A stretch of 64,000 nt of DNA from Halopiger xanaduensis SH-6 (GTDB taxonomy: Archaea > Halobacteriota > Halobacteria > Halobacteriales > Natrialbaceae): the NCBI RefSeq assembly GCF_000217715.1, contig NC_015666.1:1190270-1254269 (forward strand). The letters run 5' to 3'. Of the stretch, positions 1 through 64,000 are shown piece by piece. Position numbers and translations under genes: made by a program. Position 1 is the stretch's first letter; each line of letters opens with the position of its first letter. Below the pieces are notes generated by a model. The model worked only from the letters and a program-made list of their open reading frames with translations. It made no database searches and was not told where the DNA came from.

Positions 1-1
1 C

Positions 2-349
2 GACGACGTCGTCGAAAACGGCGTCGAGGGGCTGCTCGACGTGCTCCGGTACCTCGATCTGTTGCCCGGCGACGTCCCCGACCGCGAGCGCGAGCAGACG
101 CTCGCGCGCAACCACCTCGGGCAGGTCAACGCCGCAGACTCCGGGCTGTTCCGACCGCAGCCGTCGCTCGAGGTCGGCGACCGGGTGACGGCCGGGACGC
201 CCCTCGGAACGGTGTACCACCCGACGACGTACGAACCGCTGCAGGACGCTGTCGCCGACCGCGACGGGATTCTCTACGCGCTCACGCGCGAGGCGACCGT
301 CGTCGCCGGCGACCAACTGGCGAGCGTCGCGCTGGTGCGCGAGGAGTAG
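2..349 (+). CDS. succinylglutamate desuccinylase/aspartoacylase family protein (C-terminal part)
   Basis: Open reading frame entering from the left edge without a start; about 115 C-terminal residues are visible. The fragment has the beta-barrel-like tail typical of the AstE/AspA M14-like zinc deacylases: an ADSGLFRP segment, then an L-x-V-GDRVTAGTPLG turn and a final section ending VAGDQLASVAL. Members deacylate N-acyl amino acids or similar amides. The zinc ligands lie upstream and cannot be checked, so the substrate is unknown. The gene ends 22 bases from the convergent DUF3006 gene. Family call is fairly secure; function within the family is not. Confidence 0.7.
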   Translation, partial: DDVVENGVEGLLDVLRYLDLLPGDVPDREREQTLARNHLGQVNAADSGLFRPQPSLEVGDRVTAGTPLGTVYHPTTYEPLQDAVADRDGILYALTREATVVAGDQLASVALVREE

Positions 350-370
350 TCGCCGCCGGTCACTCCCTGC

Positions 371-781
371 TCACACGCCGCCCGGCGGCCGTTCGTCGAT
401 GTGCTCGTAGTCGAGCAACTCGCCGTCCTCCACGTCGACGAGCAGGAGGTCTCCCTCCGCGATCGCGTCGAACTCGTCGACGGAAACCACGAGTTGATCG
501 ACCGGTTCGTCGTCCTTCTCGAGCAGGAGGACGACGTGCTCGCCGTCGACGATTCGATCGACGACGGCGACGTATCGGGTTGCGCCGTCGGGAACGTCGT
601 CGCCATCACCACCGCCCGAACTATCGCTGCCATTGGTACCGTCGTCGCCATCACAGACATCTCCGTCGTCGCTCGAGTCGACTCGAGCGCTCGCGGACCC
701 GGCGAGGCCGAGCGCCGCGATGGCGAGCGGGCCGATCGTTCGTATCACCGTTCGCCGCGACTGTCGGTGGCGAGCCGCCAT
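371..781 (-). CDS. DUF3006 domain-containing exported protein
   Basis: A 136-aa protein. The N-terminus has two arginines followed by a hydrophobic stretch (IGPLAIAALGLAGSASA), a likely Sec/Tat signal peptide. A low-complexity Asp/Gly/Ser linker covers about residues 36-65. The C-terminal domain from about residue 68 (YVAVVDRIVDGEHVVLLLE, then VDEFDAIAEGDLLLVDVEDG) matches the small DUF3006 fold, a domain of unknown function that usually begins with an AVVDR[FI]-type strand. A TATA box (tatataaa) lies about 27 bases before the ATG, supporting a leaderless start at 781. The gene is divergent from the SMC-related gene. Confidence 0.7.
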   Translation of the reverse strand: MAARHRQSRRTVIRTIGPLAIAALGLAGSASARVDSSDDGDVCDGDDGTNGSDSSGGGDGDDVPDGATRYVAVVDRIVDGEHVVLLLEKDDEPVDQLVVSVDEFDAIAEGDLLLVDVEDGELLDYEHIDERPPGGV

Positions 782-803
782 GCGCCGTCTGGCCGCGCGT
801 TCC

Positions 804-812
804 TATATAAAT
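804..812 (-). promoter_or_regulatory. TATA box of the DUF3006 gene
   Basis: The tatataaa motif, read on the minus strand as TTTATATA, is centred about 27 bases upstream of the ATG at 781. This is the spacing for a haloarchaeal leaderless transcript. Confidence 0.6.
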
Positions 813-1020
813 AGTCGCACGGGCCGGTACCGGTTCGAGCGGCAGCCGACCGCCGAAGCCCGGCGATCCGATCGACCGACCGAGTCGTTTCTGGCCGTTG
901 ATCAGTTTCTGACGGCCGCTAGCGACCTTTCCTATTCCGGGGATAAGCATAGGCCCGGTTCGGGTGAATTCGGTCGTGAGAGTATCGCAGGGAGGCGTCG
1001 GCTTCGCCTTCCACCAAAGG

Positions 1021-1026
1021 TTTATC
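1021..1026 (+). promoter_or_regulatory. TATA box of the SMC-related gene
   Basis: TTTATC, preceded by a purine-rich BRE-like CAAAGG, lies 25-30 bases before the ATG at 1051 and predicts a leaderless mRNA. An imperfect inverted repeat (ctttcctattcc at 927-938, ggataggaaag at 1031-1041) has its right arm between this box and the ATG, so it could act as an operator. Confidence 0.55.
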
Positions 1027-1050
1027 ACTCGGATAGGAAAGTAACTAACA

Positions 1051-3039
1051 ATGGCCACTCAGGAGTCCGTACCACGCGAGGCCCAACTCTGGGCCCGAAA
1101 TATCGGCGGTATCAACGAAACGACGGTCGAACTCGAGTCGGGGGTTACGGTTCTGGCCGGGCAGAACGCAACCAACCGTACATCGCTTCTCCAGGCGTTT
1201 ATGGCCGCTCTCGGCGGGGAATCTGCGTCACTCAAGGCCGACGCCGAAGAGGGCGAAGTCGAACTCGAACTCGACGGCGAAACGTACACGCGACAGCTTC
1301 GACGGGCCGGCAACACCGTCGTCACGGAGGGCGATCCGTACCTCGACGATCCGGAACTCGCCGAACTCTTCGCCTTCCTGCTCGAGTCGAACCCGGCGCG
1401 GCGCGCGGTGACGACGCAGGACGACCTCCGTGAGATCATCCTCCGGCCGATCGACACCGACGAGATCGAAGCCGAGATCACCCGGCTGACGGCCGAAAAG
1501 GACGAGATCTCCGACGAACTCGACCGCCTCGAGTCGCTCAAGAGCGACCTGCCCGAACTCGAGCGCCAGCGCACGGACATCGAGACCCAGATCGAGGAGA
1601 AGCGGGCCGAACTCGAGGAAGTCAAGGAAGCGATCGAGGCGGCCGAAGACGAGTCCGACGACCAGCAGGCCGAGTCCGACGAACTCGAGGAAAAACTCGA
1701 GGAGCTGCGCGAGCGCCGATCCGAACTCGAGGACGTCCGGTTCGATCTCGAGACCGAACGGGAGAGTCTCGCGGCGCTGCGCGAGGAGCGCGAAGACATC
1801 GAAGCCGAGCGCGACGAGTTGCCCGAGGCCGACGCGACGGATCAGGAGTCCATCGACGAGGAGATCGACCGGCTCCAGCGCCAGTCGCAGTCGATCGACG
1901 GCGTCGTGAGCCAGCTGCAGAGCATCGTCCAGTTCAACGAGGAGATGCTCGAGGGCTCCCACCCCGAGATTCGGGAGCTACTCGCCGCGGGCGACGACGA
2001 TGCGAGCGGCGACGGCACCGTCACCGACGCGCTGCTCGAGGACGACGAGACCGTCCGCTGTTGGACCTGCGGCAGCGAGGTCCAGCGCAGCGAAATCGAG
2101 GAGACGATCGAGCGCCTCCGCTCGCTCCAGGAGGAGAAACTGAGCGAGCGCGACGAGATCGAAGAACGGATCGAATCGCTGCGTGCCGAGCGCCGGGAAA
2201 TCGAACAGACGGAACGCAAACGCGAACGCCTCCGGGAACGGCTGACCGACGTCCGAAACGAGATCGAGCGCCGCGAAGATCGTCTCGAAGAACTGACCGA
2301 GCAGCAGGAGAACTTAGAAAGCGAAATCGACGACCTCGAGGACGAGGCGGCGGAGCTCGAAGCCGAGGCCGAACCGGACGACGACGAGGACGGCGACGAG
2401 GAGAGCCTGCTGGAACTCAACCGCCGCGCCAACGAACTCGAGTTCTCGCTGGGTCGACTCGAGCGCGAACTCGAGACGACGACCGAAGAGATCGAGGAGA
2501 TCGAATCGGCCCTTGAGGACCAGGAGGAGCTCGAGCAGCGGCGCGAAGAAATCCGCGACGAACTCGAAGACCTGCGCACGCGCATCGATCGGATCGAGCG
2601 CGAGGCCGTCGAGTCCTTCAACGAGCACATGGACACCGTCCTCGAGATCCTCGAGTACGAGAACATCGATCGGATCTGGATCGAACGCGTCGGCCAGACG
2701 GTCCGCGAGGGCCGTCGCAAGGTCGAACAGACGGCCTTCGACCTCCACATCGTCCGCAGCACCGAGGAGGGCAGCACCTACGAGGACACGATCAACCACC
2801 TGAGCGAGAGCGAACGCGAAGTGACGGGGCTGATCTTCGCGCTCGCGGGCTATCTCGTCCACGAAGTTTACGAAGAAGTCCCGTTCATGCTGCTGGACTC
2901 CCTCGAGGCGATCGACTCGGACCGGATCGCCGCCTTGGTCGAGTACTTCGAGGAGCACACTGACTTCCTCGTCGTGGCCCTGCTGCCCGAGGACGCGCAG
3001 GCGATCGACGACCGACACGAGCGGATTCGGAGCATCTGA
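1051..3039 (+). CDS. archaea-specific SMC-related protein (Sph/Rad50-like coiled-coil ATPase family)
   Basis: A 662-aa protein with Rad50/SMC layout: N-terminal ATPase half (1-130), a long charged coiled coil (about 135-570) interrupted by a CWTCGSE hook motif near residue 337, and a C-terminal ATPase half. The Walker A position reads GQNATNRTS (37-45) instead of GxxxxGK[ST]. The Walker B-like segment reads PFMLLDSLEAID, without the usual DE. The signature region is LSESEREV. This pattern fits the haloarchaeal SMC-related (Sph) family, thought to act in chromosome organisation or DNA handling. Whether it hydrolyses ATP is doubtful from these motifs. It is a single gene with its own promoter. 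Confidence 0.85.
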   Translation: MATQESVPREAQLWARNIGGINETTVELESGVTVLAGQNATNRTSLLQAFMAALGGESASLKADAEEGEVELELDGETYTRQLRRAGNTVVTEGDPYLDDPELAELFAFLLESNPARRAVTTQDDLREIILRPIDTDEIEAEITRLTAEKDEISDELDRLESLKSDLPELERQRTDIETQIEEKRAELEEVKEAIEAAEDESDDQQAESDELEEKLEELRERRSELEDVRFDLETERESLAALREEREDIEAERDELPEADATDQESIDEEIDRLQRQSQSIDGVVSQLQSIVQFNEEMLEGSHPEIRELLAAGDDDASGDGTVTDALLEDDETVRCWTCGSEVQRSEIEETIERLRSLQEEKLSERDEIEERIESLRAERREIEQTERKRERLRERLTDVRNEIERREDRLEELTEQQENLESEIDDLEDEAAELEAEAEPDDDEDGDEESLLELNRRANELEFSLGRLERELETTTEEIEEIESALEDQEELEQRREEIRDELEDLRTRIDRIEREAVESFNEHMDTVLEILEYENIDRIWIERVGQTVREGRRKVEQTAFDLHIVRSTEEGSTYEDTINHLSESEREVTGLIFALAGYLVHEVYEEVPFMLLDSLEAIDSDRIAALVEYFEEHTDFLVVALLPEDAQAIDDRHERIRSI

Positions 3040-3181
3040 GACCGCGCGGCGATTGGCCCGGGACCGGGACGCTGTTCCGAAACCTCGTTGCAACCCGACC
3101 CCGCGTCCGGACGGTTCTGGGACGTGTCGAATGCGGAGACTGGGACGAACAATTATACTCGTCGCGAGCCGTTAGGACGAT

Positions 3182-3648
3182 ATGGCAAAGAGCCGTCAGG
3201 AATTCGTCGACGACGACCTGTGGCTCCTGATCGGGGTCGTCACGTTCGCGCTCGTGAGTCTCGTCGGCGCCGCGGGACTCGAGGCGCTCGCGGCCGCGAT
3301 CACGATCGTCGGCTGGTTTCTGTTGGCGCCGGTGTTCCTCTTCTGGGGGAGGAGATCGCCGAATGGGCGTTTACCGAGCGGGAACCGGAGAGGGCGAAGC
3401 AAGGACGTGACGAGGACGCGATCGAGGAACTGAAACGCCGCTACGCTGCAGGCGAGATCGACGACGCGGAATTCGAGCGCCGACTCGATCGGCTAGTCGC
3501 AGTCGACGACGCGCTCGCGGGGATCTTCGACGACGGGGATGGGGGTACCGACCGTTCGACCGACGGGGAGACGGGGCGCCTCGATCGGCGGTCGGACGAC
3601 GAGACGCCGTCCGCGACCGAGACCGAGGAGACGTACGATCGGGCGTAG
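3182..3648 (+). pseudogene. SHOCT-domain membrane protein, frameshifted at a G5 run
   Basis: The frame from the ATG at 3182 encodes an N-terminus and two hydrophobic segments (LWLLIGVVTFALVSLVGAAG and ITIVGWFLLAPVFLFWG), then runs into unrelated arginine-rich sequence ending at 3433. The expected continuation (EEIAEWAF, then a SHOCT motif, IEELKRRYAAGEIDDAEFERRL) lies in another frame and ends at 3648. One extra G in the run at 3345-3349 would restore the whole ~155-aa protein, which matches the usual haloarchaeal two-TM plus SHOCT architecture. The promoter (TTATAC at 3152-3157) is intact. Either a recent frameshift or a sequencing error in the homopolymer. SHOCT proteins have no firm biochemical role. 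Confidence 0.75.
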
Positions 3649-3709
3649 TCCGAAACGGCTGCTGCGGCGTCGAACGATGGGCGTCGGCGTTGATCGATCG
3701 GTAGCGGCG

Positions 3710-4882
3710 TTACCGGTACGCCTGTAAACCGGTCAGCTCCTCCCCGAGGATCAGCGTGTGGATGTCGTGGGTTCCTTCGTACGTGTAGACCGTCTCCATG
3801 TTCGCCATGTGGCGCATCGGTGAGTAGTCGGTCGTGATGCCGTTGCCGCCCAGCATCTCGCGGGCGACTTTCGACTGCTCGCGAGCCGTCCGGACGTTGT
3901 TGCGCTTGGCCATCGAGACGTGCTGGGGCCGCAGGTCGCCCCGTTCTTTGAGGTCGGCGAGCCGGTAGGCCAGCAACTGCGCGAGCGTGATCTGGGTCGC
4001 CATCTCCGCGAGCTTTTCCTGTTGCAGCTGGAACCGACCGATCGGACCGCCGAACTGCTCGCGTTCGAGGGCGTACTCGCGGGCTTGTTCGAAGCAATCG
4101 CGGGCGGCGCCGACGGCGCCCCAGGCGATGCCGTACCGGGCCTGCGTGAGACAGGACAGCGGCCCCTTCATCCCCGAAACCCCCGGTAGGACGTTCTCCT
4201 CGGGGACGTGGACGTCGTGCAGTCCGATCTCGCCCGTGATCGACGCCCGCATCGAGAGCTTCCCGTCGATTTCGTTCGTGGTAACGCCGTCGCGGTCGGT
4301 CTCGACGAGGAAGCCCCGAACCGGGTCGTCGCCCTCGCCCTCGCTCGAGCGGTCCCGCGCCCAGACGACGGCGAGGTCGGCGATCGGCGCGTTCGTGATC
4401 CAGGTTTTCGAGCCGTTGAGGACGTAGCCCGAGCCGTCGCGCTCCGCGTAGGTTTCCATCCCGGCCGGATTCGAGCCGTGTTCGGGTTCGGTCAAGCCGA
4501 AGCAGCCGACCGCCTCGCCCTCGCCGAGGACGGGGAGCCACTCCTCCTTCTGGGCCTCGCTGCCGTAGGCGCGGATCGGGTACATGACGAGCGCACCCTG
4601 TACCGAGGCCATCGAGCGCAGCCCCGAGTCGCCCGCCTCGAGTTCCTGCATCAGGAGGCCGTAGGCCGTCTCGGAAACGTTCGGCGAGCCGTATCCCTCG
4701 AGGTTGGGCGCGTAGAAGCCGAGTTCGCCCATTTCGGGAATGAGGTCGGTCGGGAAGGTCCCCTCCTCGAAGTGGTCGCCGATGTCCGGCTTGACCTGTT
4801 CCGCGACGAACTCTCGGGCGGTGTCCCGGATCAGCCGCTCCTCCTCGTCGAGGTCGGCCTCGAGGTCGACGAAATCGAGCAT
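3710..4882 (-). CDS. acyl-CoA dehydrogenase, glutaryl-CoA dehydrogenase-like
   Basis: A 390-aa FAD enzyme. The sequence follows the glutaryl-CoA dehydrogenase branch closely: GCFGLTEPEHGSNP in the FAD/substrate-binding middle domain, RYGIAWGAVGAARDC, REQFGGPIGRFQLQQEKLA, MLGGNGI and the C-terminal TYEGTHDIH containing the catalytic Glu. It would oxidise an acyl-CoA (possibly glutaryl-CoA with decarboxylation) and pass electrons to ETF. The start at MLDFVDLE is preferred because the upstream in-frame stretch (to 4975) is arginine- and glycine-rich and does not look like the family. It stands alone, so pathway context is absent; true substrate is uncertain. Confidence 0.85.
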   Translation of the reverse strand: MLDFVDLEADLDEEERLIRDTAREFVAEQVKPDIGDHFEEGTFPTDLIPEMGELGFYAPNLEGYGSPNVSETAYGLLMQELEAGDSGLRSMASVQGALVMYPIRAYGSEAQKEEWLPVLGEGEAVGCFGLTEPEHGSNPAGMETYAERDGSGYVLNGSKTWITNAPIADLAVVWARDRSSEGEGDDPVRGFLVETDRDGVTTNEIDGKLSMRASITGEIGLHDVHVPEENVLPGVSGMKGPLSCLTQARYGIAWGAVGAARDCFEQAREYALEREQFGGPIGRFQLQQEKLAEMATQITLAQLLAYRLADLKERGDLRPQHVSMAKRNNVRTAREQSKVAREMLGGNGITTDYSPMRHMANMETVYTYEGTHDIHTLILGEELTGLQAYR

Positions 4883-5222
4883 ACGTCGTCGTCTCCAACT
4901 GGCGCCATAGGAATTGTGGTCAGCCGGACCTTCTCCCGGCGCCGGGTGCCTGACCCGCACCGAGTTCCCGTACAACCCAACCTGTTAGGCATGCCGCTTG
5001 TGTCCGGAGGCGTGCTAACAGCCATCACCGTCCGCACCAGCGGACGGCACCCCGAGTCCGGAGTCACACATGGTATTCGTCGGGGCATCCTCGTGCAGGC
5101 GTTGCCTCCCGGCATTCACCCGGCGATCGATTCCCCCCGTCGGTCGCCGCCACCCCTGCCCTTGCCCCTTGCTCGAGTCCGAGAGGGTCGATGCTTTTAC
5201 GCTCCGCACCCAAGAGGCGGGT
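4883..5222. other. intergenic region between divergent genes
   Basis: 340 bases between the acyl-CoA dehydrogenase and the FAD oxidase genes. The right end holds a TATA-like GCTTTTACG (5191-5199), about 28 bases before the oxidase ATG at 5223, supporting that start over upstream in-frame ATGs. I see no RNA gene or convincing small ORF in the rest. Confidence 0.5.
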
Positions 5223-8200
5223 ATGTCGCTGGAGCCGAGCGCCGATCCGGCCGCCGATCGGCGAGCGAACTACGATTACCGGAGCGACGACGTCGATCGT
5301 CCGGCGCTGGTCGACGACCTGGAACGGCTCGTCGACTGCGAGGTACGGGCCGACTCCTACTCGCGCCAGCTGTACGCGACCGACGCGAGCGCCTACGAGG
5401 TGACGCCGATCGCCGTCGCCTTCCCCGAGTCGACGGCCGACGTCGCCGGCATTCTCGAGTACTGCGCCGAGCGACGAATCCCGGTGCTTCCGCGGGGCGG
5501 GGGAACGAGCCTGGCGGGCCAGACGGTCAACCGCGCCGTCGTGCTCGATTTCACCCGGCACATGAACGAGATCCTCGAGATCGATCCCGAGGACCGGACG
5601 GCGACCGTCCAGCCCGGGACGATCCTCGGGACGCTCAACGAGGCGCTTTCGCCCCACGACGTCAAGTTCGCGCCCGACCCCGCGTGGGGCGACAAGAGCG
5701 CCATCGGCGGCGCCATCGGGAACAACTCGACGGGGTCGCACTCCCTGAAGTACGGAAAGACGGACGCCTACATCGAGTCCGCGGAGGTCGTCCTCGCCGA
5801 CGGCACCGTCACCGAGTTCGGCGAGGTCACGCTCGAGGAAATCGACGCCCGCGCCGATCCCGACGGTGACCTCGAGGGGCGGATCTACGCCGAAGTGAAC
5901 CGGATCCTCGAGGAGGAATCCGACCTGATCGAGGAAACGTATCCCGATCTGAAGCGCAACGTGTCGGGATACAACCTCGATCGGCTGGTTGCCGAAGCCC
6001 GCGGTGAAGAACTGCCGGGCGGCGAAGATACCGGCGAACCGGGCACTGTTAATCTTGCGCGCCTGCTGGCCGGCAGCGAGGGCACGCTGGCGATCGTCAC
6101 CGAGGTCACCGTCTCCCTCGAGCCGGTGCCCGAGACGAAGGCCGTCTCCCTGCTCTGTTACCGCGACCTCCACGAGGCGATGGAAGACGTCACGGCGATC
6201 CTCGAGCACGATCCCGCGGCGGTTGAGGTCCTCGACGACGTGCTGATCGACCTCGCGCGCGGGACCGCAGAGTTCGGCCCCGTCACCGAAATTCTGCCCG
6301 ACGGAACCAACGCCGTCCTGCTCGTGGAGTTCTACGCGGAGGATACTGACCACGGCCGCGAGCAGGTGGCGGGGCTGCTGGCTGATCGCTGTCCTGACGC
6401 GACCGCCGAAGGTGAACCCGCGGACGACGCGCCACGCACCGACGCCGAAACGCTCGCGATCGACGCGCTCGAGGCCTACGACGAGGCCGAGCGTGCGAAG
6501 CTCTGGAAGCTCCGCAAGTCGGGCCTTCCAATCTTGCTCTCGCGGACGACCGACGAGAAGCACATCTCCTTCATCGAGGACACGGCGATCCCGCCCGCGA
6601 AGCTGCCGGAGTTCGTCGAGGGGTTCGAGGAAATCCTCGAGGACCACGACACCTACGCCAGCTTCTACGCCCACGCCGGCCCCGGCGTGCTCCACGTCCG
6701 GCCGCTCGTGAACACGAAGACCGACGTGGGCCTCGAGCAGCTGTACGGCATCGCGGACGACGTGACCGACCTCGTGGTCGAGTTGGGGGGGAGCGTCTCG
6801 GGCGAGCACGGCGACGGCCGGGCCCGAACCCAGTGGAACCGCAAGCTCTACGGCGAACAGCTGTGGGAAACCTTCCAGGACCTCAAAACCGCGTTCGACC
6901 CCGACTGGATCCTGAACCCGGGTCAGGTCGTCTTCCGCGAGGAGCACCCGACCGACCTGCGCGAGCACCTCCGGTTCGATTCCGATTACGAGTTCGAGGC
7001 CGGTTTCGAACCCGCGCTCGAGTGGGACAACGACAACGGCATGCAGGGCATGGTCGAGCTCTGTCACGGCTGCGGCGGCTGTCGCGGCCAGCAGTCCACG
7101 ACCGGCGGCGTGATGTGCCCCACGTATCGGGCGAGCCGGGAGGAGATCACGGCCACTCGCGGCCGGGTGAACGCGCTCCGGCAGGCGATGAGCGGCAACT
7201 TAGAGCCCGAGGAAGCGTTCAGCGACGAGTTCGTCGAAGAGGTGATGGGGCTGTGTATCGGTTGCAAGGGCTGTTCGATCGACTGCCCGAGCGAGGTCGA
7301 CATGGCGAAGCTCAAGGCCGAAGTGACCCACGAGTACCACCGGCGCAACGGCGCGACGCTCCGGGATCGACTCTTCGCCAACGTCGCGACGCTCTCGAAA
7401 CTGGGGAGTCGGTTCGCACCGCTCTCGAACCTCGCGTCGAAGGTACCGGGCGCGCGCAAACTCCTCGAGGCGACGGTCGGGATCGATTCGGATCGGCCAC
7501 TCCCGACTTTCGCGCAGACGACGTTCCGCGACTGGTTTGAACATCGAGGTGGGTGTCGGATTCCGGAAGTCGAAGCGGACCGCAAGGCGATCCTCTACCC
7601 CGACACCTACACCAACTACAGCTATCCCGAGGCCGGCAAGGCCGCAGTTCGGGTGCTCGAGGCCGCGGGCGTGCACGTCGCGCTGCCCGACGATCCGGAC
7701 CTGTGCGATACCGGCCGCCCGGCGTTCTCGAAGGGCTTCCTCGAGCAGGCCCGCGAGACGGCAGTCGAGAACGTCGAGGCGCTCGCGCCGCGGGTCGCGG
7801 ACGGCTGGGACGTCGTCGTTATCGAACCCTCTGACGCGGTCATGTTCCAGTCGGACTACCTCGACCTGCTCGACGACGAGGCGGCCGAAACCCTCGCGAG
7901 CGGGACCTACGGCGTCTGCGAGTACCTCGATACCTTCCGACTGGACGAGGAAATCGCGTTTGACGCGCCCGCGGAGGCGCTGACCTACCACGGCCACTGC
8001 CACCAGAAGTCGACGGCTAAGGACCACCACGCGGTCGGCGTCCTCCGACGCGCGGGATACGCCGTCGACCCGCTCGACTCCGGGTGCTGCGGGATGGCCG
8101 GCTCGTTCGGCTACGAAGCCGAACACGCCTCGATGAGCGACGCGATTGCCGACATTCTCTACGAGCAGGTTACGGAGAGCAACGGCGACCGAGTCGTCGC

Positions 8201-8297
8201 CCCCGGCGCCTCGTGTCGCACCCAACTCGAGCACCGCCCGACGGCCGACGAGAAGCCGCCGACGCCGATCGAGGCGGTCGCCGAGGCGCTCGAGTAA
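5223..8297 (+). CDS. fused FAD-linked oxidase / Fe-S (CCG domain) oxidoreductase, D-lactate or glycolate dehydrogenase type
   Basis: A 1024-aa fusion. The N-terminal half is a VAO-type flavoprotein: PRGGGTSLAGQTV (about 90-102), NNSTGSHSLKYG, GSEGTLAIVTEV and SGEHGDGRAR. The C-terminal half carries two iron-sulfur motifs, CHGCGGCRG...MCP (about 614-633) and CIGCKGCSIDCP (about 678), and two CCG-type sections (HGHCHQKS near 922, DSGCCGMAGSFGYE near 954). This equals GlcD plus GlcF in one chain, as in haloarchaeal and actinobacterial D-lactate dehydrogenases. It oxidises a 2-hydroxy acid and feeds the respiratory chain. A promoter 28 nt upstream supports the MSLEPS start. Exact substrate unproven. 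Confidence 0.88.
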   Translation: MSLEPSADPAADRRANYDYRSDDVDRPALVDDLERLVDCEVRADSYSRQLYATDASAYEVTPIAVAFPESTADVAGILEYCAERRIPVLPRGGGTSLAGQTVNRAVVLDFTRHMNEILEIDPEDRTATVQPGTILGTLNEALSPHDVKFAPDPAWGDKSAIGGAIGNNSTGSHSLKYGKTDAYIESAEVVLADGTVTEFGEVTLEEIDARADPDGDLEGRIYAEVNRILEEESDLIEETYPDLKRNVSGYNLDRLVAEARGEELPGGEDTGEPGTVNLARLLAGSEGTLAIVTEVTVSLEPVPETKAVSLLCYRDLHEAMEDVTAILEHDPAAVEVLDDVLIDLARGTAEFGPVTEILPDGTNAVLLVEFYAEDTDHGREQVAGLLADRCPDATAEGEPADDAPRTDAETLAIDALEAYDEAERAKLWKLRKSGLPILLSRTTDEKHISFIEDTAIPPAKLPEFVEGFEEILEDHDTYASFYAHAGPGVLHVRPLVNTKTDVGLEQLYGIADDVTDLVVELGGSVSGEHGDGRARTQWNRKLYGEQLWETFQDLKTAFDPDWILNPGQVVFREEHPTDLREHLRFDSDYEFEAGFEPALEWDNDNGMQGMVELCHGCGGCRGQQSTTGGVMCPTYRASREEITATRGRVNALRQAMSGNLEPEEAFSDEFVEEVMGLCIGCKGCSIDCPSEVDMAKLKAEVTHEYHRRNGATLRDRLFANVATLSKLGSRFAPLSNLASKVPGARKLLEATVGIDSDRPLPTFAQTTFRDWFEHRGGCRIPEVEADRKAILYPDTYTNYSYPEAGKAAVRVLEAAGVHVALPDDPDLCDTGRPAFSKGFLEQARETAVENVEALAPRVADGWDVVVIEPSDAVMFQSDYLDLLDDEAAETLASGTYGVCEYLDTFRLDEEIAFDAPAEALTYHGHCHQKSTAKDHHAVGVLRRAGYAVDPLDSGCCGMAGSFGYEAEHASMSDAIADILYEQVTESNGDRVVAPGASCRTQLEHRPTADEKPPTPIEAVAEALE

Positions 8298-8371
8298 CCC
8301 TTTCCTCGTCGATCGGGAGCTACCGATTGATCAAATCTCGGACAGCCGCCAGCCGGTATATCAATAGGCTA

Positions 8372-8399
8372 GTTCAGATTGAGCCGTTGGACTCTGAAC
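8372..8399. other. 7-bp inverted repeat (possible terminator or operator hairpin)
   Basis: GTTCAGA and TCTGAAC are separated by 14 bases in the 193-base gap between the oxidase gene and the next gene. It could be a weak transcript-end hairpin or a regulator site; there is no U tract. Confidence 0.3.
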
Positions 8400-8490
8400 G
8401 GGTGCAACACGCCTCAACGGGCGGTTCTTCCGAGACAACATGCACTGTTGGCCAGACCGGTTAAGAGCGCACCACCGAAACGAGCAATTC

Positions 8491-8883
8491 ATGTCGAAAT
8501 CCGACCGCGGTCGAGACAGTCAGCAATCCGAGTGGCGCCTCTACGTCGAGGACGGCGTTCTCATCGCGGAGTTCCCCGAAGGGATGCCCTCCGACCGATC
8601 CGAGTACGAGAAGGTCAACGAGCGATTCGAGACCCTGGCCGCGCGGTCGAACGTCCACGCCCACCTCTCGTGGCTGAAGATGGACGCCGCGCTGAACGCC
8701 GACGTCTTCGAGAAGGCGCAGGAAGCGGCGGCGGCCGGCCTCGAGTACGACATCACCAAGTGGGTGATGGTCTCCGACGGGATCAAGAGTATGGCGCTCG
8801 AGAGCCAGGTCGGCGACATCGAGGGAGTCGAGACGAACACGGCGAACACGTTCGAAGAGGGGATGGACTGGGCGCGGAACTGA
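8491..8883 (+). CDS. SpoIIAA/STAS-like small protein of unknown function
   Basis: A 130-aa soluble protein with alternating strands and helices (RLYVEDGVLIAEFPEG, then KVNERFETLAARSNVHAHLSWL, and a long middle helix). It ends with a segment (WVMVSDGIKSMALESQV, ANTFEEGMDWA) resembling the tail of SpoIIAA-like domains, in which a final helix follows a strand. A second protein of similar build lies at 55766. A TTAAGAG box about 28 bases upstream supports leaderless transcription from 8491. I do not recognise a named family with certainty; the fold assignment is an inference from pattern. Confidence 0.6.
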   Translation: MSKSDRGRDSQQSEWRLYVEDGVLIAEFPEGMPSDRSEYEKVNERFETLAARSNVHAHLSWLKMDAALNADVFEKAQEAAAAGLEYDITKWVMVSDGIKSMALESQVGDIEGVETNTANTFEEGMDWARN

Positions 8884-8997
8884 CCGGTTACTGTCGGGCT
8901 GTACTCCTCTCCACAGCTTCATCCGGTAGGCGTGTCGAACGCCCGATACGTCGCCGGAAACGGGACCCTTTTGCAACGCGCGTCCGAACCGCTGCAT

Positions 8998-10065
8998 ATG
9001 ACTCAGACGACGCAGGAGTTCGGCGAGTGGCCGCTCAAGCGGCTGCTGACCGAGGTGGTCGGCTCCGGTCCCAAGTCCGCGGAGGACATGACCCGCGAGC
9101 AGGCGCGCGAAGCCCTACAGCGTATCTTCGCCGGCGAACCGGACGAGACGACGCTTGGCGCGTTCTGGCTGGCGAATCGCTGGAAGCGAAACAATCCCGA
9201 GGAGCTGGCGGCCTACGCCGACGTCATGCGCGAGGAGTCGGTCATTACGGCCGAGCCGAACGCCAACCCGGTCGACTGCGGCGCGAACTACGACGGGAAG
9301 CACACCTCCGCCCTGCTCGGCGTCGGCGCGGGCGTCGTCGCCGCCGCCGCGGGGACGCCGATCGTCGTCCACTCCGGGGATCGGGTTCCGACGCAGAAGG
9401 AAACGGCGTACAAGCACGTCCTCGAGGAACTCGGCGTTCGGACCGAGCTCGAGCCCGCGGAAAGCGCCGACATGGTCGACGAGACCGGCTTCGGCTTCTA
9501 CTACCAGCCCGCGTTCAACCCCGCCGTCCACGACCTGCTCGACCGCCGGGATCAGATGGGCGTGCGCACGTTCATCAACACGATCGAGACCGTTGCCAAC
9601 CCCGCGAACGCCGACGTCCACCTAGGCTCGTTCTACCACCTCGCGTTCGCGAAGAAGCTGACCGATCTCATCCGGGAGAGCGACGAACTCGAGTACTCGC
9701 GAGCGATCTTCTTCCAGGGAATGGAAGGCTACGACGACATCCGGCCCGGCTACACGAAGGTTGCCGAGTGGAACGAGGGCGAAGACCTCGAGGACTACGA
9801 GATCGAGACCGCCGAGTACGGGATGGAGATGGAAAACGAGGATCTCGAGGTCGAGAACGTCGCCGCCGAATCGGCGGCGATCACCGAGGAGGTGCTGGCC
9901 GGCGAGCGCGAGGACGATTTCGCCGACGCCATCGCGTTAAACGGCGCGCTCCGCATGTACGCCCGGCAGGACGTCGACACGCTCGAGGACGGCCTCGAGC
10001 GGGCTCGCGAGGTTATCGCGGACGGCAGCGCCGAAGCGGTGCTCGAGGAGCTGCGCGAGTTCTGA
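8998..10065 (+). CDS. anthranilate phosphoribosyltransferase family protein (TrpD-like)
   Basis: A 355-aa protein of the TrpD/glycosyltransferase family 3 type. The N-terminal helices (REQAREALQRIFAGE, LGAFWLANRWK) match the GT3 helical domain. A glycine-rich segment (DCGANYDGKHTSALLGVGAG) stands where the PRPP-binding GTGGDG loop is found in true TrpD, followed by HSGDRVPTQKETAYKHVLEELGV. Because the PRPP loop is altered and no trp genes are near, this is probably a paralog acting on another base or aromatic acceptor. A CCTTTTGC box 28 bases upstream supports this start. The exact reaction is unknown. Confidence 0.7.
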   Translation: MTQTTQEFGEWPLKRLLTEVVGSGPKSAEDMTREQAREALQRIFAGEPDETTLGAFWLANRWKRNNPEELAAYADVMREESVITAEPNANPVDCGANYDGKHTSALLGVGAGVVAAAAGTPIVVHSGDRVPTQKETAYKHVLEELGVRTELEPAESADMVDETGFGFYYQPAFNPAVHDLLDRRDQMGVRTFINTIETVANPANADVHLGSFYHLAFAKKLTDLIRESDELEYSRAIFFQGMEGYDDIRPGYTKVAEWNEGEDLEDYEIETAEYGMEMENEDLEVENVAAESAAITEEVLAGEREDDFADAIALNGALRMYARQDVDTLEDGLERAREVIADGSAEAVLEELREF

Positions 10066-10120
10066 GCCGCTAAGCGATTTTCGTTGGATCCCGGGGGTAC
10101 GTTCGGAGCGGGAGCGTCGA

Positions 10121-10504
10121 TTACTCGCTCCGGCCGTAGCGAGTGTACTGCAGGAGTACTCCGGGGGCGACGACGCCGACCAGAACGACGAGCCCGAAGA
10201 CGACTTCGAACGCGACGTCGGTGAACGTCGAGAGCCCGACGAGCAATACCATTGCGAGCAGTACGAAGGTGCCGATCAGCTTGTTTTCGGCGGTCACGAT
10301 CCCCTCTCGGCCGGCGAGGATCAGCAACGAACCGATGACGACGAGTCCGGTTGCGAGCAGGGCTGCACCGAGCACCGTCGTCGACTCGGCGACGAGTCCG
10401 TACGCGAATCCGATGCCGACAAGCACGTACGCGACGGCGAGGACTCCGGTGGTCTTCCCAGGCCCGCCGCTCTCGAGAATTGTTCGATTGCTATCAGAAC
10501 TCAT
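10121..10504 (-). CDS. small integral membrane protein, four predicted TM helices
   Basis: A 127-aa protein starting MSSDSNRT and containing four hydrophobic segments: VLAVAYVLVGIGFAYGLVA, VLGAALLATGLVVIGSLLIL, LIGTFVLLAMVLLVGLS and VVFGLVVLVGVVAPGVLL, with a short basic tail (QYTRYGRSE). It has no recognised catalytic motif. An upstream in-frame ATG exists at 10558, but the preceding residues look non-conserved. It lies between the TrpD-like gene and tRNA-Ile, pointing toward the TrpD-like gene. Function unknown. Confidence 0.6.
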   Translation of the reverse strand: MSSDSNRTILESGGPGKTTGVLAVAYVLVGIGFAYGLVAESTTVLGAALLATGLVVIGSLLILAGREGIVTAENKLIGTFVLLAMVLLVGLSTFTDVAFEVVFGLVVLVGVVAPGVLLQYTRYGRSE

Positions 10505-10695
10505 ACTGGTAGCGATGCCAACCAGTCGTATATCACTACTGCTCTCGAGCCGACACAAACACGATCCCGACCATCGACCAGTTTGCCGTGACGGGACCGC
10601 TGACTCGCATTCTCGATGTGCGAGGCGCTCGAGAGTGTCGAATTAGCTGCAAAAATACACTCGCGCAGCTCGCGAGTTTGCTCGCCACAGAAGTA

Positions 10696-10769
10696 TGGGC
10701 CGACTCGGATTTGAACCGAGAGCCTCCACCTTATCAGAGTGGCGCTCAACCTAATTGAGCTATCGGCCC
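10696..10769 (-). tRNA. tRNA-Ile (anticodon GAT)
   Basis: On the minus strand the 74 bases fold as a complete cloverleaf. The acceptor stem is GGGCCGA paired with TCGGCCC, with discriminator A. The D arm contains AGCTCAATTAGGTTGAGC. The anticodon stem CCACT/GGTGG closes a loop CTGATAA (anticodon GAT), and the T arm holds GGTTCAAATCC. CCA is not encoded and no intron is seen. Confidence 0.95.
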
Positions 10770-10837
10770 GCGTTCGCACTCGTTTGTTGTCGGGTCATAT
10801 GTTTAAGCGTTTCTTTCCGGACCTGCTATGGGAACTG

Positions 10838-11488
10838 CTACCGAGAGAACCCGTCGCCGTCGTTCGATTCCTCGCTCTCGTCGTCCCCGATATCGATCCG
10901 GGTGCCGTCCCCGCTCGAGGGCTCGTCGGTGTCGACGGTGTATGAGTCGCTCCCGAGGTCGTAGGTGCCGTCTGCGCCGCTCGAGCCGCCGGTACCGGGT
11001 CCGCCGGGTCCGTTTCCAGGCGAGCCCTGGCCGGGAGTCCCCTGGCCCTGCCCTTGCCCGTCGTTCGGGAACCCGAAGGTCCAGACGCCGCCGCTCGCGA
11101 ACCCGCCCGTCTTCTTGTCCGCGTAGGGGACGATCACGTAGCGCTTGAGCAGGGCGCGGATCGGCACTCGAGTGAGCGGGACGGCGAGCAGGAACCCGAT
11201 GAGGTCCGTGACCAGTCCGGGGGTCAGCAGGAACGCTCCGGCGGCGATCAGGAGCCCGCCGTCGAGCAGTTCGTTCGTCGGCGGCTTCCCCTGTGCCAGC
11301 GAGCGTTGCATCTTCCCGATCGTCCGTCGGCCTTCGGCGCGAACGAGGAGCATGCCTACGAGCCCCGTCAGGACGACGAGCAGGACCATCCCGACCCACG
11401 TGAACCCGCCAAACTGAGTGACGAGGAACCCGAGCAACACCGCGTCGAGGAACGGGATGAGCAACAGCGCCAAGATCCACCGGAGCAT
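10838..11488 (-). CDS. fxsA: FxsA family membrane protein
   Basis: A 216-aa protein. Residues 1-130 follow FxsA: the start MLRWILALLLIPFLDAVLL, a second TM (WVGMVLLVVLTGLVGMLLV) followed by RAEGRRTIGKMQ, and a helical hairpin with LLDGGLLIAAGAFLLTPGLVTDLIGFLL containing the typical PG-x-VTD motif. The C-terminal ~85 residues are a Gly/Gln/Asp-rich hydrophilic tail not found in bacterial FxsA. In E. coli, FxsA relieves F-plasmid exclusion of phage T7; its normal role is unclear. The gene is downstream of and co-directional with nothing obvious; the tRNA lies on the same strand beyond it. Confidence 0.85.
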   Translation of the reverse strand: MLRWILALLLIPFLDAVLLGFLVTQFGGFTWVGMVLLVVLTGLVGMLLVRAEGRRTIGKMQRSLAQGKPPTNELLDGGLLIAAGAFLLTPGLVTDLIGFLLAVPLTRVPIRALLKRYVIVPYADKKTGGFASGGVWTFGFPNDGQGQGQGTPGQGSPGNGPGGPGTGGSSGADGTYDLGSDSYTVDTDEPSSGDGTRIDIGDDESEESNDGDGFSR

Positions 11489-11646
11489 GACCGACTCTAG
11501 CCGGCGAAGCGTGAAAACCCTTTACTCTCAGTTTCGTTGCACGAACATGCTGTTCGGCGAACGCTGTCCGAATCCACATCTCGAGTCCAGTTCGACCGCC
11601 GTGCCGCGAACGAAGACCTTACGCCTGCGACCCACCACCGTCCGGT

Positions 11647-13326
11647 ATGGACGACGACACGACCCGCGTCGAGTGGCGCGAGTGGGGTCAGGACGCTTTC
11701 GACGAGGCCGCAGCGGCCGAGGCCCCCGTCTTGCTTTCGCTCACGGCGACGTGGTGCGACCACTGCCACGAGATGGACGCGGAGACCTACGCCGAGCCCC
11801 GGATCGCGGCGAACATCAACGACAGCTTCGTGCCGATCCGGGTCGACGTCGATCGCTACCCGCGCGTGCGCGATCGGTACAACATGGGCGGCTTCCCCTC
11901 GACCGTCTTCCTCGCGCCGGACGGCAACGTGCTGACCGGCGCCGGCTACCTCGGTGCCGACGGGATGCGCCAGGTGCTCGACAGCGTCCGCACGATGTGG
12001 CAAACCAAGGGTAGCGGCGCCGCCCGCGTCCCCCGGCCGCTCCGGGAGGACAACCCGCCGGCCGGCGAGCTCACCGCCGACGTCGAGGCCGCCATGCTCG
12101 GCCAGTTCGCAGAGACCTACGACGAGGTCGCCGGGGGCTGGGGCCAGAGCCCGAAGTTCCCGCTGCCCGACGCCCTCGAGTTCGCCTTGAAGCGCGACCG
12201 TGAGATGGCGCTGCGTTCGTTCGACGCGGTCAGCGCGAATCTTCTGGACGAGTACGACGGGGGCTTCTATCGCTTCGCCACGGATCGCGATTGGGGCGGC
12301 GTCCAGCGCGAGAAGCTGCTGGACTCCAACGGCGCGCTCGTGCGCGCGTTCGCGAACGCCTACCTGCTGACGGGCAAAGACGAGTACCGCGAACCCGCCG
12401 AGCGAACGATCGACTTCCTGACGACGACGCTGTGGAACGGCGACGTCGACGCCTTCGCCAACAGTCAGGCTCCCGGCGAGGACGACGCCCACAGCCTCGA
12501 CGCGACCGACCGGGCGTCGGCCGCGGAGCCGCCGGTCGACGACGGCGTCTTCGCCGGCCCGAACGCGCTGGCTATCGAGGGGCTGCTCACCTACTACGCC
12601 TACACCGACGACGAGCGCGCCCGGCGCTACGCCGAGCGCGCGCTCGCGACGCTGCGCGAGGATCTGCTCGCGGAGGGCGTCGTCGCGCACCGGTACACTG
12701 CGGACGGGAACGACGCGCCGACGCCGCTACTGACCAACCAGGCCCGCGCCCTCGAGGCGCTGACGACCGCCGCGAGCGTTCTCGACGCCGAGTTCCTCGC
12801 GGACGCCCGGCGGGTTGCGGACGCGACGATCGAGCGCCTCCACGACGAGGATTCGTTCGTCGACGGCCCCGCGGAAGGCGTCGGACTGCTCGACCGGCCG
12901 CTCCGACCGCTGGACGCCAACGTCGCCTTCGCGGACGCGCTGATCGACCTCGCGGAACTGGCCGCTGGGACCGCCGACGATGACGACGCAGCCGCGGACG
13001 CCGACCGCTACCGCCAGTACGCCCGCAAGACGCTCGAGGCCTTCGCCGGCGCGAGCGACCGCTTCGGCGTCCAGATCGCGCGGTACGCGACGGCGGTCTC
13101 GAGACTGCTCGAGGGACCGCTCGCCATCCGCGTCGCGGCCGAGCCCGGTTCGGACCTCCACCGTGCGGCGCTCCGGCTGGCGGACCACGAGAAGGTCGTC
13201 GTGCCGAACGCGTCAGCCGGGACGCTTGAGGCGGGCACGGCCCGCGTCGAACGCGGCGACCACGTCTCCGAGCCGGCCGAAACTCCGTCGGAGTTGAGCG
13301 AGCGCGTGCAGGCCGTTCTCGACTGA
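11647..13326 (+). CDS. DUF255 thioredoxin-domain protein (YyaL/SSP411-like)
   Basis: A 559-aa protein. The N-terminal ~120 residues form a thioredoxin fold with a TWCDHCHEMD active site (CxxC plus the DUF255 His) and MGGFPSTVFL for the cis-Pro region. The rest is an (alpha/alpha)6 glycosidase-like toroid, with GGWGQSPKFPLPDALEFAL, GGFYRFATDRDWG and EKLLDSNGALVRAFANAYL typical of YyaL/spermatogenesis-associated protein 20 relatives. At 559 aa it is shorter than the ~650-700 aa of many homologs, mostly at both ends. Function is not established (thiol chemistry is inferred). TATA CCTTACG lies 26 nt upstream. Confidence 0.85.
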   Translation: MDDDTTRVEWREWGQDAFDEAAAAEAPVLLSLTATWCDHCHEMDAETYAEPRIAANINDSFVPIRVDVDRYPRVRDRYNMGGFPSTVFLAPDGNVLTGAGYLGADGMRQVLDSVRTMWQTKGSGAARVPRPLREDNPPAGELTADVEAAMLGQFAETYDEVAGGWGQSPKFPLPDALEFALKRDREMALRSFDAVSANLLDEYDGGFYRFATDRDWGGVQREKLLDSNGALVRAFANAYLLTGKDEYREPAERTIDFLTTTLWNGDVDAFANSQAPGEDDAHSLDATDRASAAEPPVDDGVFAGPNALAIEGLLTYYAYTDDERARRYAERALATLREDLLAEGVVAHRYTADGNDAPTPLLTNQARALEALTTAASVLDAEFLADARRVADATIERLHDEDSFVDGPAEGVGLLDRPLRPLDANVAFADALIDLAELAAGTADDDDAAADADRYRQYARKTLEAFAGASDRFGVQIARYATAVSRLLEGPLAIRVAAEPGSDLHRAALRLADHEKVVVPNASAGTLEAGTARVERGDHVSEPAETPSELSERVQAVLD

Positions 13327-13376
13327 GTTGCGCCCGTAATCGGTCCGAACGTTTCCAGTTCAAACCACCATAGCGT

Positions 13377-13383
13377 TTATATT
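13377..13383 (+). promoter_or_regulatory. TATA box of the TrmB-family gene
   Basis: TTTATAT centred 26 bases before the ATG at 13406 predicts a leaderless message. Confidence 0.6.
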
Positions 13384-13405
13384 TCGGCGGCGAATCGCTT
13401 CGGAC

Positions 13406-14209
13406 ATGGCCAGTCTCCGGGACCTCGGGCTCTCCGAATACGAGGCGCGAGCGTATCGTGCGCTGTTGAATACGGGCCCGACAACCGCTAAGGAGTTGTC
13501 ACGGGCGAGCGACGTCCCGATGGGACGGATCTACGACGTCCTCAACAGCATCGAACAGTACAGCCTCGTCCGGAGCCAGACCGCGAGCCGGCCGAAGAAG
13601 TACGTCGCCGTCGAACCGTCGACTGCGCTCGACCGCCTCCTCGACGACAAGAAGCGCGAACTCGAGGAGAAGGCCGAACAGTACGAGTCGATCGTCGACG
13701 ACCTCTCGGACGAACTCGACGCCGCGGATCCGGTCGAGGACCAGTTCTGGACCGCCGCGGTCGGCCCCGAGGAGACGACGGACCTCTTACTCGAGCGGCT
13801 GGCGGCGGCGGACGACCACATCGTGATGGTCGTGGCGAACCCGGCTCCGCGGCGGGACGTCCAAGCGTTAAGCGAGGACGTCACCGCACAACTCGAGGAC
13901 GCGCTCGACCGCGGCGTTTCGGTCGACGTTCTGATGACGCGACAGATGGTACCGGCGCTCTCCGAGCGCGTGGGCGAGCGCTACCGGGAGACGTTACAGG
14001 CACGCGACGACTTCGACGTCCGGACGAACGAGGACGTGACGGGGACGTTCAACCTCATCGACGACGTCGAGGTCTGCATCCAGGTGCCGAACCCGCTCTC
14101 GTCGGGCGAGGCGTTCGGGATGATCGACCTGAAAGATCCGGAGTTCGCGGCAAGCGTCCACGACGAGTTCGTCCCGCGGTGGCAGGAAGCGGAGCCGCTG
14201 ACCTTCTAA
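13406..14209 (+). CDS. TrmB family transcriptional regulator
   Basis: A 267-aa regulator. The N-terminal winged helix (1-75) has LGLSEYEARAYRALL, TAKELSRASDVPMGRIYDVLN as the recognition helix, and a wing ending RPKKYVAVEP. A coiled-coil dimerisation helix (KKRELEEKAEQYESIVDDL, about 85-115) follows. The C-terminal ~140 residues form a PLD-like sensor domain without a sugar-binding extension. The family controls sugar and central metabolic genes in archaea. It ends 8 bases from the convergent mptA stop. The ligand and targets cannot be told from sequence. Confidence 0.88.
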   Translation: MASLRDLGLSEYEARAYRALLNTGPTTAKELSRASDVPMGRIYDVLNSIEQYSLVRSQTASRPKKYVAVEPSTALDRLLDDKKRELEEKAEQYESIVDDLSDELDAADPVEDQFWTAAVGPEETTDLLLERLAAADDHIVMVVANPAPRRDVQALSEDVTAQLEDALDRGVSVDVLMTRQMVPALSERVGERYRETLQARDDFDVRTNEDVTGTFNLIDDVEVCIQVPNPLSSGEAFGMIDLKDPEFAASVHDEFVPRWQEAEPLTF

Positions 14210-14217
14210 TAGCGACG

Positions 14218-15153
14218 CTAACTCCCGTCGCCGTTGACTTCCTCGCGCAGCGTCTCCATCTCGACGACCCGCTCGGCGTGGGCGTTGTGCTGGTGGATCG
14301 ACTCGTCGTTGGACTGTTTCATCGTGACGACCGCGTCGTCCTCGAGATGGTCAAATTCCTCGACGACGCCCTCGGCCATCGAGCGCACGCAGTCCTCGAC
14401 GAACTTCGCGTCCGCGTGGGCCGCGTAAGTCATGTGGTCTTCGTCGGGCCGTTTCGCGAGGTTGTAGATCCGCGCGCTCATCGAGTCGCGGGCGACGTCG
14501 ATGATGTCGTTCAGGTCGACCTCCGGATCGCCGTTGGCCTCGACGGTCAGCGTCGCGTGCCCGCGCTGGGAGTGGCCCGGTTGGGGCACCTCGTCTAAGA
14601 ACTCCGTGATCGTCTCCTCGTCGACGCCCAGGTCCTCGAGCGTCTGCTTCGCGCGCGCGGCGGACATCCCCTGCGAGCAGGGACAGACGGTCATGCCCGT
14701 CACTTCGGCGCCGATCTCCTCGCGGGTTCCCTCTTCCGTCGCCGTCGCGGCCGCGATGATGTCGACCGTGTGCTGGGTCTCGCGGTCGCTGGCAGGCGTC
14801 TGCTCGCGGCGCATGAACTCTGCCTCCATCGAGACCTGCGCCTTCGAGGTGTAGTCGTGCTTCTCGAGGAGCCGCTCGGCGGCGTCCCCGCAGACCTCCT
14901 CGACGCGGTAGGCCTCCTCTCGGGTTGCGTCCTCGAGGATCTCGTCGATGACCTCCATGTTGCGGCTCATGTCCGCGCCCTTGCGCCAGGCGGGGAGGTC
15001 GACGAAGACCTCGAACTCGGCGGTGAGGACGATCGGGCGCTTGTCCTCGCGGGCGATCTTGACGAGCTTTTCGACGCCGGTGACGCCGACCTGGCTCAGG
15101 CCGACGGTGACGTCGGGCGACGTTGCCTGCACGTCCGGAAGCTGGTGACTCAT
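14218..15153 (-). CDS. mptA: GTP cyclohydrolase MptA (FolE2 family)
   Basis: A 311-aa enzyme of the COG1469 class. It converts GTP to 7,8-dihydroneopterin 2',3'-cyclic phosphate, the first step of archaeal tetrahydropterin (tetrahydrofolate/methanopterin) synthesis, using Fe(II). Recognisable features are [14 protein letters not shown] near the N-terminus, the [10 protein letters not shown] strand, the metal-site motif [12 protein letters not shown] (Cys plus nearby His and Glu), and [13 protein letters not shown]. The start is at MSHQLPDVQ, and the length matches haloarchaeal MptA. It is convergent with the TrmB-like gene and monocistronic. Confidence 0.93.
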
Positions 15154-15331
15154 TGGCCGTACTCGGGCCAGCGGCCGATTATGCCTTTCGGAACGAACAG
15201 TTTGCCGCCGGTTTGTCGACGTGCACGCCGCGGTGACGGCCGGTAGGAGTGGTCGCGAGACGCGGGGATTCGATGTCCACTCGCCCGTCTCCGCTCAGCC
15301 GTACCCCCAACCCACAGCGTCGGTCGCATTT

Positions 15332-15388
15332 CTTTAAGTACTTCTGGTCACAAGGTGAAGATACGACGGAGACACGCCGTTCTCGAGG
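15332..15388 (+). repeat. 57-nt promoter/start element, copy A
   Basis: First of three copies of a block running from CTTTAAGT through CTGGTCACAAGGT to CGTTCTCGAGG. TTTAAG (15333-15338) is TATA-like. The position that is ATG in copies B and C is ACG here (15363), so no leaderless start is available; read from that codon, the peptide would begin TTETRRSRG. The gap it sits in (15154-15572, 419 bases) also holds copy B and no recognised gene. Confidence 0.75.
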
Positions 15389-15450
15389 CGCAGTTATTCC
15401 GGACAGCTACGGCTCGGTCGATCGCTGGATCCGCTCCGAGCCCATCGTCG

Positions 15451-15508
15451 CTTTAAGTGCCTCTGGTCACAAGGTGGAGCTATGACGGGAGGACGGTCGT
15501 TCTCGAGG
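15451..15508 (+). repeat. 58-nt promoter/start element, copy B
   Basis: Second copy, 119 bases after copy A. TTTAAG (15452-15457) is followed 25 bases later by ATG at 15482, the ideal leaderless spacing. The frame begins MTGGRSFSRN and stays open for about 60 codons across the 3' end of the convergent lipoprotein gene. One base is extra relative to A and C; removing it gives MTGDGRSRG, matching copy C. Confidence 0.75.
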
Positions 15509-15572
15509 AATCTACCGGCGAGCCGCCGCTCTCGATACCGTCCGCCGACCCGCGCGCTTTCTGCCGCCCCGA

Positions 15573-16346
15573 TCACGTACCGGGACAGCCGAGTTCGTAC
15601 CGATCCTCGCTCGGTACCGTCGGCACGTCGATCGAGGCGGGTTCGTCGTACGCCGAATAGCGCATCGTGATCGACGCGGTCGCCGTCTCGTCGTTGCCGG
15701 AAACTTCGAACTCGACGCTCGTCTCGAGCGGACGCCCCGTCTCCGCGTCGAGCCAGAGCGTCGTGCTCGCGTCCTCGAGGTTCGGCCCGCCGAAGTCGAA
15801 TCGGGAGCCGCCGATGCGGCCATCGTCGAAGGCGTCCGCCGGCGGCGAGCCGGTGAGCCGGATCGCCTCCCGGCCGTCGTACGTCTCGGTGCCGTTCCAG
15901 TGGAGGTCGCCGTCCTCGAACAGCGAGAGCTGCGAGTGGGCGGGGGTGTCGTCCGGCCAGGGATCGCTTTCGGCTTCGTCTTCGTCCTCGTCGAGTGACT
16001 CGACGTGCCAGCCGTCCCACGGCGCCGGACACTGTTCGCGACGCGTGTCGCCCTCGAGATATGACTCGAGGGTCGTCCCGTCGATCGTCGCGTTCGTGTA
16101 CATCGTTTCGTTCGCGAGGTCGACGGCGCCGAACACGGAGCCGTCGATGTGCTGGTGGTCGGCGGCGACGGATAACTCGCCTTCGTACCGGTAGGTCGCC
16201 GTCTCGTCGAGGGCTGCCCGTGCGTCCTCGAGGGCCTCGACGGCGCGCTCGTCTCTCGTCGGGTCGTCGCCGAGGGCGCTACAGCCGGCGAGGGAGACGA
16301 CGAGGATCAGACTCACCGTCAGTGCGCGGAGGGCGGGGCGGCGCAT
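15573..16346 (-). CDS. secreted lipoprotein, LolA-like/outer-sensor type, unknown function
   Basis: A 257-aa protein with a lipoprotein signal (MRRPALRALTVSLILVVSLAGC, lipobox LAGC with Cys 22). The mature part begins with an acidic helix (ERAVEALEDARAALDETATYRY), followed by alternating beta strands and ends CPGT. This is the pattern of haloarchaeal lipoproteins resembling LolA/LppX half-barrels (strand pairs such as TTLWLDAETGRPLETSVEF). Lipid or ligand carriage is an inference from fold likeness only. Copies B and C of the repeated promoter element flank it in direct orientation, on the opposite strand. Confidence 0.65.
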   Translation of the reverse strand: MRRPALRALTVSLILVVSLAGCSALGDDPTRDERAVEALEDARAALDETATYRYEGELSVAADHQHIDGSVFGAVDLANETMYTNATIDGTTLESYLEGDTRREQCPAPWDGWHVESLDEDEDEAESDPWPDDTPAHSQLSLFEDGDLHWNGTETYDGREAIRLTGSPPADAFDDGRIGGSRFDFGGPNLEDASTTLWLDAETGRPLETSVEFEVSGNDETATASITMRYSAYDEPASIDVPTVPSEDRYELGCPGT

Positions 16347-16449
16347 CGTACTGTTAGCCCGATTACCAGTTCCGGTACAAATAATTGCGGTAGTCCGCTC
16401 GAGTCGTGCGGTGATCGTCGGCGACCGACTGCGACCGACCGGATCGTTT

Positions 16450-16506
16450 CTTTAAGTGCTTCTGGTCACAAGGTAGAGCTATGACGGGAGACCGCCGTTC
16501 CCGCGG
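16450..16506 (+). repeat. 57-nt promoter/start element, copy C
   Basis: Third copy. TTTAAG (16451-16456), CTGGTCACAAGGT, then ATG at 16481 with 24 bases between the TATA-like box and the ATG. The frame begins MTGDRRSRGGALLLQRK and remains open a very long way antisense to the methylthiotransferase gene. The surrounding gap (16347-16630) holds nothing else I can support. Confidence 0.75.
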
Positions 16507-16630
16507 CGGTGCATTACTGCTGCAACGTAAACTGCTCAGCGGTAGCGCTGATTTCGGTTTCCGTCCAGTACGAACAGAGCTCTACGAAAACGGAAAGCGA
16601 CTAGGACGTCGCTCAACGGCGCTCCCTTGT

Positions 16631-17884
16631 CTACACCGGGTCGCCGAACGCGTACATCGTCTCGTGGGCCGTCACCTCGAGGTCGACGAAGTCGCCGGGC
16701 TCGAGGCCGTGGTCGCTGGCGTTTTGAACGATGATCTGGCGATACGCCGAGTCGCGACACTTCACGGAGTCGGCGGTGCCCTCCTCGACGACGAGACAGT
16801 CCTCGCGGCGTTCGCCGACCATGTCTTCGTAGGCGTCGGCGACGATCTCGCGCTTGAGTTCGCTCATCTCCTTCGAGCGTTCCTTCTTGACCGTGCCGCC
16901 CAGCCCCTTCATCTCGGCGGCGTCGGTGCCGGGGCGCTTCGAGAAGCGGGTGACGTTGATCTTCTCCGGGCGCGTCTCGCGCAGGAGCGCCATCGACTGC
17001 TCGTGGTCGTGTTCGGTCTCGGTCGGGAAGCCGACGATGAAGTCCGTCGAGAGCGTCCAGTAGTCGAGGCGGTCGTCGAACGTCTCGACGACCTCGACGT
17101 ACTCCTCGACCTGGTGCTGGCGGCGCATGTCGCCGAGCACGTCGTCGCTGCCCGACTGGACGGGTGCGTGCAGGAAGTCGTAGAGTTCGTCGTGTTCGGC
17201 GAAGACCTCCGCGAGTTCTTCGCGGATGCCGTGGACCCCCTTCGGGTTGGCCATCCCCACGCGGACCCGGAAGTCGCCCTCGATCTCGCAGATGCGCTCG
17301 AGCAGTTCGTGGAGTTTGCGCTCGCCCGTGTCCCAGCCGTAGACGCCGGTGTCCTGGCCCGTAATCCGGATTTCTTTGGCGCCGGCGTGGATCAGCGCGC
17401 GGGCCTTCTCGACGTTTTCCTCGACCGGCGGCGAGTCGATCTTGCCGGTCGCCTCCTTGGTGATGCAGTACGAGCAGTTGGACATGCAGCCCCGTGCGAT
17501 CGGCAGGATGCCGACGACGCCGTCCAGAATGGGTTCGGCGTCGGGCGTCGTGGTCGGGCACTCGCCGTTCGTGACGGCCTCGGGGACCTCGTCCCAGTGG
17601 AGCACCTGGCCGTCGATGTCGGCCGCGCGGAACTCTTCGCCCTGCGCGAGGGCCATGCAGCCGGTGATGAACAGGTCTGCGGTCTCGTCGGCCAGTTCCT
17701 CGGCGCGGCGGAGCATGTTCCGCTCGGTCTTCTCGACGACGGTACAGGTGTTGAGGATGGCGACGTCGGCCACCTCGGGGCCGTCGACCCGGTAGTGGCC
17801 GGCATCGCGGAGCCGTCGCTCGATCTCGCGGCTCTCGCCGCGATTGGACGTGCAACCGTACGTTTCGATGTGGTACCGGGCCAT
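16631..17884 (-). CDS. tRNA (t6A37) methylthiotransferase, archaeal MtaB/e-MtaB type
   Basis: A 417-aa radical SAM enzyme that adds a methylthio group to t6A37 of ANN-decoding tRNAs. Domains: UPF0004 N-terminus with three Fe-S cysteines (YGCTSN, NTCTV, TGCMA), the radical SAM core with RGCMSNCSYC (CxxxCxxC) and GQDTGVYGWD, and a C-terminal TRAM domain (ECRDSAYRQIIV region to the end; the start of TRAM is at about residue 355). The phrase FSKRPGT is typical of the family. The archaeal e-MtaB branch is indicated by length and by HIETYGCTSNRGE at the start. Confidence 0.9.
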   Translation of the reverse strand: MARYHIETYGCTSNRGESREIERRLRDAGHYRVDGPEVADVAILNTCTVVEKTERNMLRRAEELADETADLFITGCMALAQGEEFRAADIDGQVLHWDEVPEAVTNGECPTTTPDAEPILDGVVGILPIARGCMSNCSYCITKEATGKIDSPPVEENVEKARALIHAGAKEIRITGQDTGVYGWDTGERKLHELLERICEIEGDFRVRVGMANPKGVHGIREELAEVFAEHDELYDFLHAPVQSGSDDVLGDMRRQHQVEEYVEVVETFDDRLDYWTLSTDFIVGFPTETEHDHEQSMALLRETRPEKINVTRFSKRPGTDAAEMKGLGGTVKKERSKEMSELKREIVADAYEDMVGERREDCLVVEEGTADSVKCRDSAYRQIIVQNASDHGLEPGDFVDLEVTAHETMYAFGDPV

Positions 17885-18043
17885 TCGTCGTTGTCCATTC
17901 TCGGGAACGCGAGGCCAAAAGCCCGACGGATCCCGCCGCTGCCGGTCGCGCTCTCGCCGCCCGTCGGCTCCCGCTCACCGCGACGGCCGCTCCTGTCGCG
18001 TCCATTTGTTTTTCAGGAAGACTTTTACTGCCGTATCCGAGAC

Positions 18044-19165
18044 ATGAAACAACGCCCTCCCCGCATGAGCCTCCGTCTGCGAATCTGCGGCGTCCTCGCC
18101 GCCCTCGTCGCGATCAACGCCCTGTTCGTCCTGGTCCTGCTGTGGGCCTACGGGGTCTTACTACCCGGAGTCGTCGCTGGAACGATCGTTTTCCTCCAAC
18201 ACGGGACGTTCCCGCTCGATTTCCTCCGGCTGCCGGTTTCGTGGCCGACGGCCGGCCTGCTGATCATGGGCTTTCTCCTCGCGCAGGTGTACTACGGCTA
18301 CCGCCGCGTGCTCTCGGGCACCCGCGCCGGCGACGGCGATCACGACGTCGCCCGTACCGTCCGCCGGTTGGCGATGACCGCCGACGTGCCCGAACCGAGC
18401 GTCCGCGTCATCGACGACGACGAGCCGAGCTGTTACACGGTCGGTCGGCTCACCGACGCGACGATCGTCGTCACGACCGGGCTCGTCGACACCCTCGACG
18501 CGGACGAACTCGAGGCGGTGCTCGCCCACGAAATCGCCCACGTCGTCAACCGTGACGTGACGCTGATGACGATCACGACGCTGTTCGTCGAGATCGCCGA
18601 CCAGGCGTACCACTGGGCGCGGCTGGCCCGCCGGGCGCTGTTCGACCCGCGCCAGCTATCGACACGCGGCCGGGTCGCGGTGCAGTGGTTCCTCCCGCTG
18701 GTCGCGCTGACCTACGTCTTCGTCGCGCCGCTGCTGTGGGTCTTCCCGACGATCGCCGACTGGGCCACGCGGACGCTCTCGCACGCCCGGGAGTTCGCCG
18801 CCGACGACGCCGCCGCGCGGATCACGGGCAAGCCCCTCGCCCTTGCGACCGCGCTGGTGACCCTCGCCGAGGCGACCGAAACGCCAGAAACGGACCTCCG
18901 CACGGCGAAAACGCGCGCGCTGTGTATCGTCCCGACCGAGCTCGTCACCGGCCGGGCGGTCGGTTCGGCGTCCGACGTAGCGGACGGAGCGAGCACGACG
19001 ACGCCGGCCGAGCGCCGCGAGACCGTCTCGGCGTGGCTCGAGGGAGCGACGCCGGCGACGGCGACGACTGCTCCGACGGGAACCGGTACGCATCCGCCGG
19101 TTAACCGTCGACTCGAGCGACTGCAGACGATCGCCGCCGACCAGGAACTGGAGGGATCGGTATGA
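18044..19165 (+). CDS. htpX: HtpX-like M48 family membrane metalloprotease
   Basis: A 373-aa zinc protease. Two N-terminal TM helices (about 9-50 and 66-85) precede a catalytic domain with HEIAH at residues 162-166 and the third ligand Glu in the HAREFAADD segment. Two more hydrophobic segments (about 205-245) lie between them, as in HtpX. It would degrade misfolded membrane proteins from the cytoplasmic side. MSLRLR at 18065 is an alternative start. Its stop overlaps the next ATG by 4 bases (ATGA), opening a five-gene overlapping run. Confidence 0.88.
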   Translation: MKQRPPRMSLRLRICGVLAALVAINALFVLVLLWAYGVLLPGVVAGTIVFLQHGTFPLDFLRLPVSWPTAGLLIMGFLLAQVYYGYRRVLSGTRAGDGDHDVARTVRRLAMTADVPEPSVRVIDDDEPSCYTVGRLTDATIVVTTGLVDTLDADELEAVLAHEIAHVVNRDVTLMTITTLFVEIADQAYHWARLARRALFDPRQLSTRGRVAVQWFLPLVALTYVFVAPLLWVFPTIADWATRTLSHAREFAADDAAARITGKPLALATALVTLAEATETPETDLRTAKTRALCIVPTELVTGRAVGSASDVADGASTTTPAERRETVSAWLEGATPATATTAPTGTGTHPPVNRRLERLQTIAADQELEGSV

Positions 19166-20919
19166 GCGCGAGCGGCACCCGCCAGCTACTGGTCGTTCTC
19201 GGCTGCGTCGTCTGCCTGCTCGCGGTCGCCAGCGCGCTCCCGGCGGCCGATCCGCGGCTCGATCCGCCGGGGACAACCGGCGATAGCAGTAACGGGAGTC
19301 CTTCGGCCGGTGAATGGGAGGCAATCACGGGCGACGATCCGTTCGCAGACCCTGCCGTGGAGCGTGACGACGATGACGGACCCGGGTCCGACGATCCGGT
19401 CGGTGCACCCGAGCCCACCATCGAGATCGACGGCGCACTCGAGCCCGGTAACGAGGTGACGATCTCGATCGACTCAGCCAGTACGTTCAACGAGCAAACC
19501 GTCGAAGTGAACGGCGACGACGTCGGAGAAACGGGCTGGGGAAGCGTCGACGCGACCGTTCCCTACGCCGAGGAGATGACCGTCAGGGTCGCCGAGACGA
19601 ACGCCTCGCGAACCGTCGACGTCGAGACGAACGCGACGATCCGGACGCATGACGGCGCCGTCCCGGCCGGGGACATGGAGGTGTCGGCCGTCGTCGGCTC
19701 GACGCCGGTCCCCGACGCGACCGTGTTCGTCGACGGTGTATCGGCGGCCGAGACCGACGAGGACGGCCGCGCGACCGTCACGCTCCCCGACGAGGCCGGG
19801 CCGACCGACCTTCGCGTCGAGCGCGAGCCGGTGACCGGCGAGCGCGCCGTCGAGGTCACCGAGCCGCAAGTCGAGTTCGTCTCGCCGCTGCTGTTCCCCG
19901 GCTCGCCGGCGCCCGTCCAGGTCTCGGCCGACGGCACCCCGATTCCGAACGCGACGGTCTCGCTCGAGAGCGGCGGAACGGCGACGACCGGCGACGACGG
20001 ACGGACGCGGCTCTGGCTCCCGATCGCCGACGAGGCGACGGTCACCACGTCGGTCGGCGACGAGACCGCGACGGCGACCGTCGGCGATCTCTACCTCCGA
20101 CTCGCGGCGATCGTCGTGCTCGGCCCCGGCTTCGCTATCGGCGCGGTCGTGACGTACTTCCGCGTCGCCGCTCGCACCGACAGGCGGGGGTCCGGACTGT
20201 CGGGATTCGTCGTCGGACTCGGGGACGTGCTGTCGGGTGTCGCCGCCGCACTGTCCGGTGCGATCGACGGCGCGGCACGAGCCGTATCGCGGTTGGCCGG
20301 GCTGTTCACCGTACAGGGACCGCGGCTGCCGTCGCTGTCGCGATTACGGCTCTCGCTGCCGAGTCCGTCGTTCGGCGGCGGACTGGGGTTTCCGTCACTC
20401 TCGACCTCGCTCGGCTCAGCACTCTCGTCGTTCGGCCGCGCTTTCGGCTCGCTGTCGATCGGGTCGCTGTTCGGGTCGTCCCGAAACCGCGGCTCGAGGC
20501 TCGGTCGCCCGTCGCTTGGCGACTGGCTCGGCGGGGACGACGACGACGGCGATGGTGACGTAGACGACGCCGATGCCGACGACGGCGGCCCGCCGCCGCT
20601 GGCCGACGAACCGCTCGGTCCGCGCGGCCCCCGCGCCGAGATCCGCGCCGCGTGGCACGCCTTCCTCGACCGCCTCGAGGTGACCCGCCGCGAGACGCTG
20701 ACGCCGGGGCAGGTCGCCAGACGGGCGCTTCAGTCCGGGTTCCCGGCGACGCTGGTCGCGCGCCTCGTCGCGATCGTCCGCGACGTCGAGTACGGCCGCC
20801 GCGAGCCGTCTCCGGAGCGAGTGCTCGAGGCCCGGGAGGCGGCGAGGGCGCTGATTTCGGCCGACGACGCTGATGATGCCGACGCCGACGACGGCAACGA
20901 GGAGGTGGGTTCGCGATGA
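19162..20919 (+). CDS. exported/membrane protein with Ig-like repeats and C-terminal DUF4129-like domain
   Basis: A 585-aa protein. N-terminal signal/TM (LLVVLGCVVCLLAVASALPA), an acidic extracellular linker, then two or three carboxypeptidase-regulatory/Ig-like beta modules (VPDATVFVDGVSAAETDEDGR; IPNATVSLESGGTATTGDDGR). A TM helix follows at about residues 313-335 (AAIVVLGPGFAIGAVVTYF). After a Ser/Gly/Leu-rich stretch and an acidic spacer, the C-terminal ~90 residues (IRAAWHAFLDRLEV, LTPGQVARRAL, YGRREPSPERV) match DUF4129, common beside DUF58 and MoxR genes. Overlaps its neighbours on both sides by 4 bases, so cotranslated. Confidence 0.75.
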   Translation: MSASGTRQLLVVLGCVVCLLAVASALPAADPRLDPPGTTGDSSNGSPSAGEWEAITGDDPFADPAVERDDDDGPGSDDPVGAPEPTIEIDGALEPGNEVTISIDSASTFNEQTVEVNGDDVGETGWGSVDATVPYAEEMTVRVAETNASRTVDVETNATIRTHDGAVPAGDMEVSAVVGSTPVPDATVFVDGVSAAETDEDGRATVTLPDEAGPTDLRVEREPVTGERAVEVTEPQVEFVSPLLFPGSPAPVQVSADGTPIPNATVSLESGGTATTGDDGRTRLWLPIADEATVTTSVGDETATATVGDLYLRLAAIVVLGPGFAIGAVVTYFRVAARTDRRGSGLSGFVVGLGDVLSGVAAALSGAIDGAARAVSRLAGLFTVQGPRLPSLSRLRLSLPSPSFGGGLGFPSLSTSLGSALSSFGRAFGSLSIGSLFGSSRNRGSRLGRPSLGDWLGGDDDDGDGDVDDADADDGGPPPLADEPLGPRGPRAEIRAAWHAFLDRLEVTRRETLTPGQVARRALQSGFPATLVARLVAIVRDVEYGRREPSPERVLEAREAARALISADDADDADADDGNEEVGSR

Positions 20920-21710
20920 GCCGCCGATCCTCGACGAGCCCGTGGCGCAGCGCGTTCGCGCGTCTCACCGCGGTCGACCGCGACCGACTCGCCGTCGCGG
21001 TGATCGTCGGCGGCACCGTACTGGCGTTCGCTTCGGTCGTGCTGGGCGGCTTCGCTCCGTACGGACTGCTGGCCGACGTGTTCTATCCGCTCGCCGTCCT
21101 CCTCCCGGCGATCGGCGTCGTCGTCGCGTTCGGCGCGTGCTGGTGGGCGACGGTCGCCGGCTCGAGCACGGGCGAACCGCCGCTGCTCGCGGATCTCGAC
21201 GGCCCGCCGGAACGGGGGCAGTCGCGAACGGAAAACCCCGTCGCCCTCGAGACGACGTGGCTCCTCGAGGACGGCACGGACGAGTGGTACCGCTGTCAGG
21301 ATGGGACGTCGACCGGGACGGTTCGCGAGCGCCTCGCGGACGGCGCCGTTCGAACGCTGCGAGCGAAACGCGGCCTCGAGCGGCGCGCGGCCCGCGAAGC
21401 CGTTCGCTCGGGGACGTGGACCGACAACGACGTCGCCGCGGCGTTCCTCGCCGCCGACGTCCGCCAGCCGGTCGAGGAGCGGCTTCGGGCCGCGGTCGAT
21501 CCCGGCGGGGCGTTCGACCGGCGCGTCCGGCGGACGCTGGCGGCGATCGAATCGATCGCGGACGACTCACGACCGCTCGAGGTCGGTCGCGAGCGCGATC
21601 GGACGCCGACCGTGGCCGAAGCGGTGGCGAACGCGAACGGAGATGCGGACGACTCGGGACGCGACGGCGGGCCCGCTGTCGCGGAGACGGAGGTGCTATC
21701 GGATCGATGA
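20916..21710 (+). CDS. two-TM membrane protein of the MoxR/DUF58 cluster (DUF7269-like)
   Basis: A 264-aa protein with two TM helices (LAVAVIVGGTVLAFASVVLGG and VFYPLAVLLPAIGVVVAFGACWW) followed by a soluble, arginine-rich domain. It includes an RERLADGAVRTL helix and a segment RSGTWTDNDVAAAFL, and then an acidic C-terminus. I believe this is the haloarchaeal DUF7269 family, but recall is not certain. It overlaps the DUF4129 and DUF58 genes by 4 bases each. Likely a structural partner in the same membrane complex; no enzymatic motif is visible. Confidence 0.65.
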   Translation: MSRRSSTSPWRSAFARLTAVDRDRLAVAVIVGGTVLAFASVVLGGFAPYGLLADVFYPLAVLLPAIGVVVAFGACWWATVAGSSTGEPPLLADLDGPPERGQSRTENPVALETTWLLEDGTDEWYRCQDGTSTGTVRERLADGAVRTLRAKRGLERRAAREAVRSGTWTDNDVAAAFLAADVRQPVEERLRAAVDPGGAFDRRVRRTLAAIESIADDSRPLEVGRERDRTPTVAEAVANANGDADDSGRDGGPAVAETEVLSDR

Positions 21711-23104
21711 CCGCGTCCGAGCGCACCGTCGAACGGGTCGATCGCGGCGAGTGGGGCGTCGCGGTGGCGCTCGCGCTCGCCGGAATCGGACTCGTCGTCG
21801 GCAGTCAGGTTCTCGTCGTCGCGGCGACGGTGCCGCTGTGGTACGCCGCCGCGGCCGTCTTCGGGACCCACCAGCCGACGATGGTTCGACTCCAGCGCGA
21901 ACTCGCGGCCGACGGCGACGACGCGGTCGTCGTCGGCGACGGCGGCCGTACCGGCCTCGAGGTGACCGGAAACGGAACCAGCAGCGGCGACGAGGGCCGC
22001 ACCGTGACGGCCGACCCCGGCGACACAGTGACGGTCCGGACGGCGATCCAGAACGACGGGAGCGAGACGATCACCGATCTGCGGGTCGTCGACGCCGTCC
22101 CCGAGGGGCTGTCGGTCGTCTCCGGCTCCCCGCGGGCCTGCGTCACCCTCGAGCCCCTCGAGACGGCGACGCTCGAGTACGAGGTCGTGGTCCGTCGCGG
22201 CGAGCACGCGTTCGGCGACGCGACGGTCAGAACGCGGAACGCGACCGGGACGGTGACCGAGACGCGGACGGTCTCGGTCGCGGGCGACGACGCCGTCCGG
22301 TGTTCGCCGACCGTCGGCGACGCCCCCCTCGGAAGCGCGACCAACGACTACGCGGGCGAGGTGCCGACCGACGAGGGTGGCAGCGGCGTCGAGTTCTACT
22401 CCGTGCGCGACTACGAGCTGGGCGATCCGGTCGGCGCGATCGACTGGCGCCGTTACGCCGCCACGCGAGAGCTCTCAACGGTCGAGTACCGCGCCGAGCG
22501 GGCGACGCGGGTCGTCTGCGTCGTCGACGCGCGCCGGAGTCAGCTCCGGGCGGCCACGACCGCCGAGATTCCTGCGGTCGACCTCTCGGCGGACGCCGCC
22601 GAGCGGACGTTCGACGCCCTCGTCGACGAGGGGCATCCGACCGGCGTCGTCGGGATTGCCGAGGAGCGCATCGAGGCCGTCGAGCCGGGCACCGATCCGG
22701 CGACGCGCGAGGAGGTCTCGCGCGTGCTCGACGAGGTGTGGGACCTGGAACACGGGTCGCAGTACGTCCAGCAGCCGTCGGGTGACGACCTCGCGGCCGA
22801 ACTCGCGACGACGCTGCCCGGCGAGGCGCAGGTGTACCTGTTCTCCTCGTTCGTCGACGACGAGCCGGTCGACCTCGTCGCGGGCCTTCGAACGCGGGGC
22901 TATTCCGTCCGCGTCGTCTCGCCGGACGTGACGGCGAGCGCGGACGGCGCGGCCGACGATACTGCGACCCGACTCGAGTCGCTCGATCGAACGCGCCGGC
23001 TGGCTCGAGCCCGCGCACAGGGGGCCCGCGTCGTCGACTGGCCGCTCGAGCGGCCGCTCGGACTGGTGCTTCGCAACGCCATCGGGGAGGTGGGACGGCG
23101 ATGA
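21707..23104 (+). CDS. DUF58 domain-containing protein
   Basis: A 465-aa protein. Two N-terminal hydrophobic segments (WGVAVALALAGIGLVVGSQVL and VVAATVPLWYAAAAVF) precede a beta-rich DUF11/CARDB-like section (DTVTVRTAIQNDGSETITDLRVV). The DUF58 core follows, with the hallmark FYSVRDYELGDPVGAIDWRRYA (about 225-250), then a VWA-like domain (VVCVVDARRSQ). DUF58 proteins pair with MoxR ATPases in poorly defined envelope or chaperone roles. The ATG at 21707 overlaps the previous stop; long upstream in-frame sequence is rejected because it overlaps the previous gene. Confidence 0.85.
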   Translation: MTASERTVERVDRGEWGVAVALALAGIGLVVGSQVLVVAATVPLWYAAAAVFGTHQPTMVRLQRELAADGDDAVVVGDGGRTGLEVTGNGTSSGDEGRTVTADPGDTVTVRTAIQNDGSETITDLRVVDAVPEGLSVVSGSPRACVTLEPLETATLEYEVVVRRGEHAFGDATVRTRNATGTVTETRTVSVAGDDAVRCSPTVGDAPLGSATNDYAGEVPTDEGGSGVEFYSVRDYELGDPVGAIDWRRYAATRELSTVEYRAERATRVVCVVDARRSQLRAATTAEIPAVDLSADAAERTFDALVDEGHPTGVVGIAEERIEAVEPGTDPATREEVSRVLDEVWDLEHGSQYVQQPSGDDLAAELATTLPGEAQVYLFSSFVDDEPVDLVAGLRTRGYSVRVVSPDVTASADGAADDTATRLESLDRTRRLARARAQGARVVDWPLERPLGLVLRNAIGEVGRR

Positions 23105-24534
23105 GCGACGCCGGCGGTACGACAGACGCCGATCCCGGGCCCGCAGGGACCCCGCGACTGCCGTCGACGACGGCGTGGGCGATCGCCGTCGCCGCCGCGG
23201 TCGGACTGCTCGCGCTGGCGACGTTCGATCTCCGCGTCGCCGTCGGCGCCGGCGTCGGACTCGTCCTCGCGGCCGCGATACCGGGATTCGCCGGCTCGAA
23301 CTGGCGCACAGTCGTCACGGCCGCGATCCTTCCGATCACCGCGCTCGGCGTGGCCGCTGCCCTCGGAACCGCCGGCGGCCCGGTCGACGGCGCGCTGGTG
23401 CTCCTCGGCGCGGTCGTTGCACTCGCTGCGGGTCTCCTCGTCACCGGCGGACTCGAGCCGTCGACGATCAAGCGGGCGGCCGCCGCTGCGGTCGTCGCCG
23501 GGACCGTTAGCGGAGCCGTTGCGCTGGCCGCGGACTCCGTCTCGCAACTCGGCCGAGCGACGATCCTCGAGACGGCGCTGTGGCTCACCGTCAGCGGACT
23601 CCGGGAAACGATACTCGCGCTGGTCGTCGTCGGCGTCGTCGCGGGTGCCGGTGTCGCGATGGTGCCGCCGGCCGCGTTTTCGACACCGGAATCCCGCGAC
23701 GCGTACGACCGCGTCCGGCGAGGAGTGCTCGGCTGGATCGCGGTCTTCGTCGTCGTCGCGTCGCTCGTACTTGCGGGCCTAACCGTCCTCTCCTGGTTCG
23801 TTCCGGCGCTCGAGCCGGCGGTCGCAGTGCTCGTCGAGGGGCCGGTCGTTCGCGGCGCGTGTGCGATCGTGACGGCCGTCGGCATCGTCGTCAGCGCCGT
23901 CGGCGCTGTAGTTCGGTACGCGTGGATCGCCGCGGCGGAGCGCACGCGCGAGAGCGCCGTCGTCTCGGTCGTTGTCGGCTCGGTCCTCGGCGTGATCGCT
24001 CCCCTCCCGCTGGCGGTCGCGGTCGGCGTGCCGGCGACGGTCGTTTCGGTAGCAGGCGGGGGAACGGCCGGCGTCCTCTTCGCAGGCGGGGCAGTCGGTG
24101 CGGCGTACGCGCAGTGGCGGGCGGCGAGCGAGATCCGTCTCGGCCCCGGCCGCGGGTCGATCATCGTCGCTGCCGCGCTCGGGGCGGGTGCCGTCGTCAT
24201 CGGCACGACGGTCGAGACGGGAGCCGGTATCGCGGCGCTCAGAACGGGCGTCGTTTCGATCGTCGCGCTCGCCGCCGGGCTGTTCGCCTATGATACCGGC
24301 CGGTACGGTCGCGTGCTGGCTCGAGACGTCGGGACCAGTCCAGCAGCGTCGCCCCGCCCGCAGTACGTGCGCGTCGGCTGGAGCGCGCTGGTTGCGGGCG
24401 TCGGTGCGACCGTCGCCGCGGTCGGACTCGCCGTCACGACGCTGTTCGCACCGACGCTGTCGGTGCCGGCGACGGCGGCCGTCCTCGCCGCTTTCAGCGC
24501 GGTACTCGCCGGCTCCTGGCTACTGTTCCGCTGA
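23101..24534 (+). CDS. polytopic membrane protein of the MoxR/DUF58 cluster (DUF7519-like)
   Basis: A 477-aa, very hydrophobic protein with roughly 10-12 predicted TM segments, rich in Ala, Val and Gly and with few charged loops (for example ILALVVVGVVAGAGVAMVPP, LLVTGGLEPSTIKR). No transport motif is seen. It is the last of five genes chained by ATGA overlaps. Its 3' end overlaps the convergent moxR gene by 15 bases. I recall a DUF7519 family in this setting but cannot verify it. It could be a membrane platform for the DUF58 and DUF4129 proteins. Confidence 0.65.
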   Translation: MSDAGGTTDADPGPAGTPRLPSTTAWAIAVAAAVGLLALATFDLRVAVGAGVGLVLAAAIPGFAGSNWRTVVTAAILPITALGVAAALGTAGGPVDGALVLLGAVVALAAGLLVTGGLEPSTIKRAAAAAVVAGTVSGAVALAADSVSQLGRATILETALWLTVSGLRETILALVVVGVVAGAGVAMVPPAAFSTPESRDAYDRVRRGVLGWIAVFVVVASLVLAGLTVLSWFVPALEPAVAVLVEGPVVRGACAIVTAVGIVVSAVGAVVRYAWIAAAERTRESAVVSVVVGSVLGVIAPLPLAVAVGVPATVVSVAGGGTAGVLFAGGAVGAAYAQWRAASEIRLGPGRGSIIVAAALGAGAVVIGTTVETGAGIAALRTGVVSIVALAAGLFAYDTGRYGRVLARDVGTSPAASPRPQYVRVGWSALVAGVGATVAAVGLAVTTLFAPTLSVPATAAVLAAFSAVLAGSWLLFR

Positions 24535-25497
24535 GTCGGCCGAGTCGGGGTCCATCGCGGGCACCTCGACGTGATCCAGTACCGACTCGACGACGGCGCG
24601 TCGGGACGCACCCTCGACGCTCGCTTCCGGCGTCAACACGAGCCGGTGGGCGATCGCGGCCGGCGCGATGTGCTTGACGTCGTCCGGGACGACGTACTCG
24701 CGCCCCTCGAGCACTGCCCGGGCCCGACTCACTTCGAACAGTCGCTGGACACCGCGGGGTGAGACGCCGACGTCGACGCGGCCGTCCCGCCGGGTGGCGC
24801 GACAGACCTCGCCGATGTAATCGCGAACGGGGCCGTCGACGGTGACGGTCTCGGGAACTTCCTGGAGGTCGCGCACCTGCTCGAGGTCGACCACGCGATC
24901 GACGGTCGGATCGGGACGGTCGCGGTCGGCCCGCCGGTCGATCAACTCGCGCGTGCCCTCGGGGTCGGGGTAGCCCAGCGAGGTCTTGATCATGAAGCGG
25001 TCGCGCTGGGCCTCCGGGAGTTCGAAGGTCCCCTCCTGCTCGACCGGATTCTGCGTCGCGATGACGATGAACGGATCCGGCAGCTCGTGGGTCTCGCCGT
25101 CGACCGTCACCTGATCTTCGGCCATCGCCTCGAGCAGCGCGGACTGGGTTTTCGGCGGGGCGCGGTTGATCTCGTCGGCGAGCACGACGTTCGCGAACAC
25201 CGGCCCTTCAGTGAAGTGGAACTCGCCGGTCCCCTCCTCGAAGACGTACGAGCCGGTGACGTCGGAGGGCATCAGGTCCGGCGTGAACTGAATCCGCGAA
25301 AAGTCGAGACCGAGCGCGGTCGCAAAGGATCGGGCGGTGAGGGTCTTACCCGTGCCGGGGACGTCCTCGAGGAGGACGTGGCCGCGGGCGAGCAGGCCCG
25401 CGGTGATCTCTTCTAGAACGGTTTCGTCGGCGACGACGGCGGAGAGGATTTCGTCGATGACGCGGTCCGCGGTCGCCGCGGCGTCGGGGACTGACAT
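24520..25497 (-). CDS. moxR: MoxR-type AAA+ ATPase
   Basis: A 325-aa ATPase. Walker A is EDVPGTGKT (about residues 43-51), Walker B is VVLADEINR, sensor 1 is FIVIATQNPVEQEGT, followed by the MoxR helix LPEAQRDRFM; the C-terminal AAA lid contains SPRGVQRLFEVSRARA. MoxR ATPases act as metal-insertion or folding chaperones for VWA-domain partners; here the DUF58 gene is next door on the opposite strand. ATG at 25497 is chosen because upstream in-frame sequence is arginine-rich and lacks family features. Tail-to-tail overlap of 15 bases with the 477-aa membrane gene. Confidence 0.92.
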   Translation of the reverse strand: MSVPDAAATADRVIDEILSAVVADETVLEEITAGLLARGHVLLEDVPGTGKTLTARSFATALGLDFSRIQFTPDLMPSDVTGSYVFEEGTGEFHFTEGPVFANVVLADEINRAPPKTQSALLEAMAEDQVTVDGETHELPDPFIVIATQNPVEQEGTFELPEAQRDRFMIKTSLGYPDPEGTRELIDRRADRDRPDPTVDRVVDLEQVRDLQEVPETVTVDGPVRDYIGEVCRATRRDGRVDVGVSPRGVQRLFEVSRARAVLEGREYVVPDDVKHIAPAAIAHRLVLTPEASVEGASRRAVVESVLDHVEVPAMDPDSADSAEQ

Positions 25498-25571
25498 ATG
25501 GCGTACCGGATACCGGAACCTACGCGGACTTATACCCCTCGGTCGTTGACACGTCCCGCCCACGCGACGGC

Positions 25572-26747
25572 TCAGGCGCTCGAGCGAAGCACCGCTCGGT
25601 ACCGCTTGCCGGCGTCGTCGTCGGCCGACAGCGCCTCGCGGATCGTCGGCGAGAGCCACTCGCGGTCGGCCTCGGGATCCCGCTCGCCTTCGGCACCCGC
25701 CGTGCCGTCGGCCGCCACGCCGTCGAAGCCGTCCGTCCGGAGCTCTGCCGGGAGGAATCGCTCGTAGACCGGGAGCCGCTCGCCGAGCGGGAGTTCGGCG
25801 CTCGCGGCGATCTCCTCGAGTTCGCGCAGCGCGGGCCACTTGTAGTCGGGGTTGATGTGGTCGTCCGTGACCGGCGAGACCCCGCCCAGATCGTCGACGC
25901 CGCAGTCGATCAGGTCCCGCGCGGGCGCGAGGTTCGGCGGGACCTGCACCGAAACTTCCTCGGGGAGGGCGGCCCGCGCCATCGCCGTCACGCGGCGCAT
26001 CGTCTCGCGGTCGGGCGAGCCGTCAGACCAGCGCTCGTTTTCGACGACCGGCTGGACGATCACCTCCTGAACGTGGTCGTAGCGCTCGTGCATCTCGCGG
26101 ATGGCGAGCAGACTCTCCGCGCGGTCGCGCCAGTCCTCGCCGACGCCGACGAGGATCCCGGTCGTAAAGGCGACGTCGAGTTCGCCCGCGTTCCGAATCG
26201 TCCGCAGCCGCTGGCCCGGCTCCTTGCTTCGCGGGCCGCCGTGGGCGCGGACTTCGGCCGTCGTCTCGAGCATCACGCCCATGCTGGCGTTGACGTCCGC
26301 GACCGCCGCCATCTGCTCGCGAGTCTGGTCGCCCGGATTGGCGTGGGGGAGCAGTCCCTCCTCTAAGGCAACCTGACAGGCCTCGCGAAGGTAGGTATGG
26401 ATCGAGTCGTGGCCCCACTCCTCGAGTTGCGCGTGAATCTCCGTGTAGCGGTCGTCCGGATCGTCGCCGAACGTAAACAGCGCCTCCGTACAGCCCGCGG
26501 CGGCGCCCTCGCGACAGATCTCGCGGACCTCCTCGAGCGAGAGCAGCGAGGCCTGCCCCGGGGGGTCGAAGTACGTACAGTAGGTACAGGTGTAGCGACA
26601 CGCCGTCGTCAGCGGTACGAAGACGTTCCGCGCGAAGGTCAGCGCCGACGGCGCCTCGACGTCGGCCGGCGTCACCTCGAGCAACTCGTCGACGGCGGCG
26701 TCGTCGATCGAAACCTCGACGCCGTACTCGCTCGCCCCGGGAATCAT
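25572..26747 (-). CDS. cofG: 7,8-didemethyl-8-hydroxy-5-deazariboflavin synthase subunit CofG
   Basis: A 391-aa radical SAM enzyme that, with CofH, makes the deazaflavin chromophore Fo of coenzyme F420. The SAM cluster motif is CRYTCTYC (residues about 50-57), followed by YFDPPGQASLLSLEEV, TFGDDPDDRY and MGVMLETTAEV. The C-terminal part has GVDDLGGVSPVTDDHINP, diagnostic for CofG. A ~40-residue acidic spacer near the C-terminus (GVAADGTAGAEGERDPEAD) is a halophilic addition. cofC lies just 3' of it on the same strand, with a small gene between on the other strand. Confidence 0.94.
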   Translation of the reverse strand: MIPGASEYGVEVSIDDAAVDELLEVTPADVEAPSALTFARNVFVPLTTACRYTCTYCTYFDPPGQASLLSLEEVREICREGAAAGCTEALFTFGDDPDDRYTEIHAQLEEWGHDSIHTYLREACQVALEEGLLPHANPGDQTREQMAAVADVNASMGVMLETTAEVRAHGGPRSKEPGQRLRTIRNAGELDVAFTTGILVGVGEDWRDRAESLLAIREMHERYDHVQEVIVQPVVENERWSDGSPDRETMRRVTAMARAALPEEVSVQVPPNLAPARDLIDCGVDDLGGVSPVTDDHINPDYKWPALRELEEIAASAELPLGERLPVYERFLPAELRTDGFDGVAADGTAGAEGERDPEADREWLSPTIREALSADDDAGKRYRAVLRSSA

Positions 26748-26890
26748 TACCTCCGAGTGTCGGCGCGTCGCACATAAGCCCTTTCCGTCCCGCCGATACC
26801 CGACGCCGAACGCTGACCGCCGGCCACCAGCCGCTGCGCTACCGAGGGACCGCCGCCATTTATGGTACCGGTGGTCCTTAGCGAACGTGT

Positions 26891-27049
26891 ATGCTCGACG
26901 CTGTACTACACACCGGGTCGGAACACCCCGACCTCCTCTGGATCCTGGTGCCGAGTTTCCTGTCGTTCGTCGCGGGCCTCAGCGTGCGGACGTACGCCGA
27001 CCGCCTCCGACGCTGGGCCCAACCCGACGGCGACACGGCAGCCGACTAA
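26891..27049 (+). CDS. small membrane protein, 52 aa, between cofG and cofC
   Basis: ATG at 26891 opens a 52-codon frame ending TAA at 27049: MLDAVLHTGSEHPDLLWILV, continuing PSFLSFVAGLSVRTYADRL and ending DTAAD. It has one TM helix (LLWILVPSFLSFVAGL) and then a positively charged amphipathic segment (RTYADRLRRWAQ), typical of real haloarchaeal mini-membrane proteins. A TTTAT element lies about 30 nt upstream. It is on the opposite strand to cofG and cofC. Function unknown; a link to F420 rests on position only. Confidence 0.65.
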   Translation: MLDAVLHTGSEHPDLLWILVPSFLSFVAGLSVRTYADRLRRWAQPDGDTAAD

Positions 27050-27073
27050 CTTCGTTCTGTCCGCCGTTCGCAT

Positions 27074-27754
27074 TCAACCGTCGCTGCGAGCGACGGTGAC
27101 GCGGCCGTCCTGCTCCTCGAGTTCGAAGCCGAACGACCGGAGTCTGGCCGGCGCGTGCTCCGTCCCGTGGATGAGCACCTCGACCAGATCGTTCGGTTCG
27201 TCGATGTCGGTCGCCAATCGGAAGGAGTCGACCGCCTCGACGGCCAGCCCGGAATCGGCGGCGATCTCGCGGTGATCCAGGTAGGACGCGCCGTGGTAAT
27301 CGACTCGAAAATCGGGGTGGCGAACGGCGAGCGCGTTCGTCCCGCCGCCCCGGCCGGGCGCGATCGCGACGTCCGCGTCGCCGGCGAACAGTCGCTCGAG
27401 GGCGTCGGGCGTCGTCAGCGCGAGGTCGGCCATGACGACGGCGACGGCTTCGGGCACGGAGTCGCCGTCGGCGTCCTCAGCCGGCAGCCGCGCGTTGACC
27501 GCCTCGGTGAGCGGTCTGTCGTCGACCGCTATCGTCGTCGCCGCGAGAACGTCGTCCGAAAGCGCGAGGTCGAAGTCGTCCTCGAGATCGATCGGCGCCG
27601 TCGCGAGAACGGTCGGCTCGTGGCCCGCCGCGACGATCGCGCCGAGGACGTCCGCGAGCATCGCCCGCGCGAGCGACCGGCGCTCGCGCTCGGCGAGGAC
27701 GGGACTGAGTCGCGTTTTCGGTGACTCTACGGCGAACGGGACGACGACGCGCAT
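27074..27754 (-). CDS. cofC: 2-phospho-L-lactate guanylyltransferase CofC
   Basis: A 226-aa nucleotidyltransferase that activates 2-phospholactate (or an analogue) with GTP for F420 assembly. N-terminal VPFAVESPKTRLSPVL is the nucleotide-binding loop. AVVMADLALTTPDALERLF carries the metal-binding Asp of the GT-A fold, and IAPGRGGGTNALAVRHPDF is the conserved substrate motif. FRLATDIDEPNDLVEVL is the C-terminal signature. Length and order agree with haloarchaeal CofC. It probably belongs to the same F420 regulon as cofG. Confidence 0.94.
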   Translation of the reverse strand: MRVVVPFAVESPKTRLSPVLAERERRSLARAMLADVLGAIVAAGHEPTVLATAPIDLEDDFDLALSDDVLAATTIAVDDRPLTEAVNARLPAEDADGDSVPEAVAVVMADLALTTPDALERLFAGDADVAIAPGRGGGTNALAVRHPDFRVDYHGASYLDHREIAADSGLAVEAVDSFRLATDIDEPNDLVEVLIHGTEHAPARLRSFGFELEEQDGRVTVARSDG

Positions 27755-28011
27755 GCTCGCCGAGCATTGACCGCACGCGCCTAAAAGAACGTCGAACTCC
27801 CGAACGAGTCAGCCCGAGTCCGAAAACGAGAGTCGCAGTCGATCTCGTTTGCGGGGTGGTATCCTGTGTCCCGTTATCGCACCGTTTCGTGCCCCCCGAC
27901 ACGACCGCCGCCGCTCCGTCCGATTACCGGCGATCGAACCGCATCGCGCCGCACTGCATCGCACTGCACCGTTGTACCGTGTCCCGCTCCGAATCGACCG
28001 AACCCGGCCGC

Positions 28012-29190
28012 TTAGAACAGCGGCTCGAGTTCGTCTTCGTCGTCTTCGACGAGTTCCTCGAGGTTCTCCTCGCTTTCCTGTTGGATGTCGTCGATGTTGT
28101 CCTGGGCCTCGATCGCGACCTGCTGCAGGCGCTTGATCCGCGGGACGTTGGTGACTCCCGAGAGCAGGATTGCAGCGGCCACTTCCGGTTCGTCGCGCGG
28201 GTAGTCGCCGCCGCGGACTTCCATGCTGCCCGTTTCCTCTTCGAGCCACTTCCGCCCGCGCTCGATGCCTTTCCGGTTCAGGTACTCCGAGGGGCCGGAC
28301 AGCACCAGCAGGGCGCGTTCGGTGCCTTCGATCTCGCAGGGGAGCGTGAGGCGACCGAGCGCGGCCTTGCGGACGAGGCTCGTGATGCGGTTGGTCGTGT
28401 TCGCCGCGTCGAGGTCGTCGTCGCCGCCGTCGTCGCCGGTGAAGCGAGAGAGGAGGCCGCCGCTCGTATTCATATCGACCTCCTCGCTGGCGAAGCCGAC
28501 GGTCGAGACGCCGCCGCCCGAGAGCGTGTTGATGATCTCGGAAGAGTCGACGACGCTCTCTGCAACCTCTTCGCCGTCGCCGACCTCGCCGGCACCGAAG
28601 AGGATGCCGAACCGGCGGACGATCTCCTCGTTGATCTGTTCGTAGCCGCCTTCGACGGACTCGCCGGTCTGTCGCCAGGAGTCGTTGTCGAAGACCAGCA
28701 GGTTGTCGACCTCGCGGACGAACGTCTGGAAGGAGCGGGCTGCGTTGAGCGTGTAGATCCCGCCTTCGTCCGTGCCCGGGAGGATACCCAGTCCGTAGAC
28801 CGGGATCGTGTAGATCCGTTTGAGGTGTTTCGCGAGGACGGGCGCGCCGCCCGAGCCGGTGCCGCCGCCCATCCCGGCGACGACGAGGAACGCGTCGACC
28901 TCGTGGGTCGGGATCGAGTCGATCGCGTTCTGGACCTCGTCGATGTCCTCCTCGGCGACTTCCGCGCCGAGTTCGTTGTCTGCACCCACCCCGTGGCCCT
29001 TCACGCGGGCCTGCCCGATGAGTACGCGGTTCTCCTGTGGAATATTATCAAGACCGATGAGATCTGCTTTCGCAGAGTTAACGGCGATCGCCGCGCGGAC
29101 GATCCCGCTGTTCGTTCGATCGTCGTAATCGAGGAATCGATCGACGATCTTGCCACCAGCCTGTCCGAATCCGATCATCGCCAGCTTCAT
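28012..29190 (-). CDS. cetZ: CetZ family tubulin-like cell-shape protein
   Basis: A 392-aa tubulin/FtsZ superfamily GTPase. The start MKLAMIGFGQAGGKIVDRFL is typical of CetZ; the T4 nucleotide motif is GMGGGTGSG (about residues 106-114). SIPTHEVDAFLVVAG, the T3-like GADNELG segment and the T7-like NDSWRQ are present. The C-terminus is acidic, with a coiled helix (QQVAIEAQDNIDDIQQES). CetZ proteins control rod development and motility in haloarchaea. There is a 264-base AT-rich leader region upstream. Which paralog (CetZ1 or other) is not decided. Confidence 0.9.
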   Translation of the reverse strand: MKLAMIGFGQAGGKIVDRFLDYDDRTNSGIVRAAIAVNSAKADLIGLDNIPQENRVLIGQARVKGHGVGADNELGAEVAEEDIDEVQNAIDSIPTHEVDAFLVVAGMGGGTGSGGAPVLAKHLKRIYTIPVYGLGILPGTDEGGIYTLNAARSFQTFVREVDNLLVFDNDSWRQTGESVEGGYEQINEEIVRRFGILFGAGEVGDGEEVAESVVDSSEIINTLSGGGVSTVGFASEEVDMNTSGGLLSRFTGDDGGDDDLDAANTTNRITSLVRKAALGRLTLPCEIEGTERALLVLSGPSEYLNRKGIERGRKWLEEETGSMEVRGGDYPRDEPEVAAAILLSGVTNVPRIKRLQQVAIEAQDNIDDIQQESEENLEELVEDDEDELEPLF

Positions 29191-29454
29191 TGTTTGTCAG
29201 GGGGCTCCGTTGAATTGGTAACAGAGTGATGAGGGGCATAAGTCTTTCTATGATGTGAATTTCTCGCACAATCTAATATTGCTCGAAACAAGTCGCCAGC
29301 GACGATTTTCAGCCCGATTTTCGGACACAGAAAATACTTCTGGCCGATAGTGGACAACGTCTTTATACTTCTCAACGGATCGTATCGATTTCAGAGACGC
29401 GAGTAATCGCCGATTAACACGCTACTACCGGGGGTCGAGACCAGCCGACGACGG
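29191..29454. other. AT-rich upstream region of cetZ
   Basis: 264 bases, much richer in A+T than the surroundings, between the cetZ start and the stop of the NDUFA9-like gene. It contains TTTATAC- and ACTTAT-like elements. I see no gene; promoter and transcript-end sequences of cetZ and its neighbour are the likely content. Confidence 0.4.
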
Positions 29455-30348
29455 CTAGTCGGCGTGGGCGAGTCCGAGATACGAACCGAGGGTCGTCAGG
29501 TCGTCCGCGGTCACGCCGAACGCGGTCACGTCGTTGTCCGCCACGGTGTTGTCCAACTCGAGCGATCGCGCCTGATCCGCGCCGAAGGGAACGAAGGGGA
29601 CGGCGTCGACCGCCGCGAGCCCGAGTTTGGTCAGCGCCATCGGTACCGGGACGATCGTCACGTCCTTCCCCTCCGCCGCGTAGACCAGTTCCGTCGCGTC
29701 CGCGAGCGTCACGACCTGCGGGCCGCCGAGTTCGTATATTTCGCCGGCGTGGGCGTCGTCTTCGATAGCGTCGGCGAGCATCGGGACGAGGTCGCCGACC
29801 CAGATCGGCTGGAACCGCGTCTCGCCGCCGCCCGGCAGTCCGGTCACGTACGGCGTCGTCAACTGTTTCGTGAAGTCGACGAACTCGCCGCCGTCGCCGA
29901 AGACGATCGACGGCCGGACGATCGTCCACTCGAGATCCGAGTCGGTGACGACTTTCTCGGCCTTCCCCTTGGCGCGGATGTGGTCGATGTCGCTGTCCGG
30001 GTCGGCGCCGAGAGCGCTGATCTGGAGGTAGCGGTCGACGCCGTGATCTTCGGCGGCCCGGACGAGGTTCTCCGTTCCGCCGAGGTGGACGCGTTCCTGC
30101 GCGCCGGGATCGCTCGCCTGGTACAGCGGCGAGAGCGCGACGAGGTTGACGACGGCGTCGTGGCCGGCGACGGCGCCCTCGATCGAGTCGTACGCGCTGA
30201 CGTCGCCCATCTCGAGGTCGACGTCGTCGGGCAGTCCGTTCCGGTCGGGGTTGCGCGATAGCGCCGTCACCTCGTGCCCGCGTTCCGCGAGTTCCGTACA
30301 GAGATTGGTGCCGATGAAGCCGGTGCCGCCGGCGACGAGGACCTTCAT
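29455..30348 (-). CDS. NAD(P)-binding protein, complex I NDUFA9-like (atypical SDR)
   Basis: A 297-aa Rossmann protein. MKVLVAGGTGFIGTNLCTEL contains the GxxGxxG NAD(P) motif, followed by LVALSPLYQ, LQISALGADPDS, the active-site region WTIVRPSIVFGDGG and IWVGDLVPMLADAI. This corresponds to the NDUFA9-like/atypical SDR group, often linked to complex I assembly or to quinone and lipid metabolism in other organisms. A catalytic Tyr-x3-Lys is not clear, so it may be a binding or structural protein. The ATG at 30348 is chosen because the N-terminal motif begins at residue 1. Confidence 0.8.
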   Translation of the reverse strand: MKVLVAGGTGFIGTNLCTELAERGHEVTALSRNPDRNGLPDDVDLEMGDVSAYDSIEGAVAGHDAVVNLVALSPLYQASDPGAQERVHLGGTENLVRAAEDHGVDRYLQISALGADPDSDIDHIRAKGKAEKVVTDSDLEWTIVRPSIVFGDGGEFVDFTKQLTTPYVTGLPGGGETRFQPIWVGDLVPMLADAIEDDAHAGEIYELGGPQVVTLADATELVYAAEGKDVTIVPVPMALTKLGLAAVDAVPFVPFGADQARSLELDNTVADNDVTAFGVTADDLTTLGSYLGLAHAD

Positions 30349-30469
30349 ACGGATTCGTTCGGTCGCAGACGACAAATAACCGGCCGGTCGTCCGACCTCG
30401 AGAGCGGTAGCGACCGACCCGCGTGGAGCCATCGCTACTCTCTTAGACCACCCCCACCGACCCGTAACC

Positions 30470-31072
30470 ATGCTCGTGACGCTCGAGGGACTGGACGGCA
30501 GCGGCAAGACGACGGTCTGGGAGGCCTTACAGGAGCGCTACCCCGACGCCGTGTTCACCCGCGAACCGACGGACGACTCCTGGTACGGCGAGGCCGTCTA
30601 CCGCTCGATCGAAGACGACGACGCCGACTCGCTGGCGGAACTGTTCCTCTACACCGCCGACCACGCCGCCCACCTCGCGCGCGTGATCGACCCCGCCCTC
30701 GAGCGCGGCGACCTCGTGATCTCCGATCGCTACTCCGACTCCCGATTCGCCTACCAAGGTGCGACCCTCGCGGACAGCGAGCGCGACTACGGCCTCGAGG
30801 ACCCCCTCGAGTACGTCGTCGACGTTCACGACCCCTTTTCGATCACGCCTGACCTGACGATCTACCTCGATCTCGACCCCGAAACCGCGGCCGAACGCGC
30901 CGGCGCGACGAACAAGTTCGAACACGCCGACTACCTCGCCGACGTGCAGGCGAACTACGAGCGGCTGATCGAGCGCGATCCCGACCGGTTCGTTCGCGTG
31001 GACGCGACGCAGCCGCAGGACGCGGTGCTCGAGCGGGTCGAATCGATTCTGTCCGACGTCGTATCCGCGTAA
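30470..31072 (+). CDS. tmk: thymidylate kinase (dTMP kinase)
   Basis: A 200-aa P-loop kinase: [11 protein letters not shown] (Walker A, residues about 5-14), [11 protein letters not shown] (DR/E-x motif region), [16 protein letters not shown] (the DRY/S signature) and [14 protein letters not shown] (the lid region after a [11 protein letters not shown] strand). It makes dTDP from dTMP for DNA synthesis. A CTTAGA box about 28 nt upstream supports the start at MLVTLEG. It is divergent from the NDUFA9-like gene. The C-terminus is immediately followed by the hairpin-rich region at 31073. Confidence 0.92.
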
Positions 31073-31120
31073 TTCGGCGTCCGCTCATTGGAAACTGCGG
31101 ACAACACATAGTGGCCGGGA

Positions 31121-31485
31121 GTGCACCGCGAGCAATGCGAGCGGTGCACGAGTCGGGGGAGGACAGGCTATCACACCATCACCGACCGCGAACGACCAGC
31201 GGGAGCGAGCGGGCCGACGACTGACCCGGAACGAAGTGCAGGGAAAGGAGGAGTGCTTTTCATCGAAGCTAAGCGGAATCTTCGATCCCGCGAGGTCGTC
31301 GGGCGGCGCTGCCGCCCGACTGCTCGAGGGGCCGTCGGTCCCTCGCTGTCCGAGAGAGCTTTGCTCTCTCGAGAGTTCACCGAGTGCGGTCGCGAAGCGA
31401 CCGCACGTGGTTCGAGACGCCGAAGGCGTCTCGTCATCACGGAAGACGCTATGCGTCTTCCGAACGACAGCGTAACCGTTCGTTC
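31121..31485. repeat. hairpin array and shared block, left arm (3' of a RAM-domain gene)
   Basis: The sequence after the minus-strand RAM gene has five near-perfect palindromes with 3-base loops: 31298-31320 (10-bp stem), 31351-31371 (9), 31384-31406 (10), 31413-31433 (9) and 31441-31461 (9). There is also an outer one at 31121-31149 (9-bp stem, 11-base loop). On the minus strand, about 31170-31297 is a block from GACCTCGCGG through AGCTTCGATGAAAAGCACTC to GGTCAGTCGTCGGCCCG. It recurs at 32961-33088 on the plus strand. No gene is supported here. Confidence 0.75.
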
Positions 31486-31716
31486 CTAGTCCATCGCGAT
31501 GTACGTCTGCGTGTCCTCGACGCCCTCGATGCCCTGAATTTGGGTCGCCGCGATGTCCTTGACCGCGGCCGGCGTCTCGACCTGGGATTTCGCAATGATG
31601 TCGACGTCGCCGGCAACGATGTGTGCCGACTCGACGCCCTCGATCGCCAGAATGTCGTCTCGCAGTCGATCCGCCTCGCCCGTGTTCGCTTTGATCATGA
31701 CGAATGCAGTAACCAT
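31486..31716 (-). CDS. stand-alone Lrp/AsnC RAM-domain protein
   Basis: A 76-aa protein, MVTAFVMIKANTGEADRL to QTYIAMD, that is a complete RAM (ligand-binding/oligomerisation) domain without the DNA-binding helix-turn-helix found in full Lrp proteins. The GVESAHIVAGDVDIIAKSQV segment is the typical effector-binding strand pair. Such single domains bind amino acids and can partner other proteins. It overlaps the trkA-like stop by one base (TGATG), so the two are cotranslated. A close paralog (32653) lies on the other side of trkA in the opposite direction. Confidence 0.88.
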   Translation of the reverse strand: MVTAFVMIKANTGEADRLRDDILAIEGVESAHIVAGDVDIIAKSQVETPAAVKDIAATQIQGIEGVEDTQTYIAMD

Positions 31717-32447
31717 CAGTTCGCACCTCCTGAGCCAGATCCGGAAACCGAATCGGTACCCGCGTTTGCGTTCGCGGCCGCCTCGCGCTCGGACTCGCCG
31801 ACCAACAGCTGTCGGACCTCGCTCAGCACGTCGAAATCCGCCAGCACGACGAGCCGATCGCCTTCCTCGAGCGATTCGTCCTCGTCGGGAATCGCGAGTT
31901 CCCCGTCGCGCTTGCCGAACGCGAGCAGCCGCGCGTCGGCGGGCAACTCGAGTTCGCTGATCGTGTAGCCGTTGACCGGCGCGTCGTCGGTGATCATCAG
32001 TTCGACCACCTGCAGGTGCGGCGCGATGTCCGCAATCGCGCGGATCGTCCCGCCCAGCAGGGCGTTTTTCGCGCCGATGGCGCCGAGCCGTTCGGGGTAG
32101 ATCACCTCGTCGACCGCCTCGGCGTACTTGCGGTAGATGCCCTCGCGGTAGGCCTCGTCGATCCGCATGATCGTCCGGCAGCCGTAGTGGTCGGCGATCA
32201 TGCAGGCGGTGAAGTTGACGTTCAGGTCGCCGGTCAGCGCGCCCACGGCGTCGGCGTCGGTGACGCCGGCTTCCTCGAGGACGTCCTCCCGGGAGCCGTC
32301 GCCCTCGACGACGCGGAAGTCCTCGTTGCGAGCGCGCCGGACCTTCGGCTCGTCGCGTTCGATGAGCGTCACGTCGTGGCCCTCCTCGCGCAGGACTCGC
32401 GCCGTGCGCAGGCCGACCCGTCCGGCGCCGATGATCACGAACCGCAT
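31716..32447 (-). CDS. TrkA-type potassium uptake regulatory protein (NAD-binding RCK)
   Basis: A 243-aa protein. RCK_N Rossmann domain: MRFVIIGAGRVGLRTARVL (GxGxxG), TLIERDEPKVRRA, and VEGDGSREDVLEEAGV with the NAD-binding Asp. The RCK_C domain follows at about residues 140-215 (VVELMITDDAPVNGYTISEL), and an acidic Gly/Ser tail completes it. It regulates Trk/Ktr-type K+ channels, which matter for salt-in haloarchaea. No channel gene is visible in the window. The start MRFVII is preferred over an ATG nine codons earlier. It is followed directly by the RAM gene, so it may be tied to amino-acid or redox sensing. Confidence 0.87.
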   Translation of the reverse strand: MRFVIIGAGRVGLRTARVLREEGHDVTLIERDEPKVRRARNEDFRVVEGDGSREDVLEEAGVTDADAVGALTGDLNVNFTACMIADHYGCRTIMRIDEAYREGIYRKYAEAVDEVIYPERLGAIGAKNALLGGTIRAIADIAPHLQVVELMITDDAPVNGYTISELELPADARLLAFGKRDGELAIPDEDESLEEGDRLVVLADFDVLSEVRQLLVGESEREAAANANAGTDSVSGSGSGGAN

Positions 32448-32652
32448 GGAACGAGGTACGCCGGCCCGCGTCAATAAGTTTGCCCCGGTGTCTCACACCA
32501 CACGCAGCGTCGAGCGCTCGAGCGGGGTGCTGCAGTACGACAGCAAGCGGTGCCGACGGCGGCACTGCTCGAGGCCACAGCGGCCTCCCAGCGCGCGCAA
32601 CCGGACGGCGGGCAAAGGCTTTAGTCATGCGACAGAGTACCACACCATCACG

Positions 32653-32883
32653 ATGGTTCACGCGTACATCATGGTGAAGACCGCCGCCGGGAAGTCCGAA
32701 GGCTTGCTCTCCCGGATCCGTGACTTCGAGCGCGTCTCGGCCGCCCACATCGTCGCCGGCAACTACGACATCATCGCCGAAGTCGACGCCGAGGAAGTCT
32801 ACAACATTCTCGAGACCGTCTCCTCCGATATGCAGGGACTCGACGGGGTGACGGAGACGAAGACGTACATCGCGATGGACTAA
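32653..32883 (+). CDS. stand-alone Lrp/AsnC RAM-domain protein (paralog)
   Basis: A 76-aa protein, MVHAYIMVKTAAGKSEGL to TKTYIAMD, the same length as the RAM protein at 31486. It shares the HIVAGNYDIIAEV strand (HIVAGDVDIIAKS there) and the TYIAMD end, but has a different middle (EEVYNILETVSSDMQGLDGV). It is transcribed away from trkA. No HTH is present. It probably forms homo- or hetero-oligomers with the other RAM protein; this is inferred from family knowledge. A TTTAGT box about 41 nt upstream is further away than ideal. Confidence 0.86.
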   Translation: MVHAYIMVKTAAGKSEGLLSRIRDFERVSAAHIVAGNYDIIAEVDAEEVYNILETVSSDMQGLDGVTETKTYIAMD

Positions 32884-32902
32884 AGACGAACTTTTGCGCT
32901 GC

Positions 32903-33165
32903 GGGTGCGTCTGCGGCGCACCCTCGACAAAATCTTCAAAAGAGCGCTTCGCGCTCTTTTGGACCTCGCGGAATCTTCGATTGCGCTCAGCTTCGATGAA
33001 AAGCACTCCTCCTTCCCGTCGCTCACGACGTTCGCTTCAGGTCAGTCGTCGGCCCGCTCGCTCCCGACGGTCGCTCGCGGTCAGTAGCCGGGGTAGGGGC
33101 CTGCCCTTCCCCGGATCGTACGACACTCGCAGTGCTCGCGTCGTACTCTCGGCCAAGGAATTCGG
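32903..33165. repeat. hairpin array and shared block, right arm (3' of the second RAM gene)
   Basis: Mirror counterpart of the array at 31121. Hairpins at 32903-32923 (9-bp stem, one G-T pair, 3-base loop) and 32938-32960 (10-bp stem, 3-base loop) come first. The shared block (GGACCTCGCGG, AGCTTCGATGAAAAGCACTC, GGTCAGTCGTCGGCCCG) follows at 32961-33088, then imperfect stems near 33088-33146. Orientation relative to the RAM gene is the same as on the left. No gene is supported here. Confidence 0.72.
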
Positions 33166-33186
33166 TTCCTAATCGCTTCGTCTACC

Positions 33187-33744
33187 TCACATCGGCATGC
33201 CGCCGCTGTTGCCGCCCGGTCCGCCGTCTTCCCCTCCTTCTGCCGCCTGCTGGCCGCGATCCTGCGCGTTCTCGAGCAACGTCGCGGCCGGGCCGCGGTA
33301 CTCGTAGCCGGGGATGATCCCCTGCGCGAAGGTGCCTTCGACGAACTCGATGAGCGCTTTGGCGTCCTCGACGCCTTCGCCGGCGTCCCAGGCGAGGTAC
33401 TCGAGCGTGACGGTGACCTCGTCGGCCCCGCGCTCGACGCCCGGCTCGTCGTGCGTGCTCGTGTGCGCGACGCCGAAGACGTCCTGAAGGCGGCGCTCGA
33501 GCGTTTCGAACCAGCCGTCCTCGACGACGTCTGCGACGCTCTCGTCGGCGACGGCTGCGTCTAGCGTCGGAAGGACGACCGTAACGGTGAATTCGCCGTC
33601 GCGTTTTCCCTCGGCGGGGTCGGCGGTGACGGTCGCGTCGAAGACGGTCGTCGTGAGTCGGTAGGCGTTCGCCGCGTCCGCGGCCGGTTCGAAGGCGTCG
33701 TGGGACTCGAGTTCGCGGGCGACGGGGTCTGGAAGCTCGGTCAT
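33187..33744 (-). CDS. DUF5813-like haloarchaeal protein
   Basis: A 185-aa acidic soluble protein: MTELPDPVARELESHDAFEP, a beta-rich middle (YRLTTTVFDATVTA, EFTVTVVLPTLDAAV, EVTVTLEYLAWDAG) and a long helix (EDAKALIEFVEGTFAQGIIP, followed by GYEY). The tail is low-complexity Gly/Gln (GGPGGNSGG). I believe this belongs to the haloarchaeal DUF5813 family; function is unknown. The tail is encoded next to the hairpin array, so its repetitive end could be shared with that sequence. No operon partner. Confidence 0.65.
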   Translation of the reverse strand: MTELPDPVARELESHDAFEPAADAANAYRLTTTVFDATVTADPAEGKRDGEFTVTVVLPTLDAAVADESVADVVEDGWFETLERRLQDVFGVAHTSTHDEPGVERGADEVTVTLEYLAWDAGEGVEDAKALIEFVEGTFAQGIIPGYEYRGPAATLLENAQDRGQQAAEGGEDGGPGGNSGGMPM

Positions 33745-33931
33745 TATCGTCCCGAACGGGCGTCGCGGAAAAGGGCGTTACGTTGTGGGCCCGATTCGGC
33801 CGTGATAGCGGGTCTCGGGGCGTCGACTTTGAGATTCGACTGACCGTTTCCGATCGTTTCACGCGGAAGCCGTCGATTACCCCCGAAAATGGGGTCCATT
33901 ACTACAACGGATATCGACGTTTTCAATCGGC

Positions 33932-34156
33932 ATGACTCTCGATAGACACGCCGCGGAACGACGCCGGTTCGCTCGCCTCCTCGGGGTCGACGGCGAACTC
34001 GGTTCCGGCCTGCCGATCGGCGACCCCGATCACAGCGTCGACGACCGGACGAACCAGAACCGCGCTCGTGACGACCAGTCTCGGACCGGCGTCGACACCG
34101 ATACTGAGGCCGAATCGGTATCGGCTCCCACGAGCGGCACCGAGGGACCGACCTGA
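33932..34156 (+). CDS. possible small acidic protein, 74 aa
   Basis: ATG at 33932 opens a 74-codon frame: an N-terminal helix (HAAERRRFARLLGVDGELG), then a hydrophilic Asp/Thr-rich tail. The acidic composition fits a haloarchaeal gene, and an AT-rich stretch lies upstream. There is no family match I recognise. The opposite strand is also open (33923-34222), so coding is uncertain. Confidence 0.35.
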   Translation: MTLDRHAAERRRFARLLGVDGELGSGLPIGDPDHSVDDRTNQNRARDDQSRTGVDTDTEAESVSAPTSGTEGPT

Positions 34157-34223
34157 GTTGGCTCGGCCTACTGCCCGATCGTGTCCCGCCGTCACGAGTG
34201 TCCGTAAGCCGACACTGATCACC

Positions 34224-34610
34224 TCAGCCGTCGCGGTCGTCGAGGAAGGAATTGACCGCCGTCGCGACTTCTTCGAAGTCCTTCATCGTGAGCCCGTCCG
34301 TCGTGACGAACACGCCGTTGCTGTCGCTGGTCACCCGAACCAGAAAGCCGTTGTCGAACACTCGGATCGTATAGTTGTAATCGCCGAGTTCCGACCCCTC
34401 GTAGGCCGTCTGAGCGGTCTTGAAGCCCCGCCACTCGTGGCCGATGAACGTCGAGAGATCCGCGTCCCGCTCCAGGTCTTCCCGGAGGTACACCTGCTCG
34501 TAGTCGTCGCGGGTGAAGTAGGTCACCGAGCGGAGGCTATCCCCGATAGCCGTCCGACACGTGGTGACGATTCGGTCCGCCGCCTCCGGCGTCAGCAAGC
34601 CCGTAGCCAT
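34224..34610 (-). CDS. DUF7522-like haloarchaeal protein
   Basis: A 128-aa protein: MATGLLTPEAADRIVTTCRT, then SVTYFTRDDYEQVYLREDLERD, DLSTFIGHEWRGFKTAQTAY, DYNYTIRVFDNGFLVRVTSD and GVFVTTDGLTMKDFEEVATA. The alternation of strands and a final helix, together with the wording, fit a common haloarchaeal family that I recall as DUF7522. Its role is unknown. The start at MATGLL is chosen because the longer in-frame stretch upstream is antisense to metY and has no family likeness. Confidence 0.65.
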   Translation of the reverse strand: MATGLLTPEAADRIVTTCRTAIGDSLRSVTYFTRDDYEQVYLREDLERDADLSTFIGHEWRGFKTAQTAYEGSELGDYNYTIRVFDNGFLVRVTSDSNGVFVTTDGLTMKDFEEVATAVNSFLDDRDG

Positions 34611-34693
34611 ACGGGGAGTCACAACGGCCCGCGTCTTAACGACGGGGGCCGCTCGTAGCGCGCTGCGAACGGCACGTGCCCGATCGATCGCGC

Positions 34694-35980
34694 CTACGTC
34701 TGCGAAATCGCCTGCTCGAGGTCGGCGATCACGTCGTCGACGTCCTCGATGCCGACCGAGAGGCGCACGAGGTCGTCGGTGACGCCGCTGGCCAACTTCT
34801 CCTCCTCGGTGAGCTGCTGGTGGGTCGTGCTCGCGGGGTGGATGATCAGCGTCTTCGCGTCGCCGACGTTGGCCAGCAGGCTCGCGAGGTCGACCTCGTT
34901 GCAGACAGTTTCGGCGGCGTCGTAGCCCCCTTCGAGGCCGAAGGTGATCATGCCGCCGTAGCCCCCCTCGAGGTACTCGCTGGCCTCCTCGTGGGTCTCG
35001 TGGCTCTCGAGGCCGGGGTAGTTGACCCACGCGACGTCCGGATGGTCCTCGAGGTACTCCGCGACGGCCATCGCGTTCTCGCAGTGTTTCTCCATGCGCA
35101 GCGGGAGCGACTCGAGTTTCTGCAGCGTGACCCAGGCGTCGAACGGCGACTGCTGGTTGCCCAGATCGCGCAGTCCGCGGGTGCGGGCGACGACGGAGAA
35201 CGCCATGTCGCCGAAGGTCTCGTAGAAGTTGACGCCGTGGTAGGCCGGGTTCGGCTCGGTGATCTCGGGGTAGTCGCCCTCCGGCCACGGGAACGAGCCG
35301 CCGTCGACGAGGATCCCGCCGACCGTCGAGCCCGCGCCGTGGATCCACTTGGTTGTAGAGTTCCAGACCAGGTCCGCGCCGTGCTCGAGCGGGCGGCACA
35401 GATAGGGCGTCGCGAAGGTGTTGTCGACGAACAGCGGCACGTCGTGGTCGTGCGCGATGTCGGCGATCCGCTCGATATCGGGCGTCACCAGCGCCGGGTT
35501 GCCGATCGTCTCGAGGTGGACGAAGGCGGTGTCGTCGTCGATGGCCTCCGCGTAGGCCTCGTAGTCGAGCGTGTCGACGAACTTCGTCTCGATGCCGCGC
35601 TTCGCGACGGTGTGGGTGAGGTAGGTGTAGGTCCCGCCGTACAGCGACGACGAGGAGACGATGTTGTCGCCCACGTCGGCGAGGATGAACGTCGCCAGAT
35701 CGAAGGCGGCCATCCCCGACGACGTCGCGAGCGCCCCGACGCCGCCCTCGAGCGTCGCGATGCGCTCCTCTAACATCGCGTTCGTCGGGTTCATGATCCG
35801 CGAGTAGATGTTGCCCGTCTCCTCCAACCCGAAGAGGGCGGCGGCGTGTTCGGTGTCCTCGAACTCGTAGGAGGTCGTCTGGTACAGCGGCGGCGCTCGA
35901 GCGCCGGTCGTCGGATCCGGTTCCTGGCCGGCGTGAACGCTGTCGGTGGCGAACTCGTGGTCGTCGGTATCGTCTCCCAT
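34694..35980 (-). CDS. metY: O-acetylhomoserine sulfhydrylase/aminocarboxypropyltransferase (MetY-type PLP enzyme)
   Basis: A 428-aa Cys/Met-metabolism PLP enzyme. TDSVHAGQEPDPTTGARAPP and YQTTSYEFEDTEHAAALFGL form the start, YSRIMNPTNAMLEERIATLE the PLP phosphate site and SSGMAAFDLATF the cofactor loop. FVDNTFATPYLCRPLEHGAD precedes the lysine segment (NSTTKWIHG). The C-terminal GDAKTLIIHPASTTHQQLTEEE is typical of MetY. It makes homocysteine from O-acetylhomoserine and sulfide. It is monocistronic; no met operon is present next to it. Confidence 0.9.
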   Translation of the reverse strand: MGDDTDDHEFATDSVHAGQEPDPTTGARAPPLYQTTSYEFEDTEHAAALFGLEETGNIYSRIMNPTNAMLEERIATLEGGVGALATSSGMAAFDLATFILADVGDNIVSSSSLYGGTYTYLTHTVAKRGIETKFVDTLDYEAYAEAIDDDTAFVHLETIGNPALVTPDIERIADIAHDHDVPLFVDNTFATPYLCRPLEHGADLVWNSTTKWIHGAGSTVGGILVDGGSFPWPEGDYPEITEPNPAYHGVNFYETFGDMAFSVVARTRGLRDLGNQQSPFDAWVTLQKLESLPLRMEKHCENAMAVAEYLEDHPDVAWVNYPGLESHETHEEASEYLEGGYGGMITFGLEGGYDAAETVCNEVDLASLLANVGDAKTLIIHPASTTHQQLTEEEKLASGVTDDLVRLSVGIEDVDDVIADLEQAISQT

Positions 35981-36135
35981 ATCGCCGTCCGTTTCGCTCC
36001 AGTAGTGTAAACATATCTGCCGATCACGTTCGGCGCTGAAGCGTCCCGTCGCCGACTGAAACCGGGGGACCGGGTTCCCGAGTCGCCGCGGAGCGAACGA
36101 GTGGAAAGGGAAGGCGGACGGGGAGCGAGACAGGC

Positions 36136-36918
36136 TCAGGTTCGACGGGCGATCGCCGCAGCCGCGAGCACGGCGACCGCTGCGATCGCGAGGCCGGCCG
36201 TGAAGCTGGGCACCGATTCCGTGATCGAGGCGGGAGTCGAATCGCCGTCGGCGGAATCGCCACCGCCGTCAGCACCGTCACTACCGTCAGCACCGCCGGT
36301 CGATTCCGCCTCCGTTTCGGCGCTCTGAGATCCCGCGCCGTCCGATCCGGCTGCCGACTCGCCGACGGTCACCGTCCCCGCCTCGAGCGACGGGTCGACG
36401 GGATCGCCGCCGTCGGCGTCGACCTGCAGCTCCGTGACGCGCAGGTCCGTCGCGCCGTCGGCGACGCCCTCGAGTTCGAGCGTCGCCAGCGTGACGTCGG
36501 ACGCGCCGGCCGAAATCTCGTCGTTGAGATCGACCGCCTCGACGGTCACCGTCCGGCCGTCCGCGCTCACGACCGGCTCGGTCGTCATCGCGTAGTGGTC
36601 CGGGTAGTCGGCGCCCGCGACCGTCGCGACGTCGGACTCGAGCTCGAGCGTGAGTTCGAACCCGGCGAGTCCGTCGGGGGCGTCGGTCAGCGCGATTCGC
36701 TGGGTCGCAGTTCCGTCGGGATCGACCGTCGCGTCGTTGACCACGAGCGTCGGCTCGCCCGCCGCGCTCGCGGTGACGGTCGGCGCGGGTGCAGCGTGGG
36801 CATCTGATTCGTCGCCGGTCACGGCGCCCGCAGTGAACGGGACTGCGGCCGCAACAGTGAGTGCGGCGACGATCGCGAGCGTGACGAGGATCGCGGACCG
36901 CTGAGAGTGTTCGGTCAT
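36136..36918 (-). CDS. secreted cohesin-like protein with C-terminal membrane anchor
   Basis: A 260-aa protein. Signal peptide (AILVTLAIVAALTVAAAVPFTAGA, about 9-32), then a cohesin-type beta domain (about 55-185), with GLAGFELTLELESDVATV and ASDVTLATLELEGVADGATD as the recognisable strands. A Ser/Asp/Gly-rich stalk follows. The tail is SVPSFTAGLAIAAVAVLAAA then IARRT, a PGF-CTERM-like hydrophobic anchor in which PSF replaces PGF. The start is 28 bases downstream of the PhoX-like gene's stop, so the two form an operon, and the PhoX-like protein carries a dockerin. Cohesin identity is from strand pattern, not a search. Confidence 0.65.
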   Translation of the reverse strand: MTEHSQRSAILVTLAIVAALTVAAAVPFTAGAVTGDESDAHAAPAPTVTASAAGEPTLVVNDATVDPDGTATQRIALTDAPDGLAGFELTLELESDVATVAGADYPDHYAMTTEPVVSADGRTVTVEAVDLNDEISAGASDVTLATLELEGVADGATDLRVTELQVDADGGDPVDPSLEAGTVTVGESAAGSDGAGSQSAETEAESTGGADGSDGADGGGDSADGDSTPASITESVPSFTAGLAIAAVAVLAAAAIARRT

Positions 36919-36946
36919 AGGTAGCGGGAGTGCGTTGGACGTCCGC

Positions 36947-39598
36947 TCACAGTTCCTCGTACAGTTCGACGACGTCGTCGTAGTCGATACGGCCGTTCTC
37001 GTTGAAGTCGTAGGCCGCTTCGTTCAACTGGACGGAGTCGTCCTCGAGGTGCTCGAACAGGACGACGATGTCGTCGTAGTCGAAGCGACCGTTGCCGTTG
37101 ACGTCCTCGAACTTGCCGTCGCCGTCGGGATCGGTCGGCGAACTTCCCGACCCGGATCCGCCGCCGATCGCCGGCGGTCCGGTCACGACGACGCCGGGAC
37201 GAGACTGCGGTTCGACGGGCATCCCCTCGTCGTCGTCGAGCGCGTGCACGTCGATCGTGATGTCGGTCGTCCCCGTACCCACGGCCTCGAGCTCGAGCGT
37301 CGCCAGGGTAACGTCGAGCGCGTCGGCGTCGATCTCGTTTTCGAGGTCGGCGAAGCGGAACTCGACGGTCGAGCCGCCGTCCTCGACGGTCGGCTCGGCG
37401 GTCAGTTCGAGCCCGTCACGGTAGCTGGCGTCCGTAATCTTTGCCACGTCGTCGTGTTCGACGGTAACGGTAACCCGACCGCCGGCGATCCCGTTCGGGA
37501 TCGACTCGAGGGTCAGATCGACTTCGCCGGTCGCGTCGTGGCTGACCGCCAGCGAGTCGACCTGCACCCGCGCCGGCGGCTCGTACACCCACAGCGTGTC
37601 GTTGGTGTACGACCGGGCGAAGTTCCCCTTGTCCTCGCAGAGGATCACGCGCCGGTCGTCGAGCACCATCAGGTTGTCGACGTTGATGAGCGAGGCGTTC
37701 ATCAGTTCCTCCGCGTCGCCCTCGTTCGGTCCGACGACGACCGGCTCGAGGGTCGACACGTTGTAGTTGCGATCGAGTTCGCCGCGGTAGACGACGCCGG
37801 TGGCCACCGTATCGAACTGGAGTTCTCCCTCGTCGTCGCTCATGTTGCCGCTCAGCGAGGAGATGCCGAAGTAGACGTAGTCGCCGGGCTCGGCCTCGTC
37901 GTAGGAATCGATCCCTTCGGCCTTGTTGAACTCGATGGTTGCGCCGATCTCCTTGGCGGCCGCGCGGGTCTCGAGGAAGGGGACTCGGCGCAGTTCTTCG
38001 TCGACCTCGTCGGGACCGCGTTCCTCGTACTGCTTCGCCCACTCGACGAGTTCCTCGTCGGTGATGTAGTCCTGATTGCCGTTTTTCGCGACTTCTTCGT
38101 CGGCCTCGCGAAGCGCCGCTTCGAGGTCCTCCTCCCAGTCGGTGTCAGCGTGAGTTTCGAGGTAGTCGACCTGCGTGACGTCGTCGTACTCGGCGATCCA
38201 GGACTCGACCTCGGCGTTGCTGGCGGTGCCGAGCTCGAGCCACTCGACGTCCAGATCGGTCTTCGCGACCGGACCGTCGCCGACTTCGGCCGCTTTGATT
38301 GCGTACAGCGTGCCGCGGACATCCATCCGGTCGTCGTACTCCGGGATCGGCTTTTCGGCGACGAACTTGTAGATGCCCTTCGCGCTGCCGTCGGAAGCGA
38401 GGTAGACGGTCCGCTCGTCGGAGAGGAACTCGGGACACTCCCAGGCGGATCGACCCATGACGTGGTGTTTGACCGGCGTCGGCACGTCGGCGGTCGGCTC
38501 CGTGATCTCGACGATCTTGCCGTATCGGTAGCGGTTCGGGAACTCCTCGTCGTCGATGGGACGAGCCAGATCGTCGATCTCGACTCCGTCCTCGTCGAGG
38601 CCGGCTTGGTCGATCGGTTCCGCACCGAGGTGGTAAGCCATCTTCTCGACGTTCCGGTTGTTGTGCAGCCCCATCGGGTACCAGCTGTCTTCGCCGAAGA
38701 TCTCCTCCAGGGACTGTTCGACCGCGAGGATCTTGGGTCGGTTCCAGAACTCGCTGCTGCCCCGGAGACCGACGCCGCTCCCCTCCTCGACGATATCGCC
38801 GACCGTCGCGAGGCCGCCGACGCGCGGGTGTCCGTACTCCTCCTCCGACGACATCGGCGTCCCCCACGGGCTGAGATCGCCGTAACAGTTGACCTTCGTC
38901 CCGCCGATCTCGCGGAACGGCTCGGTGTTCTCGAGTTCCATCGCGTTTTCGAGGTCGGCCTGCAGGTAGCCGTCTTCGTCGCGGTACAGCGGCGTTCGGG
39001 AGATCGCACCCGGCCGCGTCTCGTTGTTGGTAAAGAGGTACCCCTCGATCTCCTCGTCCTCGTCCGGAACGAAGAAGTTCATGTCGGGCTGATCGCCGGG
39101 ACCCTCGTACCACGGTTCGGTGATCTCGGCGAGGCTCCGACCGTCGGGCGTCTGCGGGTAGCCGAACCGCTCGGTCCCGCCGTTGATCTCGTCGCCGGTC
39201 TGGACGAGCAGCCGATACTCGCCGACGGCGGACTGGACTCGCGTCCCCTTCGCGTCGGTCGGCGGCTCGAGTTCGTCGAACTCGTCGCTGCGTCCGTTGA
39301 ACGTGAACTGGAAGTCGTCGATGACGCCGACGCCGCCGTGGTTGAACGGCTCGGGGTTGTCGTCGGAGGGATGCTGGAGGCTGTAGAGGAGTTCGCCCGT
39401 GTCGAAGACGAACGGCCCGGTGACCTCCGCGCCGAACGCGGTCGTCGAGAGGCGCTTGATGTCTCCCTTGACGTAGGGTGCAAGCGGCGTATCGTGTTCG
39501 TCGGGTCGGTCCTGCGCCGTCGCCGCGCCGACGGCGCCGGTGCCGATCGCCGCCGCGACTGACGATGCCATCAGCTTCCGCCTGGTAAAGTCGACCAT
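36947..39598 (-). CDS. Tat-exported PhoX-like phosphatase with cohesin-like module and C-terminal dockerin
   Basis: An 883-aa protein. Tat signal with RRKLM near residue 6 and an Ala-rich core ending about residue 28. PhoX/DUF839 features: GGTKVNCYGDLSPWGTPMSS followed by EEEYG, DGSAKGIYKFVAEKPIPEYD and VVGPNEGDAEELM. Around residues 680-800 is a cohesin-like beta module (LDVTLATLELEAVGTGTTDI). The last 61 residues (823-883) hold two dockerin-type Ca loops, DVNGNGRFDYDDIVVLF and DFNENGRIDYDDVVELY. PhoX enzymes are Ca/Fe monoesterases. MVDFTRRK at 39598 is the better start, as it places the twin Arg near the N-terminus. Confidence 0.82.
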   Translation of the reverse strand: MVDFTRRKLMASSVAAAIGTGAVGAATAQDRPDEHDTPLAPYVKGDIKRLSTTAFGAEVTGPFVFDTGELLYSLQHPSDDNPEPFNHGGVGVIDDFQFTFNGRSDEFDELEPPTDAKGTRVQSAVGEYRLLVQTGDEINGGTERFGYPQTPDGRSLAEITEPWYEGPGDQPDMNFFVPDEDEEIEGYLFTNNETRPGAISRTPLYRDEDGYLQADLENAMELENTEPFREIGGTKVNCYGDLSPWGTPMSSEEEYGHPRVGGLATVGDIVEEGSGVGLRGSSEFWNRPKILAVEQSLEEIFGEDSWYPMGLHNNRNVEKMAYHLGAEPIDQAGLDEDGVEIDDLARPIDDEEFPNRYRYGKIVEITEPTADVPTPVKHHVMGRSAWECPEFLSDERTVYLASDGSAKGIYKFVAEKPIPEYDDRMDVRGTLYAIKAAEVGDGPVAKTDLDVEWLELGTASNAEVESWIAEYDDVTQVDYLETHADTDWEEDLEAALREADEEVAKNGNQDYITDEELVEWAKQYEERGPDEVDEELRRVPFLETRAAAKEIGATIEFNKAEGIDSYDEAEPGDYVYFGISSLSGNMSDDEGELQFDTVATGVVYRGELDRNYNVSTLEPVVVGPNEGDAEELMNASLINVDNLMVLDDRRVILCEDKGNFARSYTNDTLWVYEPPARVQVDSLAVSHDATGEVDLTLESIPNGIAGGRVTVTVEHDDVAKITDASYRDGLELTAEPTVEDGGSTVEFRFADLENEIDADALDVTLATLELEAVGTGTTDITIDVHALDDDEGMPVEPQSRPGVVVTGPPAIGGGSGSGSSPTDPDGDGKFEDVNGNGRFDYDDIVVLFEHLEDDSVQLNEAAYDFNENGRIDYDDVVELYEEL

Positions 39599-39926
39599 GC
39601 AGGCTGAGAATTCCTGAATTAACAAAAGACGGTTTATAATATATGTTCGTATCGATGGATAGGATCTCGAGACGGTAATAGAAGAATAAATACCTTGTGG
39701 CCGAACGGATCACTATTTACGGATATACAGTTGGTGGAAACTACACATCGGAACGGGGAGGACGGATCGAGGGCTGACGACTCGTCAGTGCTGATTTCGA
39801 CTTCCGACTCCGCTGTCGTCTCCCCGAACGGTAACAGTTGCCGCTCTCGAGCTACTGACGCGGGCTGTAGAACGACGTCTGGAACGGACTCGAGAAGGGA
39901 AACTGACGCGAGGGGCGGTGACTGCC
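39599..39926. other. AT-rich promoter region of the PhoX-like gene
   Basis: 328 bases with local AT-rich patches (tttataatatatg near 39632) suited to a minus-strand TATA for the gene at 39598, about 34 bases upstream. Towards 39926 the base composition returns to normal. No RNA or small gene seen. Confidence 0.45.
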
Positions 39927-40340
39927 CTACTCGCGATTCTGCGCCTTCGCCTCGGCGCGGAGTTCGTCGGCGCGCTCGCGGACCCGCGAGCAGTAGCGTT
40001 CGATCTCACTGGGCGCCGTGCCGAAAAACGAGGCGACCCAGTTGACGTCGGCCCAGGGTCGGGTGAGCAGGTAGACCGCGAGCGTGTCCCTGCCGCCCTG
40101 GATGACTTCCGGCGGGACGCCGCGCTCGCCGGTTTCTTCCTCGACGAAGCCGTTGACGACGAAGTAGACGTCGGCGTACCGGCTGGCGTCCTCGAGGGAG
40201 TCGAACGCGATTTCGGTGTGTTCGGGCGCTTCGAATCGGTACCGTTCGTCGGGACCGTCGGTCCCGACGATGCGAACGCCGAGGACGTACTCCTCGACGA
40301 CCGAGCCGTCGGCGTCGGTGGCGCTGTCGGAGGTTGACAT
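39927..40340 (-). CDS. conserved-looking haloarchaeal protein, unknown function
   Basis: A 137-aa protein: a short acidic N-terminus, then EEYVLGVRIVGTDGPDERYR, SRYADVYFVVNGFVEEETGE and a region rich in aromatic residues (YLLTRPWADVNWVASFFG). It ends with a basic and acidic helix, ERYCSRVRERADELRAEAKA. The one Cys lies in that helix. The pattern resembles small regulatory or quality-control proteins, but I do not recognise the family. It is separated from phoX by 328 bases and from gpmI by 174 bases on the same strand. Confidence 0.6.
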   Translation of the reverse strand: MSTSDSATDADGSVVEEYVLGVRIVGTDGPDERYRFEAPEHTEIAFDSLEDASRYADVYFVVNGFVEEETGERGVPPEVIQGGRDTLAVYLLTRPWADVNWVASFFGTAPSEIERYCSRVRERADELRAEAKAQNRE

Positions 40341-40514
40341 GTGCGTCTCCGTCAGAACCCGCCCTCCTCGCGGTATTGAACGTGTATATGTATCCTATAT
40401 TTCACTCCCGAACCAACTGTAGAATTACGTTCTCGGCGCGAGCGGCGTTTTTCCCGCCGACCGCAATAGCGACGGTCGCACGCGTCTGTGTATGCGAAGA
40501 CGCGGCGCCGGCAA

Positions 40515-42044
40515 TCACTCGAGCAGCGGTTCGCCGGTCATCTCCGGCGGCTGGTCGACGCCGATCAACTCGAGCAGCGTGGGGGCGATGTCGGCGAGGG
40601 TACCGCCCTCGCGGACGGTCCGGCCGCCGTCGGTCCCGTCGTCGGCGACGTAGACGAGCGGGACGAGGTTGTACGTGTGCGCCGTGTGCGGGTCGTCTTC
40701 CGTCCCCATGTCGTCGGCGTTGCCGTGGTCGGCCGTGATGAGGACGTGGGCGCCGTACTCCTCGAGCGTCGCCGCGAGCCGCCCCAGCTGTTCGTCGACG
40801 GCTTCGACGGCCTCGATGGCGGCCTCGTAGTCGCCGGTGTGACCGACCATGTCGGGGTTGGCGTAGTTGAGCACGAGTACGTCCGGATCGTCGGACTCGA
40901 TGACGTCGATCGCGGTGTCGGTCACTTCGGGCGCGCTCATCTCGGGCTGCTCGTCGTAGGTCGGGACGTCCGGACTCTCGACGATCTGCCGGATCTCGCC
41001 GTCGAACTCGACCTCGCGGCCGCCGTTTAAGAAGTAGGTGACGTGGGCGTATTTTTCTGACTCGGCGATCCGCAGCTGACTCTTCCCTGCGTCGGCCAGC
41101 ACCTCGCCCAGCACCTGCTCGGGCTGGTTCGGCGGGTAGGCGACGGGAAGGTCGAACGTCTTGTCGTACTGGGTCATCATTACGACCTCCGAGTCCGGCG
41201 GGTGGGTCTCGAACTCGTCGGCCCAGTCCTCGGGACGGATGCCCGCGAGCATCCGCGTCAGCTGGCGTGCGCGATCCGACCGGAAGTTGAACCAGACGAC
41301 CGAGTCGCCGTCCTCGAGGGCGGGCCGGCCCTCGATCACGGTCGGCTCGACGAACTCGTCGGTCACGTCGCGGTCGTAGGAGTCTTCGACGGCAGCAACG
41401 GCCGATTCCGCCGAGTACTCGGCCTCCCGCTCGACGATCGCGTCGTAGGCGCGTTTCGTCCGCTCCCAGTTCTGGTCCCGGTCCATCGCGTAGTAGCGGC
41501 CCGAAACCGTCGCGACGTGGCCCGTGCCGTGCTCGTCGATCACGTCCTCGAGCGTCGACAAGTAGTCGCGGCCGCCCGTCGGCGAGGTGTCGCGGCCGTC
41601 CGTAATCGCGTGCGTGACCGCCTCGACGTCGCGGTCGCCCGCGAGCTCGATCAGCGCGTGGAGGTGCTCGTGATCCGAGTGGACCCCGCCGTCGCTGACC
41701 AGCCCGACGAAGTGGATCGTGCCGTCGTTCTCGAGGGCCTCGTCGAACGCCGCGTTGATCGCGTCGTTCTCCCGGAAGGTGCCGTCCGCGATCGAGTCGG
41801 AGATCCGGGTGTACTCCTGATACACTACTCGGCCGGCGCCGATATTGAGGTGGCCGACCTCGCTGTTGCCCATCTGGCCGTCCGGGAGACCGACGCGCCG
41901 ACCCGCCACCTCGAGCGTGCCGTACGCGCCGGTTTCGGCGAGCCGGTCGAACGTCGGCGTGTCGGCCGCAGCGACCGCGTCCCTGGTCGACTCGTCGTCG
42001 TCACCGAGTCCCCAGCCGTCGAGGACGATCAGTGCAGCGTCCAT
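40515..42044 (-). CDS. gpmI: 2,3-bisphosphoglycerate-independent phosphoglycerate mutase
   Basis: A 509-aa enzyme. MDAALIVLDGWGLGDDDEST has the first metal Asp. DGQMGNSEVGHLNIGAGRVV carries the phosphoserine nucleophile (GNSEVGH), with HFVGLVSDGGVHSD and THAITDGRDTSPTGG from the inserted phosphotransferase domain. C-terminal DHGNADDMGTEDDPHTAHT holds the Mn-binding His/Asp. It interconverts 3- and 2-phosphoglycerate in glycolysis and gluconeogenesis. Length equals bacterial GpmI. A single-gene unit with no glycolytic neighbour. Confidence 0.94.
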   Translation of the reverse strand: MDAALIVLDGWGLGDDDESTRDAVAAADTPTFDRLAETGAYGTLEVAGRRVGLPDGQMGNSEVGHLNIGAGRVVYQEYTRISDSIADGTFRENDAINAAFDEALENDGTIHFVGLVSDGGVHSDHEHLHALIELAGDRDVEAVTHAITDGRDTSPTGGRDYLSTLEDVIDEHGTGHVATVSGRYYAMDRDQNWERTKRAYDAIVEREAEYSAESAVAAVEDSYDRDVTDEFVEPTVIEGRPALEDGDSVVWFNFRSDRARQLTRMLAGIRPEDWADEFETHPPDSEVVMMTQYDKTFDLPVAYPPNQPEQVLGEVLADAGKSQLRIAESEKYAHVTYFLNGGREVEFDGEIRQIVESPDVPTYDEQPEMSAPEVTDTAIDVIESDDPDVLVLNYANPDMVGHTGDYEAAIEAVEAVDEQLGRLAATLEEYGAHVLITADHGNADDMGTEDDPHTAHTYNLVPLVYVADDGTDGGRTVREGGTLADIAPTLLELIGVDQPPEMTGEPLLE

Positions 42045-42147
42045 GTGCGACGGGTCATCTGCCTGGCGTAACTAGCTGTCGTTGTCGATCAATCGGACAA
42101 CCGGTCGTCGACTGCTGGTACGCCGAGCTAGAGAAATCGGACCGCGG

Positions 42148-43827
42148 TCACCCGTTCTGGACGAACGGCCCCGAACAGTCGTACTCGATTTTCTTGTACT
42201 TGGCAATATCCGGCTCGTCGTCGTACGGGCCTGCGTTATCGGTTAACCCGTAGATCGTCACGTTCTCGAGGCCGGTTTCGTGGCTGCGGTTCCACCGATC
42301 ACAGAGGTAGTTCGCGAAGTACGAGCGGTGGTTCTCGTTGTCCGCGTAGCGCATGTTCGAGACGTACTTGCGCTCGCGGGCGGTGTCGTAGAGTTCGTCG
42401 GCGCTCGGCGGTCGATCCCAGTCGACCTCGCCGCCGCCGAACGCGTCGACCTGCGAGCCGTCCTCGAGGTCGGCCGGCGCGACGAGCCACCTGGTCGTCG
42501 AGGTCGGGTTCGGCGCGAACATCCGCCAGCTCTGGTCGGCGTTGACCGTCTCGAGCACCTCGTCGCCGACCTCGGGAACGTCGGCGTAGTCGACCGCCTC
42601 GGCGTTCGAGAGGACGACGAGTACCAGGAGCAACCAGGGGATGACCGTCGAGAACAGAACACGGCTCCGACTCGCCGTGGTTTCGATTGCCGTGCGCGTC
42701 GTCGCCGGCAGGTCAGTCGCTGCCGGAACCGCCGGCGCATCCGGTAGCGGGACGCGCGGTGCAGTCCGCTGCAGGCGGTCCAGTCCTCGCCGAAGCGGTG
42801 CTGCGATGCCGATTCGCGTCGCGAGCGCGGTCGCGGTCTCCCAGACGACCGGCGGGTAGAACAGCAGGAGCGCGCCGACTGAGATCAGCGGGAAGAGCCC
42901 GATCTGCAGCGTCGTGGCCATCCCGAGGTGCATCCCTATCACGACCGACGCGAAGGCAGCACGCCAGACGCCGGTGAGCAAGAGCAACAGCGGCGAGAGC
43001 AGGATGACGGCTATCCAGGCGTAGGTAAACAGTTCCAGCAGCGCGTGCTGATCCGCCAGCACGTCCCCGAGCAGGATCGTGAGGTGGTCGGCCTGGAAGA
43101 TGTGAACGACCGCGTCGCCGCCCATCCACTTGTCGCTTCGCGTCTTGTGGACGGCGTTGGTCAGGTACATCAGCTGAACTTGTAACAGAATGGCCATCGT
43201 CGGCACGCTCACGATTCCCGGAACCGACATCCCCGATTCGTCGTCGCTGTCACCGGCACTCGGACCGGACTCGTCGGTCACCGGTTCTCGAGTCTCGTCG
43301 ACCGTCCCGTCCTCGCCGCCTCGAGTCGTCTCGAGGCGCCGCGCGTCGATCGACCACTCCCGACCCAGCGGGAGGAACATCCCCCAGAACAACAGCATCC
43401 GCAGCAGCGTGTCACCTGAGTTGAGCACCATCGGGTTCCGCGCGTGCAGGGATAGCAGGAGGAGCCACGAGACGATCGTCGCGAGCCGCGTCCGGTACCC
43501 CAGCAGGAGCGCGAGGGCGAACGCGCCCGCGACGGCGAACAACAGCGCCTGCACCCACGCCGCGCCGGAGATCGCGTGCAGGGAGTACACCGGCGAGTAA
43601 TCCGAAAACAGCGCCCGCAGCGGGAGTACGCCAGCGTCAGTGTAGAAGGTCCCGAGGTTCCGCGCCCGGAGGGCCAGATCGAGGATCAGTAGCGTGCCGA
43701 TCGCGATCCGGAACGCGGCGAGCGCCCGCGGATCGATCGCGACGCGGCGCTGGATCGCGATCGAGAGCCGATCCAGTACGGCCGACAGATTGGGTCGCGT
43801 GGCGGAGGGAGAACGGGACCAGTCCAT
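42148..43827 (-). CDS. HTTM-domain membrane protein (vitamin K gamma-carboxylase-like)
   Basis: A 559-aa polytopic protein. The N-terminal ~300 residues show the HTTM pattern: RALAAFRIAIGTLLILDLAL, YTDAGVLPLRALFSD, HARNPMVLNSGDTLLRMLLF and NAVHKTRSDKWMGGDAV, with about 8 TM helices. A long acidic loop (about 205-245) sits between helices. The C-terminus is a soluble domain (NADQSWRMFAPNPTSTTRWL). The family relates to gamma-glutamyl carboxylase; haloarchaeal members have no proven substrate. The ATG at 43827 gives the expected start. The DCC-type thiol oxidoreductase gene is divergent, a frequent pairing. Confidence 0.82.
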   Translation of the reverse strand: MDWSRSPSATRPNLSAVLDRLSIAIQRRVAIDPRALAAFRIAIGTLLILDLALRARNLGTFYTDAGVLPLRALFSDYSPVYSLHAISGAAWVQALLFAVAGAFALALLLGYRTRLATIVSWLLLLSLHARNPMVLNSGDTLLRMLLFWGMFLPLGREWSIDARRLETTRGGEDGTVDETREPVTDESGPSAGDSDDESGMSVPGIVSVPTMAILLQVQLMYLTNAVHKTRSDKWMGGDAVVHIFQADHLTILLGDVLADQHALLELFTYAWIAVILLSPLLLLLTGVWRAAFASVVIGMHLGMATTLQIGLFPLISVGALLLFYPPVVWETATALATRIGIAAPLRRGLDRLQRTAPRVPLPDAPAVPAATDLPATTRTAIETTASRSRVLFSTVIPWLLLVLVVLSNAEAVDYADVPEVGDEVLETVNADQSWRMFAPNPTSTTRWLVAPADLEDGSQVDAFGGGEVDWDRPPSADELYDTARERKYVSNMRYADNENHRSYFANYLCDRWNRSHETGLENVTIYGLTDNAGPYDDEPDIAKYKKIEYDCSGPFVQNG

Positions 43828-44002
43828 TGCTAGAGTCGTCTGTGGCGAATCTCGTGTAGACCGGCATAAGTTTGTTGAACGCTGAAAGAAGCGTTTCAGG
43901 CTGCGTCGGCGGTCGAACCGCTCATGTTCGGCTCGAACCGGGACCGCGGATCGTGATCGACCGGAACCCTGAATTGCGGCCGCTCCCAACGGTCGATACC
44001 CG

Positions 44003-44419
44003 ATGAGCGCCGACGTTCCAGACGGAGCCCCGATCGTCCTCTTCGACGGCGTCTGCAACCTCTGTAACGGCTTCGTCCAGTTCCTCGTCCCGCGGGACAC
44101 CGACGAGCAGTTCTACTTCGCCTCGCTCCAGTCCGACGTCGCGACCGAACTGCTCGCCGAGCACGACCTTCCGACGGACGACCTCGAGTCGATCGTCCTG
44201 ATCGAGGGCGACGACTGCTACGTGAAATCGGCTGCCGTCCTCCGCATCGCGCAGTTGCTCGGCGGCGTCTACGCCCTGCTCGGCCCGTTCCGGTACCTGC
44301 CGCGGCCGATCCGCGACTTGGCGTACGAGCTGGTCGCCGCCAACCGGTACCGCCTGTTCGGCAAGAAGGAGCAGTGCATGATGCCGACGGGCGACGTTCG
44401 GTCCCGGTTTCTCGAGTAG
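44003..44419 (+). CDS. DCC family (DUF393) thiol-disulfide oxidoreductase
   Basis: A 138-aa protein with VLFDGVCNLCNGFVQFLV (C18-x2-C21, the DxxCxxC motif of the family), a middle with QFYFASLQSD and VLIEGDDCYVKSAAVLRIAQ, and YELVAANRYRLFGKKEQCMM near the end. DCC proteins have a thioredoxin-like fold and are repeatedly found beside HTTM membrane proteins, as here across a 175-base divergent gap. A joint role in redox or modification of a membrane substrate is inferred from that link. Confidence 0.88.
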   Translation: MSADVPDGAPIVLFDGVCNLCNGFVQFLVPRDTDEQFYFASLQSDVATELLAEHDLPTDDLESIVLIEGDDCYVKSAAVLRIAQLLGGVYALLGPFRYLPRPIRDLAYELVAANRYRLFGKKEQCMMPTGDVRSRFLE

Positions 44420-44542
44420 CTGGGTTCCCGTTTTACGGTACGTATCGCGGCTGCTGTCTTCCGATACCAGCGCAACGAGGGGTCACCTGCCCGGACGGTC
44501 CCGACCACTGGCTTTTTGCCGGTGGGACGGGAGCCACCTCTC

Positions 44543-45838
44543 ATGACGCTCGATCCGGTCCACTTCGACGGCATCGCGCGGCTGGCGGGGCGGATCGACC
44601 ACGGGGCCGACGCCGACGACCGCCGCGCGTTCGCCGAGACGGTCTGGGAGGAATTTCTCGATCCGCTCGTCTCTCGCGAGGGCCGACGGATCGTCGAACC
44701 GGTCGACGAGCAAGCCCGCCGGCTCGTCGACTGCGAGGACGTCGCGCTGCGGGACCGGGAGTTTCCCACCGAGCACGGCCTCGACGCGGGGACGATCAAC
44801 CCGACGACGTTCAAGAACGGGCTTGTCATCGACATCGCCCAGGCGGCCATGAGCGCGACGCCCTCGGATTTGAACCTTCACCGCGCGCGGACGGTCGTCG
44901 CGACGGTTCACTCCAATGACGAGACGATGAATGTTGACGAAACGTGGGGCAAGTTCGACGAGGGCTACAGCCGCAGTCGTGCGGTGAAGATCCCGCCGCT
45001 CCCGCGGTTCGCCGAGGGCGTCGTCCACGCGCTCGCCCTGTATCTGGCCGAGAGCACCCACGCCCGCGACCACGCCGACGAGGTCGACGATCTGCTCGTC
45101 CTCGACGGCCCGCTCTACCCCCGCGGGCTGCTCCGCTGGGCCGATCAACATCCAGATCTCGCGGACTTCCTGCTCGAGGATCCGCGGCCGACGACGGTCC
45201 TCGAGAACTACGTCCGGTTGGTCGAGGAGTTCGTCGAACGCGATGTGCCGCTGATCGGATTCGTCAAGAACCCGGCGACCCGCGTCATCACGCGGACGCT
45301 GAAGGGGAAGCGCGACGCCGAGATCAGCGTCCCCTGGGCGGACGACTCGGCGCTGTTCACGCGGCTACTCGAGCGCGGCGAGTACGTCGACGATATCGAG
45401 GGCAAGCGCTGGGAGCGCGACACGTCGGCGCTGACCTACACGAACTGGTTCCGCTCGCGCGGCGGCGTCGACCAGGCGCTCTCGGCGAACGGCGACGCGC
45501 TCGGCGTCGAGCGACACCGCTCGCTCGAGGACTACGAAGTGACCTTCTTCGTCGTCTACGACCCTCGGGACGATCTGATCTACCGGATCGAGGCGCCCTA
45601 CGCTTTCACGCGCGATCCGGAGACCCGCGAGGCGCTGACGATGCAGGTGCTCCAGGACGTCGCGGTCGCGCACGGGCCGCCGACCATCGTCGAGAAGGCC
45701 GACGAACTCGCGCGCATCAGCCGTTCGGAGAAGCGGTCGCTCCGGGAGTCGTTCGAGACGGCCTTCGACACGAGCCAGGACCGGACCTACGACGACCACC
45801 GGTGGGACGGGGACGGCGACGCAGCCGCGGGCTACTGA
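44543..45838 (+). CDS. nurA: NurA 5'-3' nuclease
   Basis: A 431-aa protein: MTLDPVHFDGIARLAGRID, then a nuclease core with the strand-Asp motif VDDLLVLDGPLYPRGLL, the segment ENYVRLVEEFVERDVPLIGF followed by VKNPATR, and the C-terminal QDVAVAHGPPTIVEKADELA. The early motif DIAQAAMSATPSDLNLHRAR is typical of haloarchaeal NurA. NurA works with HerA and Mre11-Rad50 in double-strand break end resection. The start at 44543 follows the short upstream region. herA lies 5.8 kb away on the same strand. Confidence 0.85.
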   Translation: MTLDPVHFDGIARLAGRIDHGADADDRRAFAETVWEEFLDPLVSREGRRIVEPVDEQARRLVDCEDVALRDREFPTEHGLDAGTINPTTFKNGLVIDIAQAAMSATPSDLNLHRARTVVATVHSNDETMNVDETWGKFDEGYSRSRAVKIPPLPRFAEGVVHALALYLAESTHARDHADEVDDLLVLDGPLYPRGLLRWADQHPDLADFLLEDPRPTTVLENYVRLVEEFVERDVPLIGFVKNPATRVITRTLKGKRDAEISVPWADDSALFTRLLERGEYVDDIEGKRWERDTSALTYTNWFRSRGGVDQALSANGDALGVERHRSLEDYEVTFFVVYDPRDDLIYRIEAPYAFTRDPETREALTMQVLQDVAVAHGPPTIVEKADELARISRSEKRSLRESFETAFDTSQDRTYDDHRWDGDGDAAAGY

Positions 45839-45933
45839 CGCGGACGGCGATACCCGGACCGGTACTGTGAGGAGTATTGTCAAATGGCACTGAATTGTAA
45901 ACGTATTAGTTACTCTTCTGACGGACTGTCCCC

Positions 45934-48186
45934 ATGGCTCGAGAGTCAGCGAGTCGGACGCGAGATCGGACGAACGACGACGTCGACCGGAGTCGTCGCC
46001 GCTTCCTCGGCGCGGCCGCGGGCGCGTCGGCGGCCACGCTGCTCCCCGCTACGGATCGTGCGCGTGCGGCGAGTACGACTACGACCGACGGAACCGTCAC
46101 GCTCGTTCACGACACGCACTTCCACGGCCGATTCAACGACGCTTCGGCGGACGAACTGAGTCTCGCCCGCTACTACTCCGTCGTCGAGGACGTGCTCGCC
46201 GACGCCGACAACGGGCTGTTCGTCGGCAACGGCGACGACTTCGCGCCGTCGATGCTCGGCCTCGAGTACGAGGGCGAACACATGGTCGAGGCGCTGAACT
46301 ACACGGACCTCGCCGTCGACGGCGTCGGCAACCACGAGTTCGACTTCGGCGCCGACGTCGCGACGACCCGCTTCGAGGAGAGCGAGTTCCCGTGGGTCGT
46401 CGCGAACCTGCTCGACGACGCGGGCGACCCCGTCCCGGGCACCGAGCGGTGGACCACGCTCGAGGCGGGCGGGCTGACCGTCGGCGTCTTCGGGCTCGTT
46501 TCCGAGAACTTCCACTCGCTGACCGACTACCCCGAGGAGTGGCAGGTGCTGGAGTACGTCGAGGCGTCCCAGGAGGCGGTCGATTCGCTCCGCGATGCGG
46601 GGGCGGACGTCGTCGTCTGCGCCTCGCACGTCTCGACGGGCGTCCACGAGACGCTCGCGGAGTCGGTCGACGGGCTCGACGCGATCGTCGGCTCCCACTC
46701 CGGCGTCGTCTTCGACGAACCCGAGGTCGTCGACGGGACGGTCATCAGCGAGTTCGGCGACGAGTTCGACCACGTCGGGGCGATCACGCTCGACGCCGAG
46801 GGCGAACTGGCCGACTGGCGGCGGACCGATCTCCTGTTGCCCGACTCGGACCCGGCACCCGCAGTCGAGGAGTACGACCAGATCAGCGTCCGCTACACCG
46901 ACGAGATCGAACCCGACGAGCGCCTCGCCGAACTGGCCGACGAGTGGCTCGGCGACCTCGAGGAGCGGCTCGGCCAGCCGGCCTTCGAGAGCGAGGTCGA
47001 ACTCGACGCGACGTACAATAACTACGCGATCGAGACCAACTGGGGCAACCTCATGACCGACGCGATGCGGGCGGTCGGCGAGATCGGCGACGTCGAGGTC
47101 GACATCGCCGCCAACAACGCCGGCGGCATCCGCAGCGACTCGACCTACGGCCCCGGCGAGATCACCGGCACGGACGTGATGGACATCCTGCCGTTCCCGA
47201 ACGAGATTCTGGTCGTCGAAGCGACCGGCCAGCAGGTGATCGACTACCTCGAGGAGGCGCTTCGACCGCATCCGGCGCCGGACTTCGGCGCGCAGCCCGC
47301 GATTCAGGTGTCGGGCGTTTCCTACGAGTGGACGGGTCACGAGGACGACGCGGGAGTCGAGAACGTCTTCGTCGGCGACGACCCGATCGACCCCGAGGCG
47401 ACCTACACCTTCGCGCACAACGACTACTCCATCGGCAACTCCGAGGTCCTCTCCGAGGCCGAGGTCGTCCTCGAGTCCGGCCAGTTCCAGGGGCCGTTCG
47501 TCTTAGAGCAACTCGAGCAGCGCGACACGGTCGCACCCGAACGGGAGAATCGGATGATCCGCGTCGACGAGACCGTCGACGCGGCATCGATCAGCCGCAA
47601 CGCCGAGGAACTCACGCTCACTGCCCCCGTGCCCGAGGGCGCCGCGGAAGTCGCGACCGAGCCTGGCGCCTACCGAGTCGTGGTCCGGACCGGCGACGAC
47701 CTCGAGGCGACATCTGTGACCGCGGACGGCGACGCGGTCAACGTGACGTTCGACGCGGCCTCGCTAACGGACCTCGCCGAGAGCATCGACGACCCCGCGC
47801 TGCGGCTGTTCGGCGGCTATAGCCCGGATCAGGACTACTGGGGATACGACTACGAGGTGCCGAACTCGAGCGGCTACGACCGGTTCCGGTTCAAAGCACC
47901 CGTCGACGCGGCCGCGGTACTCGAGGGTGCACAGGATGGGACCGGCGACGAAAACGCCGATAGCGTCGCCGATGACGGTAACGCCGGCAGCGGTGGCGAC
48001 GGCGACGGCGACGACAACGGCAGCGAAGGCGAGAGCGGCGACGGCTCGGACGACAGCGTTCCCGGATTCGGCCCGATCGCCGCGGTAACCGGCGGCAGCG
48101 CCGGCGCGTACCTCTACGCCCGCGGTCGCGGGAACGACGCCGGCGCGGACGCATCTGACGAGTCGGCGAATTCGACCGACGACTGA
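45934..48186 (+). CDS. Tat-exported bifunctional metallophosphatase/5'-nucleotidase
   Basis: A 750-aa protein. Tat signal with SRRRFLGAAAGAS (about 20-32). The metallophosphoesterase domain has DTHFHG, GNGDDFAPS, GNHEFDFG and VGSHSG. The C-terminal 5'-nucleotidase domain has NNAGGIRSD, ILPFPNEILVV and YTFAHNDYSIGN. It hydrolyses extracellular nucleotides to nucleoside and phosphate. After an acidic Gly-rich stalk comes VPGFGPIAAVTGGSAGAYLY with an Arg cluster (PGF-CTERM-like), but with an unusual 20-residue acidic tail after it. The next gene is 21 bases away (cohesin-like). Confidence 0.88.
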   Translation: MARESASRTRDRTNDDVDRSRRRFLGAAAGASAATLLPATDRARAASTTTTDGTVTLVHDTHFHGRFNDASADELSLARYYSVVEDVLADADNGLFVGNGDDFAPSMLGLEYEGEHMVEALNYTDLAVDGVGNHEFDFGADVATTRFEESEFPWVVANLLDDAGDPVPGTERWTTLEAGGLTVGVFGLVSENFHSLTDYPEEWQVLEYVEASQEAVDSLRDAGADVVVCASHVSTGVHETLAESVDGLDAIVGSHSGVVFDEPEVVDGTVISEFGDEFDHVGAITLDAEGELADWRRTDLLLPDSDPAPAVEEYDQISVRYTDEIEPDERLAELADEWLGDLEERLGQPAFESEVELDATYNNYAIETNWGNLMTDAMRAVGEIGDVEVDIAANNAGGIRSDSTYGPGEITGTDVMDILPFPNEILVVEATGQQVIDYLEEALRPHPAPDFGAQPAIQVSGVSYEWTGHEDDAGVENVFVGDDPIDPEATYTFAHNDYSIGNSEVLSEAEVVLESGQFQGPFVLEQLEQRDTVAPERENRMIRVDETVDAASISRNAEELTLTAPVPEGAAEVATEPGAYRVVVRTGDDLEATSVTADGDAVNVTFDAASLTDLAESIDDPALRLFGGYSPDQDYWGYDYEVPNSSGYDRFRFKAPVDAAAVLEGAQDGTGDENADSVADDGNAGSGGDGDGDDNGSEGESGDGSDDSVPGFGPIAAVTGGSAGAYLYARGRGNDAGADASDESANSTDD

Positions 48187-48206
48187 CCGACACGTCTCAC
48201 ACTTCA

Positions 48207-49100
48207 ATGCCCGACACCGACGATCCGTCGCCCGCGGACCGCTCGACGCGATCGGACCGAAACCGGAATCGCCGCCCCTCGAGCGACGACTTTGGAGCCG
48301 CCGTCCGCGCCGTCGTACTGGCGGCGTTGCTCCTCTCGACGACCGCGCTCTCCGTCCCGGCGCTCGTCAGCGCCGGCGATCGGAGCGCCGTCGTCAGACC
48401 GTCGCCCTCGACCGTCGAAGCCGGCCCGGGCGAGACGTTCGCGGTCGAGGTCGAACTCCAGAGCGACGGCGGCCACGGCGGCGTCGGCGTCGCCGCCGTC
48501 GACTTCGTCGCGCAGTACCACCCCGACTACCTCGAGATCACGGACCTCGAACGGGGACCGTGGCTCGAGCAGGGCAACGAGACGACCGTCCGTCCCGAGC
48601 GAACGCTCGCGCACGACGACGGCACGGCGATCCTCGAGCAGCGGCGCGATCCGCCCGCCGGCGGCGCGACCGGCAACGCGAGGCTCGCGACGATGACGGT
48701 TCGGGTCGCCGACGACGCGCCGCCGTCGACGACGACGATCAACGTCAGCGAAACCGGCGTCGAACCCGTCCGCGGGTGGCCGCTGGCCCTGTACGCACAG
48801 GACGTGACCGTCGAAATCGACGGGGGCGGCGAGTCGGTTCCGGCGTCGGATTTCGATCATCCGGACCCCGACGCCGACGCGCTCGAGGCTGCAGCAGATG
48901 ATGGGGCGAGCGCCGGTAATACGAGCCACGACGAAGCAGACTCGAGCGAGGATTCGAACTCGAGCGACACTCACAGCGGCTCGGAAAACGGAGCGGCCGA
49001 CGAGCCCGTCGACACCGGTGACGAGATACCGGGCTTTACTGCCATCATAGGCGGATTGGCCCTCGGTTTCTGTCTCGTCAGGACACTGCAGCGCAGTTGA
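48207..49100 (+). CDS. secreted cohesin-like protein with PGF-CTERM anchor
   Basis: A 297-aa protein. An N-terminal hydrophobic signal (about 32-55) follows a charged stretch. Then a cohesin-like domain (about 60-205): GETFAVEVELQSDGG, AVDFVAQYHPDYLEITDLER and ARLATMTVRVADDAPPSTT. A long Asp/Ser-rich stalk leads to IPGFTAIIGGLALGFCLVRT and a terminal LQRS, a PGF-CTERM tail suited to archaeosortase processing. It follows the 5'-nucleotidase by 21 bases, so the two are probably one operon. Its paralog is at 50717. Confidence 0.7.
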   Translation: MPDTDDPSPADRSTRSDRNRNRRPSSDDFGAAVRAVVLAALLLSTTALSVPALVSAGDRSAVVRPSPSTVEAGPGETFAVEVELQSDGGHGGVGVAAVDFVAQYHPDYLEITDLERGPWLEQGNETTVRPERTLAHDDGTAILEQRRDPPAGGATGNARLATMTVRVADDAPPSTTTINVSETGVEPVRGWPLALYAQDVTVEIDGGGESVPASDFDHPDPDADALEAAADDGASAGNTSHDEADSSEDSNSSDTHSGSENGAADEPVDTGDEIPGFTAIIGGLALGFCLVRTLQRS

Positions 49101-49163
49101 AACGACGGGACGAAAGCGTCTATCTCCGACGACGAAATAAATCGGTAGCGGCCTAGTCAGCGA

Positions 49164-49505
49164 TTACTCGGTCGGCCGCTCCGCCTTCTCGACCTCGAGG
49201 TCGACGTCGGCCGGGTCGACGCCGATCCGGGCGAACTGGGTTCGGATGTGCTCTTTGGCGTTCTCGAGGGCCTGCTCACGGGTGTCGAACCCGCGGGGCA
49301 TCGGCGACTCGAAGGCGACGTTGACCTCCCGGTCCTCGACGCGCTGCGTCGAGCCGCCGGTGTCGACCTCGTAGAACTCGTCGCAGACCCAGACGTACGC
49401 GGCGTCCTGGTCGGGAGCGCCGCGGAACGACGGCGCTCGCTCACCGCGTTCGTACAGCGTTCCGGTGAGTTCGGTGCCGCCGGCTTGACCGCGGACCATG
49501 ATCAT
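49164..49505 (-). CDS. DUF7113-like small haloarchaeal protein
   Basis: A 113-aa protein with an N-terminal MIMVRGQAGGTELTGTLYER, a strand-rich middle (AAYVWVCDEFYEVDTGG), then MPRGFDTREQALENAKEHIR and a final acidic and basic segment (VDLEVEKAERPTE). The layout resembles the single-domain family I recall as DUF7113. Its role is unknown. It lies convergent to the cohesin-like gene, 63 bases away. Confidence 0.6.
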   Translation of the reverse strand: MIMVRGQAGGTELTGTLYERGERAPSFRGAPDQDAAYVWVCDEFYEVDTGGSTQRVEDREVNVAFESPMPRGFDTREQALENAKEHIRTQFARIGVDPADVDLEVEKAERPTE

Positions 49506-49845
49506 ACCCTCGGTACGGGGCGCAGACGCAAAAAGACCGTCCTCGTTGGCGAGCGCGGCGAAACGCGCCGTCCGATCCGCGGCCGTGCTCCCCGCTCGGC
49601 CGCGCCGCGAGCCCGAGTAATCCGCTGCTACGCGCCGCGAACGATCGGTCGGCCGACATTCGGAATCATCCGCGATGAGATACTATTTGGATAATCGTAC
49701 AGTCGATGAATGCTGAAGAAACCGTCTCTTGCGGTATTTCTCGCGTCTGGCTCGGTTACGAGCGACTTACGCGAGTAATATCATATTCCGTACCCAAATC
49801 GTTTTGGAAACGGGCTTATCCCCCTTGCTATGCTTGCATTGTGTA
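49506..49845. other. AT-rich intergenic region upstream of a DUF7344-type regulator
   Basis: 340 bases. The right part (about 49660-49840) is markedly A+T rich, unlike the neighbourhood, with a TTAT element about 28 nt before the ATG at 49846. The left part is the upstream region of the DUF7113-like gene. No further gene seen. Confidence 0.4.
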
Positions 49846-50517
49846 ATGAGTTCGGACGCTCACCTCGGCGACACCAGCGAGCGGGACCCGCTCTACGACG
49901 TCCCGCCGGAACAGTACGAGGCCTGCAGCCATCCGCGGCGGGTGTACCTGCTGGAGATCCTGACCAGCGATACGGACGGCGAGCGCGGAGACGACCGCCA
50001 CTCGCTGTTCGACCTCACGACTGAACTGATCGAGCGAGAGGAACCCGACGTTCCGAACGGCCAGGCCCGCCACGAGGTTCGGCTCAGCCTGCTTCACAAC
50101 CACCTTCCGCGGCTGGCCGACTGCGGCGTGATCGAGTGGGACGCCGAGACGGGCGTCGAACTCGTCGCCGAACCGCAGCTTTGCCCGGCGGCGCTCGCGT
50201 CGCTGCTCGAGGAAACCCCCGACGACGAGACCGATACCCCCGCTGACGACGAACTGCTCCAGCGGGTCGTCGACCCGAGCCGCCTTCGCGTAGCTCGGCT
50301 CGTCCACGAGAGCGACGGCTCGCTGTCGCTGGACCGACTCGCCACCGCGCTCGCGGCGCGCGACTCGCTCGCGCCCGCGGAGACGGAAACCGCGAAGATC
50401 GAACTCCACCACGCCCACCTGCCCGCCCTCGACGCGGTCGGCGTCCTCGAGTACGACCCGGACGCCGGGCTGGTCGACGCCACCCCGATGACCGACGCCG
50501 TCTCGTTCATCCCGTAA
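49846..50517 (+). CDS. winged-helix DUF7344-type regulatory protein, two tandem domains
   Basis: A 223-aa protein with two similar winged-helix halves. The first (YEACSHPRRVYLLEILTSD, then RHEVRLSLLHNHLPRLADCG and VIEWDAETGVEL) is mirrored by the second (VDPSRLRVARLVHESDGSLS, AKIELHHAHLPALDAVGVLE, YDPDAGLV). This matches the haloarchaeal DUF7344 regulator pattern, with HxHLPxL in each half. Probably a DNA-binding regulator of nearby surface-protein genes, inferred from position. The start at 49846 gives MSSDAHLG; the longer frame upstream adds an unlikely hydrophobic N-terminus. Confidence 0.75.
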   Translation: MSSDAHLGDTSERDPLYDVPPEQYEACSHPRRVYLLEILTSDTDGERGDDRHSLFDLTTELIEREEPDVPNGQARHEVRLSLLHNHLPRLADCGVIEWDAETGVELVAEPQLCPAALASLLEETPDDETDTPADDELLQRVVDPSRLRVARLVHESDGSLSLDRLATALAARDSLAPAETETAKIELHHAHLPALDAVGVLEYDPDAGLVDATPMTDAVSFIP

Positions 50518-50716
50518 TCGCTGTCGCACCGAGGAAGCGACCGCTCCGTCGCCGATCCCTTTTCGCGTCCGAACGCTTCGCACCGAGGGACTAAACCGCT
50601 CGTCAACGAACGGGCTGTCGAATGCAGTCGACTCGGCGCCGCAGTGAGTATCCGGACCCTGACTCGGATCCGCAACCGAACCCGCGACCATCAACCGTCC
50701 CGCCTGCCAGCTACTC

Positions 50717-51544
50717 ATGATCGTCCCGACTCGAGCGCGGCGCGCCGTCTCACTTGCCGCCCTCGCGACGCTCGTTACTGCCCTCTGCGTGACGACCGCC
50801 GTCGGTACCGCCGCCGCGGGCGACCAGACCGCGATCGTCTGGTCGGAGCCGGAAACGGTCGCGGCCGAACCCGGCGAGACGGTCGAACTCGAGGTCGTCC
50901 TCCAGAGCGGCGGCAGCCACGACGCCGGCGTCGAGGCCGTGACGCTGGTCGCGCAGTACCACCCCGACTACCTCTCGGTCGTCGACGTCGAGCGGGGACC
51001 GTGGCTCGCCGGTGGCGGCAGCGGTAACGACGGCGATGGAGACGTCCGGACGGCCGAGACGATCGCCGACGAGAACGGCACGGCCATCCTCGAGCAGCGA
51101 CGCGACCCCGCCGCCGGCGGCGTCAGCGGCGTCGGGACGGTCGCGACGGTGACCGTCGAAGTCGCCGAAGACGCGCCGGCCGCGACGACCGACATCGCGT
51201 TCGACGCGACCGACGTCTCCCTCACGAGCGAGTGGCCGACGCCCGTCGTCGACGAGCCGACGACGATCGAGATCGACGGCGGCGGCGAGCGAGTGGCGCC
51301 CGACGAGTTCGAGCATCCCGATCCCGACGAATTCGACCTCGAGGAGACAGCCGAGGCTAATTCGACGACTGGGGACGGCGCAGACGACGGCGACGAAAAC
51401 GAATCGACCGGGTCCGGACCGGCCGAGACGACCGACGCGACCGAGTCGATTCCCGGATTCACGATCGCCGGAACGGCCGCCGTCAGTGCTGTACTCGCCG
51501 TTACGGGCGCGTTCGCCGCCCGACGGAACCGATCGCGACGGTAG
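50717..51544 (+). CDS. secreted cohesin-like protein with PGF-CTERM anchor (paralog)
   Basis: A 275-aa protein. Signal peptide with RRAVSLAALATLVTALCVTT, cohesin-like domain (about 36-180) with GETVELEVVLQSGGS, AVTLVAQYHPDYLSVVDVER and a final strand, VGTVATVTVEVAEDAPAATT. A Glu/Asp/Thr stalk leads to SIPGFTIAGTAAVSAVLAVT and a terminal Arg cluster (RRNRSRR). It is clearly paralogous to the protein at 48207 (shared AQYHPDYL, RGPWL and ILEQRRDP strings). It likely sits on the cell surface, anchored after archaeosortase cleavage. Confidence 0.72.
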   Translation: MIVPTRARRAVSLAALATLVTALCVTTAVGTAAAGDQTAIVWSEPETVAAEPGETVELEVVLQSGGSHDAGVEAVTLVAQYHPDYLSVVDVERGPWLAGGGSGNDGDGDVRTAETIADENGTAILEQRRDPAAGGVSGVGTVATVTVEVAEDAPAATTDIAFDATDVSLTSEWPTPVVDEPTTIEIDGGGERVAPDEFEHPDPDEFDLEETAEANSTTGDGADDGDENESTGSGPAETTDATESIPGFTIAGTAAVSAVLAVTGAFAARRNRSRR

Positions 51545-51600
51545 ACACTCCGCCGAACCGGAGGGAAACGCGTTTTAGGGATGGGCCGGATGGGAGTGAT

Positions 51601-53520
51601 ATGACCGATCTGGGAGACTTCGGCGACTTCGATGCCGACTCGGACGCCGATTCCGAGGCGGCCGACGAGGCGACCGATGCGAACGCGAGCGCATCGGCGT
51701 CCGCGCCGGACTCCGACGGAACGCAGACGGACGCACCCGCGAACGCGGCTTCGACATCGACCTCCACCTCGAGCGCCGAATCGAACGGCGACGCCGGCGC
51801 CGGCGAAACGAGCGAGTTCGAGTCGACCAGCGTCGAACCGCGCGGCGAGGACGTCGGCATCGGCGCGATCTGCGTCTCCCAGGGACTGCGCATCGCGGAA
51901 GACGGCGACGAGACCTCGCTGCGGGCCTACATCACGCGGGGGAACCGCTCCTCGATCCGCATCGGGAGCTACCTCGTCGCTCCCTACCCCGACGGCGAGA
52001 CGCTCTTTTGCCGGATTACGGGACTCGAGTACGCCCAGCAGTACCATTCCGACGACGCGACCGAGATCCACGCCCGCCGCGCGATGCGAACCGACGGCGT
52101 CGAAGAAGCGGACTACAAGTTCGTCGCCGAACTCGAGCCGGTCGCCGTCCTCTACGACGACGACGGCGAACTCAAGCGCCGGATGACCGACCGCGTCCCC
52201 AAACCCCAGACCGTCGTCGAGCAGGCGACCGACGCCGCGGAGATAAAAACGGGCCTGAAGATGCCCGAGGACGGCGTCTTCCTCGGCCACCTCTCGGTCG
52301 GCGGCGAGAAGGTCAAGACCGCGGCGTCCCCGCCGACGATCGACTACCGGCTGAAGGACGACTACGACTCCGGCGATCCGCTCGTCTTCCGCCACACCCT
52401 CATCGCCGGCGGCACGGGGTCGGGGAAGACCCACGGCGCGAAGAACATTCTGCGCCAGTACCTCGCCGACGAACGGACGTATCCGATGGAGGACGGCCGC
52501 TCCGTCCAGCCTGCGGTCGTCCAGTTCGACCCGCAGGACGAGTACGCTCAGATGCACGACGACAACCCCGACCTGGACGGCGAGTTCGCGCGCCGCCTCG
52601 AGCGGGAGGGGGTCGCCTACGGCGGGATCGAGGACACGACGGCGTTCGTCCCGAAGGTGGGGTCGGCGTCGTACTCGGCGGGCCACCACCGCGCGGAGCA
52701 GGTCGAGTTCACCATTCCCTTCTCGATGGTCCACGAGAACCCGTGGCTCGTGGCGGGTAGCGGCCTGAACGACAACCAGTACGGGGCGCTCGTCAGCGTC
52801 CTCCTCCCGCGGTTCCGCAAGCAGTACGGCGCGGACGCGACCTACGAGGAGTTCACGACCTTCCTCGACGACCCCGCGCTGCGCGAGGAACTCGACGAGT
52901 CCGGCCGGGTCCACGAGGCGACCTTCGACGCCGTCCGGCGTCGGGTTCTGGGGTTCGACCACGTCTTCGACCAGGACGCGCGGCCGATCACCGACCTCGT
53001 CCACGACTTCGTCCGCCCCGGCGGGCTCTCGGTCGTCCCGACCTACCACATCAACGACACGCGGGCCGCCGAAACCGTCGTCCTCGCGCTCTCGTCGCTG
53101 CTGATCGACCAGAAGCTCTCGAACGATCCGACCTACGACCGGATCAAGGAGACGCCGCTCGTGCTCGGGATGGACGAGGCCCACAACTTCCTCACCGACG
53201 CGGACTCGGTGCAGGCCGGCAAGGTAATCACGAAGTTCACCGAGGCCGCCAAGCAGGGCCGCAAGGAGCGACTCGGCCTCTTTCTCATCACGCAGGACCC
53301 GCAGGACATCGACGACGCCGTCTTCAAGCAGATCAACACGACCGTCGTGCTGAACCTGGGCGACGAGGACGCGATCAAGAGCGTCAACATCCCGAGCAAC
53401 CTCGAGTCGAAGGTCCCCTACATGGAGAAGGGGCAGATGGTCGTCTACTCGCCGGACAACTCCGAACCCGTGGAGTTGATCGGGCTCTCGAAGTGTCTGA
53501 CCCGACACGGCCGAGACTGA
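51601..53520 (+). CDS. herA: HerA-type ATP-dependent DNA translocase
   Basis: A 639-aa protein with a long low-complexity acidic N-terminus (about 1-85) not found in other archaeal HerA. A HAS-barrel-like domain (VGIGAICVSQGLRIAEDGDE) follows. The ATPase core has GGTGSGKTHGAKN (Walker A, about residue 270-282), FDPQDEYAQMHDD, the Walker B-like LGMDEAHNFL and FLITQDPQDIDDAVFKQINT (sensor/arginine finger region). It forms a hexameric ring that translocates DNA with NurA. A TTTTAGG box 27 nt upstream supports the start. nurA is upstream on the same strand, interrupted by other genes. Confidence 0.88.
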   Translation: MTDLGDFGDFDADSDADSEAADEATDANASASASAPDSDGTQTDAPANAASTSTSTSSAESNGDAGAGETSEFESTSVEPRGEDVGIGAICVSQGLRIAEDGDETSLRAYITRGNRSSIRIGSYLVAPYPDGETLFCRITGLEYAQQYHSDDATEIHARRAMRTDGVEEADYKFVAELEPVAVLYDDDGELKRRMTDRVPKPQTVVEQATDAAEIKTGLKMPEDGVFLGHLSVGGEKVKTAASPPTIDYRLKDDYDSGDPLVFRHTLIAGGTGSGKTHGAKNILRQYLADERTYPMEDGRSVQPAVVQFDPQDEYAQMHDDNPDLDGEFARRLEREGVAYGGIEDTTAFVPKVGSASYSAGHHRAEQVEFTIPFSMVHENPWLVAGSGLNDNQYGALVSVLLPRFRKQYGADATYEEFTTFLDDPALREELDESGRVHEATFDAVRRRVLGFDHVFDQDARPITDLVHDFVRPGGLSVVPTYHINDTRAAETVVLALSSLLIDQKLSNDPTYDRIKETPLVLGMDEAHNFLTDADSVQAGKVITKFTEAAKQGRKERLGLFLITQDPQDIDDAVFKQINTTVVLNLGDEDAIKSVNIPSNLESKVPYMEKGQMVVYSPDNSEPVELIGLSKCLTRHGRD

Positions 53521-53715
53521 CCGTCGGGGACCACGACCTACTGGCCCCTCCACGCCGCTATGACCACGAACTGACCGTTCTGCTGCGTTTACTCGAGTTT
53601 CGCAACTGGTCTCGACTCACAGGCCCACGCGTTGTTTTGACAATGCTCATTATTAGTTTAGGATACCAGAACTGAAGTTGCGAATTCGTAAATACCTCCG
53701 GAACAAAGCGAGTCC

Positions 53716-53859
53716 ATGGACGCACCCGCATCCGAATCCGAAGATCCGATCACCGGCGTTCGGCTCGAGCGGCCCGAACCGCCGCTCTACATGCCCGGGA
53801 CGCCGACCGCCTCGTTCCTGGAGTACCTCGAACTGGCCGTCGCCGCGCTGCGTCGGTGA
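53716..53859 (+). CDS. small protein, 47 aa, abutting the FRG-domain gene
   Basis: ATG at 53716 opens 47 codons to TGA at 53859: MDAPASESEDPITGVRLERP, PEPPLYMPGTPTASFLEYLE, ending AVAALRR. The N-terminal Asp/Glu/Ser run and the C-terminal helix (ASFLEYLELAVAALRR) look protein-like. Its last base touches the stop of the convergent FRG gene. No family recognised. A 195-base gap (53521-53715) precedes it, with AT-rich sequence near 53640. Confidence 0.55.
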   Translation: MDAPASESEDPITGVRLERPEPPLYMPGTPTASFLEYLELAVAALRR

Positions 53860-54759
53860 TCAGTCGGTCGTCGGCCGGTAGTACTGTTTCAACCACGTCG
53901 TCAACCCCTCGAGCCCCGGGAACAGCGTCCGGTGGTTGACGTTCATCTGGTCCAGTTTGTCGCGGAACTCGAGCTTGAGATCGCCCGGCACGACGATCTT
54001 CCGGTAGCAGTCGGGCCGCTCCGCGAGCCACTCGTCGAGCGCCAGCCGCGGATCGGACTGGAACGAGAAGACGGCCGACTGGTTGGCGATGCGGTCGTCG
54101 ATCGCGGGCGGCCTGAAAAACAGCACGTACTGGTCGTCGGGTGCCGCGTCGGCGTCGACGCTCCAGCGCTCGCGCCAGAGGTCGTCCAGTCGGGCGACGT
54201 CGTCTAGGTTTCGAGCCGGATCCGGCGCCGCGTCGGCCGCGTTGGCCGCGTCGGACTCGAGCGTCGCGTTCGAGAGGAGGTGGACGTCGAGGACGTCCGT
54301 CGGCGTCCGCTCGAGGACGCGTCGGTAGGGGTCCGGCAGGCGCTCGTGGAGTTTGCGGTAGTCGACGGCCCAGATCGCCCCGTCGCGGGCGGCGTCGCCG
54401 TCCCGGACCGCGAAGTACGTCGCGACCAGCGGCGAGAACGACCAGTCGAGCAGCCGCGTCGGTAACCCGTAGTGTTCGGCGATCGAGAGGAGGTGCCAGA
54501 CCGACTCCGGTTCCTCGATCTCGTTCAAGGCGTACTGGAGAAAGTTCCGCAACAGCAGCGACTCGAGTTTCCACTCGCCGGAATCGCCGACGAACCGTTT
54601 GATCGACGTCTCGAGGGCGTGGTTCCTGTCGGGAACGCCCCGGAACACGTACGGGGAGCGGTGCCGGCCGATATCCGGCATCCACATCTCCGCGGTGAGC
54701 GACTCCTGCAGTTCGCTCCACGTCTCGACTCGATGCACCGGCGGCGGATCGGCGGTCAT
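53860..54759 (-). CDS. FRG domain-containing protein
   Basis: A 299-aa protein: MTADPPPVHRVETWSELQES, then YVFRGVPDRNHALETSIKRF with the namesake FRG motif (residues 39-41), LLRNFLQYALNEIEEPESVW, the conserved WxLLSIAEHYGLPTRLLDWS and SFSPLVATYFAVRDGDA. FRG domains are of unknown function and turn up in mobile and defence-rich regions of many bacteria and archaea. A defence role is an inference from family context; no mobile element is nearby here. The ATG at 54759 is chosen over 54813 because the first 18 residues are arginine-rich and poorly conserved. Confidence 0.82.
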   Translation of the reverse strand: MTADPPPVHRVETWSELQESLTAEMWMPDIGRHRSPYVFRGVPDRNHALETSIKRFVGDSGEWKLESLLLRNFLQYALNEIEEPESVWHLLSIAEHYGLPTRLLDWSFSPLVATYFAVRDGDAARDGAIWAVDYRKLHERLPDPYRRVLERTPTDVLDVHLLSNATLESDAANAADAAPDPARNLDDVARLDDLWRERWSVDADAAPDDQYVLFFRPPAIDDRIANQSAVFSFQSDPRLALDEWLAERPDCYRKIVVPGDLKLEFRDKLDQMNVNHRTLFPGLEGLTTWLKQYYRPTTD

Positions 54760-54857
54760 CGCTGCGCTCGGTCGCGCCGCCGTCGGTCGGTCGTTCGGTT
54801 CACGGCGACGCATACCTCGCGAGCGCGGAAAACGGTTGCCCGCGAGTACGCGGTCGG

Positions 54858-55616
54858 CTACTGCGCGAGGTAGCCGCCCTCGACGGGCAGCGTAACCCCG
54901 GTTACGCGCGAGGAGAGGTCCGAACCGAGGAACAGGACGGCGTTGGCGATCTCCTCGGGATCGGCCAGTCCCGGCATCGGCTCGGTGTTCAGGAACTGTT
55001 CCTCCATCTCGGGGTGCTCCTCGATGCTGCGCTCGATCATCTCGGTGCGGACGATGCCCGGCGCGACCGCGTTCGCGCGGATGCCATCCTCGGCGTACTC
55101 GATCGCCGCGTACTTCGTGAGGTGACTGACGGCCGCCTTCGCGGCCCCGTAGCCGCTGTACTGGGGGACCGCGACCTCGCCGCCGATCGAGGAAGCGCTG
55201 ACGATCGAGCCGCCGCCGTCCTCGAGCATCGCCCGAATTCCGTACTTCATCCCGTACCAGACGCCCTTGAGGTTCACCTCGATAATCTGCTCGAAGGCGT
55301 CGTTCTCGTACTCGTCGAGGCGGGCGACCGGCCCCTCGATGGCCGCGTTGTTGTAGAGGACGTCCAGCCCGCCGTACTCGTCGACGGCGGTCTCGATCAT
55401 CGCTTCGGCGTCCTCGGGGTCCGAAACGTCCGCCTCGACGAACGTCGCCTCGCCGCCGGCGCCGGCGATCGATTCGACGGTCGCCCGCCCGCCGTCGACG
55501 TCCACGTCGGCGACCACGACCGCCGCGCCGTTCTCGGCGAACGTCTTCGCCGTCTGCCGTCCGATTCCCGACCCTGCACCGGTGATGACCGCGACCTGCT
55601 CCTCGAGTAAGTTCAT
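54858..55616 (-). CDS. SDR family oxidoreductase
   Basis: A 252-aa classical short-chain dehydrogenase: TGAGSGIGRQTAKTFAENGA (cofactor motif), VVADVDVDGGRATVESIAG, the acidic Asp at the end of the second strand (NAD preference), NNAAI, the catalytic SSIGGEVAVPQYSGYGAAKA (Ser, Tyr and Lys), and the substrate loop NAVAPGIVRTEM. The C-terminal FLGSDLSSRVTGVTLPVEGG is the standard tail. Its substrate is unknown; 3-hydroxyacyl or glucose-dehydrogenase-like roles are all possible. Start at MNLLEEQVAVITGAG. Confidence 0.9.
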   Translation of the reverse strand: MNLLEEQVAVITGAGSGIGRQTAKTFAENGAAVVVADVDVDGGRATVESIAGAGGEATFVEADVSDPEDAEAMIETAVDEYGGLDVLYNNAAIEGPVARLDEYENDAFEQIIEVNLKGVWYGMKYGIRAMLEDGGGSIVSASSIGGEVAVPQYSGYGAAKAAVSHLTKYAAIEYAEDGIRANAVAPGIVRTEMIERSIEEHPEMEEQFLNTEPMPGLADPEEIANAVLFLGSDLSSRVTGVTLPVEGGYLAQ

Positions 55617-55765
55617 CGGATTACGGTTTCGCCGCCCGTCGGATATGCGTATTGGGTGACGAGTAAATGGACGCAGGAAACCACGCTTCACGTCTCTCGC
55701 GGAAACCATCAGAGGTCCTACATCTGGCAAAACTCTTACGGTGTCGGCATAACCATACCAGTCCC

Positions 55766-56155
55766 ATGGCACACTACGAATCCGACGTCCTGACGGTCGA
55801 ATGGGACTCGTCCCTCGAGGCGGTCATCATGAACTGGCACGACTTCGCGACGGGCGAGACGTATCGAGAGGGACTGAACGCCGGTCTGGATCTGGCGATC
55901 GAGAAGGGCGCGGCCAACTGGCTCGCGGATCTACGGGACCTCGGCACGCTCTCGGAGGACGACCAGCAGTGGACCCAGGAGGAGTGGCACCCGCGAGCGT
56001 TCGAGAGTTCGCTGTCGAACATGGCGATCGTCCAGCCCGAGAGCGTCGTCGCGAACCTCTCGGTCGAGGATCTCGTCCAGGAAGTCGGTTCGAACACGAC
56101 CTCGCGCATCTTCGACGACCGCGACGACGCCAGAGGGTGGCTTCGCGAGCAGTAG
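55766..56155 (+). CDS. SpoIIAA/STAS-like small protein
   Basis: A 129-aa protein: YESDVLTVEWDSSLEAVIMN, WHDFATGETYREGLNAGLDL, a middle helix (AIEKGAANWLADLRDLGTLS), WTQEEWHPRAFESSLSNMAI and the tail SRIFDDRDDARGWLREQ. This fits the SpoIIAA-like (STAS-related) single-domain family. It is 4 bases short of the convergent hydrolase stop. A CTTACGG box 29 nt upstream supports the ATG at 55766. Role unknown; SpoIIAA-like domains bind lipids or act in stress signalling in other organisms. Confidence 0.75.
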   Translation: MAHYESDVLTVEWDSSLEAVIMNWHDFATGETYREGLNAGLDLAIEKGAANWLADLRDLGTLSEDDQQWTQEEWHPRAFESSLSNMAIVQPESVVANLSVEDLVQEVGSNTTSRIFDDRDDARGWLREQ

Positions 56156-56159
56156 TCGA

Positions 56160-56783
56160 TTACGCCGCCTCGAGGAGCTTCGATTCGAAAAACGCGGCGA
56201 CGTCCTCGGCGATCGACGCTTGCTGACCGACGAAGAAGTGATCGCCGGAACGGGGAACGAGAGCCCGGTCTCCGGTTCCGGCCGCTGTTTCTCGAAGCCG
56301 CTCGACGATCGGTTCCCACTCGACCGTGGTATCCCGCTCGCCGTAGCACACCTGTACCGGACACGATATCGACTCGAGGGCCGCGACGGCGTCGAGGTCG
56401 TCGGCCAGCCGCGCCGTCGGGGCGAGCGCGGAGACGGCGTCGACGGCCTCGCACTCGGCCGCGCCCAGCAGGGCGAGCGTCGCGCCGAAGCTGTAGCCGA
56501 ACAGGCCGACGCGGTCGTGGCGGTCGGCGGCCCAGCGAACGGCGTTTCGGACGTCCGCGCGTTCGCCGTACCCCTCATCCCAGTCGCCGTAATCGAATCG
56601 GAGGGAGGCGATCTCGGCCTCGACGAGGGCGTCGCTGACGGCGACGAGGCGCCGGTCGCTTCGCGAGCCGCCCTGCTGGGGGTGGGGCGGACAGGCGACC
56701 ACGATCGCGTCCGGGTCGCCGTCTTCGGGCTCCTCGAGCGTCCCGCGGACGTCGCGCCCGCCGGGAACGAGAACGTCGGTCAT
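56160..56783 (-). CDS. alpha/beta hydrolase (dienelactone/DUF-type)
   Basis: A 207-aa protein: MTDVLVPGGRDVRGTLEEPE, IVVACPPHPQQGGSRSDRRL, a GLFGYSFGATLAL nucleophile elbow (GxSxG) and a late strand, PVQVCYGERDTTVEWEPIVE. A GDHFFVG His near the C-terminus completes the triad pattern. It resembles the small haloarchaeal hydrolases that act on short acyl or phospholipid substrates, but the substrate is unknown. It is convergent with the STAS-like gene and tandem with the larger hydrolase on the same strand. Confidence 0.8.
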   Translation of the reverse strand: MTDVLVPGGRDVRGTLEEPEDGDPDAIVVACPPHPQQGGSRSDRRLVAVSDALVEAEIASLRFDYGDWDEGYGERADVRNAVRWAADRHDRVGLFGYSFGATLALLGAAECEAVDAVSALAPTARLADDLDAVAALESISCPVQVCYGERDTTVEWEPIVERLRETAAGTGDRALVPRSGDHFFVGQQASIAEDVAAFFESKLLEAA

Positions 56784-56823
56784 GCTCGAGCGTTCCGGCC
56801 GCGCGATAATCAATTCGGGGCTG

Positions 56824-57681
56824 TCAGCGCTCCGCGAGGAACGAGTGAATCTCGTCGACGACCCGCTCGTGTCGGTCCCGGAGGACGCAGTGTCCGGCGC
56901 CGTCGACGTGGACGAGTCGACCGTCCGAAAGGTGCGACGCGGCCTCGCGGTGGCGCTCGCGGGAGCCGGGATCGGCGTCGGCTTTGAGGATCAACGTCGG
57001 CGCCTCGATGTCGGGAAAAACCGCGGCGGGATCGACGCGATCGGCCTCGAGAACCTGCTCGACGGCGGGATCGACGTTCAGATAGGTGTCGGCGAGCAGC
57101 GTCGCGAGTCGCTCGCGACCCTCGTCGACCAGCGTCTGTAGCCCGGCGTCGGTCTCGAGGACCGCCTCGCGGGTCGGGGCCGGCTGCCCGCGAATTCGCT
57201 CGGTGATCCGCTCGAGGAATTCGCCCTCGCCCTCGCCGTCGACGTCGTCGGACGCGGACTCGTCCGCACCCAGCCCGAGCAGTAGTTCGGGATCCTCGAG
57301 AACGACGGCGTGGGGCAGTTCCGGCTCGGTCGCGGCCGCCACTGCGACGGTCGTCCCGCCCATCGAGTGGCCGTACAGGACGGGATCCTCGAGTTCCAGC
57401 GCGTCGACGAGCCCGACGAGGTCGGCCGCCTGGTCGGCGTACTCGTACCCGTCTGCGGGGGCGTCCGAGCGTCCGTGACCTCGCGCGTCGTAGGTCACGA
57501 CGTCGTAGCCGGCGTCGGCGAGCGGTTCGACCAGCGGGATCCGCGAGCGACCGTCCGCGGTGATGCCGTGTGCGACCACGAACGGACGCCCGTCGCCGCC
57601 GCTGCGGTAGTAGTGAAGCGATGCGTCGTCCACCTCGAGATCGTCCTCTGACCAGCCGTCGAGCGTATCGGCAATCGTCAT
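56824..57681 (-). CDS. alpha/beta fold hydrolase
   Basis: A 285-aa protein with DDLEVDDASLHYYRSGGDGR, a VVAHGITADGRSRIPLVEPL oxyanion region, VVTYDARGHGRSDAPADGYE, VLYGHSMGGTTVAVAAATEP (the GxSxG elbow) and the catalytic Asp/His strand pair ILKADADPGSRERHREA and VDGAGHCVLRDRH. It fits the epoxide hydrolase/haloperoxidase-like group of alpha/beta hydrolases. It precedes the 207-aa hydrolase by 40 bases, so it may share a transcript. Substrate unknown. Confidence 0.85.
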   Translation of the reverse strand: MTIADTLDGWSEDDLEVDDASLHYYRSGGDGRPFVVAHGITADGRSRIPLVEPLADAGYDVVTYDARGHGRSDAPADGYEYADQAADLVGLVDALELEDPVLYGHSMGGTTVAVAAATEPELPHAVVLEDPELLLGLGADESASDDVDGEGEGEFLERITERIRGQPAPTREAVLETDAGLQTLVDEGRERLATLLADTYLNVDPAVEQVLEADRVDPAAVFPDIEAPTLILKADADPGSRERHREAASHLSDGRLVHVDGAGHCVLRDRHERVVDEIHSFLAER

Positions 57682-57715
57682 TCGTTGGAACTGTCTCGGC
57701 GACCGGTATTAGTAC

Positions 57716-57952
57716 TCAGTGCTGAGAAACGCCGATGCTGTGAGGCGCGTGCACCGCGGTCGCCGTCTCGAGTCCGGCGGCGACCGGGAAGTTCAGTACG
57801 CTGCCGTAGCGATCGTCTGTCCCAGAGCCCGACGCGCCGTCGGCCGGTGACGGCTCCCCGGAACCTGCCGTGCGGTCCGCCGTACGTCGCCGCCGTGGCG
57901 ATTGGGGACGTCCCGAGATCGCATCGACGCGATCCCCGCGTTCTCGGTCCAA
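57716..57952 (-). CDS. possible small protein, 78 aa
   Basis: Minus-strand frame of 78 codons. Arg/Asp/Ser-rich N-terminus, then YGSVLNFPVAAGLETATAVH and the end APHSIGVSQH. The C-terminal half is hydrophobic and ordered, unlike a random shadow frame, but no promoter or family is obvious. It lies between the hydrolase gene (ends 57681) and the PspA gene, within a 340-base gap that is otherwise empty of recognised genes. Low confidence. Confidence 0.3.
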   Translation of the reverse strand: MDRERGDRVDAISGRPQSPRRRRTADRTAGSGEPSPADGASGSGTDDRYGSVLNFPVAAGLETATAVHAPHSIGVSQH

Positions 57953-57990
57953 CTCGCCCGATCCGTTCGTTGTCTGTTATTGATGTGATG

Positions 57991-57999
57991 TTTTTAAGG
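57991..57999 (+). promoter_or_regulatory. TATA box of the PspA gene
   Basis: TTTTTAAGG is centred about 27 bases before the ATG at 58022, predicting a leaderless transcript. Confidence 0.6.
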
Positions 58000-58021
58000 A
58001 TGACGAGCGATACGTACGACT

Positions 58022-58906
58022 ATGGGCATCCTCTCTCGGACCTCCTACGTCATCCGGTCGAAGATCAACTCGCTGCTCAACCGGGCTGAGGACCCGACCG
58101 AGACGCTCGATTATTCGTACGAGCAGATGCGAGACCAGCTTCAGGAGGTCAAACGCGGCATCGCCGACCTCACCACGCAGAAAAAGCGCCTCGAGATGCA
58201 AAAGCGGCGCCTCGAGGAGAACGTCGAGAAACACAACGAGCAGGCCCGCACCGCGGTCCAGCAGAACCGCGAGGATCTGGCGCGGCGCGCGCTCGAGAAG
58301 AAGAAGACGAAGATGAACCAGATCGAGGATCTGGAGCGCCAGATCTCCGACCTGCAGAGCCAGCAGGATCAGCTGATCGAACAGAAGAACGAACTCCAGA
58401 GCCGCATCGAGGAGTTCCGCACCAAGAAGGAGACGATGAAGGCCCGCCACGAGGCTGCCAAGGCGAGTTCCCAGGTTTCGGAGGCGATCACGGCCACCGG
58501 CGACGAGTTCGAGGACGTCGGCCGCGCCATCGAGCGCGCCGAGGAGCAGACCGAGGACATGGAGGCCCGCGCCGCGGCGATGGACGAACTCCACGAATCG
58601 GGCGCGTTCGAGGACGTCATGTCCGACAAGGACGACATCGACCGCGAACTCGAGCAGCTCTCGACCGACAGCGGCGTCGAGGCCGAACTCGAGACGCTCA
58701 AGTCGGAGGTCGGAGAGGGCGAGGCAGCGACGGAGACGGAGGCCCAGGCTGCCGACGCCGAGACGGCCGACGCGGACGCCGACGCCGACGCTGACGCTGA
58801 AACCGAACCCGAGGTCGACGACGCGGAGCTGACCGAACTCGAGGAGGGGGATCAGGCGGACGTCGAAGCCGAACTCGCGGAGCTGCAGGACGAAGAGAAC
58901 GCCTGA
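58022..58906 (+). CDS. pspA: PspA/IM30 family protein
   Basis: A 294-aa coiled-coil protein: MGILSRTSYVIRSKINSLLN (membrane-binding N-terminal amphipathic helix), AEDPTETLDYSYEQMRDQLQ, then an almost unbroken helix to about residue 190 (KKRLEMQKRRLEENVEKHNE, KTKMNQIEDLERQISDL). The last ~75 residues are acidic low complexity (DADADADADAETEPE). The PspA/ESCRT-III fold stabilises membranes under stress. The acidic tail is a halophilic addition. Confidence 0.92.
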   Translation: MGILSRTSYVIRSKINSLLNRAEDPTETLDYSYEQMRDQLQEVKRGIADLTTQKKRLEMQKRRLEENVEKHNEQARTAVQQNREDLARRALEKKKTKMNQIEDLERQISDLQSQQDQLIEQKNELQSRIEEFRTKKETMKARHEAAKASSQVSEAITATGDEFEDVGRAIERAEEQTEDMEARAAAMDELHESGAFEDVMSDKDDIDRELEQLSTDSGVEAELETLKSEVGEGEAATETEAQAADAETADADADADADAETEPEVDDAELTELEEGDQADVEAELAELQDEENA

Positions 58907-59052
58907 GCGGCCGCTGTTGGTTGTTTTGTGGTTCGGTCGCCGAGACGACGAGCGGCGAGCGACTGCGTTTCGAACGACGGTTGCGTAGCGAGCGACGGTT
59001 GAAGGGGCCGGACGATCCCGGAGCCGGCGTTCCACCGGCGATCTACCGGCGA

Positions 59053-59571
59053 TCAGGACGGCGTTCCCAACACGGTAATGTCGTAGTCCGCGACGTTGGC
59101 CGGGGGCAGAAGGACGACGACTTGGAACTCCCACGCCTCGCCGCCGTCGAGGTCGCCGGTACTGGCGAAGTAGCGGCCGAGCATGTTGCCGGAGCCGTTG
59201 TAGATCCGGGTTCGAACTTCCACGAGCTGGATCCGGTCCCCGCCCGTGTTCTGGACTGTTCCCTGAATCGTCGATCCGAGGTACCCGCTCTCGACGACGA
59301 ACTCGTGGTCGATCAGCGAGAGCGACTCGAGCGGCGTCACCGAGGTGTTGGGCTGTTGCTGGGCGAGCGCGGTCGCCGCGGACATCTGCGACGCCGAGCG
59401 GTTGGAGGCGTTGCTGGCGTTGACGTCGCCGACGTTGCCCTCCTCGTAGGACGGCTCGCCGTCGAGACCGCCGCTGCCGGTACAGCCGGCCCCGGCCGCC
59501 GCGACGACGCCCGCACCGAGCGACGCGAGGACGCGGCGGCGTGACCGGCTCGTCGACTCCGAGCGCGTCAT
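59053..59571 (-). CDS. FxLYD-domain lipoprotein (Tat)
   Basis: A 172-aa protein: twin-arginine-type signal SRSRRRVLASLGAGVVAAAG followed by the lipobox AGC, so it is lipid anchored at the cell surface. An Asn/Ser-rich linker (NVGDVNASNASNRSASQM) leads to a beta sandwich (FVVESGYLGSTIQGTVQNTG, ILLVEVRTRIYNGSGNMLG-like strands) that matches the FxLYD/DUF3426-like fold. Function unknown. It is convergent with pspA and divergent from the membrane-protein array. Confidence 0.72.
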   Translation of the reverse strand: MTRSESTSRSRRRVLASLGAGVVAAAGAGCTGSGGLDGEPSYEEGNVGDVNASNASNRSASQMSAATALAQQQPNTSVTPLESLSLIDHEFVVESGYLGSTIQGTVQNTGGDRIQLVEVRTRIYNGSGNMLGRYFASTGDLDGGEAWEFQVVVLLPPANVADYDITVLGTPS

Positions 59572-59818
59572 CGCCCTCGATCCCTCGTGGACAGGTCGTT
59601 TCCCTCACCGAGCATGTACTAGCGCGACACCGCCGACGCATTTCAGTGTAGGCCCTGAACGCTGAAAGCGGGTCTCGGAACGGGACGGGCGATCGTATCA
59701 ACGGTCGAGACTGTCAGCGACCCGCGGCGGTCGACTCGCTGCGTGCCGCGGACCGGTCTCCGCGCCGGTGATGTGTGCAACGCAGGCCCTTATTGTCGGG
59801 TGCGTGGAACGTGTCGGT

Positions 59819-60877
59819 ATGGGGTCCTCCGAGACCGAGACCGACGAGACGCTCGAGTCCTACGGGGCCGACGTGGGGAGGCAGGCGGGGCCGGTGACGC
59901 AGTTCCACGAGTGGTTCCTGATTCAGGGGAATCGATTAGCGGTCGCGGGACTGGTCTCGCTGGTCATCTTCGCGCTGGTCGTCGCGCTGCACGAACTCGG
60001 GGTTATCAACTTCGTCAATCCGAACTCCGTCACGCGCGTCGCCAGCGGGATGATCGCGGGGACGTTCTCGCTCGTGACGCTGGTCGTCTCGGTCAATCAG
60101 CTCATCCTCTCCCAGGAGTTCAGTTCGGCGGGAAAGGCGCGCGACCGGTTCGAGAGCGTCGTGGACTTCCGCGAGGACGTAGCGACGGAAGCGGCCATCC
60201 CCGCGACGCCGGCCGCACCGACCCGGGTCCTCGATCTGATCATCGAATCGATCCGCCACGAGGCGGTCCAGCTCGCCGACACCGTCGCGGACAACGACGA
60301 CCGTGAGGTTCGCGAGACGGTCACGCGGTACACCAACAGTGTTCGAGAGCGGGCCGATCGGGTCGACGAGACGCTCGAGCAGTCGTCGTTCGGGACGTTC
60401 TCGGCAGTTTCAGCGGCGATCAACTACGACGAGGCCTGGCAGCTGTACGTCGCGACGCACCTGCGCAACGAGTACGCCGATTCGCTGACGCCGGCCGCGA
60501 CGGAGCAGTTCGACGAGCTGATCGGCTCCCTGAAGCTGTTCAACGTGGCCCGCGAGCAGTTCAAGACGACGTACCTGCAGCGGGAGCTCACCCGGTTCTC
60601 GCAGTTGACGATCTACTGCGGGGTGCCGTCGATCCTGTCGGCGATCCTCGTCGGCCTCCTGTACGCCGATTTCGCCGGGCCGAGCGTCAGCGCCGCCGTC
60701 CTCCCCTACGTGGTGAGCGTGCTGATCGTCGTCGTCCTCTCGCCGCTCGCGCTGTTGGTCTCCTACATTCTGCGGACCGCGACGGTCACGCGCCGCACCG
60801 CGTCGGTCGGCCCGATGATTCCGCAGAAAGACCCCGACGAAGGACCCTTCGACGTGGAGTACGGCGAGGATCGGTAG
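59819..60877 (+). CDS. membrane protein of a four-copy paralog array, member 1
   Basis: A 352-aa protein with about four TM helices: GNRLAVAGLVSLVIFALVVA and SGMIAGTFSLVTLVVSVNQL at the N-terminus, YCGVPSILSAILVGLLYADF and YVVSVLIVVVLSPLALLVSY at the C-terminus. A soluble helical domain (about 105-260) lies between. Array motifs: NQLILSQEF, FGTFSAVSAAINYDEAWQLY, NVAREQFKTTYLQRELTRFS and SYILRTATVTRRTASVGPMI. A TATA-like CTTATTG about 28 nt upstream supports the ATG at 59819. No known family; a channel or sensor role is possible but unproven. Confidence 0.72.
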   Translation: MGSSETETDETLESYGADVGRQAGPVTQFHEWFLIQGNRLAVAGLVSLVIFALVVALHELGVINFVNPNSVTRVASGMIAGTFSLVTLVVSVNQLILSQEFSSAGKARDRFESVVDFREDVATEAAIPATPAAPTRVLDLIIESIRHEAVQLADTVADNDDREVRETVTRYTNSVRERADRVDETLEQSSFGTFSAVSAAINYDEAWQLYVATHLRNEYADSLTPAATEQFDELIGSLKLFNVAREQFKTTYLQRELTRFSQLTIYCGVPSILSAILVGLLYADFAGPSVSAAVLPYVVSVLIVVVLSPLALLVSYILRTATVTRRTASVGPMIPQKDPDEGPFDVEYGEDR

Positions 60878-60885
60878 GCGTTACG

Positions 60886-61932
60886 CTACTTCCATCCGAC
60901 GTCCGAACCGCGGTCCGTCTCCCGCAGAATAAAGGGGCCGATCGCGAGCGTCCACTTCGCAACCGTGACGATCCGGAGGATGTACGACAGGAAGATCGCA
61001 AACGGCGTCACGCCGACGGCGAAGCAGAGGCCGATGATCAGCAGGCCGTGATCGAAGCCCGCCGTCGTCCCCGTTACGTCGCCCACCTCGAAGACGAGGA
61101 TCATGTACGCCGAGACCGCCAGCGCGGGCAGCGCGAGGTACGCCAGCGCCCGCGAGAGGGTGATGATCTCCCACCGGAAGTACAGCGTCTTGAAGTGCTC
61201 GCGGGCCGGCCCGAAGAACCCGAGCACCTCGAGCAACTCCTCGAGTTCGTCGTCGACGGCGTCGGGAAGCGCCCCCTCGTGTCGGTTGCGAACTCGGTTG
61301 CCGGTGTAGATCTTCCAGGAGTAGTTGTACTCGAGGGCAGCCTTGACGACCTCGAACCGCCCGAACTCCTTTCCCTCGAGGCTGTCGGCGACCCGGTCGG
61401 CGTCGACCGCGATCCCCTCGGCGTACTCGCGGACGTCTTCGCGAACCGATTCGTCGAGGTCCGGGGACGACTCGAGCGCGGCGAGGAGTTCGTCGGCGCG
61501 GTCGCCGGTCGCTTCGACGAGCCCTCGGAGGAACGCGGAGGGTTCGGGGGGACTGGTCGTCCGATCGACGGCGTCTTCGGCGTCCCGCCGGAACTCGAGC
61601 GCACCCGCCATCCGTTCGCGCTGCTCGTCGACCGGGCCGAGCTCCTCCGCGAGGACGAACTGGTTGAACGTCAACACGAGGGTGACGCCCATGATGATCC
61701 CGATGATGGTCGGGGTGAAGACGGCGGAGATCGGCGCGGGGTCGAACAGCTTCGAGATGGAGCCGGGACCGAACTCGCCGAGGGCGACGAGGATGACGTA
61801 CGAGACGGCGAGCATCGCGCCGGCCACGAGGACTCGGTTCCCCTCGACCAGAAACCACAGCACCGGGCGGCCGCCGGGAACGCGATCGACCATCGCGTTC
61901 GACGTCTCGGCGCTCCCGTCGGACTCGCTCAT
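60886..61932 (-). CDS. membrane protein of a four-copy paralog array, member 2
   Basis: A 348-aa protein in the opposite direction, its stop 9 bases from member 1's. It keeps the array pattern: GNRVLVAGAMLAVSYVILVA, NQFVLAEELGPVDEQRERMA, EFGRFEVVKAALEYNYSWKI, FFGPAREHFKTLYFRWEIIT, LAYLALPALAVSAYMILVFE and IFLSYILRIVTVAKWTLAIG followed by PFIL. It has AEEL where the other members have SQE(L/F). The start at MSESDG is four codons inside the longest frame. Confidence 0.72.
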   Translation of the reverse strand: MSESDGSAETSNAMVDRVPGGRPVLWFLVEGNRVLVAGAMLAVSYVILVALGEFGPGSISKLFDPAPISAVFTPTIIGIIMGVTLVLTFNQFVLAEELGPVDEQRERMAGALEFRRDAEDAVDRTTSPPEPSAFLRGLVEATGDRADELLAALESSPDLDESVREDVREYAEGIAVDADRVADSLEGKEFGRFEVVKAALEYNYSWKIYTGNRVRNRHEGALPDAVDDELEELLEVLGFFGPAREHFKTLYFRWEIITLSRALAYLALPALAVSAYMILVFEVGDVTGTTAGFDHGLLIIGLCFAVGVTPFAIFLSYILRIVTVAKWTLAIGPFILRETDRGSDVGWK

Positions 61933-62134
61933 ACGGATCGACACACCAGCGCCGGTCGTACAAGTGTTGCCGTCGTTTGCACGCAGCTAACTCGCTCTGT
62001 GAGCGCCGCGGTCGCGGTCGCAGCGGCGATCGGGGCGGGACCGGACGCCGCGACCGCAACCGGGACGCGATCGGTCCGTCTAGTCGCTCCGTACCGAGCG
62101 TACGCTTTTTCCCGCGGTCGTTGAGATGCGGGGT

Positions 62135-63157
62135 ATGGACGCCGACGAACGGGTCGACGAGGCGGTCAGTCGGAGCGATCTGGTGCACGAGCGCCTCCGC
62201 GAATCGCCGATCAAGCGGTGGATCCTCCTCGACGGGAACCGGTACGCGCTCGTCGGGGCGTTCTCGATCGTCGTCTTCTGCACCTGCGCCGGCATCGGCC
62301 TCGCCGGCTACATCCCCGTCACCGATCCGGGAACCGCGACGACGCTCGTCGCGTCGATCGTCGGCGGCACGCTCCCCTTCATCACGATCGTGCTCGCGAT
62401 CAACCAGCTCGTCCTCTCGCAGGAGCTCGGCTGGCCCGGCGACCTCGAGGACCGGTTCGAGGGGATGGCCTCGTTCCGCCGCGAGGTCGAGGAACTGACC
62501 GGGGAATCCGTGAGCCCGGCCGCGCCGGCCGACTTCCTCCAGCTGATCGTCGCGACCGTCGCCGAGCGCGCGGAGACGCTGCGCCCGGTCGCGGACCGGA
62601 TCGACGATCCGGCGGTCGCCGCGCGCCTCGAGGATTTCGTCGACGCGGTCGCCGACGAGGGAGCGATCGTCACCGAATCGCTCGAGGGGACGGACTTCGG
62701 CACGTTCGAAACGCTGTCGTCGGTGCTCGGCCACTTCAACGGCGCCCACCTCTACGCCGCCCGCCGGATCCGGGCGGACCACGCCGAGGAGCTCCCCGAC
62801 GAGGCCCTCGAGACCCTCGAGTTTCTCGTCGAACTGCTCGGCCACGTCGCGATCGCCCGCCAGACGTTCAAGACGCTGTACATGCAGTACGAACTGGCCT
62901 CCCTCTCGAAGCTCCTCCTAGTCGTCGGCTTTCCGACGCTGCTCGGCGGCGGGCTCTTCACGATGGCCTACCCGGCGATCGTCGGCGCCGTCGGCGATCG
63001 GACCGTCCTCGTGCTCGTCGTCAGCGGCGCCGTCACGTTCGTCTTCCTCCCCTTTATCGTACTCCTGGTCTACACGTTCCGCATCGCGTCGATCTCGAGC
63101 CGGACGGCCGACTTCGGGCCGTTCGTGCCCCGCGTCGAGGTGGAGGGCGAGGACTGA
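62135..63157 (+). CDS. membrane protein of a four-copy paralog array, member 3
   Basis: A 340-aa protein with GNRYALVGAFSIVVFCTCAG, NQLVLSQELGWPGDLEDRFE, FGTFETLSSVLGHFNGAHLY, AIARQTFKTLYMQYELASLS, GFPTLLGGGLFTMAYPAIVG and VLLVYTFRIASISSRTADFG. The aromatic NYN position reads GHFNGA here. The ATG at 62126 is three codons earlier in frame; 62135 is preferred because a GCTTTTTC box lies about 29 nt upstream of it. A 202-base gap separates it from member 2's start. Confidence 0.7.
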   Translation: MDADERVDEAVSRSDLVHERLRESPIKRWILLDGNRYALVGAFSIVVFCTCAGIGLAGYIPVTDPGTATTLVASIVGGTLPFITIVLAINQLVLSQELGWPGDLEDRFEGMASFRREVEELTGESVSPAAPADFLQLIVATVAERAETLRPVADRIDDPAVAARLEDFVDAVADEGAIVTESLEGTDFGTFETLSSVLGHFNGAHLYAARRIRADHAEELPDEALETLEFLVELLGHVAIARQTFKTLYMQYELASLSKLLLVVGFPTLLGGGLFTMAYPAIVGAVGDRTVLVLVVSGAVTFVFLPFIVLLVYTFRIASISSRTADFGPFVPRVEVEGED

Positions 63158-63278
63158 CGGACGCGGTCGATCGGCGATCCGAGGGCGCCGAGGGCGTCCC
63201 ACGACGGTCGCCCGCTTCCCGTCCTGTCGCCTTCCGGGCGGGGTATTTTACTCGCCGCCGTCGTTCGTCCCGCAGGGA

Positions 63279-64000
63279 ATGAGTGATTCGGACTCGAGCG
63301 GCGTGTTGAGCCAACGGGCCGGCGTCGGCGGTCTACGACTGTGGCTGTTGCTCCGGTTGAATCGCTGGCTCTTCACGGCGGCCGTGCTGGCGATCGTGTT
63401 CGTCGTCCTGGTCGGGGCCAGTTGGCTGGGGCTCACGCCCCTGCGGATAATCGTCGCGCGGCACAACGGCACGTTCTGGATCTTCTCGGCGTTCATCGGG
63501 GCGATCATCACCGGCACGTCGATCGTCGTCACGATAAACCAGCTCGTCCTCTCGCAGGAACTCGGCGCCATCGGCGACCAGCGGGATCGCATGCAGAACG
63601 CCATGGACTTCCGTCAGGATCTCGAGGACTCGCTCGAGAAGGAGGACGTGACCCCGCCCGAACCCGCCGCCTTCCTCTACGAACTCGTCGACGGCGTCGA
63701 GGAGGAGGCGAACGACCTCGAGGAGACGGTGGCGCGCGATCACGGCGACGAGATTCAGTCGAAGGTCGCGGACTACGTCGACGACGCCGTCGAGAACGCA
63801 CAGGTCGTCAAGGACGACCTCGAGGACGCCCAGTTCGGGACCTTCGACGTGATCTGGAACGCACTGAACTTCAACTACTCGCGGAAGATCTACGACGCCC
63901 GAAAGATCCGCGCCGACCACGGCGACGACCTCTCCGAGGATGCGGAGGACGAACTCAACGAGATGATCGAGTTGCTGAAGTTCTTCGGCCCGGCCCGCGA
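63279..64000 (+). CDS. membrane protein of a four-copy paralog array, member 4 (partial)
   Basis: Runs off the right edge after about 240 residues. LNRWLFTAAVLAIVFVVLVG, SAFIGAIITGTSIVVTINQL, NQLVLSQELGAIGDQRDRMQ, EDAQFGTFDVIWNALNFNYS and KFFGPAR complete the array pattern as far as visible; the C-terminal TM pair would lie outside. A TATTTTA box is about 32 nt before the ATG. It follows member 3 by 121 bases in the same direction. Confidence 0.7.
   Translation, partial: MSDSDSSGVLSQRAGVGGLRLWLLLRLNRWLFTAAVLAIVFVVLVGASWLGLTPLRIIVARHNGTFWIFSAFIGAIITGTSIVVTINQLVLSQELGAIGDQRDRMQNAMDFRQDLEDSLEKEDVTPPEPAAFLYELVDGVEEEANDLEETVARDHGDEIQSKVADYVDDAVENAQVVKDDLEDAQFGTFDVIWNALNFNYSRKIYDARKIRADHGDDLSEDAEDELNEMIELLKFFGPAR

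Follow-up and report, generated by a model that had tools for sequence, protein, structure and literature searches.

Why does one short element, built of a TATA-like box, a fixed core and a start-like A, stand three times around a lipoprotein gene of Halopiger xanaduensis? The three copies, all on the + strand, were found again at the predicted places when the window (the whole stretch of DNA that was analysed, 64 kb) was searched anew. Copy A (15332..15417) has the TATA-like box CTTTAAGT at 15332-15339, the core TCTGGTCACAAGGT at 15343-15356 and a putative start A at 15363 (ACG); copy B (15451..15536) has the box at 15451-15458, the core at 15462-15475 and the putative start A at 15482 (ATG); copy C (16450..16535) has them at 16450-16457, 16461-16474 and 16481. 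The start A of each copy was placed from the spacing of the TATA box. Judging from the consensus of 202 copies described below, the leader is conserved in all three as well (in copy A to about +55), and because all three match the consensus core exactly, they are not decayed. Within the 64-kb window, CTGGTCACAAGGT has three matches with zero mismatches (at 15344, 15463, and 16462), and TTTAAGTNNNNCTGGTCACAAGGT, searched at a tolerance of 3 mismatches, hits three places, which are copies A, B, and C only; the same search gave 0 matches in 100 dinucleotide-preserving shuffles of the 64 kb.

The copies are not confined to the window. The H. xanaduensis genome holds 13 of them: besides the three in the window, a cluster about 47 kb away contains eight, and a different contig carries the remaining two. 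Exact matches to the core were also found in 62 stretches of other haloarchaeal records, nearly all from Natrialbaceae, and these records often contain several copies each at a spacing of 100-150 nt. This distribution across its own genome and other haloarchaea refutes the view that the element is only a local tandem duplication. Our comparison covered 202 non-identical Natrialbaceae copies together with 123 copies of other haloarchaeal families, numbered from the conserved A of TACGA/TATGA (15363, 15482, and 16481 in the window) as the putative start, +1. In the 202 copies the conserved unit spans about -40 to about +55, and upstream conservation ends at about -41. Its order is CC (-40/-39), TTTAAGT (-30 to -24), NNY, TCTGGTCACAAGGTRNAGMTA, the conserved A, and two transcribed blocks. 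TTTAAGT, TC, G, A, and AA are near-invariant in both sets, and TTTAAGT at -30 to -24 of the near-invariant A has the position of an archaeal TATA promoter, whose box lies about 26-30 nt 5' of the start position. The stretch from -20 to -7, between the TATA box and the start, is TCTGGTCACAAGGT or a lineage variant of it and is unusually conserved; in the 202-copy consensus it is followed on its 3' side by RNAGMTA, whose last A is +1, and then by YGAMGGG. Conservation is looser in downstream block 1 (+1 to +22), which reads ACGACGGGARGNCGNCGTTCTC (form 1) or ACGAAGGGCTTTTCGCGG (form 2), and in downstream block 2 at about +40 (YAGCGACGG). The CGTTCTCGAGG-like end named in the original prediction is indeed present, but as part of this looser transcribed block of variable length and not as a fixed end. 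A comparison with ordinary leaderless promoters yielded 46 usable sequences, many of them orthologues, and nothing was drawn from that set.

Shared first codons reading MTGDRRSRG had been proposed to follow the start, which would make the copies leaderless microproteins or the remnants of a mobile or multicopy gene. No conserved reading frame was found. The codon at the start position is ACG in 142 of the 202 Natrialbaceae copies and ATG in 52, the block-to-block distance is not divisible by three, and the three frames behind the element are open to a similar extent, none of them standing out by length; for these reasons we ruled out a microprotein family. What such readings have on their side is the ATG of those 52 copies and the open frames that continue behind it, the latter owing to G+C-rich DNA, while the copies hold syntenic places beside mptA, rlaP, and a gene that we call X in many genera, and we regard remnants and microproteins alike as highly improbable. 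An open frame of 894 codons (16481-19165, +) begins at copy C, runs antisense to an mtaB-like gene and then into a gene for an M48-type-protease-like product; it was rejected as a single gene, being an artefact of G+C-rich DNA.

The genes downstream of the copies are different and unrelated in different lineages, and the flanks are divergent. We sorted 384 copies by what follows them, which was a gene in 176 cases, a further copy in 144, and neither in 64; these numbers are approximate since they depend on our simple gene caller. Genes in the same orientation and at a consistent distance are X, rlaP, menA, serS, and dsbA-like genes (the names menA, serS, hisG, and dsbA-like are our own reading of the sequences). 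In Natrialbaceae and several other families, X is immediately preceded by one to three copies that share its orientation, even where the identity of X is only ~48-60%. In some genomes (G102 and G041), the closest copies detected lie on the 3' side of X and are directed toward it. In five genomes of one family, the start A of an unlinked copy lies 95-107 nt ahead of the menA start codon; Halorussus-type genomes (L188-L192) have an unlinked copy ahead of a menA-like polyprenyltransferase gene, with a menC-like gene next in line, in 5/5 genomes examined. Unlinked copies also stand before serS in one genus. In genus g57 (L118, L119, L120, and L133), copies precede the seryl-tRNA synthetase gene at one end and X at the other, so that the genes between the two ends are enclosed by outward-pointing promoters. 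A dsbA-like gene lies behind the element in one family, and hisG and sfsA (the latter by Pfam) are single cases.

Another gene of these arrays in Natrialbaceae encodes an RlaP-type nucleotidyltransferase: rlaP lies inside the promoter arrays in most members of the family. In the H. xanaduensis cluster about 47 kb from the window, copies flank such a gene (L072:5501-6430, C3:1157.5-1158.4 kb of the genome; PF10127, E 1e-29) and stop before X (L072:4076-4885, minus strand), the second gene of the cluster. We considered RlaP as the partner of the element and rejected it, because other families have the element and X without RlaP, and these lineages leave X as the common factor. The arrays thus resemble RlaP (PF10127) RNA-repair loci in containing rlaP, but differ from them in that RlaP is dispensable for the element and X, and divergent RlaP loci (e.g., L088-L094) have no element.

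The usual order in Natrialbaceae is a thioredoxin-like gene, trmB, mptA (reverse), copies, rlaP, copies, and X. In H. xanaduensis this array is split, with copies A, B, and C beside mptA and with rlaP and X 47 kb away, which explains why no gene belongs to the copies in the window. The gene at 14218..15153 (minus strand), which we take to be mptA (GTP cyclohydrolase), is the conserved neighbor that marks, by synteny, the ancestral site of the rlaP-epsilon cluster, where epsilon stands for the predicted product of X discussed below. The suggestion that the copies are decayed 5' ends of a multicopy gene is thus right about a history at this site, which is that of the relatives' cluster, but not about decay. 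The lipoprotein gene (15573..16346, minus strand; its match to NF053532 is below the cut-off) lies between copies B and C and is absent from the cluster of the relatives. A transcript from copy B would head for the 3' end of this gene, and one from copy C, which lies past it, would run toward the 3' end of an mtaB-like radical SAM gene (16631..17884, minus strand; PF04055 and PF00919), a bystander. Halorussus-type genomes offer a parallel, as gene-less copies there face the 3' end of X (L187:3536-3667 and L205:3244-3383), just as copies A and B face the lipoprotein gene and copy C faces mtaB. In a sister genus (L244 and L245), two genes that we read from their sequences as ABC-transporter-like lie inside the array between mptA and rlaP, with copies on both sides.

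The element and X occur together. Among 146 genomes of the order, X (a strong homologue, E < 1e-50) is present in 70, and the element was found in 67 of these 70 and in 0 of the 76 genomes that lack X, so that every element-bearing genome (67/67) has X; the exceptions that have X without the element are G088, G109, and the incomplete G139. The association has a Fisher p of ~1e-38, a value that overstates independence because the co-occurrence clusters with descent and X is in physical linkage with most of the copies. Part of the co-occurrence is trivial, as copies adjoining X would vanish with it. Unlinked copies, which are found in many X-bearing genomes, are absent from the X-negative genomes too, which indicates more than the joint loss of a gene with its own promoter. 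X and the element are gained and lost together within families. The same holds inside a single genus (f14 g38), where two genomes (G040 and G065) have both and a third (G014) has neither. A viral origin was considered and rejected: X was not found in phages, and the lone IMG/VR match (L184) lies in a tail-like gene on a contig without haloarchaeal appearance and is probably due to chance.

What, then, is X? Its relatives on plasmids of Halorussus, Halococcus, and Halocatena are named "DNA-directed RNA polymerase subunit epsilon" in RefSeq, and X shows 56-61% identity to four RefSeq proteins of this name. Going by this naming of its relatives, X is predicted to be the epsilon subunit of RNA polymerase. 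Distant X-like proteins (~29-35% identity) are encoded on the plasmids NZ_LN831305, CP031300, and NZ_CP119793 (H6, H11, and H13); they are mostly annotated as hypothetical, one being named epsilon. An early guess that X is a "conditioned medium-induced protein" was dropped, as no supporting paper was found. Halobacterium salinarum and a subset of haloarchaea possess epsilon as an extra polymerase subunit, and the enzyme transcribes native templates efficiently when it contains epsilon. The subunit was already known in 1983, and its biological relevance is still called enigmatic (PMC8305020).

X has no sequence match in Pfam, NCBIfam, or PDB, no TFIIB match (PF00382) was obtained among the 20 members of X scanned, and a profile comparison of X with the cyclin repeats of the TFBs of its own genome showed no similarity (hhalign probability 0.5-1.2%). 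Two AlphaFold models of X, of moderate mean pLDDT (62 and 67), show a single cyclin fold for which TFIIB-type repeats rank first. The Z scores against TFIIB repeats are 10.7-11.9, below the caution level of ~13 for helical folds, with a Foldseek E of ~1; for this helical fold, yeast TFIIB gives Z 11.9 and an rmsd of 2.4 over 96 residues, and Pyrococcus TFB gives Z 11.0 and an rmsd of 3.2 over 101 residues. Judging from these models, X may work like a TFIIB domain, but its sequence does not place it in the TFIIB/TFB family.

TFIIB-type domains touch DNA directly downstream of the TATA box, at the BREd. Because the element is strictly coupled to X, its core lies 3' of the TATA box, and X has a predicted cyclin fold, we propose that the copies form a dedicated promoter family of haloarchaea, recognised by the epsilon-bearing polymerase and probably autoregulatory, of which A, B, and C would be extra gene-less members; we give this reading somewhat better than even chances. 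The epsilon-carrying polymerase would contact the DNA just 3' of the TATA box through the TFIIB-like cyclin domain of epsilon, and this contact with the core would select the promoters of the element. These promoters would serve epsilon itself, often the RNA-repair-type nucleotidyltransferase RlaP, and a few lineage-specific genes, and the extra gene-less copies would give short leader transcripts. Copies A, B, and C would have been left beside mptA when the rlaP-epsilon block separated from it. What we observed is the element family with its conservation, its placement before X and other genes, its co-occurrence with X, and the synteny; from this we infer where transcription starts, that epsilon recognises the promoters, in which direction it regulates them, and what the gene-less copies do. 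The original prediction is thereby supported in part: of the options it offered, a promoter for one particular TFB or regulator fits the divergent flanks, the several unrelated downstream genes, and the strict coupling to a candidate factor, X.

Archaeal repressors commonly bind between the TATA box and the start, which is where the conserved stretch sits, and the element could instead be the operator of a classical repressor, either X or a separate DNA-binding protein. X would then repress its own gene, the gene-less copies would be titrating decoys, and epsilon would not be a selectivity factor. The linkage to X is equally strong under this reading, and the tandem gene-less copies adjoining X, which recur in several families, look like titration arrays. 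The joint conservation of the TATA box, the start region, and a 55-nt leader exceeds what one operator needs, however, and the predicted fold of X, at the moderate confidence of its models, is a TFIIB-like cyclin fold and not a repressor fold. We therefore consider an operator rather unlikely, if still worth bearing in mind.

The tandem copies could also be genes for small non-coding RNAs, transcribed from a promoter of the X/RlaP type and targeting mRNAs or the RlaP enzyme in trans. Tandem copies retain the blocks at +1 to +22 and at about +40 no less well than other copies do (block 2 is present in 40% of the copies leading to another copy, in 28% of the other copies, and in 6% of shuffles), and rlaP is flanked by copies in many genomes. 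The structural tests point the other way. The transcribed part showed no excess folding stability over shuffles (mean z -0.23 to +0.15), and no covariation was seen in a swap test, where exchanging 5' and 3' parts between copies gave no destabilisation; hence we see no conserved RNA structure, and hairpins at +1 that had been spotted by eye were lost in swap tests and shuffles. No oligo-T terminators were enriched after the leader, and Rfam gave no credible match around the copies. Antisense pairing of gene-less copy RNA with the X leader was rejected as unconvincing, being barely better within than between genomes (a marginal difference of 1.2 kcal/mol). We regard small RNA genes as improbable, although the tandem copies, given that they retain the transcribed blocks, may still act as small RNAs or by titration.

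Known systems resemble this one in part. The epsilon subunit of Halobacterium (rpoeps, OE_1279R) is like X in the RefSeq name of its relatives (56-61% identity, as above) and in its distribution over a subset of haloarchaea (PMC8305020), but we found no paper in the open-access literature that ties a promoter element or a regulon to epsilon. The system recalls TFB/TFIIB with the BREd, in that X is predicted to have one cyclin fold nearest to TFIIB repeats and the core is directly 3' of the TATA box; it differs in that X has one repeat only, lacks both a Pfam TFIIB match and profile similarity to its own TFBs, and pairs with a core longer and more specific than the BREd. Sigma-type autoregulated regulons and the multiple TFBs of Halobacterium share the multicopy promoter with a fixed core before the gene of the factor and a small set of other genes, whereas here a polymerase subunit with a lone cyclin domain would be the partner, many of the copies stand in tandem without a gene, and the unit includes a conserved leader.

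Factor-specific promoters are already a known kind, and the element family appears new as far as the present analysis shows. Its restriction to genomes with the predicted epsilon gene points to a control circuit of the transcription machinery that has not been described before. It is possible, at somewhat less than even chances, that epsilon is a selectivity subunit consisting of one TFIIB-like domain and has a promoter class of its own, recognised by way of the core 3' of the TATA box, through which it controls itself, rlaP, and a small lineage-variable regulon, with short leader RNAs arising from the tandem arrays; the presence of rlaP in the arrays may link this circuit to RNA repair. If true, archaea would have here their own equivalent of factor-specific promoters, one that works through a single TFIIB-like domain. 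As far as we found, the element is the first concrete candidate DNA target of epsilon and comes with a candidate regulon, and the role of epsilon in haloarchaea would become testable with a handful of promoters.
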